From the NCBI RefSeq assembly GCF_910592395.1, contig NC_088325.1:13208109-13272108 (forward strand): a stretch of DNA of 64,000 nucleotides, in the 5' to 3' direction. Source of the DNA: Lineus longissimus (taxonomy: Eukaryota; Nemertea; Pilidiophora; Heteronemertea; Lineidae). Within the stretch, counting starts at the first letter, position 1, and each line of letters opens with the position of its first letter. The position numbers and the translations under genes are program-made. The notes below the pieces were generated by a model. That model did not search any database, was not told the origin of the DNA, and was given only the letters and a program-made list of their open reading frames with translations. Positions 1 through 64,000 of the stretch are shown in pieces.

Positions 1-142
1 CTTTTAAACCTGTTATTATGTTAGCTCAATGCTGGAAAGGCTTGGAAAGTATGTACACACACTCCCAGATGGACGTTGGATACACCGATCATAACAAGTT
101 AATTGATACCTAGTTTTTGCTCATCACATGTACTTGTGGAAG

Positions 143-326
143 TACAGTAAAACCTCTCTTTTAAGGACACCCAAGGGACTGACAAGTGCTGTCCTTGATA
201 GAGAGGTGTCCTGATTAGAGAGGTAAAATTGAATGAAAGCACCCAATTTGGGACCAAAACTAGTGTCCTTAATACAGAGGGTGTCCTTTATATTGCGGTG
301 TCCGCTTAAGGAGGTTCTACTGTATA
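143..326. mobile_element. Short TA-flanked inverted-repeat element, CAGTGGAACCTC family, copy 1
   Basis: The element begins TACAGTAAAACCTCTC and ends GGTTCTACTGTA, so it has inverted termini flanked by TA. Its interior repeats the phrase GTCCTTAATAGAGAGG in both orientations. Three further copies lie at 26187-26370, 34091-34340 and 43655-44030. CAGT-type termini with TA flanks fit a non-autonomous pogo/Tigger-like or other Tc1-mariner element. No transposase is present. The superfamily is inferred. Confidence 0.7.
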
Positions 327-3300
327 AGAGTTTGAGAAAAGCTCTATTCTTATAACGAGGTGCTGATGAGTGTATCGCAGTAGTCAGAAGACGAGTTGCG
401 TTCCTCAAATACTTCAAATGATTTCATCAAGTTTGGCTTTACTTAAAAGTTCCCGAGAGCAGAGGTTGATTGAGTGCAAATTATTGAGTTTTGCTGGGGA
501 AAGTGAGATGACCTCCCACGCCGCGTAAAATATTTAAGAGAAAACGGTTAAAATTTCTCTGCTAATGACGCTAAAGAAGACTAATATTTATCAATTACGA
601 CACAATTAGACAGATAGCCGCAGCAATATATTGGCGTATTTTAAATTATCGGTTACTTCCTGTCCAGGGAAGCTCGAAGGTATAGCCCGGCCACGTGTCC
701 AAATATGGCGTAATGTATCGGGGAAAAAACTCTAATGAGCATTCATTGTATTGAATATCATTATCTCACCTGTTCGAAAATGTCAAAATCATAGGTAGAA
801 AATTTTCGAAAACCGGCTCAAATTTAGCTTCCTAGTTTCAGAGATTCTCCTGGGAATTCGGTAATTTGCTACAGATTTTTACAAATGGTGCGTTATGTCT
901 TAATTTTCGACGCCTTGCTGCTAATTTGAAAACATTCACGATAATGGGTTTTAGTACGATATTGCATCTGTTTGTGAATCCTATAAGTTTAGCATTCGGT
1001 TAACCAGGCAGTGTTTGCCGATTGTGGTCAGAACGTGGGAAAGTACCAACTATTTTTAGCCGTGATTATTACTTTAGGAATATTAATGACGGAATACTCA
1101 CACAGTAGATGATCACATACATAAACATCATCTATCATTTAAAGCACTGACATACATCTCATTACTATTTGTAATACCCGTTTATAGGAACCTTTAAAAA
1201 TCCTGATAGCAGTGGAATGATACCCGAGATTCTGAAAGAATTCTGAAAATTGAATTTTACAGGGTGTTAATGAAATTTTACTTTTTACAGTAGTTGTCAA
1301 TTTAAACTGCTTCAGATTGCTTTTTAGGTAAGATGACTTTCCTGAAGTTGTGACTTTTTCAGATGAATTTTTATCATCTTGCCAACAACATGGACATTTA
1401 TCATAACTTTCATATAAGGGGTTACAATTCTACCCCCTTGCCCTCCCATCAAAATGCATACATTGGACTACATGTAACAGTTAACTCTTCCCTCTGTTTG
1501 CCCTTCCTTGTACCCCCTAAATAAACATAAGTCAGGCCTATGTACCCTTGTTAACACTCGCACCCTGCAGGGCCTTTGGATAACTTTGATCCATGGTTAA
1601 TGACCTATGGACCTACTGATCCTTTTGTGTATCTTAAAATACCCTTATCACATCCCTTTGTCTCTCTAGTTTCTTCTTGTACGCATATTGCTAAGGAGTT
1701 TCGGTATTGTTGGCAAGGGGTTAATTCCATTTTAAGCTGTGAAAATTATTAAATTACTGTATAGTGATCCAGTTTTGTGTATCAATTGGGTAAAGTCTGA
1801 TCTGTGAAGTCAGGGTGACATTGGCTGATCAGCTACTTAAAGAGTTGACAAGGGTAATTAGCATAAATCAGTCGGGTAATTAGCATATTAGTTGTTTCTA
1901 ATCGCCGTATGAGTGAGAGCCAAAGTCTGGTGATCTTAGATTAGAAGATGGTTAATTGTGGCAGTATTAATGAGGAACAATTCTAATTTGAAGCATAAGT
2001 AGTTTTGCAGTCGTGGATTCAACAACTTGTTATATAGGCCTTACTGAATTCAAGTACACTAAGGAGTCTAATCATTGACTGGCGATCTTGACCAATTCGA
2101 ACTTTAGGAGCATATTATGTTCGACTTAGCGGGATATTGGTGGACGTCGCAAACTGCAAACAACTCCCAACGCTACCAGCAATTCACTGACAAGAGTTAC
2201 TGCCATCAAAAGGGTAGGTGGATGTTTGCATTTGAGGTTGATTTGTTTTAAATGTGAGTAAAATAACCCAGATTTCGACAATTTGTGTTTACCCTTTTTT
2301 GATCACTTTATAAAGTGTTGATGATGTGCATTTTCTTCACAATTTAATAACAAGTAAGCTCACTTTCATAAACTGATTACAAATTCCAACGCTCTTTTGT
2401 GTTAGTCACAAAATGATAGGACCCATGACCAGCTCTGTCCTTAAATGATAGGCGTGTGTCATAGACAAAAAGGGAAAAACACTTCGGTCTTTTAGACGAC
2501 TGAGATTGAGATTCCCGCAGCGGACTAATGAAACATGATTCAGATACCGATAGGCGTAAAATCTCGACAAATACGATGTGACCCATGACTGGTCACTTTC
2601 CAGGGTCACTCGGTGCAACTGTTTTGTATCTCATCATGTCAGATATGATATTTTCGGTATTTTCTTTACTTGGCCGTTGTATTATTCCTGTCCTATTGTG
2701 TTATTGTTGGATGATTCATCCCTCTCTTACGACATGAGTCGTTTCTGATTTCTGGAGAATTTCTGGTTTTTCTCCTCCTTAAGGGTTTATTTGACAGCAG
2801 TAATGGGAAGGCCTATGCCTAAGCTCTCGGTGGAACTCTGAATTTTCAAAATCAGGCCAGAAATAACAGTTTTGCAAGGAAGAGGACTTCCAAAGACAAC
2901 ATTTTAACATGATGAAAAAATGTTCAGTTGTTTTGCTCTATGGACACACCCCAAGGTGATAAGACTAGTTTCCATGTCACAGCTGCCAACAACTCATCAG
3001 TCTCATCTTCAATGTTAGATTGTGGTGTGGGGGGGACACTGGTTCCCAAGACAAAGACCCCCACGTTGTCTCCCACCTAGGGGCTGGTGTGAACATCCCT
3101 AGGTTTGACACCTCTTTATGCCAGTTCTGTAAAACCATCTATTTTATGATCATGATAATGACGTTTCAAAAGCTACGGCCTACCAACCAAACTGCACCCT
3201 AGCAATCAGGCCGGTTGTATCACCTGTCTTCATGTCTTCTTCATCTTCACAACTCTCAGCCATTTGAAGACAAGCTATAACTTATCAACTCATTATCCAC

Positions 3301-6300
3301 ATGAATAGAAACTTAACACATCGCTGCTTCTTAATTTTCCAAAGCTTTCGCCATTCAAAAGTTGTGGACGAACTCGTCTGATTTTTCAGGGGGCATTTTT
3401 TACCAAACAAAAACACAGCGGTAACTAGCTAAAAATCTTCCCAGGTGACACAATTAGGTTGTATCTTATAGACACGGGCACAATATCACAGCACACCCCA
3501 CGCCAGCTTCCTCTGTGATTTATGCCCAGGGACACGCTGCATACAAGAACAGGTTCTTTTCATGGCCGTAGACTTGTTTTTGAGTTGGAGGTTTTGCCTC
3601 AGTCCTTGGCTGCTGTCTTCGTCAGGTGGCTTATCGGTCGTCGTTCCAAAAGATCCACACGCAGTAAAGTGACCTGCAAAAGGTCACAAGCAGTGTGTCT
3701 GTGTCCAGTGTTGAACCCATGTGGATATATACCCACACAGTTAGGAGTCTTGATAACTCATTGCCCGCTGAATCCTTAGATGGTGGGATGCCTGATCTGT
3801 CCTGTCCCCAGATTACTTCGCATCAGAATGCCGAGGACAACAATGATTCATTCGTAGAACTATGAATGAATTGAAACCATGAATGGCGCGTTGTATTTTT
3901 GGACATGCCTCCAGCATCGAGAGGTGATGTGTGTCGAGCAATCTTGGTCATTAACCCTTTCAGCCTAACCGCGCATTGGCTCTGCTCGACGCGACTCGAA
4001 GGACAGCCTTAGTGTTTCAATTTCTCTCCATAGGGGCGAGTATTTCACGAAACCATACCACAGTTGACTGGAAATAACGGATTTGGTACCATAGTCTGAG
4101 GTCTCCATCATTCTGGTCCTAATGGGTCATCCAAATGCTCCTCTCCTTGCATTTCACATGAAAGGAAGTGATCACTGGGCAATTTCCCCTCACTTTAGGC
4201 CTCATTAACTCTTTCAGTGCCTGGAGTGCGGTAAGCTTGCACTCGTTGGAGCAAAAGGAGCAGAGCGCAGTGCCTGGCATCAATCTTTGGTCTGGAGAGT
4301 TTAATGATCAATGTTTAGTCTTCTAACGCCCATTCACCATACGCATCGTCATGCACTTGTACACATGCTCGCCCATGAATGGAGTACAACTATTGAGATA
4401 TTCTATGGAACCAACAGTGCTATTCTAGTCTGAAGTCTTCAGCATTTTGTTAAAATACTTGGGATGAATGTTTAAAGTGTCTTGTCCTTGTCTAGGACCT
4501 GAATGGTCTGTCAGCTGTGACCGAAATGTAGTCTCAGCGGCAGAAGGTTCCATGGTTGAGTTGGGAGGAATTGTTTGGCTGCCTCTGACGAAGAAAAAGA
4601 TGTTCTTGGTCGTAACCCTGGACGATTCTATTGACGAGACTTTAAAAGATGTGAAACAACCATCTTGGTGTATACTCTACTATCACTAATGTAAGACTGC
4701 TTTATCATTTACTACAAAATCTTCACCAAGCCTGGTCGGAACCACATGACATCTTGACTATTAAAATTGAACATTTTCGACTTTAGTGGCATTACTTGTA
4801 ATGACCATGCATAGTATTTCCAGTTTCTTGAATATTCGGAAATGGTCTTATGGCGGTGAAACTAGAGTATTGTCTTTCTATGCTGCTGAAGGTATACAAC
4901 TCTGCCTATGCTGATGGTATTTGCGTAGGCAAAAAGTTGATACCTAGATGTCACGAAAGCCTCAGTGCATGGAGGCACGTGTCTCTTGCATGTGGGTTCA
5001 TGATGATTTCTAAAAGTCCTCGAGGTGGAGAAAAAATTACAAACAGAAAAAAATGAGTGGTCCCACCTCAAAGACAGAGGCGGAGGTTGTTTTTTGGGTA
5101 AGCTGTATACTTTGGCACCTAGGGTGAGGTTGTTTGTCGGCTGGACAACATTTTGACTTGATGTAGGTCGAGGATTGCATGAGTGTCCCAGAACATGTGC
5201 CAAGATTTCAAGAACTGCTTTTTCGTTACTATCCAAATTAATTTTGTCTTTCAAGGGTGCTGTTGACATTTTGCGGAGTGATGCCTTGCTATAGGCCTAT
5301 ACAGGTTCAGCTGCTGTTTTTGTCCAGATACTCCGGGCCTAATATTTGCCGTCAAAATTGTTATACAAGATGAATGTTCGCCGACTTGGGACTGAGTGAC
5401 GAGAACCAAGAAATCAAATTTCATTGGCCTTAAGTTGTCCTGAGTCATCGTGCGCTTTCCTTTCGCAGAATTTTGGATAGAGTTTGCCAAGTTATGCTAG
5501 ATAACCTCACAGCCATCGATTACCATTTGATCGGTCATCGAATACCAGAAGTGCATCAACCATTTTGACTATGACATATGAGATCTACCCAGCCCTGCAG
5601 CTAAATTGTGATTGGTAATTTCAATACCTGCAATGTCGCAACAAAAATGGTCTGGTGTTTATCACTGCAGTTTTGATTCACCTGTGAATACCAGGAGTGG
5701 CATGGACCATGAGCTACGAGATTGAACCCTGCAGCAAAATCGTAATTGGTTTGGATTGAACTTGTAGGACAATGCATGCTTTCTGAAAGCTTTCTTCTGA
5801 AAACCAATGCAAGTGGCTGTCCTATCATCATCAGCATGCAGCTCTGGGCTGTCGTCGTAGTAGTTTAGTTGAAGCAACCTCTGATGTCCTGGATTCCGAT
5901 TTCCAGTTGGTCTAGAGATCAGCCCTACTCGTGTGATAGATACTAGGGCAACTCTCTTGGACCACATAGCATTCCTCTTGCCCCGGTTTCATCCTACAGC
6001 CCTCGACAAATTGCCCAAAGCAACTATTCAAAATTTTACTCTGGTTTTCATTTTACCATTTTGTCGATTTTCGGGCCTAAAGTGATACGGCCTCATGACT
6101 ATGAGCAAACTATAAGAGACAGCTGACTTCCTCACTTTCATTTTCGCTATGGGTTTATGCAATGCGCTACTCCTCACCCGAATATTCAGTGAATTCAAAA
6201 GCAAAAGATCTTGCCCGAAGAAGGATGAGATCAAATTACGGAGCACACCCTCCCCTCTCCAACAATTTGTTACCAAGGCTTGCATAATTTCCAGTGTTCG

Positions 6301-7444
6301 GGACCTCTAAACAGGTTCGGTCGATTAGCTCTGACTCAAGGTGACATCATTACCGATAATCAGAACGACGCCATTGTCACAGGACTATTTTTGTCCGCAT
6401 CTCCTGCGGGTGCTGGCGACACTGACAATCTTGAGGGACAGCTGATGATTATCATCATCGGTAGTTGGGTATCTTTGAATGGGACTCCATGGGTCTCTTC
6501 AAAACGCCCTTGAAAGTCAAGGTTGGATATTAAAGTGATCTGCCGAGAAGAAGTGGAACTTCTTAGAACGCGGACGAGGGGGCATGGTCTGGTGATGAAG
6601 TTTTCGGTTGATGGACATCGTGGATGTGTTACTGACATGATGTGGATCCCCGGGTCTGAGAAAGGCTGGATCAGAGGAGTCGGTGTTTGTTTTGCGTCAC
6701 TTACCCAAAAATTCATGGGCAGATACAAAGCATTCTGAACCTTTTTGCCCCATGACCAAAAAGCCAGCTACGGGTTAGAAAAGGGGATCGCATGAGCTGG
6801 GCGTCTTCCCCTGTATCTAAACCTGGCAGGACATGTTGAGTGTTACTTGGACAAGTCACTTCACCTTTGACCATGACATGTTTTACGAAATACATAAAAA
6901 GTAGCTATAGTACAGTGTTCTCGTATCTTTATGATGATAAAGGGTTAAATATGGGTTAATTGGATGAAAGAACAAGTGCAAGGCATGCTAGATCTGGACC
7001 ATGATGCAGTAATCAAAGTCAGTTGTAATTATAATGTTATCTGAGCGATTCAGCTGTAGAACTCTCAGAAACACTCTCCCCGCTTCCTTCCTGTTCCAGC
7101 CCAGTCTCAGAGGTCACCATATGCCAAAACAGATAATATCTTAACCGATCTCTAATTGGGCGCTTTCTTGGCTAATTGGATGCGAAACCACAATATCAAC
7201 CTCGGGCCCAGGACAATTGAAGGATTATTATGTGATCTGATATTTGACCTCAGCCCAGGAGTTACGCCGACGCCATTTTAGGCCTAGGGAAAATAAAGGG
7301 AATGTCTCATAATGAATATGTGTCTTAACTTGAGACAGTGGGTGTGTTATGTTAGGAAATAGCTGTGACATACTGCTTTTCAAAAGAGAGGCCCTCTCAT
7401 TGTATGGGTCTTCGTTTTATGATACATCTCCTTTAACTTCATAG
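327..7444. other. Non-coding stretch, no supportable gene
   Basis: All open frames here are short (the longest is 135 codons, minus strand, 4862-5269). They lack recognisable domains, splice-consistent neighbours or biased codon use. A diverged tandem duplication is visible at about 5538-5613 and 5684-5750, where both copies contain GAATACCA and CCCTGCAGC. Otherwise I see ordinary AT-rich intergenic sequence. Confidence 0.6.
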
Positions 7445-7779
7445 TTAAAGGGTAACTCGTGTCAAATTTCACAATATGATGTTTTAGCTGTTTTGGACAA
7501 ATGACTACGTCACTTTCTCATAAATCGGTAAGGTTTTCGAATCGAAATGCACATTTTCTAGAAATTGATGGTTTAATCCCGCCCGGACAGCTCGCTTCGA
7601 TGCCGTTTTCGTTGATGACGTCACAACATGAACATTTTCGCGGTCGCAGTGGTTTACATTCAGCGATTTTATAATAAATCTAATCAAAAATGGAAAATTT
7701 GAGTTTTACATTTGTGATCAACAATTAAAAACGGACGTATTTCCACAAAGTTGTAAATCACATCATAGTATCACTTTAA
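7445..7779 (-). mobile_element. 335-bp TTAA-flanked non-autonomous element, copy 1
   Basis: The element runs TTAA-AGGGTAACTCG to GTATCACT-TTAA, so it has TTAA at both edges and short imperfect inverted termini. Two more copies in the opposite orientation lie at 14894-15221 and 50264-50593. The TTAA flanks point to piggyBac-type integration, which is an inference. The internal sequence is conserved between copies and has no coding potential. Confidence 0.75.
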
Positions 7780-10208
7780 GGCCATGGTACTTCACTTCTC
7801 ATGCAACAGTGTTGTCTGAGACATTCCCTTTAATGAGGTGAAGGAAGATTTACAATGCATAGGCCTAATTAGATTTACAAGGCTTCTAGTTACAGTAAGT
7901 GTTATGTCTGTAATTGCTGATGAGTGACATTCTAGGATGCAAGGAATTTGGAAAATTGCGTTGAAATAATCTTTAGCATGATTATGATGCCCAGTAAGTA
8001 GCAGATTTTTCATTTCAAATGTTATTTTATTTTAAAAACTTTTATGGAATCTGTAAATTATTCCTACCACAAAAAGCTATTTCAAATTCCGTTATGAAAT
8101 TTTAAACTTGAGCCTGTTGGAATATTCAAGTTTCGAATAGTTGGCGGTTTGTGTGGTCTGATAAGGTGTGGGCGTACCATGTGGCTACGCCAGAATCCCA
8201 GCCGCAAGCCAATCCCGTAGTCTCTTCGCCCAGCCCTGTTTCCATCGTGCATTTCTCTCAAGTCTGCAACCACAGAGTAAGAATCGTACCTGTATCAAGA
8301 GACCAGGATGGTTAACTATAAATTGTCAATTACATGCTGAGAGTATTTATGTACAATTTGTAAGGAATCGACATGCGCTATCCAATGTTATTCCAGATTG
8401 AACCATACCTACTAGCTCTCCTCTCACAATACACGGAAATAAGAAAGCATGTTTTTCTTCATTTATTTGCTTTAGCTGGGGCTACCCTGGAAATTCTAAG
8501 ATTTTGCTCTTGCTCTTAGCTTGACTTTGTAAGTCTGTTTAAAAAAAGCGAGATTCTGCCAACTGGCAAATTTCATTTCTTAAATTTGCAACCTATCCAT
8601 CTCGGTCCACATTTGCATAACGAGAAGATCGATTCAAACTCTCGATTGCTCAAGATGACTTTTTATGACTTCAGAGATTGCAACATATTTCAGAATTTGT
8701 TAAAGAATATTCGATAACAAAATTGAGGTACTGGTTGTCTCACCAAACACAACAAGGTTGGCGCTGAAATCAAGGTCAAACCCTAGGCGACTGACGAGGT
8801 TTTGGGCAAAATGGCATCTTAACCCAAGCGTTGTTCGTTGGGACAACCAATACCTACAGTAGGTACATCAATTTCTATTCTTAAACTGCTCAACTCTACA
8901 CATTTTAGGCCTAATCCACCAAGAATCTGCCTTTGACACATTTCATGCCAACCGAAAAGGTTGTGGGTTGTCCCCAAAGTGGTCAAAACAAGGCTAATAC
9001 ATAGTCCATTTTAAAAGATGAAACATCGTAAGCAAAAGTGTTCTCCACAAGGCTATTTGTCAGGGTGGCCCACCCAACCTTGGCAGCTTACCACCCTAAC
9101 TTGAAAGAGCCACCCTACCTTGCTCTAGAACTTTGTAGAGGGTTCCTATAGGGCTACCCTACCTCAAATTGCTGGCCACCCTACCTTGTGTTGCACACTT
9201 GTAAAACGTCATGTTAATCAAGGGTATCACCCTTACCACCCTACCTTGGAAGAGCCACCCTACCTTGCTCTCAAACTTTGTAGAGGATTCCTATAGGGCC
9301 TACCTCAAATTGCTGGCCGCTCTACCTTGTGTTGCACACTGGTAAAACGTCATGAAAGGGTATCACCGTACCTTGAGAAAACCCTGTGGAGAACACTGAG
9401 CAAGATGTTTTAGACATTTATTTGATGATACTTTCATTTCTTTTAGTCATGATGCTGTTTACAAATGAACTACACCCTCATATCATACATTGAAATCCTC
9501 TCTGACAATGATAGCATACAAATATGGAACATCACTTTGTGATTCAAATTACTGTTCAGGACAGAAGATGGTGGACAGTGTAATAAAAAATGGATACTAG
9601 AATGTGCTGGCATGTCGCTATTGTTAGTCCTGTGATATTGAAAAGGTAATATATCATTGTCAGACATCAGTCTTCATCCAGACACACCAGGGGTATGATG
9701 GCTAACTTTGTCATTTAAATTTGAGTGTCTATGAGTTGAAAAACCTACACGTTATCAAAATACTGCTGGTATTTAGTTTGTGTCCTTTCAAGGTGACTGA
9801 TGCTGCTGTAACAATAGCGTATAGAATATGAGTTAGTGGACCACTAGTAACAGGTGTTCGGGGAGCATCAACCTTCACTCATTTTCATTTTAGTGCCGTC
9901 TACCCTCAGATTATACAATACAATAAAAAAACTTGTAAGGCGCTCAAATCCAGCAATTAAACTGTTCGAGTGCACCCCCTAGCGAGCTAAGTACTTCTGA
10001 AATAGGACCGTCTTTATGCAAGTATCAATTCGTTTCTTGTACCCCCCCCTCCTCAAGGGTAGTTAAGCTATCACCACTAATCTTTGCCGATGCTTGAGTA
10101 GTATTTATTTTTCCTTTAGTGAAAATTTGGCGAAGCTGGAAAGAATAAGGATGCTAATGTGTCGATGTCTTGTCGAACATACAGCCTTACCCAGTAAAAT
10201 TAGTTCGG
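7780..10208. other. Non-coding stretch with a local 145-bp tandem duplication
   Basis: No gene is visible. At about 9060-9375 a unit containing GAGCCACCCTACCTTGCTCT occurs twice with an offset of 145 bp (9107 and 9252). The two copies differ by scattered substitutions and small indels. Confidence 0.6.
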
Positions 10209-10712
10209 TTACTTTATATGACGGTGATAACTGATATATTGTTGATGGTGATGTCTTGACGAAAGAAAAAGTAGAATTGATACTTGCATTAGAGTGTTCC
10301 TGAAAGCAAGGAGTGACTGAGTGTCCCGTAGATTACAGCTTAGAGAGTTCCACAGTTGGGGAGCCAGAAAACTGAAGGCACGCCCACCAAATGATGTAGT
10401 CTTTGAACGCGGCACAGATAGGAGGTTCTTGTCAGATGATCGGAGTGACCTCGATGGGGTGTATAACTGCAAAAGATCCTGCAGGTAATCAGGGGCAATA
10501 CCATTTACCGCCTTGTAGACTAGAGTTAGCACCTTGAACTCGATACGGGCACGGACGGGGAGCCAGTGAAGATCTTCTAGAACCGGGCTGATGTGATTCC
10601 TACATGGTGTACGGGTTATCAAACGAGCTGCATTGTTCTGGACCACTTGAAGTTTGTCGGCAAGTTCCCCGGATACCCCTAGTAGGAGACTATTGCAATA
10701 GAAATGAACCCC
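10209..10712 (-). mobile_element. 5'-truncated LINE: C-terminal end of a reverse transcriptase
   Basis: The minus-strand frame reads YCNSLLLGV, then VQNNAARLITRT, LEDLHWLPV, YKAVNGIAPDYL and LWNSL in order. This is the well-known C-terminal signature of non-LTR retrotransposon reverse transcriptases of the CR1/L2/jockey group. Only about 165 residues remain: the element is cut off upstream near 10712 (its 5' side), and no endonuclease or RT catalytic YxDD block is present. It is therefore a dead fragment. The frame stays open to the end, which suggests a fairly recent insertion. Confidence 0.88.
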
Positions 10713-13700
10713 AATATTGACTTACTGTTGACTCATGGTCACCATGTTCTGTCTCGTCAAAAGTTTCTTCCTGAAATTCAACCGACAACTTGAAGCCGGA
10801 GAAACGTAACGAATAGAACACATTATACCAGTGGGTTTGTGCTAAAAAACAATTCTTGAAATACGTTAGGTGGTATAGAATGCTTGTTCGGTAACTCAAT
10901 CATGTGTTTATAAGGTTCTATATCACTCAATGTAGCCAAAATTACCTGTGTGCCAATGTACGAGTTCATTTATAAAACAGAATCGCTTTTCTTGTCGGTG
11001 TAAGATGAAAAAGTGTAATTTATGTTACAAACTTATATCGCCTATTGGGCCTGTACATGGTAGTGCCTGTCATATGTAAAATGCATTACTGAATTGACTA
11101 ATGATAAGTTGAACTTGGGCATTATGATTATTTTCATCTTAAGTTGGCGAGAATCAGGAATGCATCGGCTAGAACTCCACACGATAATGTACATGCACCT
11201 TGTCTACTTAGCACAGACAAACCACTCCTAAAGCATTATCAACCTCTCTTTACGCCGTAGTACACATCACGCTGAACAGCTCATTCATAAAATTTCTCCA
11301 AATTTGGCGTACTCCTGTGCACTTCATTCCGATTGGTCGCGATCGAACAACACAGACTCATTCATGAAAAACCATGAATGAACTCTTGTGACTCTAGACT
11401 CTAAATCGTCCTTTTCAGCGATTTTGAAAGCGCTTTATTCTCGGCGTTTGTCAAGATTAAACCAAGCATTAATGTGTACACTTGTTTTGGTCTAAGAATA
11501 GCTCACACTTGCTTGGGGCACAATTCCTCTTTGTTGTCTGTGGGGCAGGTCTGTGACCTAGTTTCAAAAATGGCTACATCTCCCTGATATGTTTGTGTGC
11601 AGGGTAATTTTAATACCATCATCGTGGTCGGGGTCCAATTATTCTCCCATAAAGACAGGTATGATGTTGGTGGACATGGTTCTTATGACAGTGGGGTCCG
11701 TTGACCTCCCTCCTCCAACCCCCATGTGTGATCTCTTCAGATTCAAGGTTTGACCATAGGCACCTCCATTTTGGCTAGAAATTGAAATCCAAAACATTTA
11801 GAACTCGTTCAAAATGAAATGTATCCTAATTTCAAGGGTGGGAGTGAGTTCTTTGTTTTCCAGAGAACAGACTCCGACCATCGAAAATGGTATCATCATT
11901 TTGATGCTATCGAGTTGTTATATACATGTACTTGTATATTGTGTAGTTGATCTGAGATCTTTCAATTCACATGTGCATCTGATACAAAACACTCCACTTC
12001 GAGACATTTTTCAAAAAATTTATGAATGAAATAATGTGTAAACTTTTGGTAACGAAAGTGGATCCATAGTACTACGACTTTGAAGCAGTTTCAGCCCACT
12101 TTGACCAAAATCTGTTGACAATATGCATAGCTATATGTACATAATGTACAGGGAATCACATTGAACTCTATTTAACTTGATTTCACTTGAAGTTTACTGT
12201 CAAAACATGTACATCATACGTCCAAAATGTACGTCAGTTACAGGATAGTGATTGGTTACTATGACTTTGAAGCAGTTTCAGCCCACTTTGACCAAAATCT
12301 GTTGACAATATGCATAGCTATATGTACATAATGTACAGGGAATCACATTGAACTCTATTTAACTTGATTCCACTTTAAGCTTACTGTCAAAACATGTGCA
12401 TCATACGTCCAAAATGTACATCAGTCACAGGCTAGTGATTGGGATTGCTCTCCAACAAAGACCCTTTAAATCACTTTGAAGGACTGAGTGAAGTCACTCA
12501 AGGTTTGCAACAATTGTCCAATGAACACCAAGTGCAAACATGGAGGGTGCCCCTTATTCACTTTTTGGCGATTTTCAAGACAAAAGGTTTACGATAATGA
12601 ATGGATGTCACGTTAAATTTTCATGAAAATCTTTCTGTTCCCATGGGCCGGTATGAATAGGGTGTGTAGCACTTGATGTACCCCGATTCCCATTCATGCC
12701 GACCAGCACCCACAAGTGTGTCGATGCGATCTTTTGTTTCGACAGGGATGCGAAATTGTATTTTTTGTCCGTGTGGCTTGTAGTTCATGAAATAAAAACA
12801 GTGGGATCAGTCACTACCAAGTAGCTACACATAAAGGTCGTATCAAGGGACAAAATGCCATGTTTTGAGGAAGCCTCTTATCCTTTGGTTCAAAAATTTG
12901 CAAATTGAACTTAAATTGAAAAAGTTTCAACTGTGTAAAAATATGAAAAAACGTTTCACTCATAGTGTAGACTGATTTTACAATAAATGCCAAGTTTCAC
13001 CACATTTGCCTGCACAATAACACTGCGGCCATGTTTATTCCAATTTACCTGAGCCATAAGCAATGAATGGTGTTGGTCTTTGATTCATGTGTTTTGTACC
13101 ACTTGCTGTGTACAAATCGAAAGTGTAGAAAAAAGTCTTCTCATTTGTAATACAAGTTTTAAATTCAATTGATTATGCGTACAGACCCAGTTGCAAAAAT
13201 TGTATTCCTTCAATCTACGGAACGTTTTTGTAATTACAATGATATCTTCATGACTGGTTTGTTTCACATTCATGGCTTAGTCACACGCTCCAAAACGATG
13301 TGCCCGGCCGCAGATGTCCACGTCCCATCATGCCTCACCTGTGCAAAAACCTGCCGTTCATTTCAGTTAATTTCTATCCCATTTGTTTATTGATTGTTTT
13401 GAAACGGGATGCTGGGAATTCCACGTTTTGCCTGAGGTGACCTTCTGCGATCGCCGGCTCCAGTTTCCGCTGCTGAAACGCGATCTCCCTTCACGGAGAT
13501 TCTCAGCGTAGTTGACGTACTCATCAATACAACGCAGCCAATCGCTATTGACAACTACTGTGACATCACAGGCGATCGTTAAGCCAGCGCCAACACAACA
13601 TGTTCGGCAGCTGTGTTGGACGATGATTTACTCTAGAGGTAACCGATACTTTCTATTCAGGGTGTCGTTTTACGGTACTTTCAAGATATACCAGAACAGG

Positions 13701-14041
13701 AAGTGATTTTCATTATTTCAATTATAAAACTTAGTCATCATAAAGATGATACATGTTTTCACAAGTCCAATTTGTTTTACAACTGCCGGGTTCTAAACTT
13801 AGATATCTTTGTTGCCAGTGTTCGTGATATAAGAAAGAGGGAGACTAAATAATTGTACTGAGGTGTCATTTATAAGATGAAACATGTATATTTTAAGCGT
13901 AGTGGTATCTCTTTAAGTTAAAGTAAAGTTCAGCATTCATGTAGGACTTTTCCAAGTCCACCCTGCTCAAAGCACTTCTTGCTTCTCGGAGTGCTCTGGG
14001 GGATTTTGAGGACAAGCGCGTACACTAAACTGTGGAACTCT
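10713..14041. other. Non-coding stretch with a 187-bp tandem duplication
   Basis: No gene is supportable. A 187-bp segment starting near GACTTTGAAGCAGTTTC is present twice, at 12073-12259 and 12260-12446, with few differences. The rest shows no repeats or long frames. Confidence 0.6.
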
Positions 14042-14135
14042 TACGTGGAAAGAACAAAGTGGCTCGGAAAGGTTTCGTACCCACTACCATTCGGTCAGAT
14101 GTCTTATCCCCTCTAACCACTACACCACCTCGCTT
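14042..14135 (-). mobile_element. tRNA-derived SINE remnant
   Basis: On the minus strand a pol III A-box-like TGGTGTAGTGGTTAG (14116-14130) is followed at tRNA spacing by a B-box-like GGTACGAAACC (14069-14079). The intervening bases do not fold into an anticodon arm I can support, so this is a SINE head or tRNA pseudogene and not a functional tRNA. Confidence 0.55.
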
Positions 14136-14893
14136 CTCTGTGCTAGTAGAAGGCTGCTGAATGATCAAAACAGGGGTCAGGCCAATTTGGAAACAAAAGG
14201 CAGAAGGGGTTGAAAAAGTCAGAGTCGTTTTCTTACAAAGTAAACTTAATGATGGATGACACTCACAGAGAAACATAAGAACAACCAGAAGTGTCACCAT
14301 TTATGTCGTAATCATAGACTGTCATCTTGATGGCCATCTCTAACCATCTAAAGGATGATTCCTTGTCCTGCTAGAACAAAACATGTCGTGCTCAGTTGAC
14401 ATTTTGAGTGATGGTCAGACCCCCTTGAGTCTGTCACAAAGGTCTTCTTCATCTTCCAAGTAACGTTGAGTAACTATTAAACGTGACATACAAATAAGTC
14501 AAGCAGCTCTCCTTTCTGACCTCCGATTGTGAAGAGTGCTCCGTGCCGCTCCTTGCTGTCGTTTGGTTTGTGGAAATCGTCAAGTTTTCGATTTTCCTGT
14601 AAAAATGGAAATGGTCAAGTTTGTTTAGGGCTGGTCTTAATCACTAAACCGCTCTTTGGGTGACCGTGGAGTGTTTTGGAGGGAAGTTTTAGGTTCCGGT
14701 TGACTGCTCATGGCCTTGTTGAGATGTCTCATGACGAGGGTCAAGTTATCCAAATCGACCAGAACATGAACTGTGGTTTTCACGGTGTCGTCAATTATAC
14801 TTTTGATCCTCTTTCTAAGATTTCAAGTTTTAGTAACGTACCACGAGAAATCTGCATTACAAAAGCTCCTGACTTCGAAACGCCTGTCAAGGC

Positions 14894-15221
14894 TACTATG
14901 ATGTGATTTACAACTTTGCGGAAATACGTCCGTTTTTTATTGTTGATCACAAATATAAAGCTCAAATTTTCCATTTTTGATTAGATTTATTATAAAATCG
15001 TAAAATGTAAACCACCGCGACCGCGAACATGTTCATGTTGTGATGTCATCAACGAAAACAGCATCGAAGCGAGCCGTCTGGGCGGGATTAAACCATCAAT
15101 TTCTTGAAAAAATTTGCATTTCGATTCGAAAACCTTACGGATTTATGAGAAAGTGACGTAGTCATTTGTCAAAAACAGCTAAAACATTATATGGTGAAAT
15201 TTGACACGAGTTACCCTTTAA
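14894..15221 (+). mobile_element. 335-bp TTAA-flanked non-autonomous element, copy 2
   Basis: This is the same family as 7445-7779 in reverse orientation, starting TACTATGATGTG and ending GTTACCCTTTAA. The 5' TTAA and first few terminal bases are missing, so this copy is slightly truncated or eroded. Confidence 0.75.
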
Positions 15222-18200
15222 GACAAAACGTTTCTGATGGTGAAATAAAAAAATGATTTTGGAAAAAATTTCAAATAATATACCCGGGTTCAAAAGCGAT
15301 CATTGGTCCCCCTTGGTCACTGGTGTTACAAGTAACTGTGAAATTGGTATAAGTGCCACACAAAAAGGTCAGCCCCTGCAGAGCAGTGCCGGGGTGTCAA
15401 AGATTAGGGGGTCATGACACATTTACTGTAACCATGTTGGGTGCTGCGGTACAGGGACATGGTGCCAGGATTAGTGTCTACGTGGATCAGATAAGGTGTT
15501 GGTGTTGGGCACACAGGGTTAAAGCAGGGTGCCAGAAATGTCAGGTCTTAGACTTAGAATCTTCTGAATAGGCTACTGTGACTTTTTTAGCTGAACATGA
15601 CACATTTGCTTCATCAAGGTGGCTGGCATCGTAAGGGGGTGAAATGAAGCTGTGTTGCTTGGGGTAGGCCTATTTGGATAAGAAAGGCCTGTATTGTGGA
15701 TCAGTCAATGTCATACACTTCTACTAACTGTTGCTAAGACTTTTGAAGCCAATCTAATTGTCTTGGGAGTGTGTGGGGGAGGGGGTTTTATAGACCTATG
15801 CTTTAAACTGCATGCTGCCAACCATTTTCTGCATATCTTCCAAAACCTTTGGATGCTATACATTGATCCAAATATGTCATTTTGACTGACTGGGAACTGT
15901 AAATGTAACTACCAGTTGGCATGTAAGTATAATTTCCAGTTTTTCCAGTTGAAAGGGTTTGGCAACTTTAGCAATATGGGATGATTTTCTCAAGTCTCTC
16001 ATCTAAAAATAGAAGATGCGAGCTCAGATTCCTGCCACTTGTCCCCCAGCTGTGGAACTAAATCGTGACAGCTTCATCTTCAACTCGTGCAGGTTTCAAG
16101 AATCTAGAACCAGAACGCCCCATTCTAATTTATGCATCATGCAGCTAAGAATCGACCTTGGCATCTGTGTTGTCCGATCTTGAAGTTCACATTTCAAGAT
16201 CCAGTTGTTCTACGAAATCAATTTTTTCACAAATCGTGCGTGGGAATTTAAGTTTTTGTACTTGGACATGTTCAGCTGTTCGATACTTGTCAGGAAATTT
16301 GGACTTGATTTGTGGTTTTGTTTACTTTGTCATTGTCTTGTTGTCTTCCTCTTCCTGTTATGAATGCCTGCGGAATCAGCAAGTGTTCTTCAATGCCTTC
16401 AGAGCGGGAGGGGAGGTGTTCATTTTGCCATTTTGTTTTGAAATGGCTGATATTCCACTGCATGATTTCAGAAACCTGATGGGTCGAAAAACTACGTCGA
16501 CATGACGTCTTTCAAAATCAGCCTAGACACTAGGTAAAAAACAAGAAACTCGGATTGCTCCTGCGTCATGACGTAGTGATTCTATGACGCCCCATTTACC
16601 ATTCGATTCTTATTCGTATCTGCGTTACTTTCCTTTAAATAATGTGGGTACGGGACTTCATATCTTTTGACTCAGGTGCGGTACTGAAACGGAGGAACAG
16701 GGACTGAACCATTTAGGATCACCAAAACAAATTTGCTTAGAAATTATAGGCTTTTACAGTAGTGCTACTGAAATGATAGATCTAATTCCATCCTGGCTCT
16801 CATGGGTGCTCTAAACAGCATCTCACCTCTGCCCCCTTGTATCAACTTATCTCGGTCTAACCACATCATCTAATTTTACAATTTACATCGGTTTCGCTAG
16901 GGGCCGTTCCATCAATTGAACTTTGCATGTTACTTTAAAACTTCTCTCTAATGTGAGTCACTCAAATTCATAGGCAGAGGAGGGTGAGTGTGCTCCATGC
17001 AACAGCTAGTGTGAATGGAAGCATGTGGGATTCATTCATGTTCAGACGCCATAGCTCGGCCAATCAGAACCAAGGATACCCATAGAAACATTTGGCCTCG
17101 TCATTCACAAAATCACTTCATTCATAAAACTTTCCAACTTCGCATAAGAGTGTGTAAATGGACGGAAATGGTAGTAAAGATCTCGAGCATCAGGAAGTTT
17201 GGATATAACGATTTGTCTCGTGTTGCCGGACACTTTGGTGACTTTATATCTCGTAAAGTGAACCAGAAACATTACGATTTGTTTTCTTCTTCCTGGGATA
17301 TAAACTGTACGCTACAGGTATAGGATGGTGAGATATGGATTCGAGCATTGGGAGCCTGTATTTCACTGTGTTTGCTATGGGCTAATGTTGCACTATTTTT
17401 AGCGGTGAATTTATGGGTGCTATACCGGTATCATCGGCAGGCAACTTGTTGCTAGCTGGTGAAAGAGGATTCTCAGAGTCTGTTTTCAAGGAATTGGGAT
17501 GTTTTTTTGAGTTAGGCGGTTGGACCTGTGTTATATATGTGTTCAATGATGAAAAGGCTCTTTCTGAACAGGCTAGTCTAAACAGTCAAGTTATCTCAGA
17601 AATTGGTTAGAATTGTTTATGGGTGCTATGCTGCATCAGGCAACTTTGAAATGTGTTTTCATTGATGAAAGACAGTCCCAGCCTGTGGAAAAGAAAGTGG
17701 AAATTTTTGTGTTAGGTGTCTGGTTTCATGGTTATGGGCCGAGAGTGGTTTGTCTAACTAGCATTCAGCATATTAGTCTAAAGTTTTCATGATGTTTTGC
17801 CGGGAAAGCAAAAAGACATTTATATATAAGTCTGTTTTTGCCTTCGGAATGAAAGGTTCAGCTGTATTTATACCTTAAGGCCTGCCACAAGGGCTTGTTG
17901 TGATTGGACTCTGGAAATGTGTCACCAAAAAAGGTGTATTTCTGTTTCTTCCTTCATTCATGGTTCTCCTAATGTGTTCTTTATCTTGGTTCATTACTTG
18001 TTTATTGTCAACCAGCTCTGGCCTAGTGACCTCGATATATCGTGGGGCACAGAATGGGATGTCGCCAAAATAATCAGTTTAGACTGTGTAGTTTGCAGGC
18101 TAAAAGTGGCCAAATTCATAAGGGGCGTTTAAGGGTTAGACGTGTCCAACTTCTCTCTAATCAGTTTCAGGGCCTATTCATATTCTGTGAAGATTTACAT

Positions 18201-21200
18201 GAAGGACCTGAATCTGTCTATTCAGTAGTTAAACGCTGTTTCAAGCTAAACGCCCTTTATGATGAATTTGGCCCCATAACTTTTTGAGGCCTATTTGACT
18301 TTCATTGTAAATATTGTAGAGGGGCAGGGGGTTAGGCTGTGAAAGGATCAAATCAGTTTAAACGACTGGGTAATTTTCAAATGAAGTTTGCTGGCTAAAA
18401 ATCATAACTTTTTTAGGCCTATTTGACTTTCATTGTAAATATTGTAGAGGGGCAGGGGGTTAGGCTGTGAAAGGATCAAATAAAGGATTAGATCTAAAAC
18501 AATGGAACTGCTTATCCGTGACGTTCCTAATTATGCTGAAATTCCAGGGAAACATTTTATTCTTTGGAACAATATGGTGATTTATGAGTAATAATACAGT
18601 GACTTATGAGCAGTGTTGATTAACCCTTTATTAACCAATCTGGCCGATAATGATCCTTGATTTGTTAATCTCTGGAGATTAGCATGGATAATCCAATAAG
18701 AACAGTTGCTAAGTGGTTGCAATTGCTAAGCCACTTGTTTCAAAGAAGTCTAGAAGGAATCTGTATTTTGACCAATCAAGGGTTAATATTTGCTTACCAT
18801 TACTGATGAGCACACAAGGGGCACAGAGGCCATTGCTCTTAGATTGGAAAGAGCAAACAGACCAAGGACATTGTGAGTAACAATGAGGCGAAGATCAAGA
18901 TACTACTAGGACCATCAAACTTGTGCTGTGAATGTATCTTCAGCTGTGTGTTTTGTGTGGTGTGCGCTGCCTATTCAAGGTTGGATAAGTCCTCTAGGTT
19001 TTCTCTCGTATTTTGGTGTGTAACTGATTTTAAGGTTGTAGAAGTCCAATGTTTTCAATGTCTGAAAGGGGACAGTTTGGATGGAAGAGTCGTGATGTCA
19101 ATACTCAACTCTATAGAAGTCCAATGTTTTCAATGTCTGAAAGGGGACAGTTTGGATGGAAGAGTCGTGATGTCAACACTCAACTCTATAGAAGTCCAAT
19201 GTTTTCAATGTCTGAAAGGGGACAGTTTGGATGGAAGAGTCGTGATGTCAATACTCAACTCTATAGAAGTCCAATGTTTTCAATGTCTGAAAGGGGACAG
19301 TTTGGATGGAAGAGTCGTGATGTCAACACTCAACTCAACTCGAGATGTCGGTGCCGGTGATAGATCGGTTGTCAGCATCTCCCCACAATGTAAATCTGGC
19401 ACACGCTCCACAAATTAGCTCGAATTACTTGTAGGCCTATAGCAATGGATAGAATAATAATATTGGTTCTGTGGTGGAGTAATGGTCTTAAATTGCATCC
19501 CAATAACGATTACATTTGTGGCCAAACATGCACAATATCATGGGTAATTAGTGTAGGCCTAGATATATTATAAGTTCATCGAAATAATGGGGGTCTATAT
19601 GCTTTGCGTGATGTTGAAATTATTTTAATTAGGACAGCGCTTAGCGATATTGAAATGGTCTTTGTTCCTGGTTGAAAATTGCATCCCACACCCTGGTGAG
19701 TAATCTGACTAATGTGGTTGTCATTGGTGCAATTGTGTTTATCACTGTGATTCCCTATTGATGTCAATTGTGGCTTAGAATCTGTGATATTGGGACCCAT
19801 GATTGAAGATGGTCGGTTTCAGAGATTTTTCTGGAACATGTGATCGCTGCACCTTGCCCCTTGGATCCGCCCCATAACTTGGGATTGTTCCGATTTTCAT
19901 GACATTTGAACAGGTTGTCCATGACATTTGCCACCTAGCAAGTTGCCATGATTTCATAACACTTGATGAAATGAGTGTGAATGAATTCGAGCTTGGTGGA
20001 GGGCCTTTAGCTAAGACCTCCTTGACCATAAAAGTCCAAATTAGCAATTTTATGCCCAATTTATTTTTATCACATATGTAATGATGAAGCTATGGACTAT
20101 CTCACGGATCAAAAATAAAAATCGTAAGAAAGTTTTGCAATATCGATCTAGACTTTCTAGTTGCCGACACTGATGGCTGCATTGAATCATTCTGACCGCT
20201 ATTCTAATGATGGACTCTCCAATAGATAATTGTCGCTTTCGACACATGTATGAATTTACGACTTTTAATTTGACTAAATGATGATAAAATGGCATAATAT
20301 AGACCAACACATGCCGCCAGTCATTTGGTCAATTATATTTTATAACAGCGATTTAGTTATTAAATCTGACATTGAATATCTCCAGATCTGATAGTTTAGA
20401 AACAATTGTCGAAAATTTGTCGAATTAAAATTTATTTGAAGTAATCCAGAAATGGTACTAAAATTGTCCCAAGGTGCCTGTATTCAATCATGGCCTAATT
20501 ATGAAATTTTGACTACTTTGAAAAAAAAGTTTTTAAAAATTTGATTTTTTTCCCCACCTCATGTCCCATTCTGTGGTCGAGGCTAAAAAGCGATTTCATT
20601 CCAATCACTCCAAACTGCAATTTAAATCTCTTGCGATGAACCATTAGGGACATGTGTTCTAAATATTGCTCAAGTGTCTCCTATTTATAATCCAGTCTCT
20701 GTCGAAATTGTGTCTCGGCAATCCATAAAATTGCCATAAACATGCTAAACACATACTATACTTACATGTCGGTTGGTAACATTTTGAACTGTTTCCATCA
20801 AAATATGATGATCAATAGTGCGCCAAAGTTCTTCAAACTCGGCGTCAGGTTTTACAATTTACTAATAAAACCATAATTTGCAATTTTATTCTATATTCAG
20901 TTTATATTTGTGGGCTCATTACATGACTCATAAATAGGCAATCGTGGGCTAATTAACAAGTGATTTATTGACGATTTCTAGTAAAGATCATTTAACTAGT
21001 GGTCTATGGTCATTTAGGCTTCAATGGAACTCACACTCGGTCATTGTGTAAGCTTACATCTTGGAGCCTAGGCCTACTCCCACTCGATACAATCAAAGCC
21101 TAAGTTGTCGTTGTGAGATATCGTCATTTTGGTTTTGGATATCGTTACTCAGTTATTCTTCGAAGTCAAAGACGTTTCTGACGTTTTCTGCTCTGCTCTC

Positions 21201-21702
21201 TTTCTTGGGACGCTCGCACTTACACCACTGACTGATTTTATCACACAAACTCTTTAGCTCAAAGATTTTTGCTTCTTCCGATCAAACAATTTGTTGTCTG
21301 TTGTCAAAGATTGATCAATTCTTCTTAATCAATCCCATAGTGAAATACAGACTCCTTTCTTGAAGATTCAATCAAGCCGCGTCTAAAATTTTCAGGGACT
21401 TTTTCTACTTCCCAAATTCAAACAAATAGAATCGTAACGTCTCGAGTGCGAATAATGGAGTAAAGGATTCCGTTCCGATTGTTATAACGGCTTATCACAG
21501 GAAACTGAAGAAGAATTACATCGGACCAGAATTGTGCAAAATTGACTCAAATTGAAAACCTGAAATCCGAAACCGGGCACTTAACAGGCAAAAGGACAAA
21601 TTGCCGAGGTCAGCGCTTTTGATCAGGATTGTGAATTATTATATTATTCGGACTTAATCTGCCCCAGGACCTTACTGTTTTATTCTCCGGACTCTGTCAC
21701 AA
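15222..21702. other. Non-coding stretch upstream of the Ets gene
   Basis: I see no exon with convincing splice sites or homology here. A 67-bp segment starting AGGCCTATTTGAC is duplicated at 18287 and 18415. A 75-bp minisatellite lies at 19041-19340. The last several hundred bases before 21703 probably contain the Ets promoter and 5' UTR, but I find no diagnostic TATA or initiator arrangement. Confidence 0.5.
19041..19340. repeat. 75-bp tandem repeat, four copies, with 150-bp higher order
   Basis: GAAGTCCAATG recurs at 19041, 19116, 19191 and 19266, an exact 75-bp period. Copies 1 and 3 have CAATACTC where copies 2 and 4 have CAACACTC, so a two-unit block was itself duplicated. The period is a multiple of three, so more than one frame stays open across the array. 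The frame beginning near 18873 is open for 181 codons, but nothing else supports coding. Confidence 0.92.
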
Positions 21703-21820
21703 ATGGGTGGTCGGGATTTCGCCAGTTGTCCTGTCGGAATTATGTACCGCAAGCCGCAGATCAAAAGGGAACCAAGCGATTCGCCCTGTTGCTATGGACA
21801 GAATGGTTTCTATGGAAACG
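21703..21820 (+). CDS. ets1/2: ets1/2 coding exon 1
   Basis: The ATG in CACAAATGGG gives a 39-codon N-terminus containing QIKREPSD. The IKRE core fits the sumoylation consensus and aligns with IKTE near the N-terminus of vertebrate ETS1. The exon ends AAACG|GTAGGT in phase 1. This start was chosen as the first ATG in frame with exon 2. Confidence 0.85.
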
Positions 21821-24800
21821 GTAGGTGTCAGCATCAGTATGCTAAGGTCGTAGGTTAAAAATCTGTGCATTTTTGGATAATCTGCTTTCTCTTTTTAAGG
21901 CAGGTTATTCATCTTTTGCCAGTATCAATAATCCATAATTTCAACGTTGAAGAATTTAGTTTCAGATTGACACTCCAGCTCATCGCTGCTGTTTCCCATT
22001 GGCTTCAATTATGTCCTGAATATGCCCCCTAGAATTTCAAATTGCGTATGATAAAGCATCTTTTCTGACGTCTTTAAATTCTTCTCGTTGTAGATTTCCC
22101 CACGAGCCACCAGGTGCCCCCACTCACACCAGGGACCAATCAGAAGATGTCCCAAGTTCTCCTGGCGAGCTTCAAAAGTTTCGAAAAAGAACAACAGCGG
22201 ATGAACATACCTAAAGGTAAGAAAACTTGGTCATGCATGTCGTTGGGCAAACGGCTAAAAATGTAGGGCCAAACTATAGGCCTGGTCTCTTAATTGAATT
22301 AGCTAGAAATGCCAAATTTAGAGGATGGGCAATGATAAGAGGTGTTCTTTCTATAATACAGAGCACAACTATTCAATGGCTAAAAATGTAGGGCCAAACT
22401 ATATGCATCTCAGTGGCCTATATAAACTATAAACTATAAACTATAAACTATAAACTATATGGTCTCAGTGGCCTCCTGACAACGATTGAATTAGCTAGAA
22501 ATGCCAAATTTAGAGGATGGGCAATGATAAGGGGTGTTCTTTCTATAATACAGAGCACAACTATTCAGTGGCTAAAAATGTAGGGCCAAACTATAGGCCT
22601 GGTCTCAGTGGTCTCCTGACAACGATTGAATTAGCTAGAAATGCCAAATTTAGAGGATGGGCGATGATAAGGGGCATTCTTATAAAATACAGAGCAGAGA
22701 TTTTCAGAGTTACCACATTTGCCATAACGTGCATCCCAAGTGATCATGGGAAACTCACATAACGTGATCCTAAACTCACTTCAAAGTCAAACATCGTGTA
22801 TAATTTCAGCAATCGCATCAGGTTTAATTGTTTCCCACAGCTTACTAACTCGTGTTACGAAATCTCGTACGATTTACTAACGAATTAATTTGCCACAGAC
22901 TTGTAAAAATGGTTTGTAATCGTTAAACAAATTACTGACTACGGGCATCCATGGTGTGAAAAATTCCTCACTGCCTGTCCTGAGACTTGGCAAGGAATAA
23001 CATTGGCTTTTATGAACTTTGTAACAGGTCTGTAAATTTTCTTGATTACGCATTGACAATGGTCCCTCTCCTTCATCAGTTTTATATATTCAAACTTACA
23101 TAAACGATTGATATTGCAGTAAAAATACCACGTTTTGCTGTGAAGCAAGTAATTACTAATTCACGTACTTGATTGATACATACATTTAACTGGTGAAACA
23201 TGCTATATTGGTTTATACTCAACACTGACCCCTATAAAGCCATCGTAATGTGGGCACTCTCTCTAGCATATGTTTGCTAGTTATCTTTTTTCTGGCGTGA
23301 ATAATTACGCATGTTTTAACGAGCAATTTTGATCGAATCATTTCGATTGTAAAAAAGTGTAATAGTTTACTATGCCACTCCTAAAAAATTGTGATTTGAT
23401 AATTGTTCTGACCTGGGTTTTAATGTATGTGCACAAGATGACTAAGATAATCATCTCACTTTGACGAAAACAGTCGGAGGGTAAAATGAATGCCAAATGA
23501 CATCACAGCACAGCCATGATAAACATGGTGTTTTTTCTCGTTGTGAGGCAAAAGTTGCCAAAATAGGTTTGGGTGTTTTGCTCCAAAATCTTACAATTCA
23601 CTCCAGAAATGCTGGAGGCTGTAGTAAATGTTACTTACCAATCATACTCTACTCTGTTTAGTATAAATACAGGTTTCGATATTCCGTGTAATTTGACGGA
23701 TTTTGTGGAACGACTCTGACCCATGCGGACCCCTGTGGTCATGGGTCACAGAAACAGTTGGAAACCTTTAAACTTTACACATCTTTCATTACACCCCGTT
23801 CAACGAAACATGACCTGTTAAAAGGTCTTCGCATTTCTAAACATTTCCGAACAGGCGCGATTCAGAATCTCGGACAAACAATGCTTCGTGTTTAACAGCG
23901 ACATGCCATATTCAATTGTTGCCCAGTACCGACACCCAAAATTAGAACGACAATACGCTAAGCCCTCTCTGATTAGTAACATATTTCACTACTGCCGCTA
24001 ACAAATGGCCGCTATCCCCTAATGACATCAGGGTACATGGACCGGGACCCTCAGGGCAGCGGGGCATACCGGTCATGGTTTATCACCGAGATGGACCTGG
24101 ACTCTGATTGCAGGTGGAGCGGTAGCATCACCGTATGTTGCTAGGGGCTAATAATCAAATTTTTCCCCTGATGACAATAGTCTTTCTGAATACTCTCCTT
24201 GGAGGACTTAGAGTCTGAGCCACAATCGGCAGGAGATGGGGCAAAGTTTTCAGATTTTGTGTCCTATGACAAGGAATGTTACTTTTGACAAGGGCTGTAT
24301 GAGCCACAACTAACTTTGACAGTTTCACATAACATTTACTGATACAAATCATATAGAAAAAGGACAATAATTACAGTGAAAAGTCTCAAATCTAACAGAC
24401 ATTGTCTCCATCCCAATTATCCACCCCCTCACAGGAAGTTTTTAATGACCTGGGTCAAGGGTGGGGTGATGTTCATTTGTCCAATATTTTCACTTTCTAA
24501 AGAACCTGGGATAGGATTGTCCACTTCGGTTGACCATATCCTACTTCTAAGACAACTGTTGATTCTGGGTCTGATCAAGTTCATGTAATCAGGATTATAG
24601 TATTGAAACAATTCAGACTGGGTGTGCCTGAGCCGGAGTAGATTTGACTTTCGCTTTTCAAAGTGAAAAGTCAATACTACAAGAACTTTGGGTGTGTAAA
24701 CAATAGTTCTTCAAGGTACATGTTTAACTTTGGAGGAAACAGAAATTTAAAGGGCCAGTCCACCAGTGAAATTTGTTTATATGGCCTTGTATAAGTGAAG

Positions 24801-27800
24801 AAGTTGAATGTAGATTTGAAACCCCACCGCCGGTAAGAAAGGTCTACGTAATCTGGTCGCGTTGTCATTTGCTGCTTGAGCACCATATTGAGAGGTTCTT
24901 AGTGCATAGGCTTGCATTATGGTACTATGCACTAGGACCTGAATGGATGAGTCATCACTTGAACCCAGGGTTTGAGAGTTTGGTGGTTTAAACATTTTAC
25001 GGTACTCAATCATAAACATTTACAGTTCTCAATCATAAACATTTACAGTTCTCAATCATAAACATTTACAGTTCTCAATGATAAACATTTACAGTTCTCA
25101 ATGATAAACATTTACAGTTCTCAATGATAAACATTTACAGTTCTCAATGATAAACATTTACAGTTCTCAATCATAAACATTTACAGTTCTCAATCATAAA
25201 CATTTACAGTTCTCAATCATAAACATTTACAGTTCTCAATCATAAACATTCACAGTTCTCAATCATAAACATTCACAGTTCTCAATCATAAACATTTACA
25301 GTTCTCAATCATAAACATTCACAGTTCTCAATCATAAACATTTACAGTTCTCAATCATAAAACATTGGACTAATAACTGATCAGTACTTTAAAGGGTTAA
25401 TGCCCTGGCATGACATTCGTAGATCAGTGCGACATATTCTCGTCGCCATTCTCGGCCCGTATCGGCCCTCAGGTCCCTGCAGGATCTGGGAACGTTGTCC
25501 ACCACAATGTTCCCACTCGATCCACGAATAATCGCCCAGCGCCAAAATTAGCGCAGGAGGGAGAATATAGCGTCGTTAATCATGGCACGTCATTGACTTT
25601 TTGATGGCAAAATGGATGCCTTTGTTGTCTAGAGTCTATTAGGATCGTCCGTTATAAATTTAGACATGGTTTACAATATGTATGATGTATTATTACAAAT
25701 TGTTCAACTTGTGTTTTCCCCAGGCGATGCTGGACTTATTTATTTCTCACGATGTAAGCTCAATGTTCGTCACAGACGGCCGGGTTCTTATTCTCAAGTT
25801 TTCTTTTTATCGCACTTATGATGGACGTCACTTTAAGAAATGATATAAATTATTGATGGATGGTCAGTCAATATTGGATCATAGTTCTCAGTATATCCTG
25901 CAAAGACTTGCATTTCTCACCATGTAAACTTCTAATGTGGGAGGGTCACATTCACAACTTTTCTTTTTATCAGCTTCGTGGTGTATTTATGTCACGTTTT
26001 AGAATTGATATGAATTATTGATGGTCAGTTGAGATTAGATTTTTATTTTGACAATAGTTTCTAAAGATTTTTGATTTGTTTTGATGTGGCCTTACACCTC
26101 CGACTTGAACTTCAACTTGATATTTCTGTGGGAACTTCTCTTGCTCTCAAACTTACCATATGGTTCAGTGTTTTGTGTTATTGATATACAGTGGAACCTC
26201 CCTTAGCGGACTCCTCTCTATTAAGGACAACCTCTCAATTAAGGACACTAGGTTTGGTCCCAAATTGGTTGTTTCCATTCAATTTGACCTCTCTAATCAG
26301 TACACCTCTCTATTATGGACAGCACTTGTCAGTCCGGAGGGTGTCCTCAATAGAGAGGTTCTACTGTACATGGCTTCAAATAACATAACTGAACTCATAC
26401 TTAATGTATAAAACTATATCAAAGTGTCATGCCAAATTCCTCAAATTACAGCCATCAAATTAACGAAAATGACACAATTCATAAATCGGTCAGTCTGTCA
26501 TCGATATGAGAAAGTGAAACTTCCATGAATTCCACTTCAAACAATGGACGATTATAACAAATTTTCTAATAATATACATTAAGTGATTTGACTTATTGGT
26601 CAAAAGTGACATGATATCATCAGCAGACATGATGGTATATTATCGCTACCAGCATCATTTCAGGCGGTTGTTATACAGATTGGCGCGTTCTCTCGTAACT
26701 GGGTCATGCTGTTGCAAGATTTTCGGCATCATGAGGAGAAAGCGTTGATCATGTTTCGCCAGTATTATATACTTTGTAGCGATCATGGTTTCGATTTGCC
26801 GCATTTGCAATTCTTTGTGTTATGTCACGTTGTCCTGAGGTAAACTGAGGCAAGCTTGGTAATTGTTGACCATTCTCTTTTCCTCTCTGTCGTAATTTCC
26901 CTCCAATAGCTGGAGCACCTCTCAGTGTTGTACCCGAGTCACCATTTGATATGCAAACTTGCACATTTGCTTCGAATGAAACACTCCCTAAACACTTGCT
27001 CATGAATATTAATCACTTCACCTGTTTCAAAATATTGCTCAGATGTTAAACATTGGAATAAATTTGGCTATCCATGATATAATGTCAATGAGTCAGAAAG
27101 CATTAGGACTGATGCCGACATCTATTTTGGCCACTACCCAAATAAATTCTCGAAACATAATTGTCAAAACTTATCCATTAGTTGGAAAGCTCTTACACTT
27201 TCTGAATTGTGAGGTGTTCTGGCAAAACCAGGCGCTTCTCTCCAAATTTTGAAAATGAGTTATTGGTATGGGCTGCTCCTGCAGGAAATTACCTTTAAAA
27301 TAAGGTATGATACATGACTATTGGTTGACAATTTACTGAGATATGAATGTTCGAGTTCACAATATATCAAGTTCTTTAGTAACCATTGTTTTGAGAAAAC
27401 CTTATTTTAAAGAGAACTTATTCAGTATGAAAAGCATTAGAAACAGAACCTTATATACTATTTTACTCATTTATAATGGTGTCTAGACATGTTTACATGC
27501 TTTCAGGGGGTTCTCAGGACTCATAAAATTATTTTCTAAAAAAAAATATATATTTTTTTTTTAATTCTTTTTTTCTTCACTTTTCCCCTTTTTCTCCCTT
27601 TTCTCTAAAGGCGAGAAGTGCCTGGTTTTGCCAGAACACCTCACAATTTTCCTCAAAGTCCAAATGCTTGGATCTTTACAGGAGGCACCCACATGAACCA
27701 GATGCTGGCTGGGCTTGATTTTGAGTCTCCTCCCAGATGTCTTACCGTCCAAGGCTAATGAGGAATGTGTTGTTCATAGTGATTCTTCTCCTAGATTGAT

Positions 27801-30056
27801 TGCCGGCCGATGCCAAGGAGGCCAGTCTTCCCATGCCTTATGAATCAAAACCCAGAGTATTTCCTCACATTTTAAAACTCCCCCCTTCTTTGATACTTTC
27901 AGACCCGAAACGTTGGAGTGAGGTACACGTGAACCAGTGGTTGAACTGGGCCGTCAAAGAGTTCAACCTTCAGGGTATCACCATGGAGAACTTCCTCGTC
28001 AAGGGAAGCGAGATGTGCGAACTTCCCAAAGAGGTCTTCCTGACGCTGGCGCCACCTTTTATGGGGGATATTCTTTGGGAACACTTGGATGTGCTTCAGA
28101 AAGGTGCGTAGATTTTCAAAATTGTTTTTCATTTGAATTCACTCTTGGGTGAAACAATATTTCATGTTTAGCATAGATTTGAATCCTGGAGCTCCTGCTT
28201 TTAAAAACCCAGGTTCTTGACTTTGCCACCATTTTCTCTTTTATAACAATAAATTTTAAATTTTCCAGAGGTCGCCCAGGACAGCGCGTCATTATGCAAC
28301 GTACCCAGTGATTTCAGCGATACTCAAGTTGTGATTCCGGAATTCACAAACGACACATTTTATAACGGCAATCAAAACTACATCCCTCCAGATACGAAGC
28401 CACCGGTGACCTGTCCAACTCCACAGCCATATCTTGAAGGTGAGATGGAAGCCTGTCATTTTTTTGATACATAAAAATTTTCTGAGAAAAAAACAACGAA
28501 TTTTACCTATTTTCGCCCAATTTTCAAGTACCTAGTGCCTTGCCAGAACAAGAAAATGGCCCCAATCCCCACAGGCATCCAAGTACTGATTATAACATAA
28601 GTAGATTGCAAATGGCTCCTTATCCCTGGCTAATTACGGGATACACTGGGCTAATTACTGCAATTGGAGCCCAAGTGTAGTAGCAGCCTGACCAAGGTTC
28701 ATTCGTGACAGCAAAAACAGAGATGGTAACTGTGAAATATAACTAAACGTTTTGAATTTTCGTTTTCAGGAAATTATCACATGTCTCCCGATACGATTCC
28801 AAAGTGCGAACCTCTCCAGAACGGTTACGATGAAGTCGATTATCATACGCTATCAGAACAAACTCAGAACGGTTACTACGACAACCAACACTCAGAATTC
28901 TATCCCATAATGCCAGAACAGAAATATCAGCCGCCAAGAAAGATCGAAGGTTTGTACAGACTTGCATTTGGGTTCATTTTGTGGGAAATCCGTACCTTGT
29001 CCGAAGGAACATTATGTGACCCACCACGGCAAAATGAGTCGCATGTCGCACAGAAGATCAGCCTATTATTAAATGACACCAGGACATAATAGAAGAAATT
29101 GATATACTCAGATTTCACAAAAGGCAGACAATAGTGAAATGAACAACCAGTCCATCTCAACATGTCAAGCTCGGAGCGACATGCGGCTCATTTTGCAATT
29201 GCGGGTCACATATTCTGTTCTTCTCCTCATGTTAAAGCCTTTGTAATAGTTGTATCATGGGCCTAGTTGCTCAATAGCACTCTAATACATCCTCTTCCAT
29301 TTCAGCTGGTAATTATTTAGACCCCCACAGCCGTGAACAATACTCCCACCAATATCACATGGTACCGAACATGACCAACGACCACTGGCCTCACCCGGAA
29401 CTCAACGAAAGCTGGTCGAGTACAGATCTCCGTGCAAGCCTGAATGGTTGCTATGGCAACGGAATGCACAATGGCGGCCTTAGCAACGACGCAATGGTTG
29501 CCAACGACACAAAGCCTGTGATACCTGCTGCTCAGCTGGCTGGCTACTCAGGTATGTTCAAAGGTAGTTATGGAATTTTTATTCTTTTATCTCCCACCCC
29601 TCATCGTTCCTTCCTTGCAATTTCTACCATCTTGGATTTTTAGCGCCGCTGATAATCGAAAAATTTTTCTGGTCGAGCCCAGTTTTCTGATGTATTTCAT
29701 TGTCTATTTCAGGGAGTGGTCCAATACAGCTGTGGCAATTTCTCCTCGAGCTTCTCACCGACAAACAATGCCAACATTTCGTCTGCTGGACTGGCGATGG
29801 ATGGGAGTTCAAATTATCCGACCCTGACGAGGTCGCACGGCGTTGGGGCATACGGAAAAACAAGCCGAAAATGAACTACGAAAAACTGAGTCGAGGACTC
29901 CGATATTACTATGACAAAAACATTATACACAAGACGGCGGGAAAACGCTACGTGTATCGATTCGTTTGCGATTTGCAAAGCCTTCTGGGATACACACCGG
30001 AGGACTTGTTCGCAGCTTGTGATCTCACGCCACAGAGCGATAAGGAGGACGAATGA
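21703..30056 (+). CDS. ets1/2: Ets1/2 transcription factor (seven coding exons, 460 aa)
   Basis: Coding exons are 21703-21820, 22094-22216, 27903-28103, 28269-28439, 28770-28949, 29306-29551 and 29713-30056. All junctions are GT-AG and all introns are phase 1, giving 460 codons plus TGA. The protein binds GGAA-core DNA and is a nuclear MAPK-responsive regulator by family knowledge. Visible parts are an IKRE sumoylation-type motif (20-23), a PLTP motif (49-52) matching the ERK target site of vertebrate ETS1, a PNT/SAM domain (about 65-150), a low-complexity Asn/Tyr-rich middle, the segment [11 protein letters not shown] (335-345) equivalent to autoinhibitory helix HI-2, and the ETS domain (about 350-433) followed by LLGYTPEDL. 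Length is close to vertebrate ETS1 (441). An upstream alternative first exon cannot be excluded; Met14 is an alternative start. Orthology to ETS1 and ETS2 jointly is inferred. Confidence 0.97.
22094..22216 (+). CDS. ets1/2: ets1/2 coding exon 2 (ERK site, start of PNT)
   Basis: This exon encodes [15 protein letters not shown] followed by [12 protein letters not shown]. The TP motif and the EQQR-IPK block align with vertebrate ETS1 just before and at the start of the pointed domain. Splice sites are TTGTAG|AT and AAAG|GTAAG. A 5.7-kb intron follows. Confidence 0.92.
22240..22700. repeat. Three imperfect copies of a 130-190 bp unit in ets1/2 intron 2
   Basis: The phrase GGCTAAAAATGTAGGGCCAA recurs at about 22252, 22377 and 22569, each time followed by GAATTAGCTAGAAATGCC. 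The middle copy carries an insertion of the 7-mer AAACTAT repeated five times (about 22427-22460). The array starts about 25 bp after the exon 2 donor. Confidence 0.85.
22701..24994. other. ets1/2 intron 2, unremarkable part
   Basis: I see no exon or strong repeat here apart from a short dyad TGACCCATG / CATGGGTCA at about 23718-23749. A phrase AAAGGGCCAGTCCACC near 24750 looks like the edge of a further small element, but I could not find its other end. Confidence 0.5.
24995..25370. repeat. 23-bp minisatellite, about 16 copies
   Basis: The unit TTCTCAATCATAAACATTTA (plus CAG) repeats with an exact 23-bp period through ets1/2 intron 2. Variants (AATGAT for AATCAT, CATTCACAG for CATTTACAG) cluster in blocks of adjacent copies, the pattern expected from local unit duplication. 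Confidence 0.95.
26187..26370. mobile_element. CAGTGGAACCTC-family inverted-repeat element, copy 2
   Basis: The element runs TACAGTGGAACCTCCC to GAGGTTCTACTGTA inside ets1/2 intron 2. The termini are inverted and flanked by TA, and the interior carries the family phrases TTAAGGACA and GTCCTCAATAGAGAGG. The order of these phrases matches the copy at 143-326. Confidence 0.8.
27208..27650. repeat. Nested inverted repeat just upstream of ets1/2 exon 3
   Basis: GAGGTGTTCTGGCAAAACCA (about 27212-27231) is matched in inverse orientation at about 27627-27646, with arms of roughly 40 bp. Inside lies a second pair, TTTAAAATAAGG (27294) against CCTTATTTTAAA (27401). The pyrimidine-rich tract 27541-27605 sits next to the right arm. 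The structure ends about 250 bp before the exon 3 acceptor. Confidence 0.8.
27903..28103 (+). CDS. ets1/2: ets1/2 coding exon 3 (PNT domain core)
   Basis: This exon encodes [20 protein letters not shown] through [14 protein letters not shown], the core of the pointed/SAM domain used for protein-protein contacts and ERK docking in this family. The acceptor is TTTCAG|AC and the donor AAAG|GTGCGT. Confidence 0.96.
28269..28439 (+). CDS. ets1/2: ets1/2 coding exon 4 (linker)
   Basis: Fifty-seven codons ([11 protein letters not shown] to TPQPYLE) of low-complexity, Pro/Thr/Asn-rich linker between the PNT and ETS domains. No domain is visible. Phase and splice sites (TTCCAG|AG, GAAG|GTGAG) join exons 3 and 5 exactly. 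Confidence 0.92.
28770..28949 (+). CDS. ets1/2: ets1/2 coding exon 5 (linker)
   Basis: Sixty codons rich in Tyr, Asn and Gln. QNGY occurs twice. The exon ends QPPRKIE. The acceptor is TTTCAG|GA and the donor GAAG|GTTTGT. This is a probable transactivation region by position only. Confidence 0.9.
29009..29219. mobile_element. Foldback element in ets1/2 intron 5
   Basis: TGTGACCCACCACGGCAAAA at the left is mirrored by TTTTGCAATTGCGGGTCACA at the right. The inner arms GAGTCGCATGTCGC and GCGACATGCGGCTC also pair, and CAGACAATAGTGAAATGAAC follows in the interior. The architecture and several phrases match the foldback at 40841-41063, so both belong to one family. Confidence 0.75.
29306..29551 (+). 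CDS. ets1/2: ets1/2 coding exon 6 (autoinhibitory segment)
   Basis: Eighty-two codons ending [15 protein letters not shown], which aligns with the HI-2 inhibitory helix directly N-terminal to the ETS domain in vertebrate ETS1. The more N-terminal HI-1 helix sequence is not clearly conserved. The acceptor is TTTCAG|CT and the donor TCAG|GTATG. Confidence 0.94.
29713..30056 (+). CDS. ets1/2: ets1/2 coding exon 7 (ETS DNA-binding domain and stop)
   Basis: This exon encodes [25 protein letters not shown], the recognition helix region [14 protein letters not shown] with both DNA-contacting Arg residues, [12 protein letters not shown], and a C-terminus of [11 protein letters not shown] then TGA. 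One oddity is Ile393 in WGIRKNKPK, where ETS1/ETS2 proteins I know have Lys. Confidence 0.98.
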
Positions 30057-32090
30057 AGTGCATTGTGGGAATGTTGTTTGGTTGCCATGGTTGCGGGATC
30101 AGGTCCAGTTCGGAAGGTTTTTCGCGAAAGTGCCATCTGTTGGTGACGAATGTGATATCGGAGGTGTGTCTTGTAAAGTTGTTAGTTTTTCTGTTGGAGA
30201 TAACGATCTCCGGTTGTCTAGCGTCCTTTGTTAACAGGACGCGCACAATCACTGCCAGTGAAAAACGTGAAGCAAAAAGATTGAAACCGTCTGACTCAGT
30301 GATGCTGTTTTCATCGAAGTCTTTTGGAACAAACAGCCACTTGGAACAAACTTCAGAGAGACATGTCTGAAAAGGGACTGTGTCCATCTCTCAAAGAGGC
30401 ACAATTCTGAAAACGGACTTTGTCCAACTCTCAAAGAGGCACAATTCTGAAAACGGACTTTGTCCAACTCTCAGAGAGGCTTACATTATGTCTGGAATGA
30501 CTCTCAAAGAGGCATTTTGTCTGAGAGAAATATGTCTGAAAAGGGACTTTTTTTAACTCTCAAAGAGGCATATGCCTGAAAAGGGACTCTGCCAGTGAGA
30601 AGTTTGTACAAATTGTAAATATTTCACTATTATCATGATACGCACAAGGAGGTTAAGTCTGCGAGCTGAACTGTTATTTCTGACGATGTATGTTACATCA
30701 TGAACTAAATTTTTGGTTCCAATACCCCATTGGGTATCTTGGGCAATAATTTTTACGCCTGCCATTGTGAAATTTGTCTGCAAATGAACAAAACGTGTTT
30801 ATCCATTTTGAGTGTAGAAGCCATAAAGCGCATTTTAGCTGACTTAAAGGGGCACAATTGGCAGGAGCTATAAGGGGCCTAAATTGGTTATCAGGTGACT
30901 ATAGGCCTAAGGGACTGGGTCGTGTTTGATTCAGCATAATGGATTCCTTGTGCTCGTGTGAATAGTTTCATTGTACTATCACACGAGAGGGACCCCTATT
31001 GGTGACCTTGTGTAACCTAATTTGTCCTACTTGGTTCCTGCCTACATGTACAAGCTCCCTTAAATAATTTAAGTTCTGATAAATTTTCAGCCATGCCTGC
31101 ATTTCTTAAGAATTTTACTGATATTTTTCAACTTGAAGATTTTGAATGCGTTTTATACATATATGGATGTTACAAAACTAAACGGTGCTCTCTTAAAAGT
31201 ATGGATCCATATGATGTACATGTGATACGTGACTCTCCTGCGGCCATTGTGGTCACGAATACTGCTGCATGGAACAAGTTTTTCGTTAAGAATTTGTAAT
31301 TTTGTAACATTTTGTATTTTTGTGAGTGAAAACGTTTTATAAGGGTCAATTAATAGACAGTTAGTGTAAGATATGGGGAGATTCCGGCGCAATATAGGGG
31401 CCTAGCAAACGGCTTTTTTTTAGTTTTTGGGAATATCAATCACCCCAGGCTATTTTATAGTTTTATATAAGGATTTGTGTTATCTGGTATAACACTTGGA
31501 GGGGAGGAAGGTGTTCAACGATTGCATGGTCATCTTAGTTGATTATCTAGGGGGTCACTTGTGCTGTACCGAATGTGCTCTTGATGGGGGGGGGACCGAC
31601 CAAGTATAAAATTCACAATAGGTGTGAGTCTGAACTACTCAATGTTTAGAAATGTTAAAGCACCTAGTTTTTAAGCCCTAAGATGATAAAAGAAATGACT
31701 GAGCCTTCAGCGTCTTGAGTATGGGCACCATTTTGGTTGATGGATTGTGGGACTTGAGAATGTTTATATTAAACCTGAAGAGGTCAGCATAATTCTCGAC
31801 ATTTGGGACCAGACTGGTTGTCCGTGTTAATTGGTATCCTGCTGGAAGGGGACCCGGCTGAACAAAATGGTCTACTTTTACAAGACCCACTGAAATGTTA
31901 AAAAATTGGTGTGTAAAAGTATGGTGCCTTGAAAATTTGGACATAAACAAATCGCTGAGGGAGGGGAAGAAGAAAGGACTTTGTTGAGCAAAACATAAAA
32001 CATGTACCACACTGTTCGTTTTTGTATTGGGTCACAATACTGCTGTACTGTAAAGAGTTTGAATAAATGCAATCCCTGTTTTGTAAATAG
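30057..32090 (+). other. ets1/2: ets1/2 3' UTR
   Basis: After the stop codon there is no further exon. AATAAA at 32062 and again at about 32122 are candidate polyadenylation signals, which would make a UTR of about 2.0 kb. It contains a 40-bp repeat array (30366-30600) and several ATTTA-type AU-rich stretches. The true end needs transcript data. Confidence 0.6.
30366..30600 (+). repeat. 40-bp repeats with CTCTCAAAGAG hairpins in the ets1/2 3' UTR
   Basis: TCTGAAAAGGGACT / TCTGAAAACGGACT starts recur at 30366, 30406 and 30446 (exact 40-bp period), followed by two or three degenerate copies. Each copy contains CTCTCAAAGAG, whose CTCT and AGAG ends can pair. Confidence 0.85.
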
Positions 32091-33003
32091 TCAATTATCT
32101 AAAACAAAATTGTAGATAAAAATAAATCTCTATGTTTTCATTCAGAAATTGTTGTATATGTTGATGCTTATGATAGTGCAAAAGTTTTGTAATTTAGTTA
32201 CTCAAGTTTTTTAGGTTGAATTGTGAATCAGCATTGAAAATGTTTTATGAAATTCGCTCCAGTTAAAAAAAGAATGCCGGGATTATGAAAATAGAAATCT
32301 CCCAGTTGACTTGAAATTCAGTGCTGGTCATTCGATATTGATGTAGGAAAAGTGGGCTCAAAATCATTTCGCCATCAAAACTGGCTTGGGTATATAGATT
32401 TGCCTCTTTTGGGTGCCTTTCATTTAGCGGTGGAATAATACAGTTGACTTCATAAGAAAATGGCATGTAGATGGTTTCAAATTGACCTGTAACATACTCC
32501 CCACAGATTACTGATGGCAACAAAAATGGTTTACTTTCCAATTTTATTTCAAAGTATAATGTATAATGTTCACAAAACAAAGACGTGTTGCTCTGTGACT
32601 CTGCTGGGGGTATTCATACTGTCAACCTTGAAACATTTCCACCGTTTTATTTTCACGATTCACAAAAATAAAAAATTATTAACTTCTATTTTTGCGGAAA
32701 TTTCTCTGGTGGTTTTCTACAAAAAATATTTTTGTGATTTTTTTCATGCAAAAATAAAACGTAAATTTTTTTAGCAGTTTACTCTATGAGAAAACTGTGG
32801 CAAGTGCAACAACCTTGGTTCCCGTTGTTATTCGAGATTATGACTCAAAATTGTTAAAGTCATATTGATATTTTTAACTTGCATATATTCTGATCAGGTA
32901 TATTATTATTATTATTGGATGACAGCAGGTCTTATCTACGGCCGAAGTATTCGTTTATCCTACTGTTCAGGGAATCCCTTGTCTTCGTCAATAGGGAAAT
33001 CTC

Positions 33004-33448
33004 CCCTACGAAACTCTCATCGATTTTTACCATGGTGAACTGCTCTATTTACCATGGTAAACTGTTCTATTTACCATGATAAACTGCTCTATTTACCATA
33101 GTAAACTGCTCTATTTACCATGGTAAACTGCTCTATTTACCACGGTAAACTGCTCTATTTACCACGGTAAACTGCTCTATTTACCACGGTAAACTGCTCT
33201 ATTTACCATGATAAACTGCTCTATTTACCATGGTAAACTGCTCTATTTACCATGGTAAACTGCTCTATTTACCATGGTAATTGACAAGAAATCACCATTG
33301 TGAATTTGGAATGGTGAAGTCATGATTTACCATGGTGAGCGTGGTGAGATAATCTTCACCATGGTAAAGTCAACTTTACCACAGTGAAATCCTATTCACC
33401 ATGATGAATTCAGATATTGCATGAACATTTACCGTGGTAAAATGGTTT
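33004..33448. mobile_element. Small element with CCCTACGAAAC termini and an internal 22-bp palindromic minisatellite
   Basis: CCCTACGAAAC at the left and GTTTCGTAAGGG at the right are inverted termini. Between them about 12 copies of ACTGCTCTATTTACCATGGT (22-bp period, 33027-33280) each carry the dyad TTTACCATGGTAAA, followed by looser ACCATGGTAAA variants. No coding potential. Confidence 0.75.
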
Positions 33449-34090
33449 CGTAAGGGCTGTTGAGGGCGGGCAGGGTGGGTTGTCAACTGATGTACAATTT
33501 AAGAAAAATCTAAGGTCAGCTCCGAGAGGGAGAATGTCGTTTATATTTTGATAGACCCACAAATTGTATCTCCATTTCACACTTTGTCATAAAAGTCTTC
33601 CCAATGGACTCAGTGCGTCCTTTAAGATGCGCACTCAATGCTGAAATATTGTATATCCGTGAAACGCTGTTGAAATCATTTGCGATGAAGAATTGTTGTA
33701 AAAAGGTGATATCTGTGTCTGTGCCAGTATTTTGTGACGTCCTTTACATTATTTCAAACTTGTTAAAGGTGGAGTTTTCTGCATTATCTCCAGACAACCT
33801 CCTTTTATTCATTGGGATCTTTCTCAAATGTTTTTTTAGAAATTTAGTGGTGATTTCTCCTGAACAAATCTGCTATGCAAACTGACACTGAATAAGGGCA
33901 TTTATTTTCGTATTCTGATTGTAATTGTAGGCTGAATGCTTAACATTATTATTGAAAGATAAGCGATTTTACATGTTTCTGCTAGTGCTGGGTGTTCTTA
34001 ACTGAAATGGTCCGGTAAAACCCCCATAAAAAAACAGATCCTGCCAGTTGTTTGTGTTATTTTAAAACAAAATCTACTTACAAATACAAG

Positions 34091-34340
34091 TACAGTGGAC
34101 ACCTCTCTATTAGGGACAACCTCTCTATTAAGGACACTAGCTTTGGTCCCTAATTGGTTGTTTCCATTCAATTTGACCTCTGTAAACAGGACACCTCTCT
34201 ATTAAGGACAGTGCTTGTCCTTAATAGAGAGGTTCTACTGTACTTTCCATTCAATTTGACCTCTCTAATCAGGACACCTCTCTATTAAGGACAGCACTTG
34301 TCAGTCCCGAGGGTGTCCTTAATAGAGAGGTTCTACTGTA
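34091..34340. mobile_element. CAGTGGAACCTC-family element, copy 3, with internal partial duplication
   Basis: The element begins TACAGTGGACACCTCTC and ends GGTTCTACTGTA. An additional internal GGTTCTACTGTA at about 34230 shows that the right part has been duplicated in tandem. Confidence 0.8.
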
Positions 34341-35389
34341 TATAAAGAACCAGCTGACTCCTCCATTTCTTGATGAGTAGGCCTACCTCCTCTGGTAGAT
34401 TGACTAAACTTTGCCGTGTTATGGAATCAGCCTCTGATGATTTTGACGTCACTGGTGGACACTGCTAATGTGATGTTAGAATCGCCAAAGGCAGGATGAC
34501 CCGATTTTAACCCTTTACTTGGAAGTCAGTAGCAGTAGTTTTGAACACCCAGTACTATTTTCTGTAAATATATCTGAAAAAATATCGATTTTCTATAAGA
34601 CATATGCAAATAAATACAAGATGGATCTCAGAGATTTATTGATTGAAACTAATGTATGTTTTATGATTAAGTATAATTATAATGTGTACCAGTGACTGAC
34701 ATTCTGTACAAAATCAGTTGCTGGCTGCAGAAGAAATATTTGTTTAAAGTGAATCAGTGTAATTTTATTAGCTGCCTGTCGATGATTATTAATTGTAGGG
34801 AAAAATTACAGCTTCGATTTGTAAATTTCCGCATTTGAATATTTTTAGCAAAACTAACTTTGCTTATAACCATTATTTTGGTGTTATCATGTGAGGAAAA
34901 TGTCCACCTTGAGTGTTTTTGTGAAAAAAATGCAAATATTTTTAGGGGGGGGGTCTTTAATAGGAACAACATTAGTGTGCATTTTAGTTGATTAAGTTAG
35001 CAAAGATGTGCCAAAATTATTCTAAACTTTGCTCGTTTTGAAAGAAGCAGCATTTTGATTCCATGTCCGAGATTTTAGTGTAGAAATAGTCCTGTTTCAC
35101 TTTCATTATAAGTGCCAGAAATACTGTAAACTCTCTCTTTTTCATTTGGCGCTAGTCTTGATATCACATTTACTGGGAAATTTAGTGGATTATAGCTAAT
35201 TCAATTGAATGAAAACTAGCAGTTACAAAAAAATAGTGTCATGATATTATTATCAAGAATATGTTCCAATGACATATTCAACTCTTGTTCAAATTCCAAG
35301 GTGAAAGAAATTAAAGATATAAATTCATAAAATTTCGTTTCTTGGTTTGTTTCTGCATTCTTTTTGTTAACCCTTTATTATCTACTCAA

Positions 35390-35670
35390 GTGACGTCTGT
35401 GCCAAGCTCATGATTGGGAGGTCTTGGGTTCAACTCACGGAAGGATCACGGCTGTTTGGTCACCAGGTTCTTGACCACGACACTTATGCTTCAAAAGACT
35501 TAAAACTGAGGTCTCTTGTACCTAATGAGCAAGCCAAACACCCCGTCAAAGTTGACAGGTGCCTGTGATGGACTCACCCTCGGGCCTGCCTGCAGCCAAG
35601 GCCTAAGTGACTGGAATAACACCAATTGGTGCCTACCCATAGTGGCATGTAAAAATGCTCATCCCTTAAT
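35390..35670 (+). mobile_element. Probable tRNA-derived SINE
   Basis: A B-box-like TGGGTTCAACTCA lies at about 35426-35438. The downstream body contains ACTGAGGTCTCTTGTACC, similar to the body of the SINE at 38996-39340 (AGCCGTGGTCCCTTGTACCC). The A box is weak, so the 5' part is uncertain. Confidence 0.5.
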
Positions 35671-36144
35671 ATGTCTGTCATGATTCACGCCAAGACGAGG
35701 CAGGAGCTGGCCTCTTGATCCTGAGTCATGGTAGCTCCTGTGTGTGTTTACAGTACCAACATCTGCACTCGAAGCTCAGTCTCAAATATGTCTGGTTGTG
35801 CCATTCCATCCTAAGGGGACATGTGTGATAACTGTCTGAGATATCGATTTCTGATGACCACGATTTGTAACTGGGCAGCGATGTCTCCATTGTCTAAAAT
35901 AAGGCTGATAATCAGATGTCCACAGTTTACCAAATCTGACTCAAAGATTTACCCCTCCACACTAGCAGTCTGATGGCTCAGAGAAGACGTCTGTCATGAT
36001 GGCTTACAGAAGATGTCTATTGTGTAATTGGGCCTACTTAATGATCACCTCTGTTATCTCATAGGTCTAGAGGCCTATAAAAGGCAATGTGGTCCTTTTC
36101 AAGGCCCATTCATCCATCAGACCTAGCCACAAAGACGACAGGAA

Positions 36145-36770
36145 CACTGTTACAGAGACCACATATAGTCTACAAGGTAATGTAACCATCAACTGTTTGA
36201 TTGTGGCATTTTTCCTAGTTCCTTGTGAGCCTCTGAGTTGCAGGCCACACACAAAGTGAGCTTTTGGTCAGCTTATTGGTGTTCCCATTGGTTGCAACCG
36301 GGAATTAGCAATGGAAAGAATGAAGAATGCCACAAGGAACCGAGATACACAGTCTGGCTCCATCCAGCTTGAAGACTGACCTTGCATGGTCGAGGTGTGG
36401 GAGTCCTCCTAACACACGGGTAAGTTGAATCCTATTGCCCCCAGATTTAACAAACTGTTACAGAGACCACATATAGTCTACAAGGTAATGCAACCGTAAA
36501 CTGTTTGATTGTGGCATTTTTCCTAGTTCCTTGTGAGCCTGTGAGCTGCAGGCCACTCACAAACTGAGCTTTTGGTCGGCTTATTGGATATTCCCATTGG
36601 TTGCACCCGGGAACAAGCAATGGAAAGAATGAAGAATGCCACAAGGAACCGAGATATTCAGACTAGCTCCATCCAACAAGGGCTTGAAGACTGACCTTGC
36701 ATGGCCGGGGTGCGGGAGTCCTCCTGACACATGGGTAAGTTGAATCCTATTTCTCCCAGATTTAACAAAA
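36145..36770. repeat. 309-bp tandem duplication
   Basis: ACTGTTACAGAGACCACATA occurs at 36145 and 36454. The two copies run in parallel for their full length with scattered substitutions and a small insertion in the second. Frames on the minus strand are shared by the copies but show no known domain. Confidence 0.9.
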
Positions 36771-37059
36771 GAGACATGCTTCACTGCAAAACCAGGCACA
36801 TGTTGCTCTAAGCGTGGCAGGCTGAGACAGTCTGGTTGTTCATTTCACTGTTGTCTGTCGTTTGTGAAATCCGAGTACATCAATTGAGTACTTATTCCTG
36901 TTGTCATTTGAAGCTCATCTTCAGTGAGACATGCACCTGATTTTGCTGCGATGGGTCACATGTATTATTCTTACAATACTTGTGCTTTCATCAGTTGCTT
37001 TGCATAAGTTGGCTGGCATGTGAATCCAAGATTTCGTGTGTATGTACTAAATGGTGTAT

Positions 37060-37345
37060 CGCCATTTCGCCTACAATCATTTCGCCTACAGCCATTTCGC
37101 CTACAATCATTTCGCCTACAGCCATTTTGCCTACAATCATTTCGCCTACAGCCCTTTTGCCTACAATCATTTCACCTACAGCCATTTCGCCTACAATCAT
37201 TTCGCCTACAGCCATTTTGCCTACAATCATTTCGCCTACAGCCATTTTGCCTACAATCATTTCGCCTACAGCCGTTTTGCCTACAATCATTTCGCCTACA
37301 GCCATTTCGCCTACAGCCATTTCGCCTATTACACATTTCGCCTAC
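37060..37345. repeat. 15/30-bp minisatellite (CGCCTACAATCATTT)
   Basis: A 15-bp unit CGCCTACARYCATTT repeats about 18 times, with alternation of CAATCATTT and CAGCCATTT giving a 30-bp higher order. The period divides by three, so several frames on both strands are open for more than 100 codons. These are not genes. Confidence 0.95.
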
Positions 37346-37444
37346 TAGCCATTGCGCCTACTTGTCAATTCGCCTACTAGCCATTTCGTGTTCAATCATA
37401 CTATTGTTAGCAGTTCACTAGTGCGGTTGAGCACCAATCGAGGA

Positions 37445-37568
37445 AATGGGTGATATGAATAAAGAGAAGTAAATGCTTTTATCTAAAACTCCATGTACAT
37501 TTACACTTGGCCTTTCTGTACAAAATTGAAGTAAAAGCATTTGCTAGCCTTTATTCATATCAGCCATT
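37445..37568. mobile_element. Palindromic MITE, AAAGACTAGCAAATGC family, copy 1
   Basis: The left TIR (GGTGATATGAATAAAGAGAA) and right TIR (TTTATTCATATCAGCCATT) are inverted copies, and the centre carries TGTACATTTACAC. Other copies lie at 42165-42290, 47847-48161, 59523-59630 and 62771-62895. No coding capacity. Confidence 0.88.
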
Positions 37569-38995
37569 GACTGCCAGACTGGCAGAGAAACCCAGATGAC
37601 CAACCCCAGCCAAAATTAACCAGCGAATGAAACAAGCTCTCAGCTCTCGAGCCTTTTTTGAAGACCAAGTCTGGATTGATTCAGCTGTTTCAATAGCATT
37701 CCGCGAAGTTACTATTTGTAGCTTACAAGGTCATTTGCATAAGATATTGATGACGTTTTAGTCACGTGACAGTCGGACATCGACACTTATTTCTACGCAT
37801 TTGAGCTTATTTCAAAGTCAATTATCTTTGACCCTGCATTGTTTTTAGCATGAATGATACCATAGTATTTCCAACACTAGGACATGTGCCAGATTGAATC
37901 TAACTGCCCTAGTTAGAAAGCCTGAATCCATTACGAAACCGCATGTTTGTCCGACATTGACTGTAATTCAGTGATGGGGAAAATAGAGGGCAGCAGCTGC
38001 AGTGACGTCATCTTCGCGGAATGCTATTGATTTCTTGTTGGACTTTTTTGGGACATCCTGTATAGACTACTCTAGCTGCAGAAATACAAGTGAGAAAACA
38101 CTTCATTTATTTTCAATAATTTATTGCACAGAGCGACGATAATAATGTACATGAATTTGCCATTTCTACAAGCCTACATTACGCTGTACTTAGGCAATAA
38201 GCCCCTTTCCAACTAATGAACTGGTTTTAAAAAAGAGATTGCAATAAGCGGGTCATTTCTACAAAGCGAGAATATAGAGATGAAATTAAATGTTAGCCAT
38301 TTGCTGTAGACAACCAAAGTATGGCTAAAGGCAGTCATCAGTATCTCCAAATCTAATTTTCATGACGTGCAGAAATTCGCAATGCATGTCCATGCACTAC
38401 TGTGATCATTCGGACGCCTGAACTGACAACAAATGCTCAACAATATTGACAATTCTAGGCTCCTGATAATAAAGTTTTTTCTTTCTAACATGAACAGGGC
38501 CATTAACCCTTCCCACGTCATTAACATTCAGAACGTGGTCCCCTTCAATGTTAAACTGAATAGAAGTGTGACAGATTTAACTTTTGGCCAAGAAACTGCA
38601 TAAATGGGACGAGATTTAACTATGGCACAGGATTGAATCGTAGAAACTAGGCCAATCAAGTTGCAGGATTCTAATCTGTGGTGAAAGTTCGCATTGCAGA
38701 ATTCGAACATTCAAGATGTGGTACACTTTGTACATAAATCATTTTATAATCGAATACAGACATGAGCTGGTCAAAGACAGCAAAAATATACAATATGTAC
38801 AAAAGAGAATGGAAATTTACATGATTTTATGCAATGAAATACACAAAGCAAACAACTAAATCTACTCAAGAAAAAAATAGCTAAGCTAGCACATAATATG
38901 AAAATGCTCTTCTCTTAATAACGTGCCAATGCTAATGAGGCAATGGCAAGCTGAGGTATATATTTGAACTTAAACTACATGTGAATGTGATCAGT
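37569..38995. other. Intergenic, with possible distal polyA signals on the minus strand
   Basis: Nothing gene-like is seen. Around 38105-38122 the minus strand contains two closely spaced AATAAA motifs, which could terminate a very long 3' UTR of the PAFAH1B-type gene. This is speculative. Confidence 0.35.
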
Positions 38996-39340
38996 TGGGT
39001 AGCATAAGAGCCTCATAGCCTAGTGGTTAACACTGCTGGCTACCACGCAATAGGGCCCGGGTTCGATCCCGGGGAGAACCCAGGATTGTATTTCTGGATG
39101 AACCGGCGTGGCTTTCAAGGAACTAAAATTCCTGGCTCTTCACAATACATACATTAACGTATGAAATACTCGAGGGTCTGTCGGATGAGACTAAAAGCCG
39201 TGGTCCCTTGTACCCGAGCCAGGGCAAGTAAAAGATCCTACATAGGTGGACAGTAGCCTATAGTGGACTCCATACCTCCGGCAAAAATCCAATAGGGTTA
39301 CGACGCCGGTAATGATATGATGATGATGATAAACACTGGA
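38996..39340 (+). mobile_element. tRNA-derived SINE with (ATG)n tail
   Basis: A perfect pol III A box TAGCCTAGTGG (about 39018-39028) and B box GGTTCGATCCC (about 39060-39070) are followed by a 200-bp body and a GATATGATGATGATGAT tail ending near 39335. The anticodon region does not fold convincingly, so this is a SINE and not a tRNA gene. Confidence 0.85.
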
Positions 39341-40840
39341 CCCAACTGGGTAGAGGAAAAGATGGATTAGTTTGGCATGTTGTTGCAGCGTATTGGAGGA
39401 ATCAGTAGAGTAGCATATACACTGGACTCAACAAGGCAGTCTAATACCCGGCAGTTCATAATTACACAAGCGTAATATGATACAGTATCACTCTATAGCC
39501 GCCCTATAGCCCATACACCATGTTTGGATTCTTATAACTACAGTTGTACTTCCACCTATCAAATCCCCGTGTCTTTTGCGCTTACACTTATGAATTGCCG
39601 TGTCTAAATAGACCCGTGTGTCAAATCCCCGTGTCTATTAGCCCCATCTAGCTCGATGCGCCAAATCGGGGGCTAATTTAGACCCGTGTTCAACACAGGC
39701 TTTTTGATAGGTGGAATCTGAATAGACACGGCAATTGCAAGTTCTAAGATCCGGTGACAGATGGTGCGGTGTAGTTGCCTCGGTATTGCGCATGCGTGAA
39801 CACAGGGAGCTCCCTACCTACAGCGCACCTGTCGCCGGGGCTATTAACCATTATCTAACACCACTGATAGGTGTAAGTGCGCCCCGGGTTTTTTGACACA
39901 CGGCGAAGACACGGGTCTCGGAACTACGACTAATACTACTCCATCAGAAATTGAGATTAGCATGTCTTTACAAAACTAAGCACAAAATGACAGCTGAAAA
40001 TACAAGCCGAATGAATTCATGGATAATCTCAACTAAAACTGCCAACAGAATGCAAAATGTTTGACTTAGGCCCAGTCTTGCAAATGAATTCCCCAGCGGT
40101 GAAATTTTAAATCCACATTACAGCTCAGCTAACAAGTTGTACATTTGAAGGCAATGACAATAGCACTATTTAGCACATATACTCGGCCATATTTGATACA
40201 CGTTTTGGGAACTCACTTCCTCAAGTCGAACAATTCACCTCTTTTAAGATGGACACCTCTTGTGGTGCAGTGAAAAAATTTCGTCTAATTATAGGGAAAC
40301 CTCACAGGTAGACGTCGGAACCAGTTGACCCACAGTCATACTGTTCCCCCACACCACTAGGGGGCTCTGGTCAGGAAAGGGATGAATTGCTGAACACATC
40401 ATATAATGCATCATGTAAAATGCCGCAAGTTTTGCTAACATCACACGATTTCAGAAGTGTGTACAGCCTGCGAAATGATATTACGACAAGTATACATACA
40501 TATATATATATATGGACAATAATTCGACAGATTTTGGCAATGGCAGGACATGCTATAACCATGACATGATAAATCTTTGTAAGCCTACTTGGAATGCAGC
40601 TGTTTTGGTGGAATTTATTAACGCAGCTCCCAGTCAATAGAGTGGGGCTAATAGTGTGATCCAACATCTCGACTCCTGTCACTTTCCTGACATGTTCCAA
40701 TCATAGAGTCTCGACATTCCGAGATAGCATAACGCAATATCAAAAATGACTTCACATCATCACTCTTTGACTACGCTCTACCTCAGAATATTGCAGAGGA
40801 ATCTCTCTATCGATGAAAACTCAACACGAACATGACCATT
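39341..40840. other. Intergenic, with an element-like GC-rich segment
   Basis: At 39549-39716 the phrase CCACCTATCAAA is mirrored by TTTGATAGGTGG, and GACCCGTGT / CCCCGTGTC phrases recur up to about 39920. This looks like a compound non-autonomous element, but I could not define its outer ends. The remainder has no gene. Confidence 0.45.
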
Positions 40841-41063
40841 TGTGACTCGCTCTACCAAAACTAGGCGCTTGTCGCATCTGAACTCGACAGGTTGATACGG
40901 ACTCGTTGTTCATTTCCATATTGTAGACCTTTTGTGAAATCTACTACAAACTGATTTGGTCACATTTCACAAAAGGTCTACAATAGGGAAATGAACAACA
41001 AGTCCGTATCAACCTGTCAAGTTCAGATGCGACAAGCGCCTTGTTTTGGTAGAGCGAGTCACA
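40841..41063. mobile_element. Long-TIR foldback element
   Basis: TGTGACTCGCTCTACCAAAA is mirrored by TTTTGGTAGAGCGAGTCACA, and pairing continues almost unbroken for about 100 bp per arm (GACAGGTTGATACGGACT, TTGTAGACCTTTTGTGAAAT) around a loop of about 25 bp. It is related to the foldback at 29009-29219. Such near-perfect arms imply recent insertion. Confidence 0.9.
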
Positions 41064-42164
41064 TTTGTCAGCGGACCACCTGCATAATGCTTGACTTGAC
41101 TTGACGGCCACCACCCTGTGAACAATTAACAAGTTAACTGCAGAATTAATTTTTCACAGTTTTCACCCTATTGCGTAATAAAATTTCAGGAAAACGACGT
41201 TTTTCGTCTATTTTCAACTTGTTCTTCCCTTGAAGAACAGCGGGAAAAATGGCCATGCACACGACAGTACAGTGGCGGCGCATGGTGTTAGAAGCATGAA
41301 CTAGCACCACTGACGATCTTTAGGGGATTCCAAGGGTGTAGCAGCGAATGTTTAGGGTCATAAAACTGGGACGAGTATGTCCATCGTACGCAATGGAATG
41401 AAAACAAGGCTAGACGAGTATACTCGTGGTACGCAGTTAACTGGTTAATCAAGTTGTGAGTCTCCTTAGCAACTATTTTGTGATCCCCTACACATGAAAA
41501 TAGCCCAACGACAGACATTTACGTAGCACAACCAGCAGCATGTATCATGATTAACATCAATATTAACAAACAAGATACAGAACCGAAGTAAAATTTAGCG
41601 TATCCAGATTGAGTCCTTTTGTTGTGTCGGAGGTTCAAGTAACGATTATCGCAAACAAGCAATTTTTGTTGCATGCAATCATGATTGCTTGGTGCAGCGA
41701 TCTGAATCACTCACCTGATGGGCAGAGAAGACCTTTTCAGTTTAACCCTTTTTTAACAGGATACCAAAGAAAATATATTTTATCTTTTAATCCAAACACA
41801 TTAAATTTTACATCAGTTGAAACACTACAAATAATTTTTACATCTTTTTTATGATGGCTACATTTTTGACATACTACAATTATACATTCACATATTTTAT
41901 CAGAGCAAGGACAAATATTTTGCCGACACCATGCAAACAAAATATGACCAAAATCGTCTGATTACAACCTAATATGACCATTTTATCTGAATGTTCACAA
42001 GTTCTTTATCACTAGGCTTTTAACTAATGAAACTATCTCTACGTCCAGCCCCTTGGCCATTCACCAAAGGACCTATCCCTACATCGACCCAAGAAATTCT
42101 GGCATAAATTCCTTGACCGACCCCACAATATGGAATCAGTTCTTCTTCTTAAGAACTGCAGAGC
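41064..42164. other. Non-coding, possibly 3' flank of the PAFAH1B-type gene
   Basis: No gene or clear repeat is visible. Whether this belongs to a long 3' UTR of the minus-strand gene ending at 43221 cannot be decided from sequence. Confidence 0.4.
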
Positions 42165-42290
42165 CATTGGCTGATATGAATAAAGTCTAGCAAATGCTTT
42201 TACTTCAATTTTGTACAGAAAGGCCTAGTGTAATTGTACATGGAGTTTTAGATAAAAGCATTTGCTAGTCTTTATTCATATCACCCATTA
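42165..42290. mobile_element. Palindromic MITE, AAAGACTAGCAAATGC family, copy 2
   Basis: The sequence runs ATTGGCTGATATGAATAAAG to CTTTATTCATATCACCCAT with near-complete terminal inverted repeats. The central segment CAGAAAGGCCTAGTGTAA is shared with the copies at 37445 and 59523. Confidence 0.88.
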
Positions 42291-43220
42291 TCAAGTTTTG
42301 GCATGAAAAGGCCTAGCTTGTCCAGTTGTTGACAGTTTAAACTACATTGTACTAGATTACAAGTACATTACACCTCAACACTTCTCTGAAACATTAGGCC
42401 CGACATCAAAGCTACTGGGTCGCAACGGAACTGAACAACCAACTGAGTCACAGACCAAGATCCGATTGCTCGACCCACACCACCCATTGGCTCGCCCCAT
42501 CTTTCACATGGAATATCCAATTCTAGCACAGAGTCTTATTCTTAACCAGTCCTGATGCATTCACTTCTGACCAGGAAGCGCGACGGAAATAATAATTGCA
42601 GATATAGCTCTTACTTTTATAATAATTATGATTGAAGCAAATGGTTATCAGACCAGTGGTATCCAATGTTACCAACAGTTTTATCGAGGGAGGTGGATGA
42701 ATTTCGTATATCAAAGCTGATTAGAAACTATTTTGCTCCGGCACCACACAAGACTCGGAAGATTAAATTCATCGCAGGGTCAGCCAATACAGCTCTATTA
42801 AACAGTAGCTGAACCATGGGGGACAAGGCAGCGAAAGAAGTGAGGCCCTAACCTATCATCCTTGGCTTTTGAGTCGGACTCCCATCCCAGAACACCAAGG
42901 CCGCGCATAAATCAGAAAACAGACCGAATGCCATACATTTCAAAACTTCCTACCAGTTTTAGCTTATTAACCCCCTTCGACTACTTGAGTCATTTTGCAG
43001 AACAGGGTAACCGTTGGTAACAGTCGGACACAAACTCACATACACACGTAATATCAAAACTACACAAGCGAGACGAATAAATGAACATCTTGCTTGTATA
43101 TTTTTGATAACGGACATCGATGAGACGTGATAACGCTAAGCGACACCTATAGTCACTTGAATGCACCACCAATGTTCTTACAACAACAATGAAAGATCTC
43201 TCGAGCTAATAATGGACGAT

Positions 43221-43475
43221 TCACGCCTTCGTAATCCCGACGATGTCTTGAATTTCCTCTAGGAGGGGCTCGCAGAACTTCTGGTAACCATCGTGAGTAA
43301 AATGCAGATAGTCGTACATATCGAGTCGACTGATTTGGCCCTCTTCGACGAAATCCTTCCCGACGTCAAGAAATGTGACCTTAGGCTTATCTTTAAGACT
43401 ACCCAATAGCATAGTATTGACTTCACCTAGTTTCGTCCTCAGCGAATTTGGATGTTTTCCTCGTGGTGGAATGCC
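43221..43475 (-). CDS. pafah1b2: pafah1b2-like exon 5 (Asp/His and stop)
   Basis: Eighty-four codons from GIPPRGKHPNSLR to VGITKA and TGA. LDMYDYLHFTHDGYQKFCEP aligns with the mammalian block carrying the catalytic Asp and His. Confidence 0.95.
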   Translation of the reverse strand, partial: GIPPRGKHPNSLRTKLGEVNTMLLGSLKDKPKVTFLDVGKDFVEEGQISRLDMYDYLHFTHDGYQKFCEPLLEEIQDIVGITKA

Positions 43476-45932
43476 CTGGAAAATCAGATTGTTTTGTGGT
43501 TAAGTAGTGTACAGTCATGATACAGAACTGGAGGCATTTGCTGCCTCATCAAACATTGTGATGGAGGAGCTGAAATATATGTGAACCCAGAAGCCTCGCA
43601 AAGGTTTTGAACGAAATGACAGCTTCACCCACAATCCACTAAACCTGGCAAAACTTGTCCTTAAAAGAGAGGTTTTCTGATTAGAGAGGTCAAAATGAAT
43701 GCAAACCACCAATTTGGGACCAAACCTAGTGTCCTTAATAGAGAGGTTTTCTTATTACAGAGGTCAAATTGAATGGAAACCACCAATTTTCGACCAAACC
43801 TAGTGTCCTTAATAGAGAGGTTTTCTGATTACAGAGGTCAAATTGAATGGAAACCACCAATTTGGGACCAAACCTAGTGTCCTTAATAGAGAGGTTTTCT
43901 GATTACAGAGGTCAAATTGAATGCAAACCACCAATTTGGGACCAAACCTAGTGTCGTTAATAGAGAGGTTGTCCTTAATAGAGAGGTTGTCCTTAATAGA
44001 CAGGTGTCCGCTGAAAGAGTTTCCACTGTACTTACAAGAACTATAATTTGAGCCTGCGGTTGCTTGGATAACAAAAGATCAACGATGGCCTCTATCCCAC
44101 CAGCTATCTCTTCTGCTGAATGATCATGGTTATTGGTACCGATTAATAACACAATCACCTACAAAAAGAGTTAAAATAAATCAGACGAAGAAAACTCAGC
44201 AGGGTTTCTGCCAGAGGGGGGGGCAAGGGGGCACTAGCCCCCCCTCAACTTTGCTGAGTAATGATTTCAAAATATATCTTTTTTCAGCTAAATGAAAAAG
44301 ATAAGATAAGGTGTGAATCTAGCCAAAAAAATTTCTTTTTTTTTCTTTTCTTCTTTTTTCTTTTTCCGGATTGTGCCCCCCCTAACGTAAATTCCTGGCG
44401 GAAACCCTGCTCAGAACACTAATTTTAAACTGATCATGTTTTGTCCAGCGTGAATATTTTTAATCCTATCATGCCTCAAGTCTCAGGCAGCAATGCGTAT
44501 TATTGCAAAATCTAGCACAGCGACATATAGGCATATCTGAGGACATTGTTGAACAAATATATCTGTTAGCGTTAGCGAAACCACAATGTTCTCACCTTTG
44601 GTAAAATATTTTCCAATTTATATTTTCAACATATAGGCATATCTGAGGACATTGTTGAACAAATATATCTGTTAGCGTTAGCGAAACCACAATGTTCTCA
44701 CCTTTGGTAAAATATTTTCCAATTCTCCATTTTCAAGTCGCCATAGCACATGCTGGGTTTGGTCTTTAGCAATGCCAAAATTGAGGCAGTGAAGTTGTTC
44801 AAACATATTCTTCCAATGCTGAAAGTAGAGATTTCGAAGACGTAGGAACTTGAGAATTATTCAGTTTGTAGTTCAAGTGGTCTCACAAGTACAGCACTTT
44901 GGCCAAAGACTTTAAAGCCCATATCTCCTGTCTTCATTATCAACAAGACAAAACAGTGTGAGCAGGTTCAGCCACTGGAGGGTTAGGAGAAGACTCAAAT
45001 GATGAAGAAAAAGCTATTTCGTCAGCGAAGAGAAAATGTAGTGGCTCAGTAGAAAATACTCTCATCTAAGGTTTCCATCCAGCCAAAAATGATGCCAAGT
45101 TGATCTTAACCGACAGTGATTTACCTGAGTCTGTGCCAAATGCTGTATCAAACTATCTCCAACGAACAAAACATCTGGCTCCTTCCCCATTGCTTCACTC
45201 ACATAATCCTCATGCTGAAAGAAACAATATGTTTTGAATGAAAGAACCTGCAAATACTAGGCTGACCAACTCTATACAAGATGGCCACGAAATAGTAAGT
45301 CAAATGCATTGAAGATTGTGCTGCTGTCGATCAGTGCCACTGTATGGTTTGGCCCCGAGTTTGGCCTTGGGTAGCCCCAGCAAAGTTTAAATTTTTCTGG
45401 CCGGCCAGGATATGCGCGGCCTCTGCAGTGGCAAACTGGGACGGCAATCAGGCATGGATCAATTGTTGAGCCGGGGCAAACACCCGAAGACACTAGACAG
45501 GGTCGGTGCAGATGCACTCGAAACTTATGGAAGAAGAAGACTGATCATCGGATGAACGTTCCTGATCCTCATCCGACAATAACTGAATCAGTAACCAACA
45601 TTACATTTCATTTTGGAATCACAGGCTTATTTCAATGATGTTACATTTTCGTCTCTTTTGGAGCGGTTTAAATGTCTCATGGCCATGCCCATGGGCCATG
45701 AATCTGAATGATGATCATCAGATCCATGTCGTCCATGAATATAATCTGATGATCGATTTCACTTCTTTCAACAAACACCAACTAAGTCACTACACCTATG
45801 GACGTACGGTACATAAAATCAGCAATCAAATTCAGGCTGTCTTACCAAGCTCATCCATCGTCCATCAAGATGAGTATCTTCTTGTTTGACTGGAATGGCT
45901 GCAGGATTCCCTTTTGGTTTGGAACAGTGCAT
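43221..45932 (-). CDS. pafah1b2: Platelet-activating factor acetylhydrolase IB, catalytic alpha-type subunit (223 aa)
   Basis: Minus-strand exons in order are 45932-45846, 45214-45125, 44818-44702, 44158-44036 and 43475-43221. All introns are phase 0 with GT-AG sites, giving 223 aa (mammalian PAFAH1B2 is 229). This SGNH-fold hydrolase family removes the acetyl group of PAF and binds LIS1 in the cytosol. Visible motifs are NPAAIP (9-14), the nucleophile FVGDS (Ser50), LNFGIAKD (block II), GTNNH (105-109) and DMYDYLH with Asp194 and His197. The triad is therefore intact. Odd: the block II Gly-Gly of FGIGGD is Ala-Lys here (Ala76, Lys77), replacing the Gly that I recall as part of the oxyanion hole. 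The first Met was chosen because NPAAIP follows it as in vertebrate proteins. PAFAH1B2 versus B3 orthology is not resolved. Confidence 0.94.
43655..44030. mobile_element. CAGTGGAACCTC-family element, copy 4, expanded by about 74-bp repeats
   Basis: The right end TTCCACTGTA (44021-44030) is the family terminus. Inside, AGTGTCCTTAATAGAGAGGT recurs about every 73-74 bp four times, followed by GAGAGGTTGTCCTTAATAGA twice. The element occupies intron 4 of the pafah1b2-like gene and abuts the exon 4 splice donor. Confidence 0.85.
44036..44158 (-). CDS. pafah1b2: pafah1b2-like exon 4 (GTNNH)
   Basis: Forty-one codons: VIVLLIGTNNHDHSAEEIAG to QPQAQIIVL. It contains the oxyanion-hole Asn of GTNNH. The donor CTT|GTAAG is followed immediately by a mobile element terminus (TACAGTGGAA) from intron position +6. 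Confidence 0.95.
44204..44408. mobile_element. Non-autonomous hAT-like element
   Basis: The inverted termini CAGGGTTTCTGCCAG and CTGGCGGAAACCCTG match at 14 of 15 positions. Poly-G near the left and poly-C near the right extend the pairing. CTCAG occurs just outside both ends. CAGGG-type termini are typical of hAT elements, so the superfamily is inferred. It lies in intron 3 of the pafah1b2-like gene. Confidence 0.7.
44524..44735. repeat. 106-bp tandem duplication covering an exon 3 end and splice donor
   Basis: CATATAGGCATATCTGAGGA starts at 44524 and again at 44630, and the copies are nearly identical. The second copy contains the last ~34 nt of pafah1b2-like exon 3 plus its donor; the first copy repeats these inside the intron. 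Confidence 0.95.
44702..44818 (-). CDS. pafah1b2: pafah1b2-like exon 3 (block II, altered)
   Basis: Thirty-nine codons including LHCLNFGIAKDQTQHVLWRL and NGELENILPK. Alignment to mammalian GIGGDTTRHVLWR is unambiguous, which makes the GG-to-AK change clear. The donor AAAG|GTGAGA is part of a 106-bp tandem duplication (44524-44735). Confidence 0.95.
45125..45214 (-). CDS. pafah1b2: pafah1b2-like exon 2 (nucleophile)
   Basis: Thirty codons, HEDYVSEAMGKEPDVLFVGD to LAQTQ. KEPDVLFVGDS contains the catalytic serine (Ser50). The acceptor is TTTCAG|CA and the donor CAG|GTAAAT. Confidence 0.95.
45846..45932 (-). CDS. pafah1b2: pafah1b2-like exon 1
   Basis: Encodes MHCSKPKGNPAAIPVKQED to GRWMSL, 29 codons, with donor TTG|GTAAG. 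NPAAIP and the DxRWMS block align with mammalian PAFAH1B2. The next gene on the other side (NPL) is divergently oriented. Confidence 0.88.
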
Positions 45933-47735
45933 TTTGTAATGTTAAAAATACCAAAATTTGGAGAAATTCTGGAAATTCGTGGACTATGTTAACACTGCGC
46001 AGGCGCGACAGGTGCATCCGCTTACGTCTTATTCCTTAAAATTGGAACAAACGTAAAATGCACCAGTGGTTACGACAGCGCGCAAAAGCTATTTGTATGT
46101 ATAATTAATTTAATCGATTCAAAGTGATTATCATTAGGTGTTATCATTTATCATTTATTAAACAGGTGATAACTTTTCTGTAACATAGTTTTCGAATTTG
46201 TTTCGTTACAGCCGACTTGAAAAGTAACAAAGGTCAAAGGTCAAGGCTAATGTTGAATACTTTAACATTTTTCGATCTAAAAACTGCTTAAAATAATCGT
46301 GTGATTGATAAATCGGTAATATGCCACGAGATGTAAGTATAAAGTATACATTTCTTCCAATGTATGGTCTTTGATATTGTACATTTATGGTGTATCTTTG
46401 TGAAAAATAGGTTAGAAGATGGAAGTTCTCTCCAAAGTCCAAACTCCAAGTCAGTGATGTGCCATAACAACATAGGCCTACATCAGTACATCTATATGCA
46501 CTGACTGTGTCTGTGCAGTGGAGGGGGGGGGTAGGTCAAGTCTTCAAATTTGTGTACATGATCCCCCTGTACTATAGCTACATGTACATATCAACATGGC
46601 ATACTGATGGTACAGCCTAAAGCCCTCGGGACTTAAAATTATTCGGCCTAATGGATGGATGGATGATATGATTATTCGGCCTTTAAATAGGCCTATGGAT
46701 GGATGGATGTGATTGTTTAAAAGTGACGTAATTTGCTCACTCGCTTAAACATGGTCATACAGTTTATATCTTCGATCAGTTTGGGGCCAAGTTTTTTGTT
46801 TTATAACAAACACCAGTTTAAAATTTCAATCATGATGATTGCCTCATGCTAATTTCTTAATCTTATCATAATATTAAGTCGATTACTAATTTTAAGAACC
46901 CATTTCTCTTTACTCTTTACTCTTCTTCATAAACCTAACTTGACTTAAAATGTTGTACAGTGTAGATGGAAGCACATATTCGATGCCATTACCCGATGCA
47001 TGGTTTGAAGAATGCCCCCTCACATCCCAGTACTAATGCTACCAATACCATAGTTCACCCAACAATATTGGTTTTCTTGAATGTAAACACACATCCATCA
47101 TCATCTCACCACCAGCAACATAATTACAGCCAGGGTGAATGGTTTCCGTAATGCTTGATGTACACGTGATACTTTATTGATTTCTGTCTGGGTTGAGGTT
47201 GAATTGATGGGAATAAATTATATGGCGTAGTCAGCTGGTGTGATGGTGAGGATGAGGACAAGGTCATTCCATTGACTCGGAGTGTTTACTGCATGCTAGA
47301 AAGAGAGGAGTTTTCCTAAATTCTTTTTTTAAAGTTCACCCGTACAGAATGATATTTTCCAGTTGGTTTTATTAAGCTGAGAAATCATTCATAATTTATT
47401 ACTGTGCAAATAGGGTCAGGGAGCCATCATCCAAATCATTACATGAAGAATAGAAAATGCTTCAATTGACAGGTCCCTGCCAGTGTCTGTCGGCTCTCAA
47501 TTGCTTACAATACATGTACATGCTAGCCTATGGGAATGGCTGCACAATGCCATTGTACTCGTGATTGTCTTCTGAACAGTTGGATTTATATTTTTCTCAT
47601 GGGACTCAAAATCTGTCAGAGGGGGCAGTATATTTCTCATGTCATGTTTGTAATAAATTTTCACGCAGCTTTCAGTACAACACAAATCTTTTCTATCTTT
47701 TTGGATAATTTCAGTTGGAACTTGAGCATACCAAA
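45933..47735. other. Intergenic region between divergent pafah1b2-like and npl genes
   Basis: About 1.8 kb separates the two start regions if the npl first exon is near 47736. It probably holds both promoters. Visible features are two GGATGGATGGATG runs (about 46650 and 46695) and a poly-G tract near 46525. I see no convincing core promoter motif. Confidence 0.45.
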
Positions 47736-47750
47736 ATGCCTGTTACCGAT
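47736..47750 (+). CDS. npl: Candidate first coding exon of npl
   Basis: CCAAAATGCC starts a five-codon frame (MPVTD) that ends exactly at a donor GTAGGT in phase 0. This is the phase required by the acceptor at 49258. An acceptor-like TTTCAG lies 21 bp upstream. The match is suggestive only; another upstream ATG exon could be the real one. Confidence 0.3.
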
Positions 47751-47846
47751 GTAGGTATCGTTGTCACAGAAATACATGCCTCCCTCTTTTTGATCCGCTT
47801 CTTGCTTTTGGATGTGAAGGTTGACCGAGAGGCTTTGCTAGTCTGT

Positions 47847-48161
47847 CATTGGCTAATATCTATAAAGACTAGTAAATGCTTTTAGTACAGTTTTCTACAG
47901 AGATGGCTTGTGTAAATGTACGTGAAGTTTAAAGTAAAAGCATTTACTGGTCTTTTATAAAGACTAGTAAATGCTTTTACTACAGTTTACTACAGAGATG
48001 GCTTGTGTAAATGTACATGAAGTTTAAAGTAAAAGCATTTACTGGTCTTTTATAAAGACTAGTAAATGCTTTTACTACAGTTTTCTACAGAGATGGCTAG
48101 TGTAAATGTACATGAAGTTTAAAGTAAAAGCATTTACTAGTCTTTTATAAATATCAGCCAA
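47847..48161. mobile_element. Palindromic MITE, AAAGACTAGCAAATGC family, copy 3, tandem trimer
   Basis: ATAAAGACTAGTAAATGC recurs at 47862, 47957 and 48052 with an exact 95-bp period. Each unit is itself an inverted repeat, and CATTGGCTAATAT / ATATCAGCCAATG bound the whole cluster. Confidence 0.9.
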
Positions 48162-48249
48162 TGCGTCTGTCTAACTCGTTTATTTTCCTCACCTGCCTGT
48201 GCTCGTGCATCTTGACCCGCAAATGTTCTGCGATCGCTAAATCACTCAC

Positions 48250-48703
48250 CCAAAGCTCGATAGTTGTGTGCAGGCAAATGCATGAGAGTCCTGATGGTCC
48301 TCATGTACTGCATTTTGTGCTGTCTTCTAGAAAATGCTAATCCAGTATTGTTTTCAGCAAGGTTACGATTCTTTTTTTGAGTGGGGCCTGGGGGCAATCT
48401 CGGTGTTCCCCCAACTCCAACAGCCTTGCGCTCCTCAATCAAATTTGCCTCCATGACAGCTGAAAGGACGTCGCTGTTGCCGAGATAAAATTCTGTGTTC
48501 AAAGAGGCTTTCGGAGATGTCGAAGCCATGAATGCTGCTTTCTTTAAAATATTAGAATCCTGTTTGTTCATGATACTCAGCCTCTGGGCTGCCGCTTGAA
48601 CCTCACAAAATTTGATTTTTAAGGGTCCCACATCATTTTTGGACGGTCGCTTAGTGTAGAGCTCTCCGAAGAGATTTCCAATGACATACAAAGGGTCCTT
48701 TCT
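48250..48703 (-). CDS. Unidentified minus-strand exon candidate
   Basis: About 150 codons are open on the minus strand, reading KDPLYVIGNLFGELYTKRPS, then KAAFMASTSPKASLN and MQYMRTIRTLMHLPAH. It is bounded by a pyrimidine-rich acceptor candidate (about 48704) and a strong donor (TTGG|GTGAGT, 48250/48249). I do not recognise a family. Composition looks protein-like (mixed charge, few rare residues). It lies antisense to npl intron 1 and could be an exon of an overlapping or nested gene. The alternative is a chance frame or the remnant of a transposon protein. Confidence 0.45.
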
Positions 48704-48737
48704 TCATTTTGAAGGGTAAACAGACATGTTTTGGAGG

Positions 48738-49155
48738 TTAAAGGTCTGTGTCCACTTGTGCGTTTTGGGCTGCCTTGGCGCTGCGTTATCACGGAGCGTA
48801 TTACGCATAGAAACTGCGCATTGTAAAGTTCAATGGCTTTTCAAAGAACCCTGGCCTTTTGTGCATGACACGGTCTGCACTGCGCTACGTAATACGGCCC
48901 ATAAAGAAATTTTCTTTATGAAGCGGATCACGCAACGTAGTTCTGGTATGTGTTATGTGATCAGTCAATAGAAACTGACCATAGGCCTAGGATATGAAAG
49001 GGTGGCAATATGTGCAAAGGGATCAAGGAAGGCATGCGGACCAATGGACATAGTATTACGCCCGTATTACGCCCGTATTACGCAACGCGTTACATATGCG
49101 CAGTGCGCTGCATGATAGCGCACGTAATAACGCACCCAGTGGACACGGGCCTTAA
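48738..49155. mobile_element. TTAA-flanked palindromic element rich in GTAATACG
   Basis: The left end TTAA-AGGTCTGTGTCCACT pairs with the right end AGTGGACACGGGCC-TTAA. The interior contains repeated CGTATTACGC and GCGTTAT phrases in both orientations. TTAA flanks with long imperfect TIRs fit a piggyBac-like non-autonomous element (inferred). Confidence 0.75.
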
Positions 49156-49257
49156 CTGAAGCCCTGTATCAGATACGTGTATGACCAGAACGTGCTTAGG
49201 AAACTTGCTCAAAAAGAGTGATCAATTTACACTATGCACTTCCGGTCTTATTTTCAG

Positions 49258-49319
49258 GGCCATGATAACAAGGTGTGTGGCCTTGTGGCTGCTGTCTTCA
49301 CACCCTTCAACGCTAATGG
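49258..49319 (+). CDS. npl: npl exon 2
   Basis: Encodes GHDNKVCGLVAAVFTPFNAN, the first beta strand of the barrel (mammalian QGLVAATITPM). The acceptor TTTCAG|GGC is in phase 0 and the donor GG|GTAAGT leaves two bases. No in-frame Met precedes it, so an upstream start exon is required. Confidence 0.93.
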
Positions 49320-50960
49320 GTAAGTTAAATACAAACGATCCTTTCATTCTTCTGCCGTGTTCGACTGCTCCAGCTGTAAGTGTAAAGGGTGCATGCGTCA
49401 CCATGGCTGTTAGCAGCGCAGTGCCTGTGCTCTGCTAGTTCATGTCAAAGTCCTGTGGTTTGGAGCTTGGCATCATGGGGCAGCAGTAGCGCAGTGGAAG
49501 AGAGTCGGCCTCATGATCAGGAGGTCGTGGGTTCGACTCCCGGTCGTGTCACTGCTTAGTTTCCCTACTGGTCGAGTTCAAGTGAGCACCTTCTGGTTGC
49601 CCCTTGAAACCCCTGATTGATTTCTGTGGAGACCGGGGTAATAATATGATATCCCAAAGCGCTTTGAGCGAGAACTATAGTGTCACGGAATTGCGCTATA
49701 TAAAAGACTCATTATTATTATTATCATAAGGAACCTTCATTTCTGTATTTGTTAAAAAAAGGCGCAGATAGTTGTCACTGTGGTTTGAAGAATGTTGTCG
49801 TTCGTAGGCCCAGTCAGTGGTTCTATCATCTCCAAATGTAAGTTTTAGAGGTCGCACCAAGTTATACATCATGTTGTATAGGTTCAGTTGGAGTTTAAGT
49901 TACAGGTGTTGAAAGGAATCATGAAGTAGTTTCACAATGTTAACTCTGCCATCTGAAGGACGAAATTCTCATTTTGATGCTCTCACATTTCGTTCTCTTC
50001 CAGGGACCTCAACTTGGATGTGATTGAGCCGTACATCGATCATCTCTATGAGAATCAAGTTGTCAATGTCTTCGGTAAGGAGAATAGAAAGTTCCTTAAA
50101 TTTCGTCGCAATGGTAAAAACTGGTGCCAACATTTCCAGTACTGCCAAGATTTGGCCCGGGTTCAAATATTTTTTTTGTAGGATCGAAGTGGGATCTCTC
50201 TCTCGACTCCTTCTAATTGCATGTGTCCTTGAAATTTCATGCCCTTGTCAGTCCCGATAGTCCTTAAAGTGATACTATGATGTGATTTACAACTTTGCGG
50301 CAATACGTCCGTTTTTAATTGTTGATCACAAATGTAAAGCTCAAATTTTCCGTTTTTGATTAGATTTATTATAAAATCGCTGAATGTAAACCACCGCGAC
50401 CGCGAAAATGTTCATGTTGTGACGTCATCAATGAAAACGGCATCGAAGCGAGCCGTCCGGGCAGGATTAAACCATCAATTTCTAGAAAATGTGCATTTCG
50501 AAAACCTTACCGATTTATGAGAAAGTGACGTAGTCATTTGTCAAAAACAGCAAAAACATTATATGGTGAAATTTTACACGCGTTACCCTCTAACAAGCTC
50601 ATACTGCCTGTGCGAAAGCCGATTGAGCAATCAGGCCCAGGACTAATGACTGTTTCCCCTTCAGTGAATGGTACGACTGGTGAGGGCTTGTCTATGACGA
50701 TAGAAGAAAGGAAAAGACATGCAGAGATGTGGGTCAAAGCTGGTGCTGGAAAGTAAGGCCTACTTTCATATTAGACTTGTAATTTTGCGAGTTGACACAG
50801 TCTAAACAACAGGCCTTTCAATTACGTTGAGACCTCTACACCCTGTATTTTTTTAGCCTATTTTGGGGACATGTTTTTTTTTGCTTTTTAGCTCACCTCT
50901 TAGCAGAGGTGAGCTTATCCCATACCGTGGCGTCCGTCGTCCGTCGTCGTCGTCGACGTT

Positions 50961-50993
<33 letters not shown>

Positions 50994-53900
50994 CGTCGTC
51001 CGTTAGCAGGGCACGTTTCGTAACTGTTAGAGCTATTGAGTTGAAACTTGGTACACATGTACCCTTATGTAATGACACCTTGGAGACCAAGTTTCGGTCC
51101 GATTCGTTTCATGGTTTGGCCACCAGGGGGCCAAACGTTAAAAGTGAAAATATGCAATATCTCCCTTAATAGTAGTCGGGAAATTTTGAAAAAAATATGG
51201 TAGGTACTTCTAGCAAAGGTGCATCATATATCCTCCGGGTTTTTGATTTGACCTCCTTTTCAAGGTCACAGAGGTCAAATGGTGTAAATTGGCCGTTAGG
51301 ATGTAACGATGGCACGTTTCTAAACTGCAATGACTATTGATACCAAATTTGGTACACATTTACCCCTTAGTCAGGTGATCTCAGGGACCGAAGTTTGGTC
51401 CAATATGATTCACCACTTGACCACCAGGGGGCAAAATCCAAAAACCTTAAAAATGTGATTATTCCTTAACTTCTTGCCCGATTGCCACCAATTTGATATC
51501 ATGGGTACATCTAACCACCATACAGTATATGTCACACAGGTTTTTAATTTGACCTTCTTGTCAAGGTCACAGAGGTCAAATGGCGTAAATTCGCCGTCAG
51601 GCCGTAACTATGGCACATTTCTTAACTGCAATGACTATTGATCACAAATTAAGTACACATGTACCCCTTGGTCAGGTGATCTCAGGTACCGAAGTTTGGT
51701 GCGATCTGATTTGCCGTTTGGCCTCCAGGGAGGGGGCCAAATCCTAAATTCTTCAAAATGCCATTATTCATAGTAATGACTTGCCCGATTGGCACCAATT
51801 TTATATCATAGGTACATCTAATTCTAACAACCATTCAATGTGTCACCCGGGTCTTCTTTGGTTGACCTACTTTTCAAGGTCACAGAGGTCGAATGTACTG
51901 TAAATTGGCCATTTTGGGGAAATTGTAATTGCTTGGACCTACATCAAACCTAACACTACATGACACAATACGATGCTCTTTATCCATCTTTCCTCCACAT
52001 GAGGTGAGCACAATGGCCCTGGCCATTTCATTAGCTTAATTTGGGGACATTTCATCGCGCCAATTTGCCTGAACAGCGACGTCATAAATCAAAGTTAGTG
52101 ACTGATATCACCACATACACCTGAAAAATCATAATTTTAGGGTAAAACTATAAAATTAGGCCATTTGGATGAGATTTGGTTATGTTAGGGGTCAAAAAAC
52201 GCTTCAGGGGGTCATATTATTTTTAAAAAAATAAAAATAAAAAAAATAAATAAAAAAAATAGACCTAATTTGGGGACATCCTGTACGGCCTACACCGTTA
52301 TACGGTGTAGGAATCATGTAATTGAGAGGCCTGAACAATGTACATTTAGATATGACGCGGACTAGGCCAGATACCAACAGTTGTGTACCTGTATTGTAAG
52401 GAGCAAGAACAGTGTAATGAACGTGTGCACTGTAGCAGAACATGTGACTGGTGATCTGAGGGTTGTTGGTTCAAGGCTTGGCCAGTGTCAGACAGTACTT
52501 TCAACAGGCTCAAAATGGCCACAAGAAGCTCTGAGTGTGTCTGCCTAGGTTTCTACGGAAATATTTCTGCAGGATATTTGTGCTTCATGTGTGGTTCTTC
52601 ATCTGTTTCAGGTTGGACAAAATCATCATTCACGTCGGTTCTCACAACCTCATAGAATCAAAAGACCTGGTCAGTATTTCTTGTTTGTCCGTTGGGCATT
52701 TCATAGTCACAGGTAAAATCAGCTAAGAGTCCTAATTTTGACCCATTTCATTAGAACAAGACTTTAGTGCAGCTCAGTTTCTTTGACTATGATGACATTG
52801 TCATTAGAGAGGGAGACGTCCTTACCTAAGACACAAGGTACACCTTTCTATCAAGGTGAATATGACTTAGAGTGAATTAACTTTATTTTGAGACACCCAG
52901 TATACATGTAATCTCCACAGATAGGTTTTCGGCCTTGGAGTTCCTGGTAAGGAAATTGCCCTGGTCTCACGTCTTTCGTCCTCTTTCCAGGCGACCCACG
53001 CCCAGGAGATCGGAGCCAGTGCGATTGCCGCCTTACCGTCATTCTTCTTCAAACCACAGTCAGCGGGTATGCATTATTATAAAAAACTGTTTCATCTCAA
53101 AACACATGATATCCCTTTGTGACATCTTGAAGAAATCTGTCTGGCTAAAGTTAGAAATTTTTTCAAAATCATATCTGCAAAAATGAGAGTAGTCTTCCCC
53201 AAATTGAAAATGAGCAAATTTGCCAACTTTTAGCTTTGCAAGCATTTAACAGTTCACATTACTATGGCTCTAGCCATTGTGGGTTAGATTTTATTCACGA
53301 CTTCAGTTTGCCAGCCACAACACCAAGAAATACTCCTGAAAATCTGACAGAGTATTAAAACAGCTGTACTTTTGCCTTTTCAGAGGATTTAGTTGAGTAC
53401 TGCCGGCAGATCGCGGAGTGTGCTCCAGACCTACCCTTCTACTATTACCACCTTCCCAGGATGACTGGGGTCACATGTGAGTATGGAGAACCCCGACCTG
53501 TGAGACTACATGGTCTTGTGCTGTCAGTTTAGTCATCTTGACTCTAAGGTGCTGTGCAAATGGATGGTTTCTGTCACTGAGACCTGCGATCATAATCGCT
53601 GCGATATGGGACAGAAATATCTCTTATCTGCGGGTGAAACCGGCCATTGTTGGGTTTGATTGTGATCGTGAGTCCCTACATCACTGATTCATGTCGGTGC
53701 TGTGCGAACGGACGGTTTGATCGCTGCGATATGGGACAGAAATATCTCTTATCTGCGGGTAAAACTGGCCATTGTTGGGTTTGACTGTGATCCTAAGTCC
53801 CTACATCACCGATTCATGTCACGACATGATCTTCTCTGCCTGCCACTTTAGTCAACCATCCCATTACTGTTTACTTTTACAAAGGAGGCCTAAAATAAAC

Positions 53901-56900
53901 AATATTTGAGGTATGGTAAACAAGAAATGCATTATGTATTCCATTGATGCTATTTCATCCCCAAGTGCCTGGCGGTCTTCTGGTTTCAACTGGTCTCTTT
54001 CAGTAAACATGGTGAAGGTGTTTGAGCTGGCCAAGGATGAGATACCCACATTGCACGGTATCAAATATTCAGACACCTCGTTCGATGAAGCTTGCAAAAT
54101 CATGGACATGCATGGAGGAAAATATCAAGTTTTCTGTGGTGCGGACGACGTGAGTCGCAGAGTTTTTGGTCACAGTTTTAACCTAATAATATAAAAAATA
54201 TCCTTTATCCAGACCCTCCTTTTACTGCAGCTGATTTGGCTTTCCAGTCAATTCATACCTGATAATCAGTAACATCGTTTAACATCATCCTTGCCTGACT
54301 CAATAACCAACTTCTTCCATGATATTCTAACATTTCCATTCCAGCCATTTTCCTTCCCTTCACAACTTGACTGAAAATTTTTCAAAGCTCGGCTTTCAGT
54401 AATGAATTTTTAACCCCTTTGCCACGGATGAGGTGCATAGGGCAGTGTCAATCTTAGCATGAAGAGTTTTGATGCAAAAGCAGCTGGACACCATTTGGAA
54501 AAAAAATGAGATATCTCTGGTAAAATAAAGCTCACAGCACCCTTGGTCTGTGTACCAAAGCACACAAAGTGCTATCAAAACTTGATGATAACGATGTCAC
54601 TATTTATGCAAAAAAAATGTTAAGAGTGACGGTATGAAAGTTGCGTCCACATGAAACGATCTGAAATGGATTCAGTGGCTTCTGAAACTCATAACATGCT
54701 TAACGGATGTAACAGAGGAAAAACATCAAGGTCCAACCGGGGATTGAACCCGGGACCTCTCGTTTATAAGGCCATCACTCTACCGACTGAGCTAAAGGGA
54801 ATTTCCCTCTAGCCTGGGCTAGTAGGAATGATGCCACCACTACACGGATGATACACATTGAGCTGAGTTTTTAACAAAGATGTCGGTGGTACTTTCCTTG
54901 ACAAGGGTGCGGAGCCCGGGGAAAGTTTGTAAGGGGGATCGATGCTTTACGAGTTGGCTTTGAGAAGTAGTCGACGGTCCCTTTCATCCTAGACTGAATG
55001 TTCAAGTAAGAAGAGGGAACCTTCATTTCATTATCACATCAACAACCTTGAATGTCACCACCTGACCTTGACCTTACCGTACGACCTTGACCTTCCTTCC
55101 AGTTGATATGAGAGATTTCTTCGACAAGGCCGAAAATACGATCCCGAATTTGGCGGGCGTCAAATTTCAGTCGACGCATCTGATGGAGGCGTCCCAGGTG
55201 CAGTGCATGCATAATGGGCATTTCCAGGTTATGTTGGGGCTGGACGAGGTAAGAAAAACCAAGGACGTCAAATCACCAGTTTTAGTTGCATTCTGGACTT
55301 TTTCCTCTTACTAAATGCTAAATTTGATGGCTGGAATCAATAGATCTCTGTCTCAGCTCTCTCTGGGTCTTAGATTTTTTCAAATTGGGCCGTAAGTAAA
55401 CACTTAAGAGGCATTTCTATGCAATGGTGAGCTGATCTTGGGACAAGACTTTTTGCCTTTAGGCCATACCTCATTGGCATCCCTGGAAAGGAATACAGGT
55501 CACTCACAGAAATAACTAGCCAAAAAAAGCAGTCTTTACATCAAGATCATCCAGCCACGTCCTATGCACTGGCCACAACTTTTTGTTGTTGCTGAATATC
55601 CAGGCCTGTTAGGACTCTTAGCTGATTCTACCTGTGACTATGAAACGCCCAACGGACAAACAAGAAATACTGACCAGGTCTTTTGATTCTATGAGGTTGT
55701 GAGAACCGACGTGAATGATGATTTTGTCCAACCTGAAGAAACAGATGAAGAACCACAAATATCCTGCAGAAATATTTCCGTAGAAACCTAGGCAGACACA
55801 TTCAGAGATTCTTGTGGCCAATTTGAGTCAATGACAGAGTGTTCCTTTCCCTAGGTCTACCTTGGCGCCATGGCCCTTGGCATCGACTGGGCGGTCGGAT
55901 CAACCTATAACTTCCTCTCCAACGTCGTCCATCGCATGGTCGAGGCGTTCAACAAGAGTGACAACTATACGGCACGCGTGGAGCAGAAACGTGTGCAGGA
56001 TGTCATCAGCATCAGGAACAAATACGGTGAGTGGAGAATGGTGGTTTATTTTTAGGAAGTGACTACTTGGCAAGCCCGGCTTACCAAACAGCGACTTTTT
56101 CTTGTCCTGAATGGAGAGCCGAACTCAGTAATATTAAAGTAAAGTCTCCAGCTCGCCAAACAGGGTAGATTTTTTACCTGTTTGGCAAGCCCGGCTGGCC
56201 GAACAGGGTGGCTTTTTAGTGCTGTTTGGCAAGCGGCTCTCCAAACAGGACAAAAAAAGATGCCTGTTGGGCGAGCGGCTTGCCAAATAGACCCGGCCTT
56301 ATTTTTATCATCCAGTCGAGAGCACCTAAGCAAACTTTGCATGGTCATTACTGGCTCTTTGGACAATATTTGGCCGCGTTGTAGTGAAGGAGGAAACCTG
56401 TAGGAACCCTAGGTTGTCAAAGAGAGTCATCCTCTATCAGATGAGTATACAAAGTTGGATTCTTTTCCACTCTGATGTTGATATAACTGTGACTGGAATG
56501 CCCTTTTTGAACATTGGTGTTGCTGTTAGTCTGTTTATCATCACGTCGAGAGCACCTTAGCAAACTTTGCATGGTCATTACTGGCTCTTTGGACAATATT
56601 TGGCCGCGTTGTAGTGAAGGAGGAAACCCGTAGGAACCCTAGGTTGTCAAAGAGAGTCATCCTCTATCAGATGAGTACACCAAGTCGGATTATTTTCCAC
56701 TCTGATGTTGATGTTACTGTGTCTGGAATGCCCTTTTTGAACATTGGTGTTGCTGTTAGTCTGTTTATCATCACGTTGAGAGCACCTTAGCAAACTTTGC
56801 ATGGTCATTACTGGCTCTTTGGACAATATTTTGGCGCGTTGTAGTGCAGGAGAAAACCTGTAGGAACCCTAGGTTGTCAAAGAGAGTCGTCCTCTATCAG

Positions 56901-57510
56901 ATGAGTATACAAAGTTGGATTCTTTTCCACTCTGATGTTGATATAACTGTGACTGGAATGCCCTTTTTCGAACATTGGTGTTGCTGTTGGTCTCTGCGCC
57001 AACACAAAATCTCGAATCATGATTGGTGAGTAATATCAGCTATCTATACTTTTGTTTGCAGGTGGTGGTGTTGCCGAACTGAAAGAGATCTTCCGGTTCG
57101 TCGGACCAGATGTCGGTCCGCCCCGCTTCCCCCTCAAGCCACTATCGGCAGAGAAGAGAGACGGCCTCAAACAGGAACTCACCAATATTGGCTTCTTCTA
57201 CTGGACGAAGGATCACCTGACACCACCCCAATCGCCGCTGACGCAGCGGACGAAGGACAAACGACGCACGCTGCATCGGGCGACGAGTCTTCTCACGGAC
57301 GACGGCGACCCACCATCGTCTCCTAAAGCCACGACCGACCCACATGGATCGTTCAACCATTCTCACAGTCATGGTTCCTTCAGCCATGGTCACCATACTG
57401 GGTCGATGGGTCACGGTACGAAGCATCGTCACGCCAGTGGGAGCAGCAGTGGCAGTGGGTCACACCTCGAGAAGCAGACGTCAAATACTAGTCTCCTGAC
57501 GGAAGGCTAG
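49258..57510 (+). CDS. npl: N-acetylneuraminate lyase (sialic acid aldolase) with mutually exclusive exons
   Basis: Exons are 49258-49319, 50004-50074, 50665-50752, 52612-52669, 52991-53066, 53384-53476, either 54004-54149 or 55103-55248, 55855-56026 and 57062-57510, giving 404 codons plus a short upstream start exon (candidate 47736-47750). The enzyme cleaves Neu5Ac to ManNAc and pyruvate in the cytosol. Family marks, counted from the 49258 exon, are GLVAAVFTPF (8-17), NGTTGEG (46-52), IIIHVG, FYYYHLP (137-143) with the catalytic Tyr, the Schiff-base Lys170 in either alternative exon, GSTYN (213-217) and GPPRFPL (274-280). The vertebrate protein is about 320 aa; the excess is a 99-residue His/Ser/Gly-rich C-terminal tail. 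Two odd features are the alternative-exon pair and an inverted copy of exon 52612-52669 in a later intron. Confidence 0.95.
49478..49735 (+). mobile_element. tRNA-derived SINE with (ATT)n tail
   Basis: The A box TAGCGCAGTGG (about 49487-49497) and B box GGGTTCGACTCCC (about 49529-49541) are canonical. The body ends GCGCTATATAAAAGACTC followed by ATTATTATTATT. It lies in npl intron 2, same orientation as the gene. Confidence 0.88.
50004..50074 (+). CDS. npl: npl exon 3
   Basis: Encodes DLNLDVIEPYIDHLYENQVV and NVF, matching the mammalian INFSVIGQYVDYL segment. The acceptor is TTCCAG|GG and the donor TTCG|GTAAGG. Confidence 0.93.
50264..50593 (+). mobile_element. 335-bp TTAA-flanked element, copy 3
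   Basis: The element begins TTAAAGTGATACTATG and ends GCGTTACCCTCTAAC (right TTAA mutated). It fills most of npl intron 3 and stops about 70 bp before the next exon. It is closely similar to 14894-15221. Confidence 0.85.
50665..50752 (+). CDS. npl: npl exon 4 (GTTGE substrate loop)
   Basis: Encodes VNGTTGEGLSMTIEERKRHA to AGAGK. GTTGE is the carboxylate-binding loop of the family. The acceptor is CTTCAG|TG and the donor GGAAA|GTAAGG. Confidence 0.95.
50891..52031. mobile_element. 1.1-kb repeat element with CGTCGTC tract and three 300-bp modules
   Basis: It starts GCTCACCTCTTAGCAGAGGT and ends with GAGGTGAGC (inverted) plus GGCCCTGGCC. After a (CGTCGTC)n tract come three diverged modules of about 300 bp, each with TTGGTACACATNTACCCNTT, CCACCAGGGGG-type and CAAGGTCACAGAGGTC phrases. 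I recognise this type as a dispersed repeat of marine invertebrate genomes from memory. It has no coding frame and lies in npl intron 4. Confidence 0.75.
52204..52611. other. npl intron 4, 3' part
   Basis: Contains an A-rich tract (52219-52260) and, from about 52510, the upstream arm of the inverted exon duplication. No other gene signal. Confidence 0.5.
52510..52735 (+). repeat. Inverted-duplication arm containing npl exon 5
   Basis: This segment (ATGGCCACAAGAA to AATCAGCTAAGAGTCCTAA) recurs in reverse complement at 55608-55832. The match includes intronic sequence on both sides of the exon, about 97% identical by eye apart from an 11-nt and a 3-nt indel. Confidence 0.95.
52612..52669 (+). 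CDS. npl: npl exon 5
   Basis: Encodes LDKIIIHVGSHNLIESKDL, matching mammalian LDQVIIHVGALSLKESQEL. Length is 58 nt, so skipping it would shift the frame. The donor GTCAGT is weak. An identical antisense copy lies at 55675-55732. Confidence 0.95.
52991..53066 (+). CDS. npl: npl exon 6
   Basis: Encodes ATHAQEIGASAIAALPSFFF KPQSA, matching the mammalian [20 protein letters not shown] segment. The acceptor is TTCCAG|GC and the donor GCGG|GTATGC. Confidence 0.94.
53384..53476 (+). CDS. npl: npl exon 7 (catalytic Tyr)
   Basis: Encodes EDLVEYCRQIAECAPDLPFY YYHLPRMTGVT. YYYH(L/I)P carries the conserved active-site tyrosine. It ends in phase 1 (ACA T|GTGAGT), which sets the reading of the two alternative exons that follow. 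Confidence 0.95.
53560..53830. repeat. 125-bp tandem duplication in an npl intron
   Basis: TCGCTGCGATATGGGACAGA recurs at about 53596 and 53721. The flanking CCCTACATCAC and GATTCATGTC are repeated as well. It lies between exon 7 and alternative exon 8A. Confidence 0.85.
54004..54149 (+). CDS. npl: npl alternative exon 8A
   Basis: 146 nt, entering in phase 1 and leaving in phase 0. Encodes LNMVKVFELAKDEIPTLHGI KYSDTS and ends QVFCGADD. The Schiff-base Lys is in HGIKYSDT, very close to mammalian QGLKFSDT. The final substrate-contact motif GxDE is GADD here. Sites are TTTCAG|TA and GAC|GTGAGT. Use of 8A and 8B together puts TGA in frame at the third codon of 8B. Confidence 0.93.
54735..54805 (-). 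mobile_element. tRNA-like SINE head or tRNA pseudogene
   Basis: The minus strand has A box TAGCTCAGTCGGTAGAG and B box GGGTTCAATCCCC with a good T arm. The acceptor stem (TTCCCTT against TTGGACC) and anticodon stem do not pair, so it is not a functional tRNA. It lies between the alternative npl exons. Confidence 0.7.
55103..55248 (+). CDS. npl: npl alternative exon 8B
   Basis: 146 nt with the same phases as 8A. Encodes FDMRDFFDKAENTIPNLAGV KFQSTH and ends QVMLGLDE. The Schiff-base Lys is kept (AGVKFQS) and the GxDE motif is canonical (GLDE). 18 of 49 residues match 8A. Sites are TTCCAG|TT and GAG|GTAAGA. Confidence 0.93.
55608..55832 (-). repeat. npl: Antisense copy of npl exon 5 with flanking intron
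   Basis: This is the reverse complement of 52510-52735. The 58-nt exon (55675-55732) is identical to the sense exon, and its splice sites are present but only on the minus strand, so the sense transcript cannot use it. It ends about 22 bp before exon 9 (55855). The copied introns exclude retroposition of a spliced mRNA. Confidence 0.95.
55855..56026 (+). CDS. npl: npl exon 9
   Basis: Encodes VYLGAMALGIDWAVGSTYNF to SIRNKY. GSTYN is the conserved motif lining the substrate pocket. It accepts phase 0, as both 8A and 8B require, and ends TACG|GTGAG. Confidence 0.95.
56050..57011. repeat. Repeats in the last npl intron: GTTTGGCAAGC segment and three 230-bp units
   Basis: 56050-56300 contains GTTTGGCAAGC and GCTTGCCAAA phrases in both orientations. 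From AGCACCT at 56321, 56551 and 56781 a 230-bp unit is repeated three times with few differences. The open frames here are shared by the copies and are not exons. Confidence 0.92.
57062..57510 (+). CDS. npl: npl exon 10 (C-terminus with long tail)
   Basis: Encodes GGGVAELKEIFRFVGPDVGP PRFPL through NIGFFYWTK, where vertebrate NPL nearly ends. It then continues 99 residues to LLTEG and TAG. The tail has TPPQSPLT, a basic KDKRRTLHR stretch and a His/Ser/Gly-rich run (SHSHGSFSHGHHTGS). It lies in the same exon with no frame break. Confidence 0.93.
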
Positions 57511-58300
57511 AGGGCGCTGACCTTAGATGACTGTCAATATATTATTGATGTGCTTTGATTTGTGATACAAATGTTATTTCGAATATCTGTAGTCATGCCG
57601 AGATGCATTAATGATTATAAGTCGTGTCTATTGTCGTTGAGGATTAGTACCGGTTGCCAAGAACAAATTGGTAACGAAATCATTAGATCTGAATTTTATT
57701 AAAAGCGCCAAAAACACAGGAAAAGTTTGATTATAGAGGTGATAGAGAATTCTTTAATTGGTTCCGAATTGAATTATCACTTTAAAAAATGTTCCTTTTA
57801 AAAATGGTCAGTTATATTTTAGCCCAGTGATTATTGTGGGCACAAATTCAGGACTCGAAGTTTTGCACAGGCAAAGGAATCCATCATAGAATTTATGTCT
57901 GAGACTAATCATCACAGATTCTGCATGTTCCATTGGCTGTTAAATGATTCTGTGACAGACACTTTTGCCTGTGTAGAAGTAGTTGCATAAAATTGCAATA
58001 AATGTTGTTGGCAACTTATATTGTTAGAAGAAATTGTCCTTTTTGAGATTGGTCTGTAAACTTACAAAAATGAATTGCTAGGGGTGGGGTGTTCCATTTG
58101 TTGTTAGACACCAGTAAGACTAGTTCTGTTGCCATGTTTGAATGCCGCAGATATCAGATATCACTTATAGATATTTTGAAAAATAGTCGACGTTAATGTG
58201 TTCAAAATGTTGATGTTTATAAAGAATAAATTGATGTTGTGATGGTTGTTAAAGTTGGAACCTTGGTTAGAAAAGGCCAAAATAAACCCCAAAATAAAGG
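57511..58300 (+). other. npl: npl 3' UTR
   Basis: AATAAA occurs at about 57999, 58226, 58280 and 58293, so the transcript probably ends between 58.0 and 58.3 kb. If it runs further it would include a 59-bp tandem duplication (TGACTTCATC at 58689 and 58748). Confidence 0.6.
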
Positions 58301-59522
58301 ATATAGTGGTACCTGTTACTATCAAAATAGCCTGTATTCTTTGACAGAACTTTTACTAATGTGAAAAGGCATAGCAAATCTCAATGTGTAGCTGTGTCAA
58401 TATACTGTGTGCATTGTTTGAGTTGATCAAGGGGCATCTTTATGGCGTAGGCCTATTACAGGTCAAAATAGGCATCGTGTACAAGGTATACACACTCCTT
58501 AGTCAGCTTAAACCAGTGCATACATCAATACAATTGTTTCTTTGTTGTCAACCTGTAACATTCCATAGGCGAGATATGTCATGCTGCATTTAATTTTGAA
58601 CTTTGTATCATTCCTGATTTGACCAATTCTTGAGTTCAAAATCTGCAGATAAAGGTTTAGATTAGGATTCTGTGAAGAATTCCATGTATGACTTCATCAG
58701 ATGGATTGAATGCGCATGTAGCTATTGCAATTTGGAGAATGTTCATATGACTTCATCGGAGGGATTGAATCCACATGTAGCTATTGCAATTTGGAGAATG
58801 TTCATATTCGTCTGGGAAAGTGTGTGATTGTTAGTTTAGTATGTTGTGATACCTCATAATGGGGTATCTCATCAAATGGTGCTTCAGTTATAATTGCGCT
58901 GCAAATTTAATGCATTTAGTTTTAGTAATCAGTGCATTGTTTCAATACAACTCCGAAAGGACTTTATCAAAATATGTCTTCTGAATTTCGTCATATATTG
59001 TCAGTGCTGGGATTAAGCTAAAAAGTGCCATTGTTTTAATGACTTATGTTCTTGATTAAATGAGCAGTCTTCTGACAAATTATACGCCGAAAGCTTTGTT
59101 TAAATTATCTTATTCCAGCTTTCAGGATTCCACTGTTCAAAACAACTTGTGTCGCTTCATCTTGAAATAATGCCAAGATGATAGTGGGTGATTTGTTTTT
59201 AACAACCAGGTTGTGACTTTGTCCCCTGTCCCCTTAGGACCAATTTGGGATGAATGAATACTAATCACATCCATTCTGGATTTGTAGTCCTTACTTGTCC
59301 TCGCTTGGAATGGGATTGGTACAACAATTCGGATCTGGTAACTCTACCATCTTGCCAACATGGTGAAATTAACAAGACGGACAAAACCACAGTGAATTGG
59401 GCCTGGCACCATCTCCATCATGCCAACATAGAGAGGGAAATGAAACTATGGCAGCAAAACCGAATTTGCCCTGGTATTGTCACCAGAAGGAATTGGGACT
59501 GTCTCCTGCACCGTCCAGGCAA
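58301..59522. other. Downstream of npl, no gene seen
   Basis: AT-rich sequence containing the two-copy 59-bp repeat at 58689-58806. No supportable coding frame; the longest (106 codons at 59254) overlaps the repeat block. Confidence 0.5.
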
Positions 59523-59630
59523 CATAAAGACTAGCAAATGCTTTTATCTAAAACTCCATGTACATTTACACTAGGCCTTCCTGTACAAAACCGGAGTAAA
59601 AGCATTTGCTAGTCTTTATTCATATCACCC
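59523..59630. mobile_element. Palindromic MITE, AAAGACTAGCAAATGC family, copy 4
   Basis: ATAAAGACTAGCAAATGC at the left and GCATTTGCTAGTCTTTAT at the right are inverted copies, with the shared centre TGTACATTTACACTAGGCC. It abuts the start of the 68-bp array. Confidence 0.88.
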
Positions 59631-59634
59631 CTGA

Positions 59635-60540
59635 CAGTCACAACAAGACCAAATTCGGCCTGGCACCTCCACTGTCCAGCCAACATGGTGAGGGAGATGA
59701 GACAGTCACAGCAAGACCGAATTTGGCCTGGCACCTCCACTGTCCACCCAACATGGTGAGGGAGATGAGACAGTCACAGCCAGACCGAATTTGGCCTGGC
59801 ACCTCCACTGTCCACCCAACATGGTGAGGGAGATGAGACAGTCACAACAAGACCGAATTCGGCCTGGCACCTCCACCGTCCAGCCAACATGGTGAGAGAG
59901 ATGAGACAGTCACAACAAGACCGAATTAGGCCTGGCACCTCCACCATCCAGCCAACATGGTGAGGGAGATGAGACAGTCACAACAAGACCGAATTCGGCC
60001 TGGGACCTCCACCGTCCAGCCAACATGGTGAGGGAGATGAGACAGTTACAACAAGACCGAATTCGGCGTGGGACCTCCACTGTCCGGCCAACATGGTGAG
60101 GGAGATGAGACAGTCACAACAAGACCAAATTCGGCCTGGCACCTCCACTGTCCAGCCAACATGACGAGGGCGATGAGACAGTCACAGCAAGACCGAATTC
60201 GGCCTGGGACCTCCAGCGTCTAGTCAACAACATGGTGAGGGAGATGAGACAGTCACAGCAAGATCGAATTCGGCCTGGGACCTCCACCGTCCAGCCAACA
60301 TGGTGAGGGAGATGAGGCAGTCACAACAAGACCGAATTCGGCCTGGCACCTCCACCGTCTAGCCAACCTGGTGAGGGAGATGAGACAGTCACAACAAGAC
60401 CGAATTCGGCCTGGCACCTCCACCGTCTAGCCAACCTGGTGAGGGAGATGAGACAGCCACAACAAGACCGAATTCGGCCTGGCACCTCCACCGTCTAGCC
60501 AACCTGGTGAGGGAGATGAGGCAGTCAAGACCGGAACCCT
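59635..60540. repeat. 68-bp tandem array, about 13 copies
   Basis: CAGTCACA starts recur at 59635, 59703, 59771 and 59839 (exact 68-bp period), continuing to about 60530. The unit contains AAGACCGAATTCGGCCTGGC and CCAACATGGTGAGGGAGATG. Copies are highly similar, with rare indels. Frames inside are repeat artefacts. Confidence 0.96.
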
Positions 60541-61616
60541 CTTGTTCCATGCCTAAACTCGAAAAAATCTCCAAAATACTACAGCGCCATGCACTACGGA
60601 ACAAAAAGCACCGTGTATCAGGTCACGGCGATCTTGTTCCAAGAAAAAACGGGAGGAAGAAGGATTTGCGGCGCCACGGAACAAAAATAATCGGTCCCAG
60701 GGCGTGGCGATCTTGGTTGAGCACAACCCAACGAAAACCCGGAAAACGCTGTTAAAGAATGACTGTCGCTATGAGTACTTAACGACAATGTCACAATCTG
60801 ATCACAAGAGGACATGCAGTAATATGTGTATCGTCTTCATGGAAGGCTCTTGAACGGCCTATTTTTGTATTGTCTTGCGGTGACATTGTCTTCATGCGTG
60901 GTTGTGAAAGACAGATTTCCACATCAGTCGCAAACGGGAGGGTCACTGCATGCATTCTCTTATATACAATTACTCTTAAAGCAGTGTCATCGGTCAAATC
61001 TCAAATAGATTGCTGTATAGGTTGGCTTTTCGTCTGACGCGTATATCATATAGTTCGCTGCTACTACTTTAGATTGGGAACTAATTATGTCTTTAATCCT
61101 CACGTTGAAGGGGTGCATGCCTTCTCTAAAGTCTGTTAGAGGACTTGAAGACAAGCAGGGGCTGGTTGGTTCCTGTCTTTAAACTGGGAACTAATGATGT
61201 CTTTAATCAACATGTTCAATGGGTGCATGCCTATTCTATATCATACTGAACTTCCAGCGGTATTGCGTCCGTAGTCTCCGCCAATAGCTGATTTCATATC
61301 AAGTCTTAAGCCCTTGATGATAAGTAAGGTCAGGCTGGCCCATGTCTTTAGATTAGGATCTCATCCTGTCTTCAATAAAATTGACTTGTCCTGGACTGGG
61401 CTACATGCCCATTCTATTACTTCTTACACGTGAAATAAGCAAGGTCAGTTTAGGGGTTAAACAGCCATCTATGATATACATGTACTAGCTATTCTCTTAT
61501 TAGGTGATGTCTCTGATGACCCAATCTCCACTAGCGTCGTCAAGTCTAATTACCCCATTGGCTAGGCTACGGTCCTTCCTTTTTCCCCCTTAAATTCTTC
61601 TCTCTTCGTCCATATG
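60541..61616. other. Non-coding spacer within the satellite block
   Basis: No gene is visible. Two loosely similar segments occur around ACTAATTATGTCTTTAATC (61080) and ACTAATGATGTCTTTAATC (61189). Confidence 0.5.
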
Positions 61617-62133
61617 TACTAACGATATTTCGCTCTCATTTCAGCGAGATGATTCCATGTCCGGACGGCTGCCGACTACCATTGACCGTCTTTACCTTCC
61701 TGGCACCCCTGGTACTAGCGATATTTCGCTCTCTCAGCGAGATGATTCCATGTCCAGGCGGCTGCTGACTTCCATTGACCGTCTTTACCACCCTAGCACC
61801 CCTGGTGCTAACGATACTTCATGGTGAGGGAGTCACAGCAAGACCGAATTCGGCCTGGCACCTCCACCGTCCAGCCAACATGGTAAGGGAGATGAGACAG
61901 TCACAGCAAGACCGAATTCGGCCTGGCACCTCCACCGTCCAGCCAACATGGTAAGGGAGATGAGACAGTCACAGCAAGACCGAATTCGGCCTGGCACCTC
62001 CAGCGTCTAGCCCCACAGCGTCTAGCCCCTGGCACCCCTGGTACTAGCGATATTTCGCTCTCTCAGCGAGATGATTCCATGTCCGGACGGCTGCTGACTT
62101 CCACTGACCGTCTTTACCATCCTGGCACCCCTG
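61617..62133. repeat. Three copies of a 94-bp unit interleaved with 68-bp units
   Basis: CTAACGATATTTCGCTCTC / CTAGCGATATTTCGCTCTC starts at about 61618, 61714 and 62044. Each copy runs through GCGAGATGATTCCATGTCC to GACCGTCTTTACC. Between the second and third copies (61826-62020) lie three more 68-bp units like those at 59635-60540. Confidence 0.9.
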
Positions 62134-62279
62134 GGCGGCGTGTAGCCTAAAACTGCAATGATTTTTCTCCCGTAGGAATACGTGATCCGGCGCGGTCATG
62201 TGCCGCCAGTGGGGGCTGAGCCGCCAGTGGTTTTTCTCCCGTGCGAATAGTTTATATGTGGTATGGCAAGGACGCGGCG

Positions 62280-63270
62280 ACCATGTCACCATGTTAGCTC
62301 GACGGCGGAGGTGGCAGGCCCAATTCAGTCTTCGTGATTGTCACATCTCTGTCGCTGTGGAGGTGCCAGACCAAATTCCGTTTAGTTGTGATTGTCTCAA
62401 CTCTGTCGCTGGGTTAACAATGGAGTTAAGGTGACAGGCCCGATTCGTTCTGGTCCAGACTGTCGCACGTCCCTCATAGTGTGGCAAGGCAGTAGGAGTG
62501 CAGAAGGGGTACCAAGTCCAATTTGATCCGATTGTGTCTCATCTCGTTAACCAAGGTAGGGAGATGTTGGTGATACCATCCCCGATTCGTTTTTGATTTG
62601 GCTGTCTCGCTTTCCTCACCGTGTTGGCAATACGGTGATAGTTCCTGGTGCAATTCGATGTGGTTGCGACAGTGTCATCTCTCTCAACATGTTGGAAATG
62701 AGACGGCCTAGTTGCCATTGCCATATCCGATGTGGTTTGGTCGTAATTGTAGCAGTTCTGTCGCCATGTCAATGGCTGATATGAATAAAGTCTAGCAAAT
62801 GCTTTTACTTCAATTTTGTACAGAAAGGTCTGGTGTAAATGTACATGGAGTTTTAGATAAAAGCATTTGCTAGTCTTTATTCATATCACCCATTGTCACA
62901 TCCCTCATCGTATATTGGCAAGACAGAGGAGGTACCAGGCTCACTCAGGTCTGGTTGTGACTGTCTCGTCTTTCTCACCGTATTGGCGAGACGGTTGACG
63001 TGCTGGGCACAATTTCATATGGTTGTGATTGTCTCATCGTGCTGACCATGTTTATAGCAAAATGGCGGCGGTACCATCCCCGATTCGTTTTGGTTTTGGT
63101 CGTTTCGCTTTCCGTACCATTTTGGCAATACCCAGCCCAATATGGTCTGGGTGCAATGGTCTCTTTTCTCTCACCTTGTTGGCAAGATGGTCTTGTCGCC
63201 ATGCCTGTTTGGATCTTGTTGTTATAGTCACATCTCTCTCATCGTGTTGGGAAGACGGCGGATTTTCCAG
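62280..63270. repeat. Diverged 68-bp-type array in inverted orientation
   Basis: Phrases such as CTCACCGTGTTGGCAA, GGAGGTGCCAGACCAAATTC and GGTTGTGACTGTCTC recur in order. Together they are the reverse complement of the unit at 59635-60540, at lower similarity. The block is therefore an imperfect large palindrome with a homogeneous left arm and an old right arm. Confidence 0.8.
62771..62895. mobile_element. Palindromic MITE, AAAGACTAGCAAATGC family, copy 5
   Basis: AATGGCTGATATGAATAAAG to CTTTATTCATATCACCCATT, inserted in the diverged array. Its inner sequence is nearly the same as the copy at 42165-42290. Confidence 0.88.
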
Positions 63271-63429
63271 GCCTGACAAGCCAGGGGGACAGCTGAATGG
63301 GACAGCTGCTTCAGCCCAGTTGCACAGACCAAAGACATCTCTGGTCACAACCACACAGACAACCTGGTTGCCATCTCGATCTCAGACACTTACAGTCAAA
63401 ACCTGGCCTCTGAAACTCTGTTAGGCACA

Positions 63430-63800
63430 GCCATGGCCATCTCCTTGAGAAACAGATAGTAACGATCTGAGCTCTGATAATGTGGTGATAACAACCATTC
63501 TTTTCGTCATCACAGACAGCTCATCACAACCAGACCTCTGATAATCTGATTATCAAAATCATGCCATTCTCATTAATCAGAGACGGCTATTGTCACAACC
63601 TGACCGCTGGCGATTTGGTGGTTGCAACCATGCCCATCTTCATCAGAAATGGTTCTGTCACAACCTTGTACATCTACGCCAGAGGACCCTATAGTCACAA
63701 CTTGACCTCAGATGATCTGTTAGTCACAACCATAGTCATCTCCATCAGAGACGCCTTTTCACATCCTGGCGGTCACAACCACGGCCATCTTTTTGACAGG
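63430..63800. repeat. About 66-bp degenerate tandem repeat
   Basis: GTCACAACC / GTTAGTCACAACCAT and CATCTCCATCAGAGACG phrases recur about every 66 bp from about 63430 to 63790. Several short plus-strand frames are repeat artefacts. The unit may derive from the neighbouring 68-bp family, but similarity is low. Confidence 0.7.
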
Positions 63801-64000
63801 AGTTTCTAATTCAAAACACGCAAATAAGTAGTGAAAGCATTTATTTGAATTAAGAGGCATAATACAAAAAAGTTTATAAATTTTAATATTTACATAATCA
63901 TGGTATTCTGATGAGAATAAATGCGAAGTTATATGATAAATCGGATGGGCTGAATTCATGAAAGCGTTGAGAAGACCATCTTTACTGAATAGGCATATTC
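63801..64000. other. Window end, no feature
   Basis: AT-rich sequence with no gene, repeat or element edge that I can support. Confidence 0.5.

Follow-up and report, generated by a model that had tools for sequence, protein, structure and literature searches.

A tandem pair of alternative catalytic exons in an N-acetylneuraminate lyase-like gene of the ribbon worm Lineus longissimus

When one aldolase gene holds two versions of the exon that carries its catalytic lysine, are both put to use, are they used one at a time, and would the two resulting enzymes act on the same sugar acid? These questions are raised by an N-acetylneuraminate lyase-like (NPL-like, class I aldolase) gene of Lineus longissimus, whose coding part occupies positions 46321-57510 (+) of the 64,000-nt stretch of DNA analysed here (the window; Table 1). 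The gene model that includes exon 8A and exon 1b, the latter absent from a preliminary description of the locus, agrees letter for letter, over 420 residues, with the NCBI prediction N-acetylneuraminate lyase-like isoform X2 (P0001; 99% identity to the query isoform in the protein search), and that prediction therefore uses junctions 53476-54004 and 54149-55855. Exon 1b has an ATG of its own, and direct splicing of exon 1a to exon 2 is also in frame.

Table 1 Coding exons of the NPL-like gene (positions within the window)
Feature	Positions	Strand	Basis
Exon 1a, coding part (start codon, MPRD)	46321..46332	+	GT donor; in model equal to NCBI isoform X2
Exon 1b, 36 nt, in-frame, LELEHTKMPVTD	47715..47750	+	Match to NCBI isoform X2
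Exon 2	49258..49319	+	Frame model; match to isoform X2
Exon 3	50004..50074	+	Frame model; match to isoform X2
Exon 4, NGTTGEG pyruvate-binding motif (= E. coli Ser47-Thr48 positions)	50665..50752	+	Frame model, alignment, isoform X2
Exon 5	52612..52669	+	Frame model; match to isoform X2
Exon 6	52991..53066	+	Frame model; match to isoform X2
Exon 7, YYYH motif (= E. coli Tyr137 position); last base opens shared codon	53384..53476	+	Frame model, alignment, isoform X2
Exon 8A, alternative catalytic cassette A (Lys174; Ser176; GADD)	54004..54149	+	Frame model, alignment; used in NCBI isoform X2
Exon 8B, alternative catalytic cassette B (Lys174; Gln176; GLDE)	55103..55248	+	Frame model, alignment; B-like cassettes in P0002, P0004
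Exon 9, GSTYN motif (= E. coli Ser208 position)	55855..56026	+	Frame model, alignment, isoform X2
Exon 10, barrel end + Ser/His-rich tail, stop codon	57062..57510	+	Frame model; match to isoform X2

The eighth coding exon appears to have been duplicated in tandem, such that each mature mRNA would carry either 8A or 8B. The preliminary description had placed both exons correctly to the base, and its account of the pair was borne out: both measure 146 nt and have equal phases (one base taken from exon 7, the end falling on a codon boundary), they share 18 of 49 encoded residues, both hold the Schiff-base lysine, and the alignment confirmed the motifs GADD in 8A and GLDE in 8B. The BLOSUM62 score between the two segments (94) lies far above every one of 20,000 shuffles of 8B (mean -46.6, SD 15.0, maximum 16), which excludes a chance resemblance, and a search of the 64-kb window with exon 8A plus flanking residues as query recovered 8B (E = 2.4e-9). 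Identical bases numbered 26, 32, and 17 of 49 at codon positions 1, 2, and 3, respectively, a pattern which, as judged from these counts, is that of an old coding duplication. A recent local duplication or an assembly repeat was rejected as their origin, as their DNA is only 50.7% identical and neither they nor their flanks appeared in a repeat search (seeds of 12, minimum 30 nt). Searching the same window with four exon-8 queries returned nothing better than E = 0.66 beyond 8A and 8B, and no third copy was seen there. The two are thus neighbouring, homologous internal exons of equal length with conserved phase and splice borders, which are among the features given for mutually exclusive pairs in the accessible text of PMC3228551.

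The exon length itself makes the choice exclusive at the level of protein. Since 146 leaves a remainder of 2 on division by 3, inclusion of both exons or of neither shifts the frame and stops translation early. As the preliminary description had proposed, joining 8A to 8B brings a stop at the third codon of 8B, omitting both shifts the frame, and only the choice of a single exon keeps it. The shifted frame ends at a stop within exon 9, and 8A or 8B alone each gives a 408-residue open frame. Transcripts with both exons or with neither would presumably be removed by nonsense-mediated decay, and frame-dependent loss of the wrong products is the simplest explanation of exclusivity left once other devices are considered. 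Steric exclusion by a short intron was rejected, with 953 nt separating 8A from 8B, as was U2/U12 incompatibility: each exon lies between an AG acceptor and a GT donor, and the donors are ordinary, matching the consensus at 6/9 (8A) and 7/9 (8B) positions, with all ten donors scored matching at 6 or 7. A distant branch point is the device reported for OGDH (available passages of PMC7969005); none of the ten acceptors scored has a longer AG-free stretch in front of it than 8B (87 nt), but this lies far from the donor, and this candidate was likewise set aside. Competing RNA structures also found no support, the best duplexes between introns (-55.1 kcal/mol for intron 7 with 8A-8B, -48.2 kcal/mol for intron 7 with 8B-9, and -53.3 kcal/mol for 8A-8B with 8B-9) each failing to surpass the strongest of six single-base shuffles, and the fold of intron 7 being no better than its shuffles (z -0.29). 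A weak or long-range intron structure may nevertheless lie behind the exclusivity.

Several repeats were observed in the introns of this gene. Exon 5 with its flanks (52509-52735) has an inverted copy in the 8B-9 intron (55609-55827), the longer arm measuring 129 nt (98%) and the shorter 78 nt (95%), with no difference inside exon 5 and 92% identity overall with two gaps; these were the only two occurrences found in the genome. Within the pre-mRNA, the inverted repeat could form a long stem over both exon 5 splice sites, looping out exons 6 to 8B, with exon skipping, circular RNA, or editing as possible consequences; alternatively, the copy may reflect a recent local rearrangement or an assembly artefact. 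Intronic tandem arrays were seen at 56304-56993 (3 copies, 230-nt spacing), 47861-48164 (3 copies, 95-nt spacing), and 51195-51895 (2 to 3 copies, about 300-nt spacing).

To place the two cassettes among homologs, we took the best 120 of 5,492 and the best 120 of 4,547 matches of two protein searches (E ≤ 0.001), together 173 different proteins. Four of them were set apart by score among the matches listed, all predicted proteins with one cassette only: P0001; P0002 and P0003, predicted isoforms X5 and X3 of Tubulanus polymorphus, each representing a cluster of 3 sequences; and P0004, a 412-residue protein that probably derives from an mRNA, being encoded on a 1,923-base contig. Isoform X3 (P0003) has an A-like cassette, and isoform X5 (P0002) a B-like one, as does P0004; outside the cassette, the only differences seen by eye between the two Tubulanus isoforms are the N-terminus and an insert of 14 residues. 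The Schiff-base lysine of the GxK motif is kept in 5/5 of the nemertean and P0004 cassettes. The exon 10 tail (57200-57510) bears TSLLT-like motifs close to its beginning and at its extreme end, which recur in Tubulanus and P0004 and are absent from the remaining homologs of the same alignment.

Tubulanus belongs to the class Palaeonemertea and Lineus to Pilidiophora. The preliminary description had set decay of one exon in all related species against its claim; in the one other species checked, both A-like and B-like isoforms are present. Mutually exclusive use of two active-site cassettes, as first claimed, is strongly supported, now also by these predicted isoforms, and we consider that both exons are almost certainly functional and used one at a time. 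It is highly improbable, in our estimate, that 8B is an unused relic or a rarely spliced exon and that the animal makes only the A form. This reading draws on the sole Lineus protein of the gene among the matches listed, which uses 8A; 8B is in no Lineus protein there, a set in which 90%-identity clustering would hide an 8B isoform. Limiting the protein search to the 8B segment gave one candidate and no scored match. It is opposed by the open frame of 8B, its ordinary splice sites and invariant Lys and Asp, and by the identity of 8B to the B cassettes of P0002 (27/49) and P0004 (32/49), as an unused exon that old should have decayed.

We then asked whether the exon pairs of the two worms go back to one duplication or to several. 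Outside the cassette, Lineus, P0002, and P0004 formed a clade with support of 97/94 (tree of 27 selected rows). By BLOSUM62 every cassette was nearest to its own kind (A-A 125; B-B 129, 165, and 127; A-B 63 to 94). Plain identities over 49 positions, with the 3-residue insertion of P0003 left out, were 22 for A-A, 27, 32, and 27 for B-B, and 17 to 21 for A-B, and the A-A value is equalled by Lineus A against the brachiopod Lingula (22/49). A cassette tree (34 rows selected from 175; 49 columns) grouped the A forms with support of 94/80 and the B forms with 89/65. When four rows were compared, the orthologous grouping was best (resampling 0.927), with AU values of 0.079 for independent duplication and 0.029 for the crossed grouping; adding P0004 gave 0.94, 0.077, and 0.015, respectively. 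On the 34-row set, holding the Lineus pair together (AU p = 0.055) or the Tubulanus pair together (p = 0.161) was not rejected at 0.05. One old duplication, before the split of Palaeonemertea and Pilidiophora, is thus probably the better account of these alignments than independent ones, favoured though not proven.

A second NPL-like gene of Lineus bears on the age of the pair. P0005 (locus L004, G000:C19:43000-52900, minus strand) lies near the other end of the same chromosome and is 48% identical to the A form; it has Gln at position 192, Thr at 167, and Ala at 208 (E. coli numbering), and no tail. The stretch corresponding to exons 7 and 8 is a single exon in this gene, and no second copy of the exon-8 stretch was found in the 9.9 kb examined. 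Its cassette grouped with the A cassettes in the 34-row tree (92/76); perhaps the exon was duplicated before P0005 diverged, with B lost there, or else the grouping may be noise. No branch of the best tree separated the five nemertean cassettes, without P0005, from all other rows, though such a grouping was not rejected (p = 0.39). Pfam PF00701 (DHDPS/NAL superfamily) scored above its cut-off in all of P0001 to P0005. A further match of the Pfam search, C6 (L002, L005), was discarded as an NPL gene, being weak to NPL queries (best E = 0.028), and was taken for another aldolase of the superfamily.

What, then, do the two exons exchange? Residues are numbered here as in E. coli (Lineus positions are 9 to 10 higher), and the comparison set is the 169 other listed homologs (173 minus P0001 to P0004), which are nearest matches and not a family-wide sample. 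Lys165 and Asp191 are present in 5/5 cassettes and in 169/169 of these homologs. Position 192 is Glu in 161 of the 169 (Gln 5, Ser 1, Asp 1, Gly 1) and in 3/3 B cassettes, and it is Asp (Lineus) or Leu (Tubulanus) in the A cassettes. At position 167 the others have Thr (115), Ser (49), or another residue (5), never Gln; the A cassettes have Ser, and the B cassettes Gln (Lineus, P0004) or Ser (Tubulanus). With Ser at the Thr167 position in 8A and Gln in 8B, the two Lineus cassettes deviate from the usual site at different ends. Position 189, Gly in 167/169 and Ala in 2/169 of the others, is Ile in the Tubulanus B form and Ala in that of P0004. The sugar-tail motif reads GADD and GLDE in Lineus A and B, GNDL and ICDE in Tubulanus A and B, and ACDE in P0004. 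To judge from these residues, the B form is itself not wholly canonical, with Gln167 in 2/3 and Ile or Ala at 189 in 2/3. Position 172 is Asp in A (2/2) and Met in B (3/3); Asp occurs there in 3/169 others, always together with Glu192. Across 2 A and 3 B cassettes, the two kinds have fixed differences at positions 168, 172, and 188, and share no residue at 192. Beyond the cassette, the residue aligned with Ser47 is Cys in Tubulanus, and the one aligned with Thr48 is Ala in P0004. The predicted protein P0123 of Solemya velum contains several NILFGSDQVS-like units where other NPLs have one GxDE motif; from its sequence, this may be either an annotation error or a real repeat.

AlphaFold models, built from 50-row alignments, were examined for the Tubulanus forms P0002 and P0003 only. 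The barrel of P0002 is confident (ten-residue means of 94 to 99); P0003 has lower means in two places, 87 and 80 in the cassette close to its 3-residue insertion, and 87 and 72 around the insert of 14 residues, and the tails of both models are not confident. The best solved match to both was human NPL (6arh; rmsd 1.5 Angstrom for P0002 and 2.3 Angstrom for P0003). The P0002 model predicts that the cassette (residues 163-211) contains helices at 165-172 and 189-201 and strands at 179-184 and 204-207. The exon choice would accordingly exchange two helices and two barrel strands that bear the catalytic lysine, the Thr167 equivalent, and the motif from Gly189 to Glu192, together with the equivalent of E. 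coli Tyr172, which would pack against residue 192 of the neighbouring subunit.

Published work on the bacterial enzyme gives these differences a possible meaning. According to the available passages of PMC3014015, Glu192 of E. coli NAL binds the C8-C9 diol, sandwiched between Tyr190 and Tyr172 of the neighbouring subunit; significant activity on Neu5Ac is found only with Glu192 or Gln192, and E192D and E192N retain <15% of wild-type kcat/Km on this substrate. The accessible part of PMC6559660 reports that Thr167 stabilises the transition state (kcat of T167S in a similar range, of T167A fourfold lower), that Asn at this position in the A. salmonicida enzyme makes two hydrogen bonds to the substrate, and that at E. 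coli position 47 Cys lowers turnover and Thr slightly raises it. From these variants, the A form should be weak on Neu5Ac, and the B form should still contact the sugar tail, while the middle of its site is altered. We would expect the B form, by retaining the contact of Glu192 with the glycerol tail of sialic acid, to be sialate-lyase-like, and the A form, with Asp or Leu at 192 and hence an altered tail pocket, to prefer another 2-keto-3-deoxy sugar acid. The preliminary argument for two specificities is, in our analysis, strengthened by Glu192 in 3/3 B cassettes, Asp or Leu in 2/2 A cassettes, and the E. coli variants, and that the two forms differ in substrate as proposed seems on balance slightly the likelier outcome.

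The same evidence can be read with exclusive splicing being real and one form, most likely A, being weak or inactive on sugar acids, tuning mixed tetramers or serving a non-enzymatic role; the choice of exon would then set the level of activity and create no second specificity. We regard this as somewhat unlikely. It would account for the loss of Glu192 from both A cassettes with unlike replacements (Asp, Leu), at a position where the E. coli enzyme tolerates so little, for the contact of the Tyr172-equivalent position with the neighbouring subunit (both from the portions available of PMC3014015), and for the faster change of A (Lineus-Tubulanus identity 22/49, against 27/49 for B and 159/253 for the rest of the barrel). 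Yet A keeps the Schiff-base lysine, Asp191, and the hydroxyl of Ser167, and loss of some of these would be expected in a form without catalytic duty. Decidedly unlikely, in turn, is that both forms catalyse one reaction with unchanged specificity and are distinguished by their stability, kinetics, or regulation, for instance by tissue or life stage. The catalytic lysine and Asp191 common to both cassettes, and the similar range of kcat reported for T167S, would fit such a scheme; the consistent A/B differences at 172 and 192 argue against it, 192 being the position that sets substrate preference in E. coli. The odd residues at 47, 48, and 189 could also mean that one form is impaired or regulatory, or that the enzyme acts on a non-sialic substrate.

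Profile scores add a weak and mixed hint of another substrate for the nemertean forms. Against the NCBIfam models for archaeal KDG aldolase and the better of those for NAL, scores in bits (KDG/NAL) were 141.4/141.7 for P0001, 148.1/146.4 for P0002, 140.2/132.0 for P0003, 119.0/135.9 for P0004, and 148.0/136.9 for P0005, and two vertebrate NPLs and that of Lingula preferred the NAL model by 58, 45, and 19 bits. All of P0001 to P0005 fell below the NCBIfam NAL cut-offs, as did the control NPLs of bat, duck, and Lingula.

Returning to the reading that we prefer, in which the two forms differ in substrate, its fullest version would hold that splicing has switched one 2-keto-3-deoxy sugar acid aldolase between two substrate classes from the common ancestor of Palaeonemertea and Pilidiophora onward, if not earlier. 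Because the cassette supplies the contact to position 192 of the neighbour, co-expressed A and B forms could assemble into mixed tetramers with hybrid active sites, and possibly a graded specificity. As a whole this version is unlikely. If the two forms do differ in substrate, the gene would be a natural counterpart of the engineering of residue 192 in E. coli NAL, with two settings held in one gene and picked by splicing. The Lineus A and B forms, identical outside 49 residues, would then offer a clean pair for studying how specificity evolves in an aldolase barrel, and would prompt one to ask what acidic sugars are processed by ribbon worms.

An alternative catalytic exon of NPL was not found described in a literature search of titles and abstract openings, covering few subscription journals, nor are alternative NPL exons of this type mentioned in the passages covered of the review PMC13214540; a search of titles and abstract openings on nemertean sialic acid returned nothing on the topic. 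The A and B isoforms of Tubulanus and the A isoform of Lineus are already present among NCBI gene predictions. A switch of enzyme specificity by mutually exclusive exons is known from coq-2.

The closest parallel is with coq-2, whose mutually exclusive exons (coq-2a/coq-2e) occur in C. elegans, parasitic helminths, annelids, and molluscs (PMC7434440, in the text available). There too, two homologous internal exons, of which one or the other is used, alter near-substrate residues of an enzyme core, and the pair is conserved between phyla. However, coq-2 encodes a polyprenyltransferase, and genetic work showed that efficient synthesis of rhodoquinone requires its e-form, whereas the Lineus gene encodes an aldolase, its cassette carries the catalytic lysine itself, and its two forms are predicted to differ in function. 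Exon choice likewise swaps a substrate-facing segment of a metabolic enzyme in human ACSL6, although that enzyme is an acyl-CoA synthetase and the segment is its fatty acid gate domain rather than a cassette with a catalytic lysine (accessible sections of PMC1543647). Human NPL (6arh) is the best solved match by sequence and fold and shares the Schiff-base lysine; the nemertean forms differ from animal NPL at 167, 189, or 192 and in their long tail. The engineered E192X variants of E. coli NAL resemble the nemertean pair in that a change at position 192 alters substrate preference within the same barrel (available passages of PMC3014015), but these were made by mutagenesis, whereas Lineus would keep both settings in one gene and let splicing choose between them.
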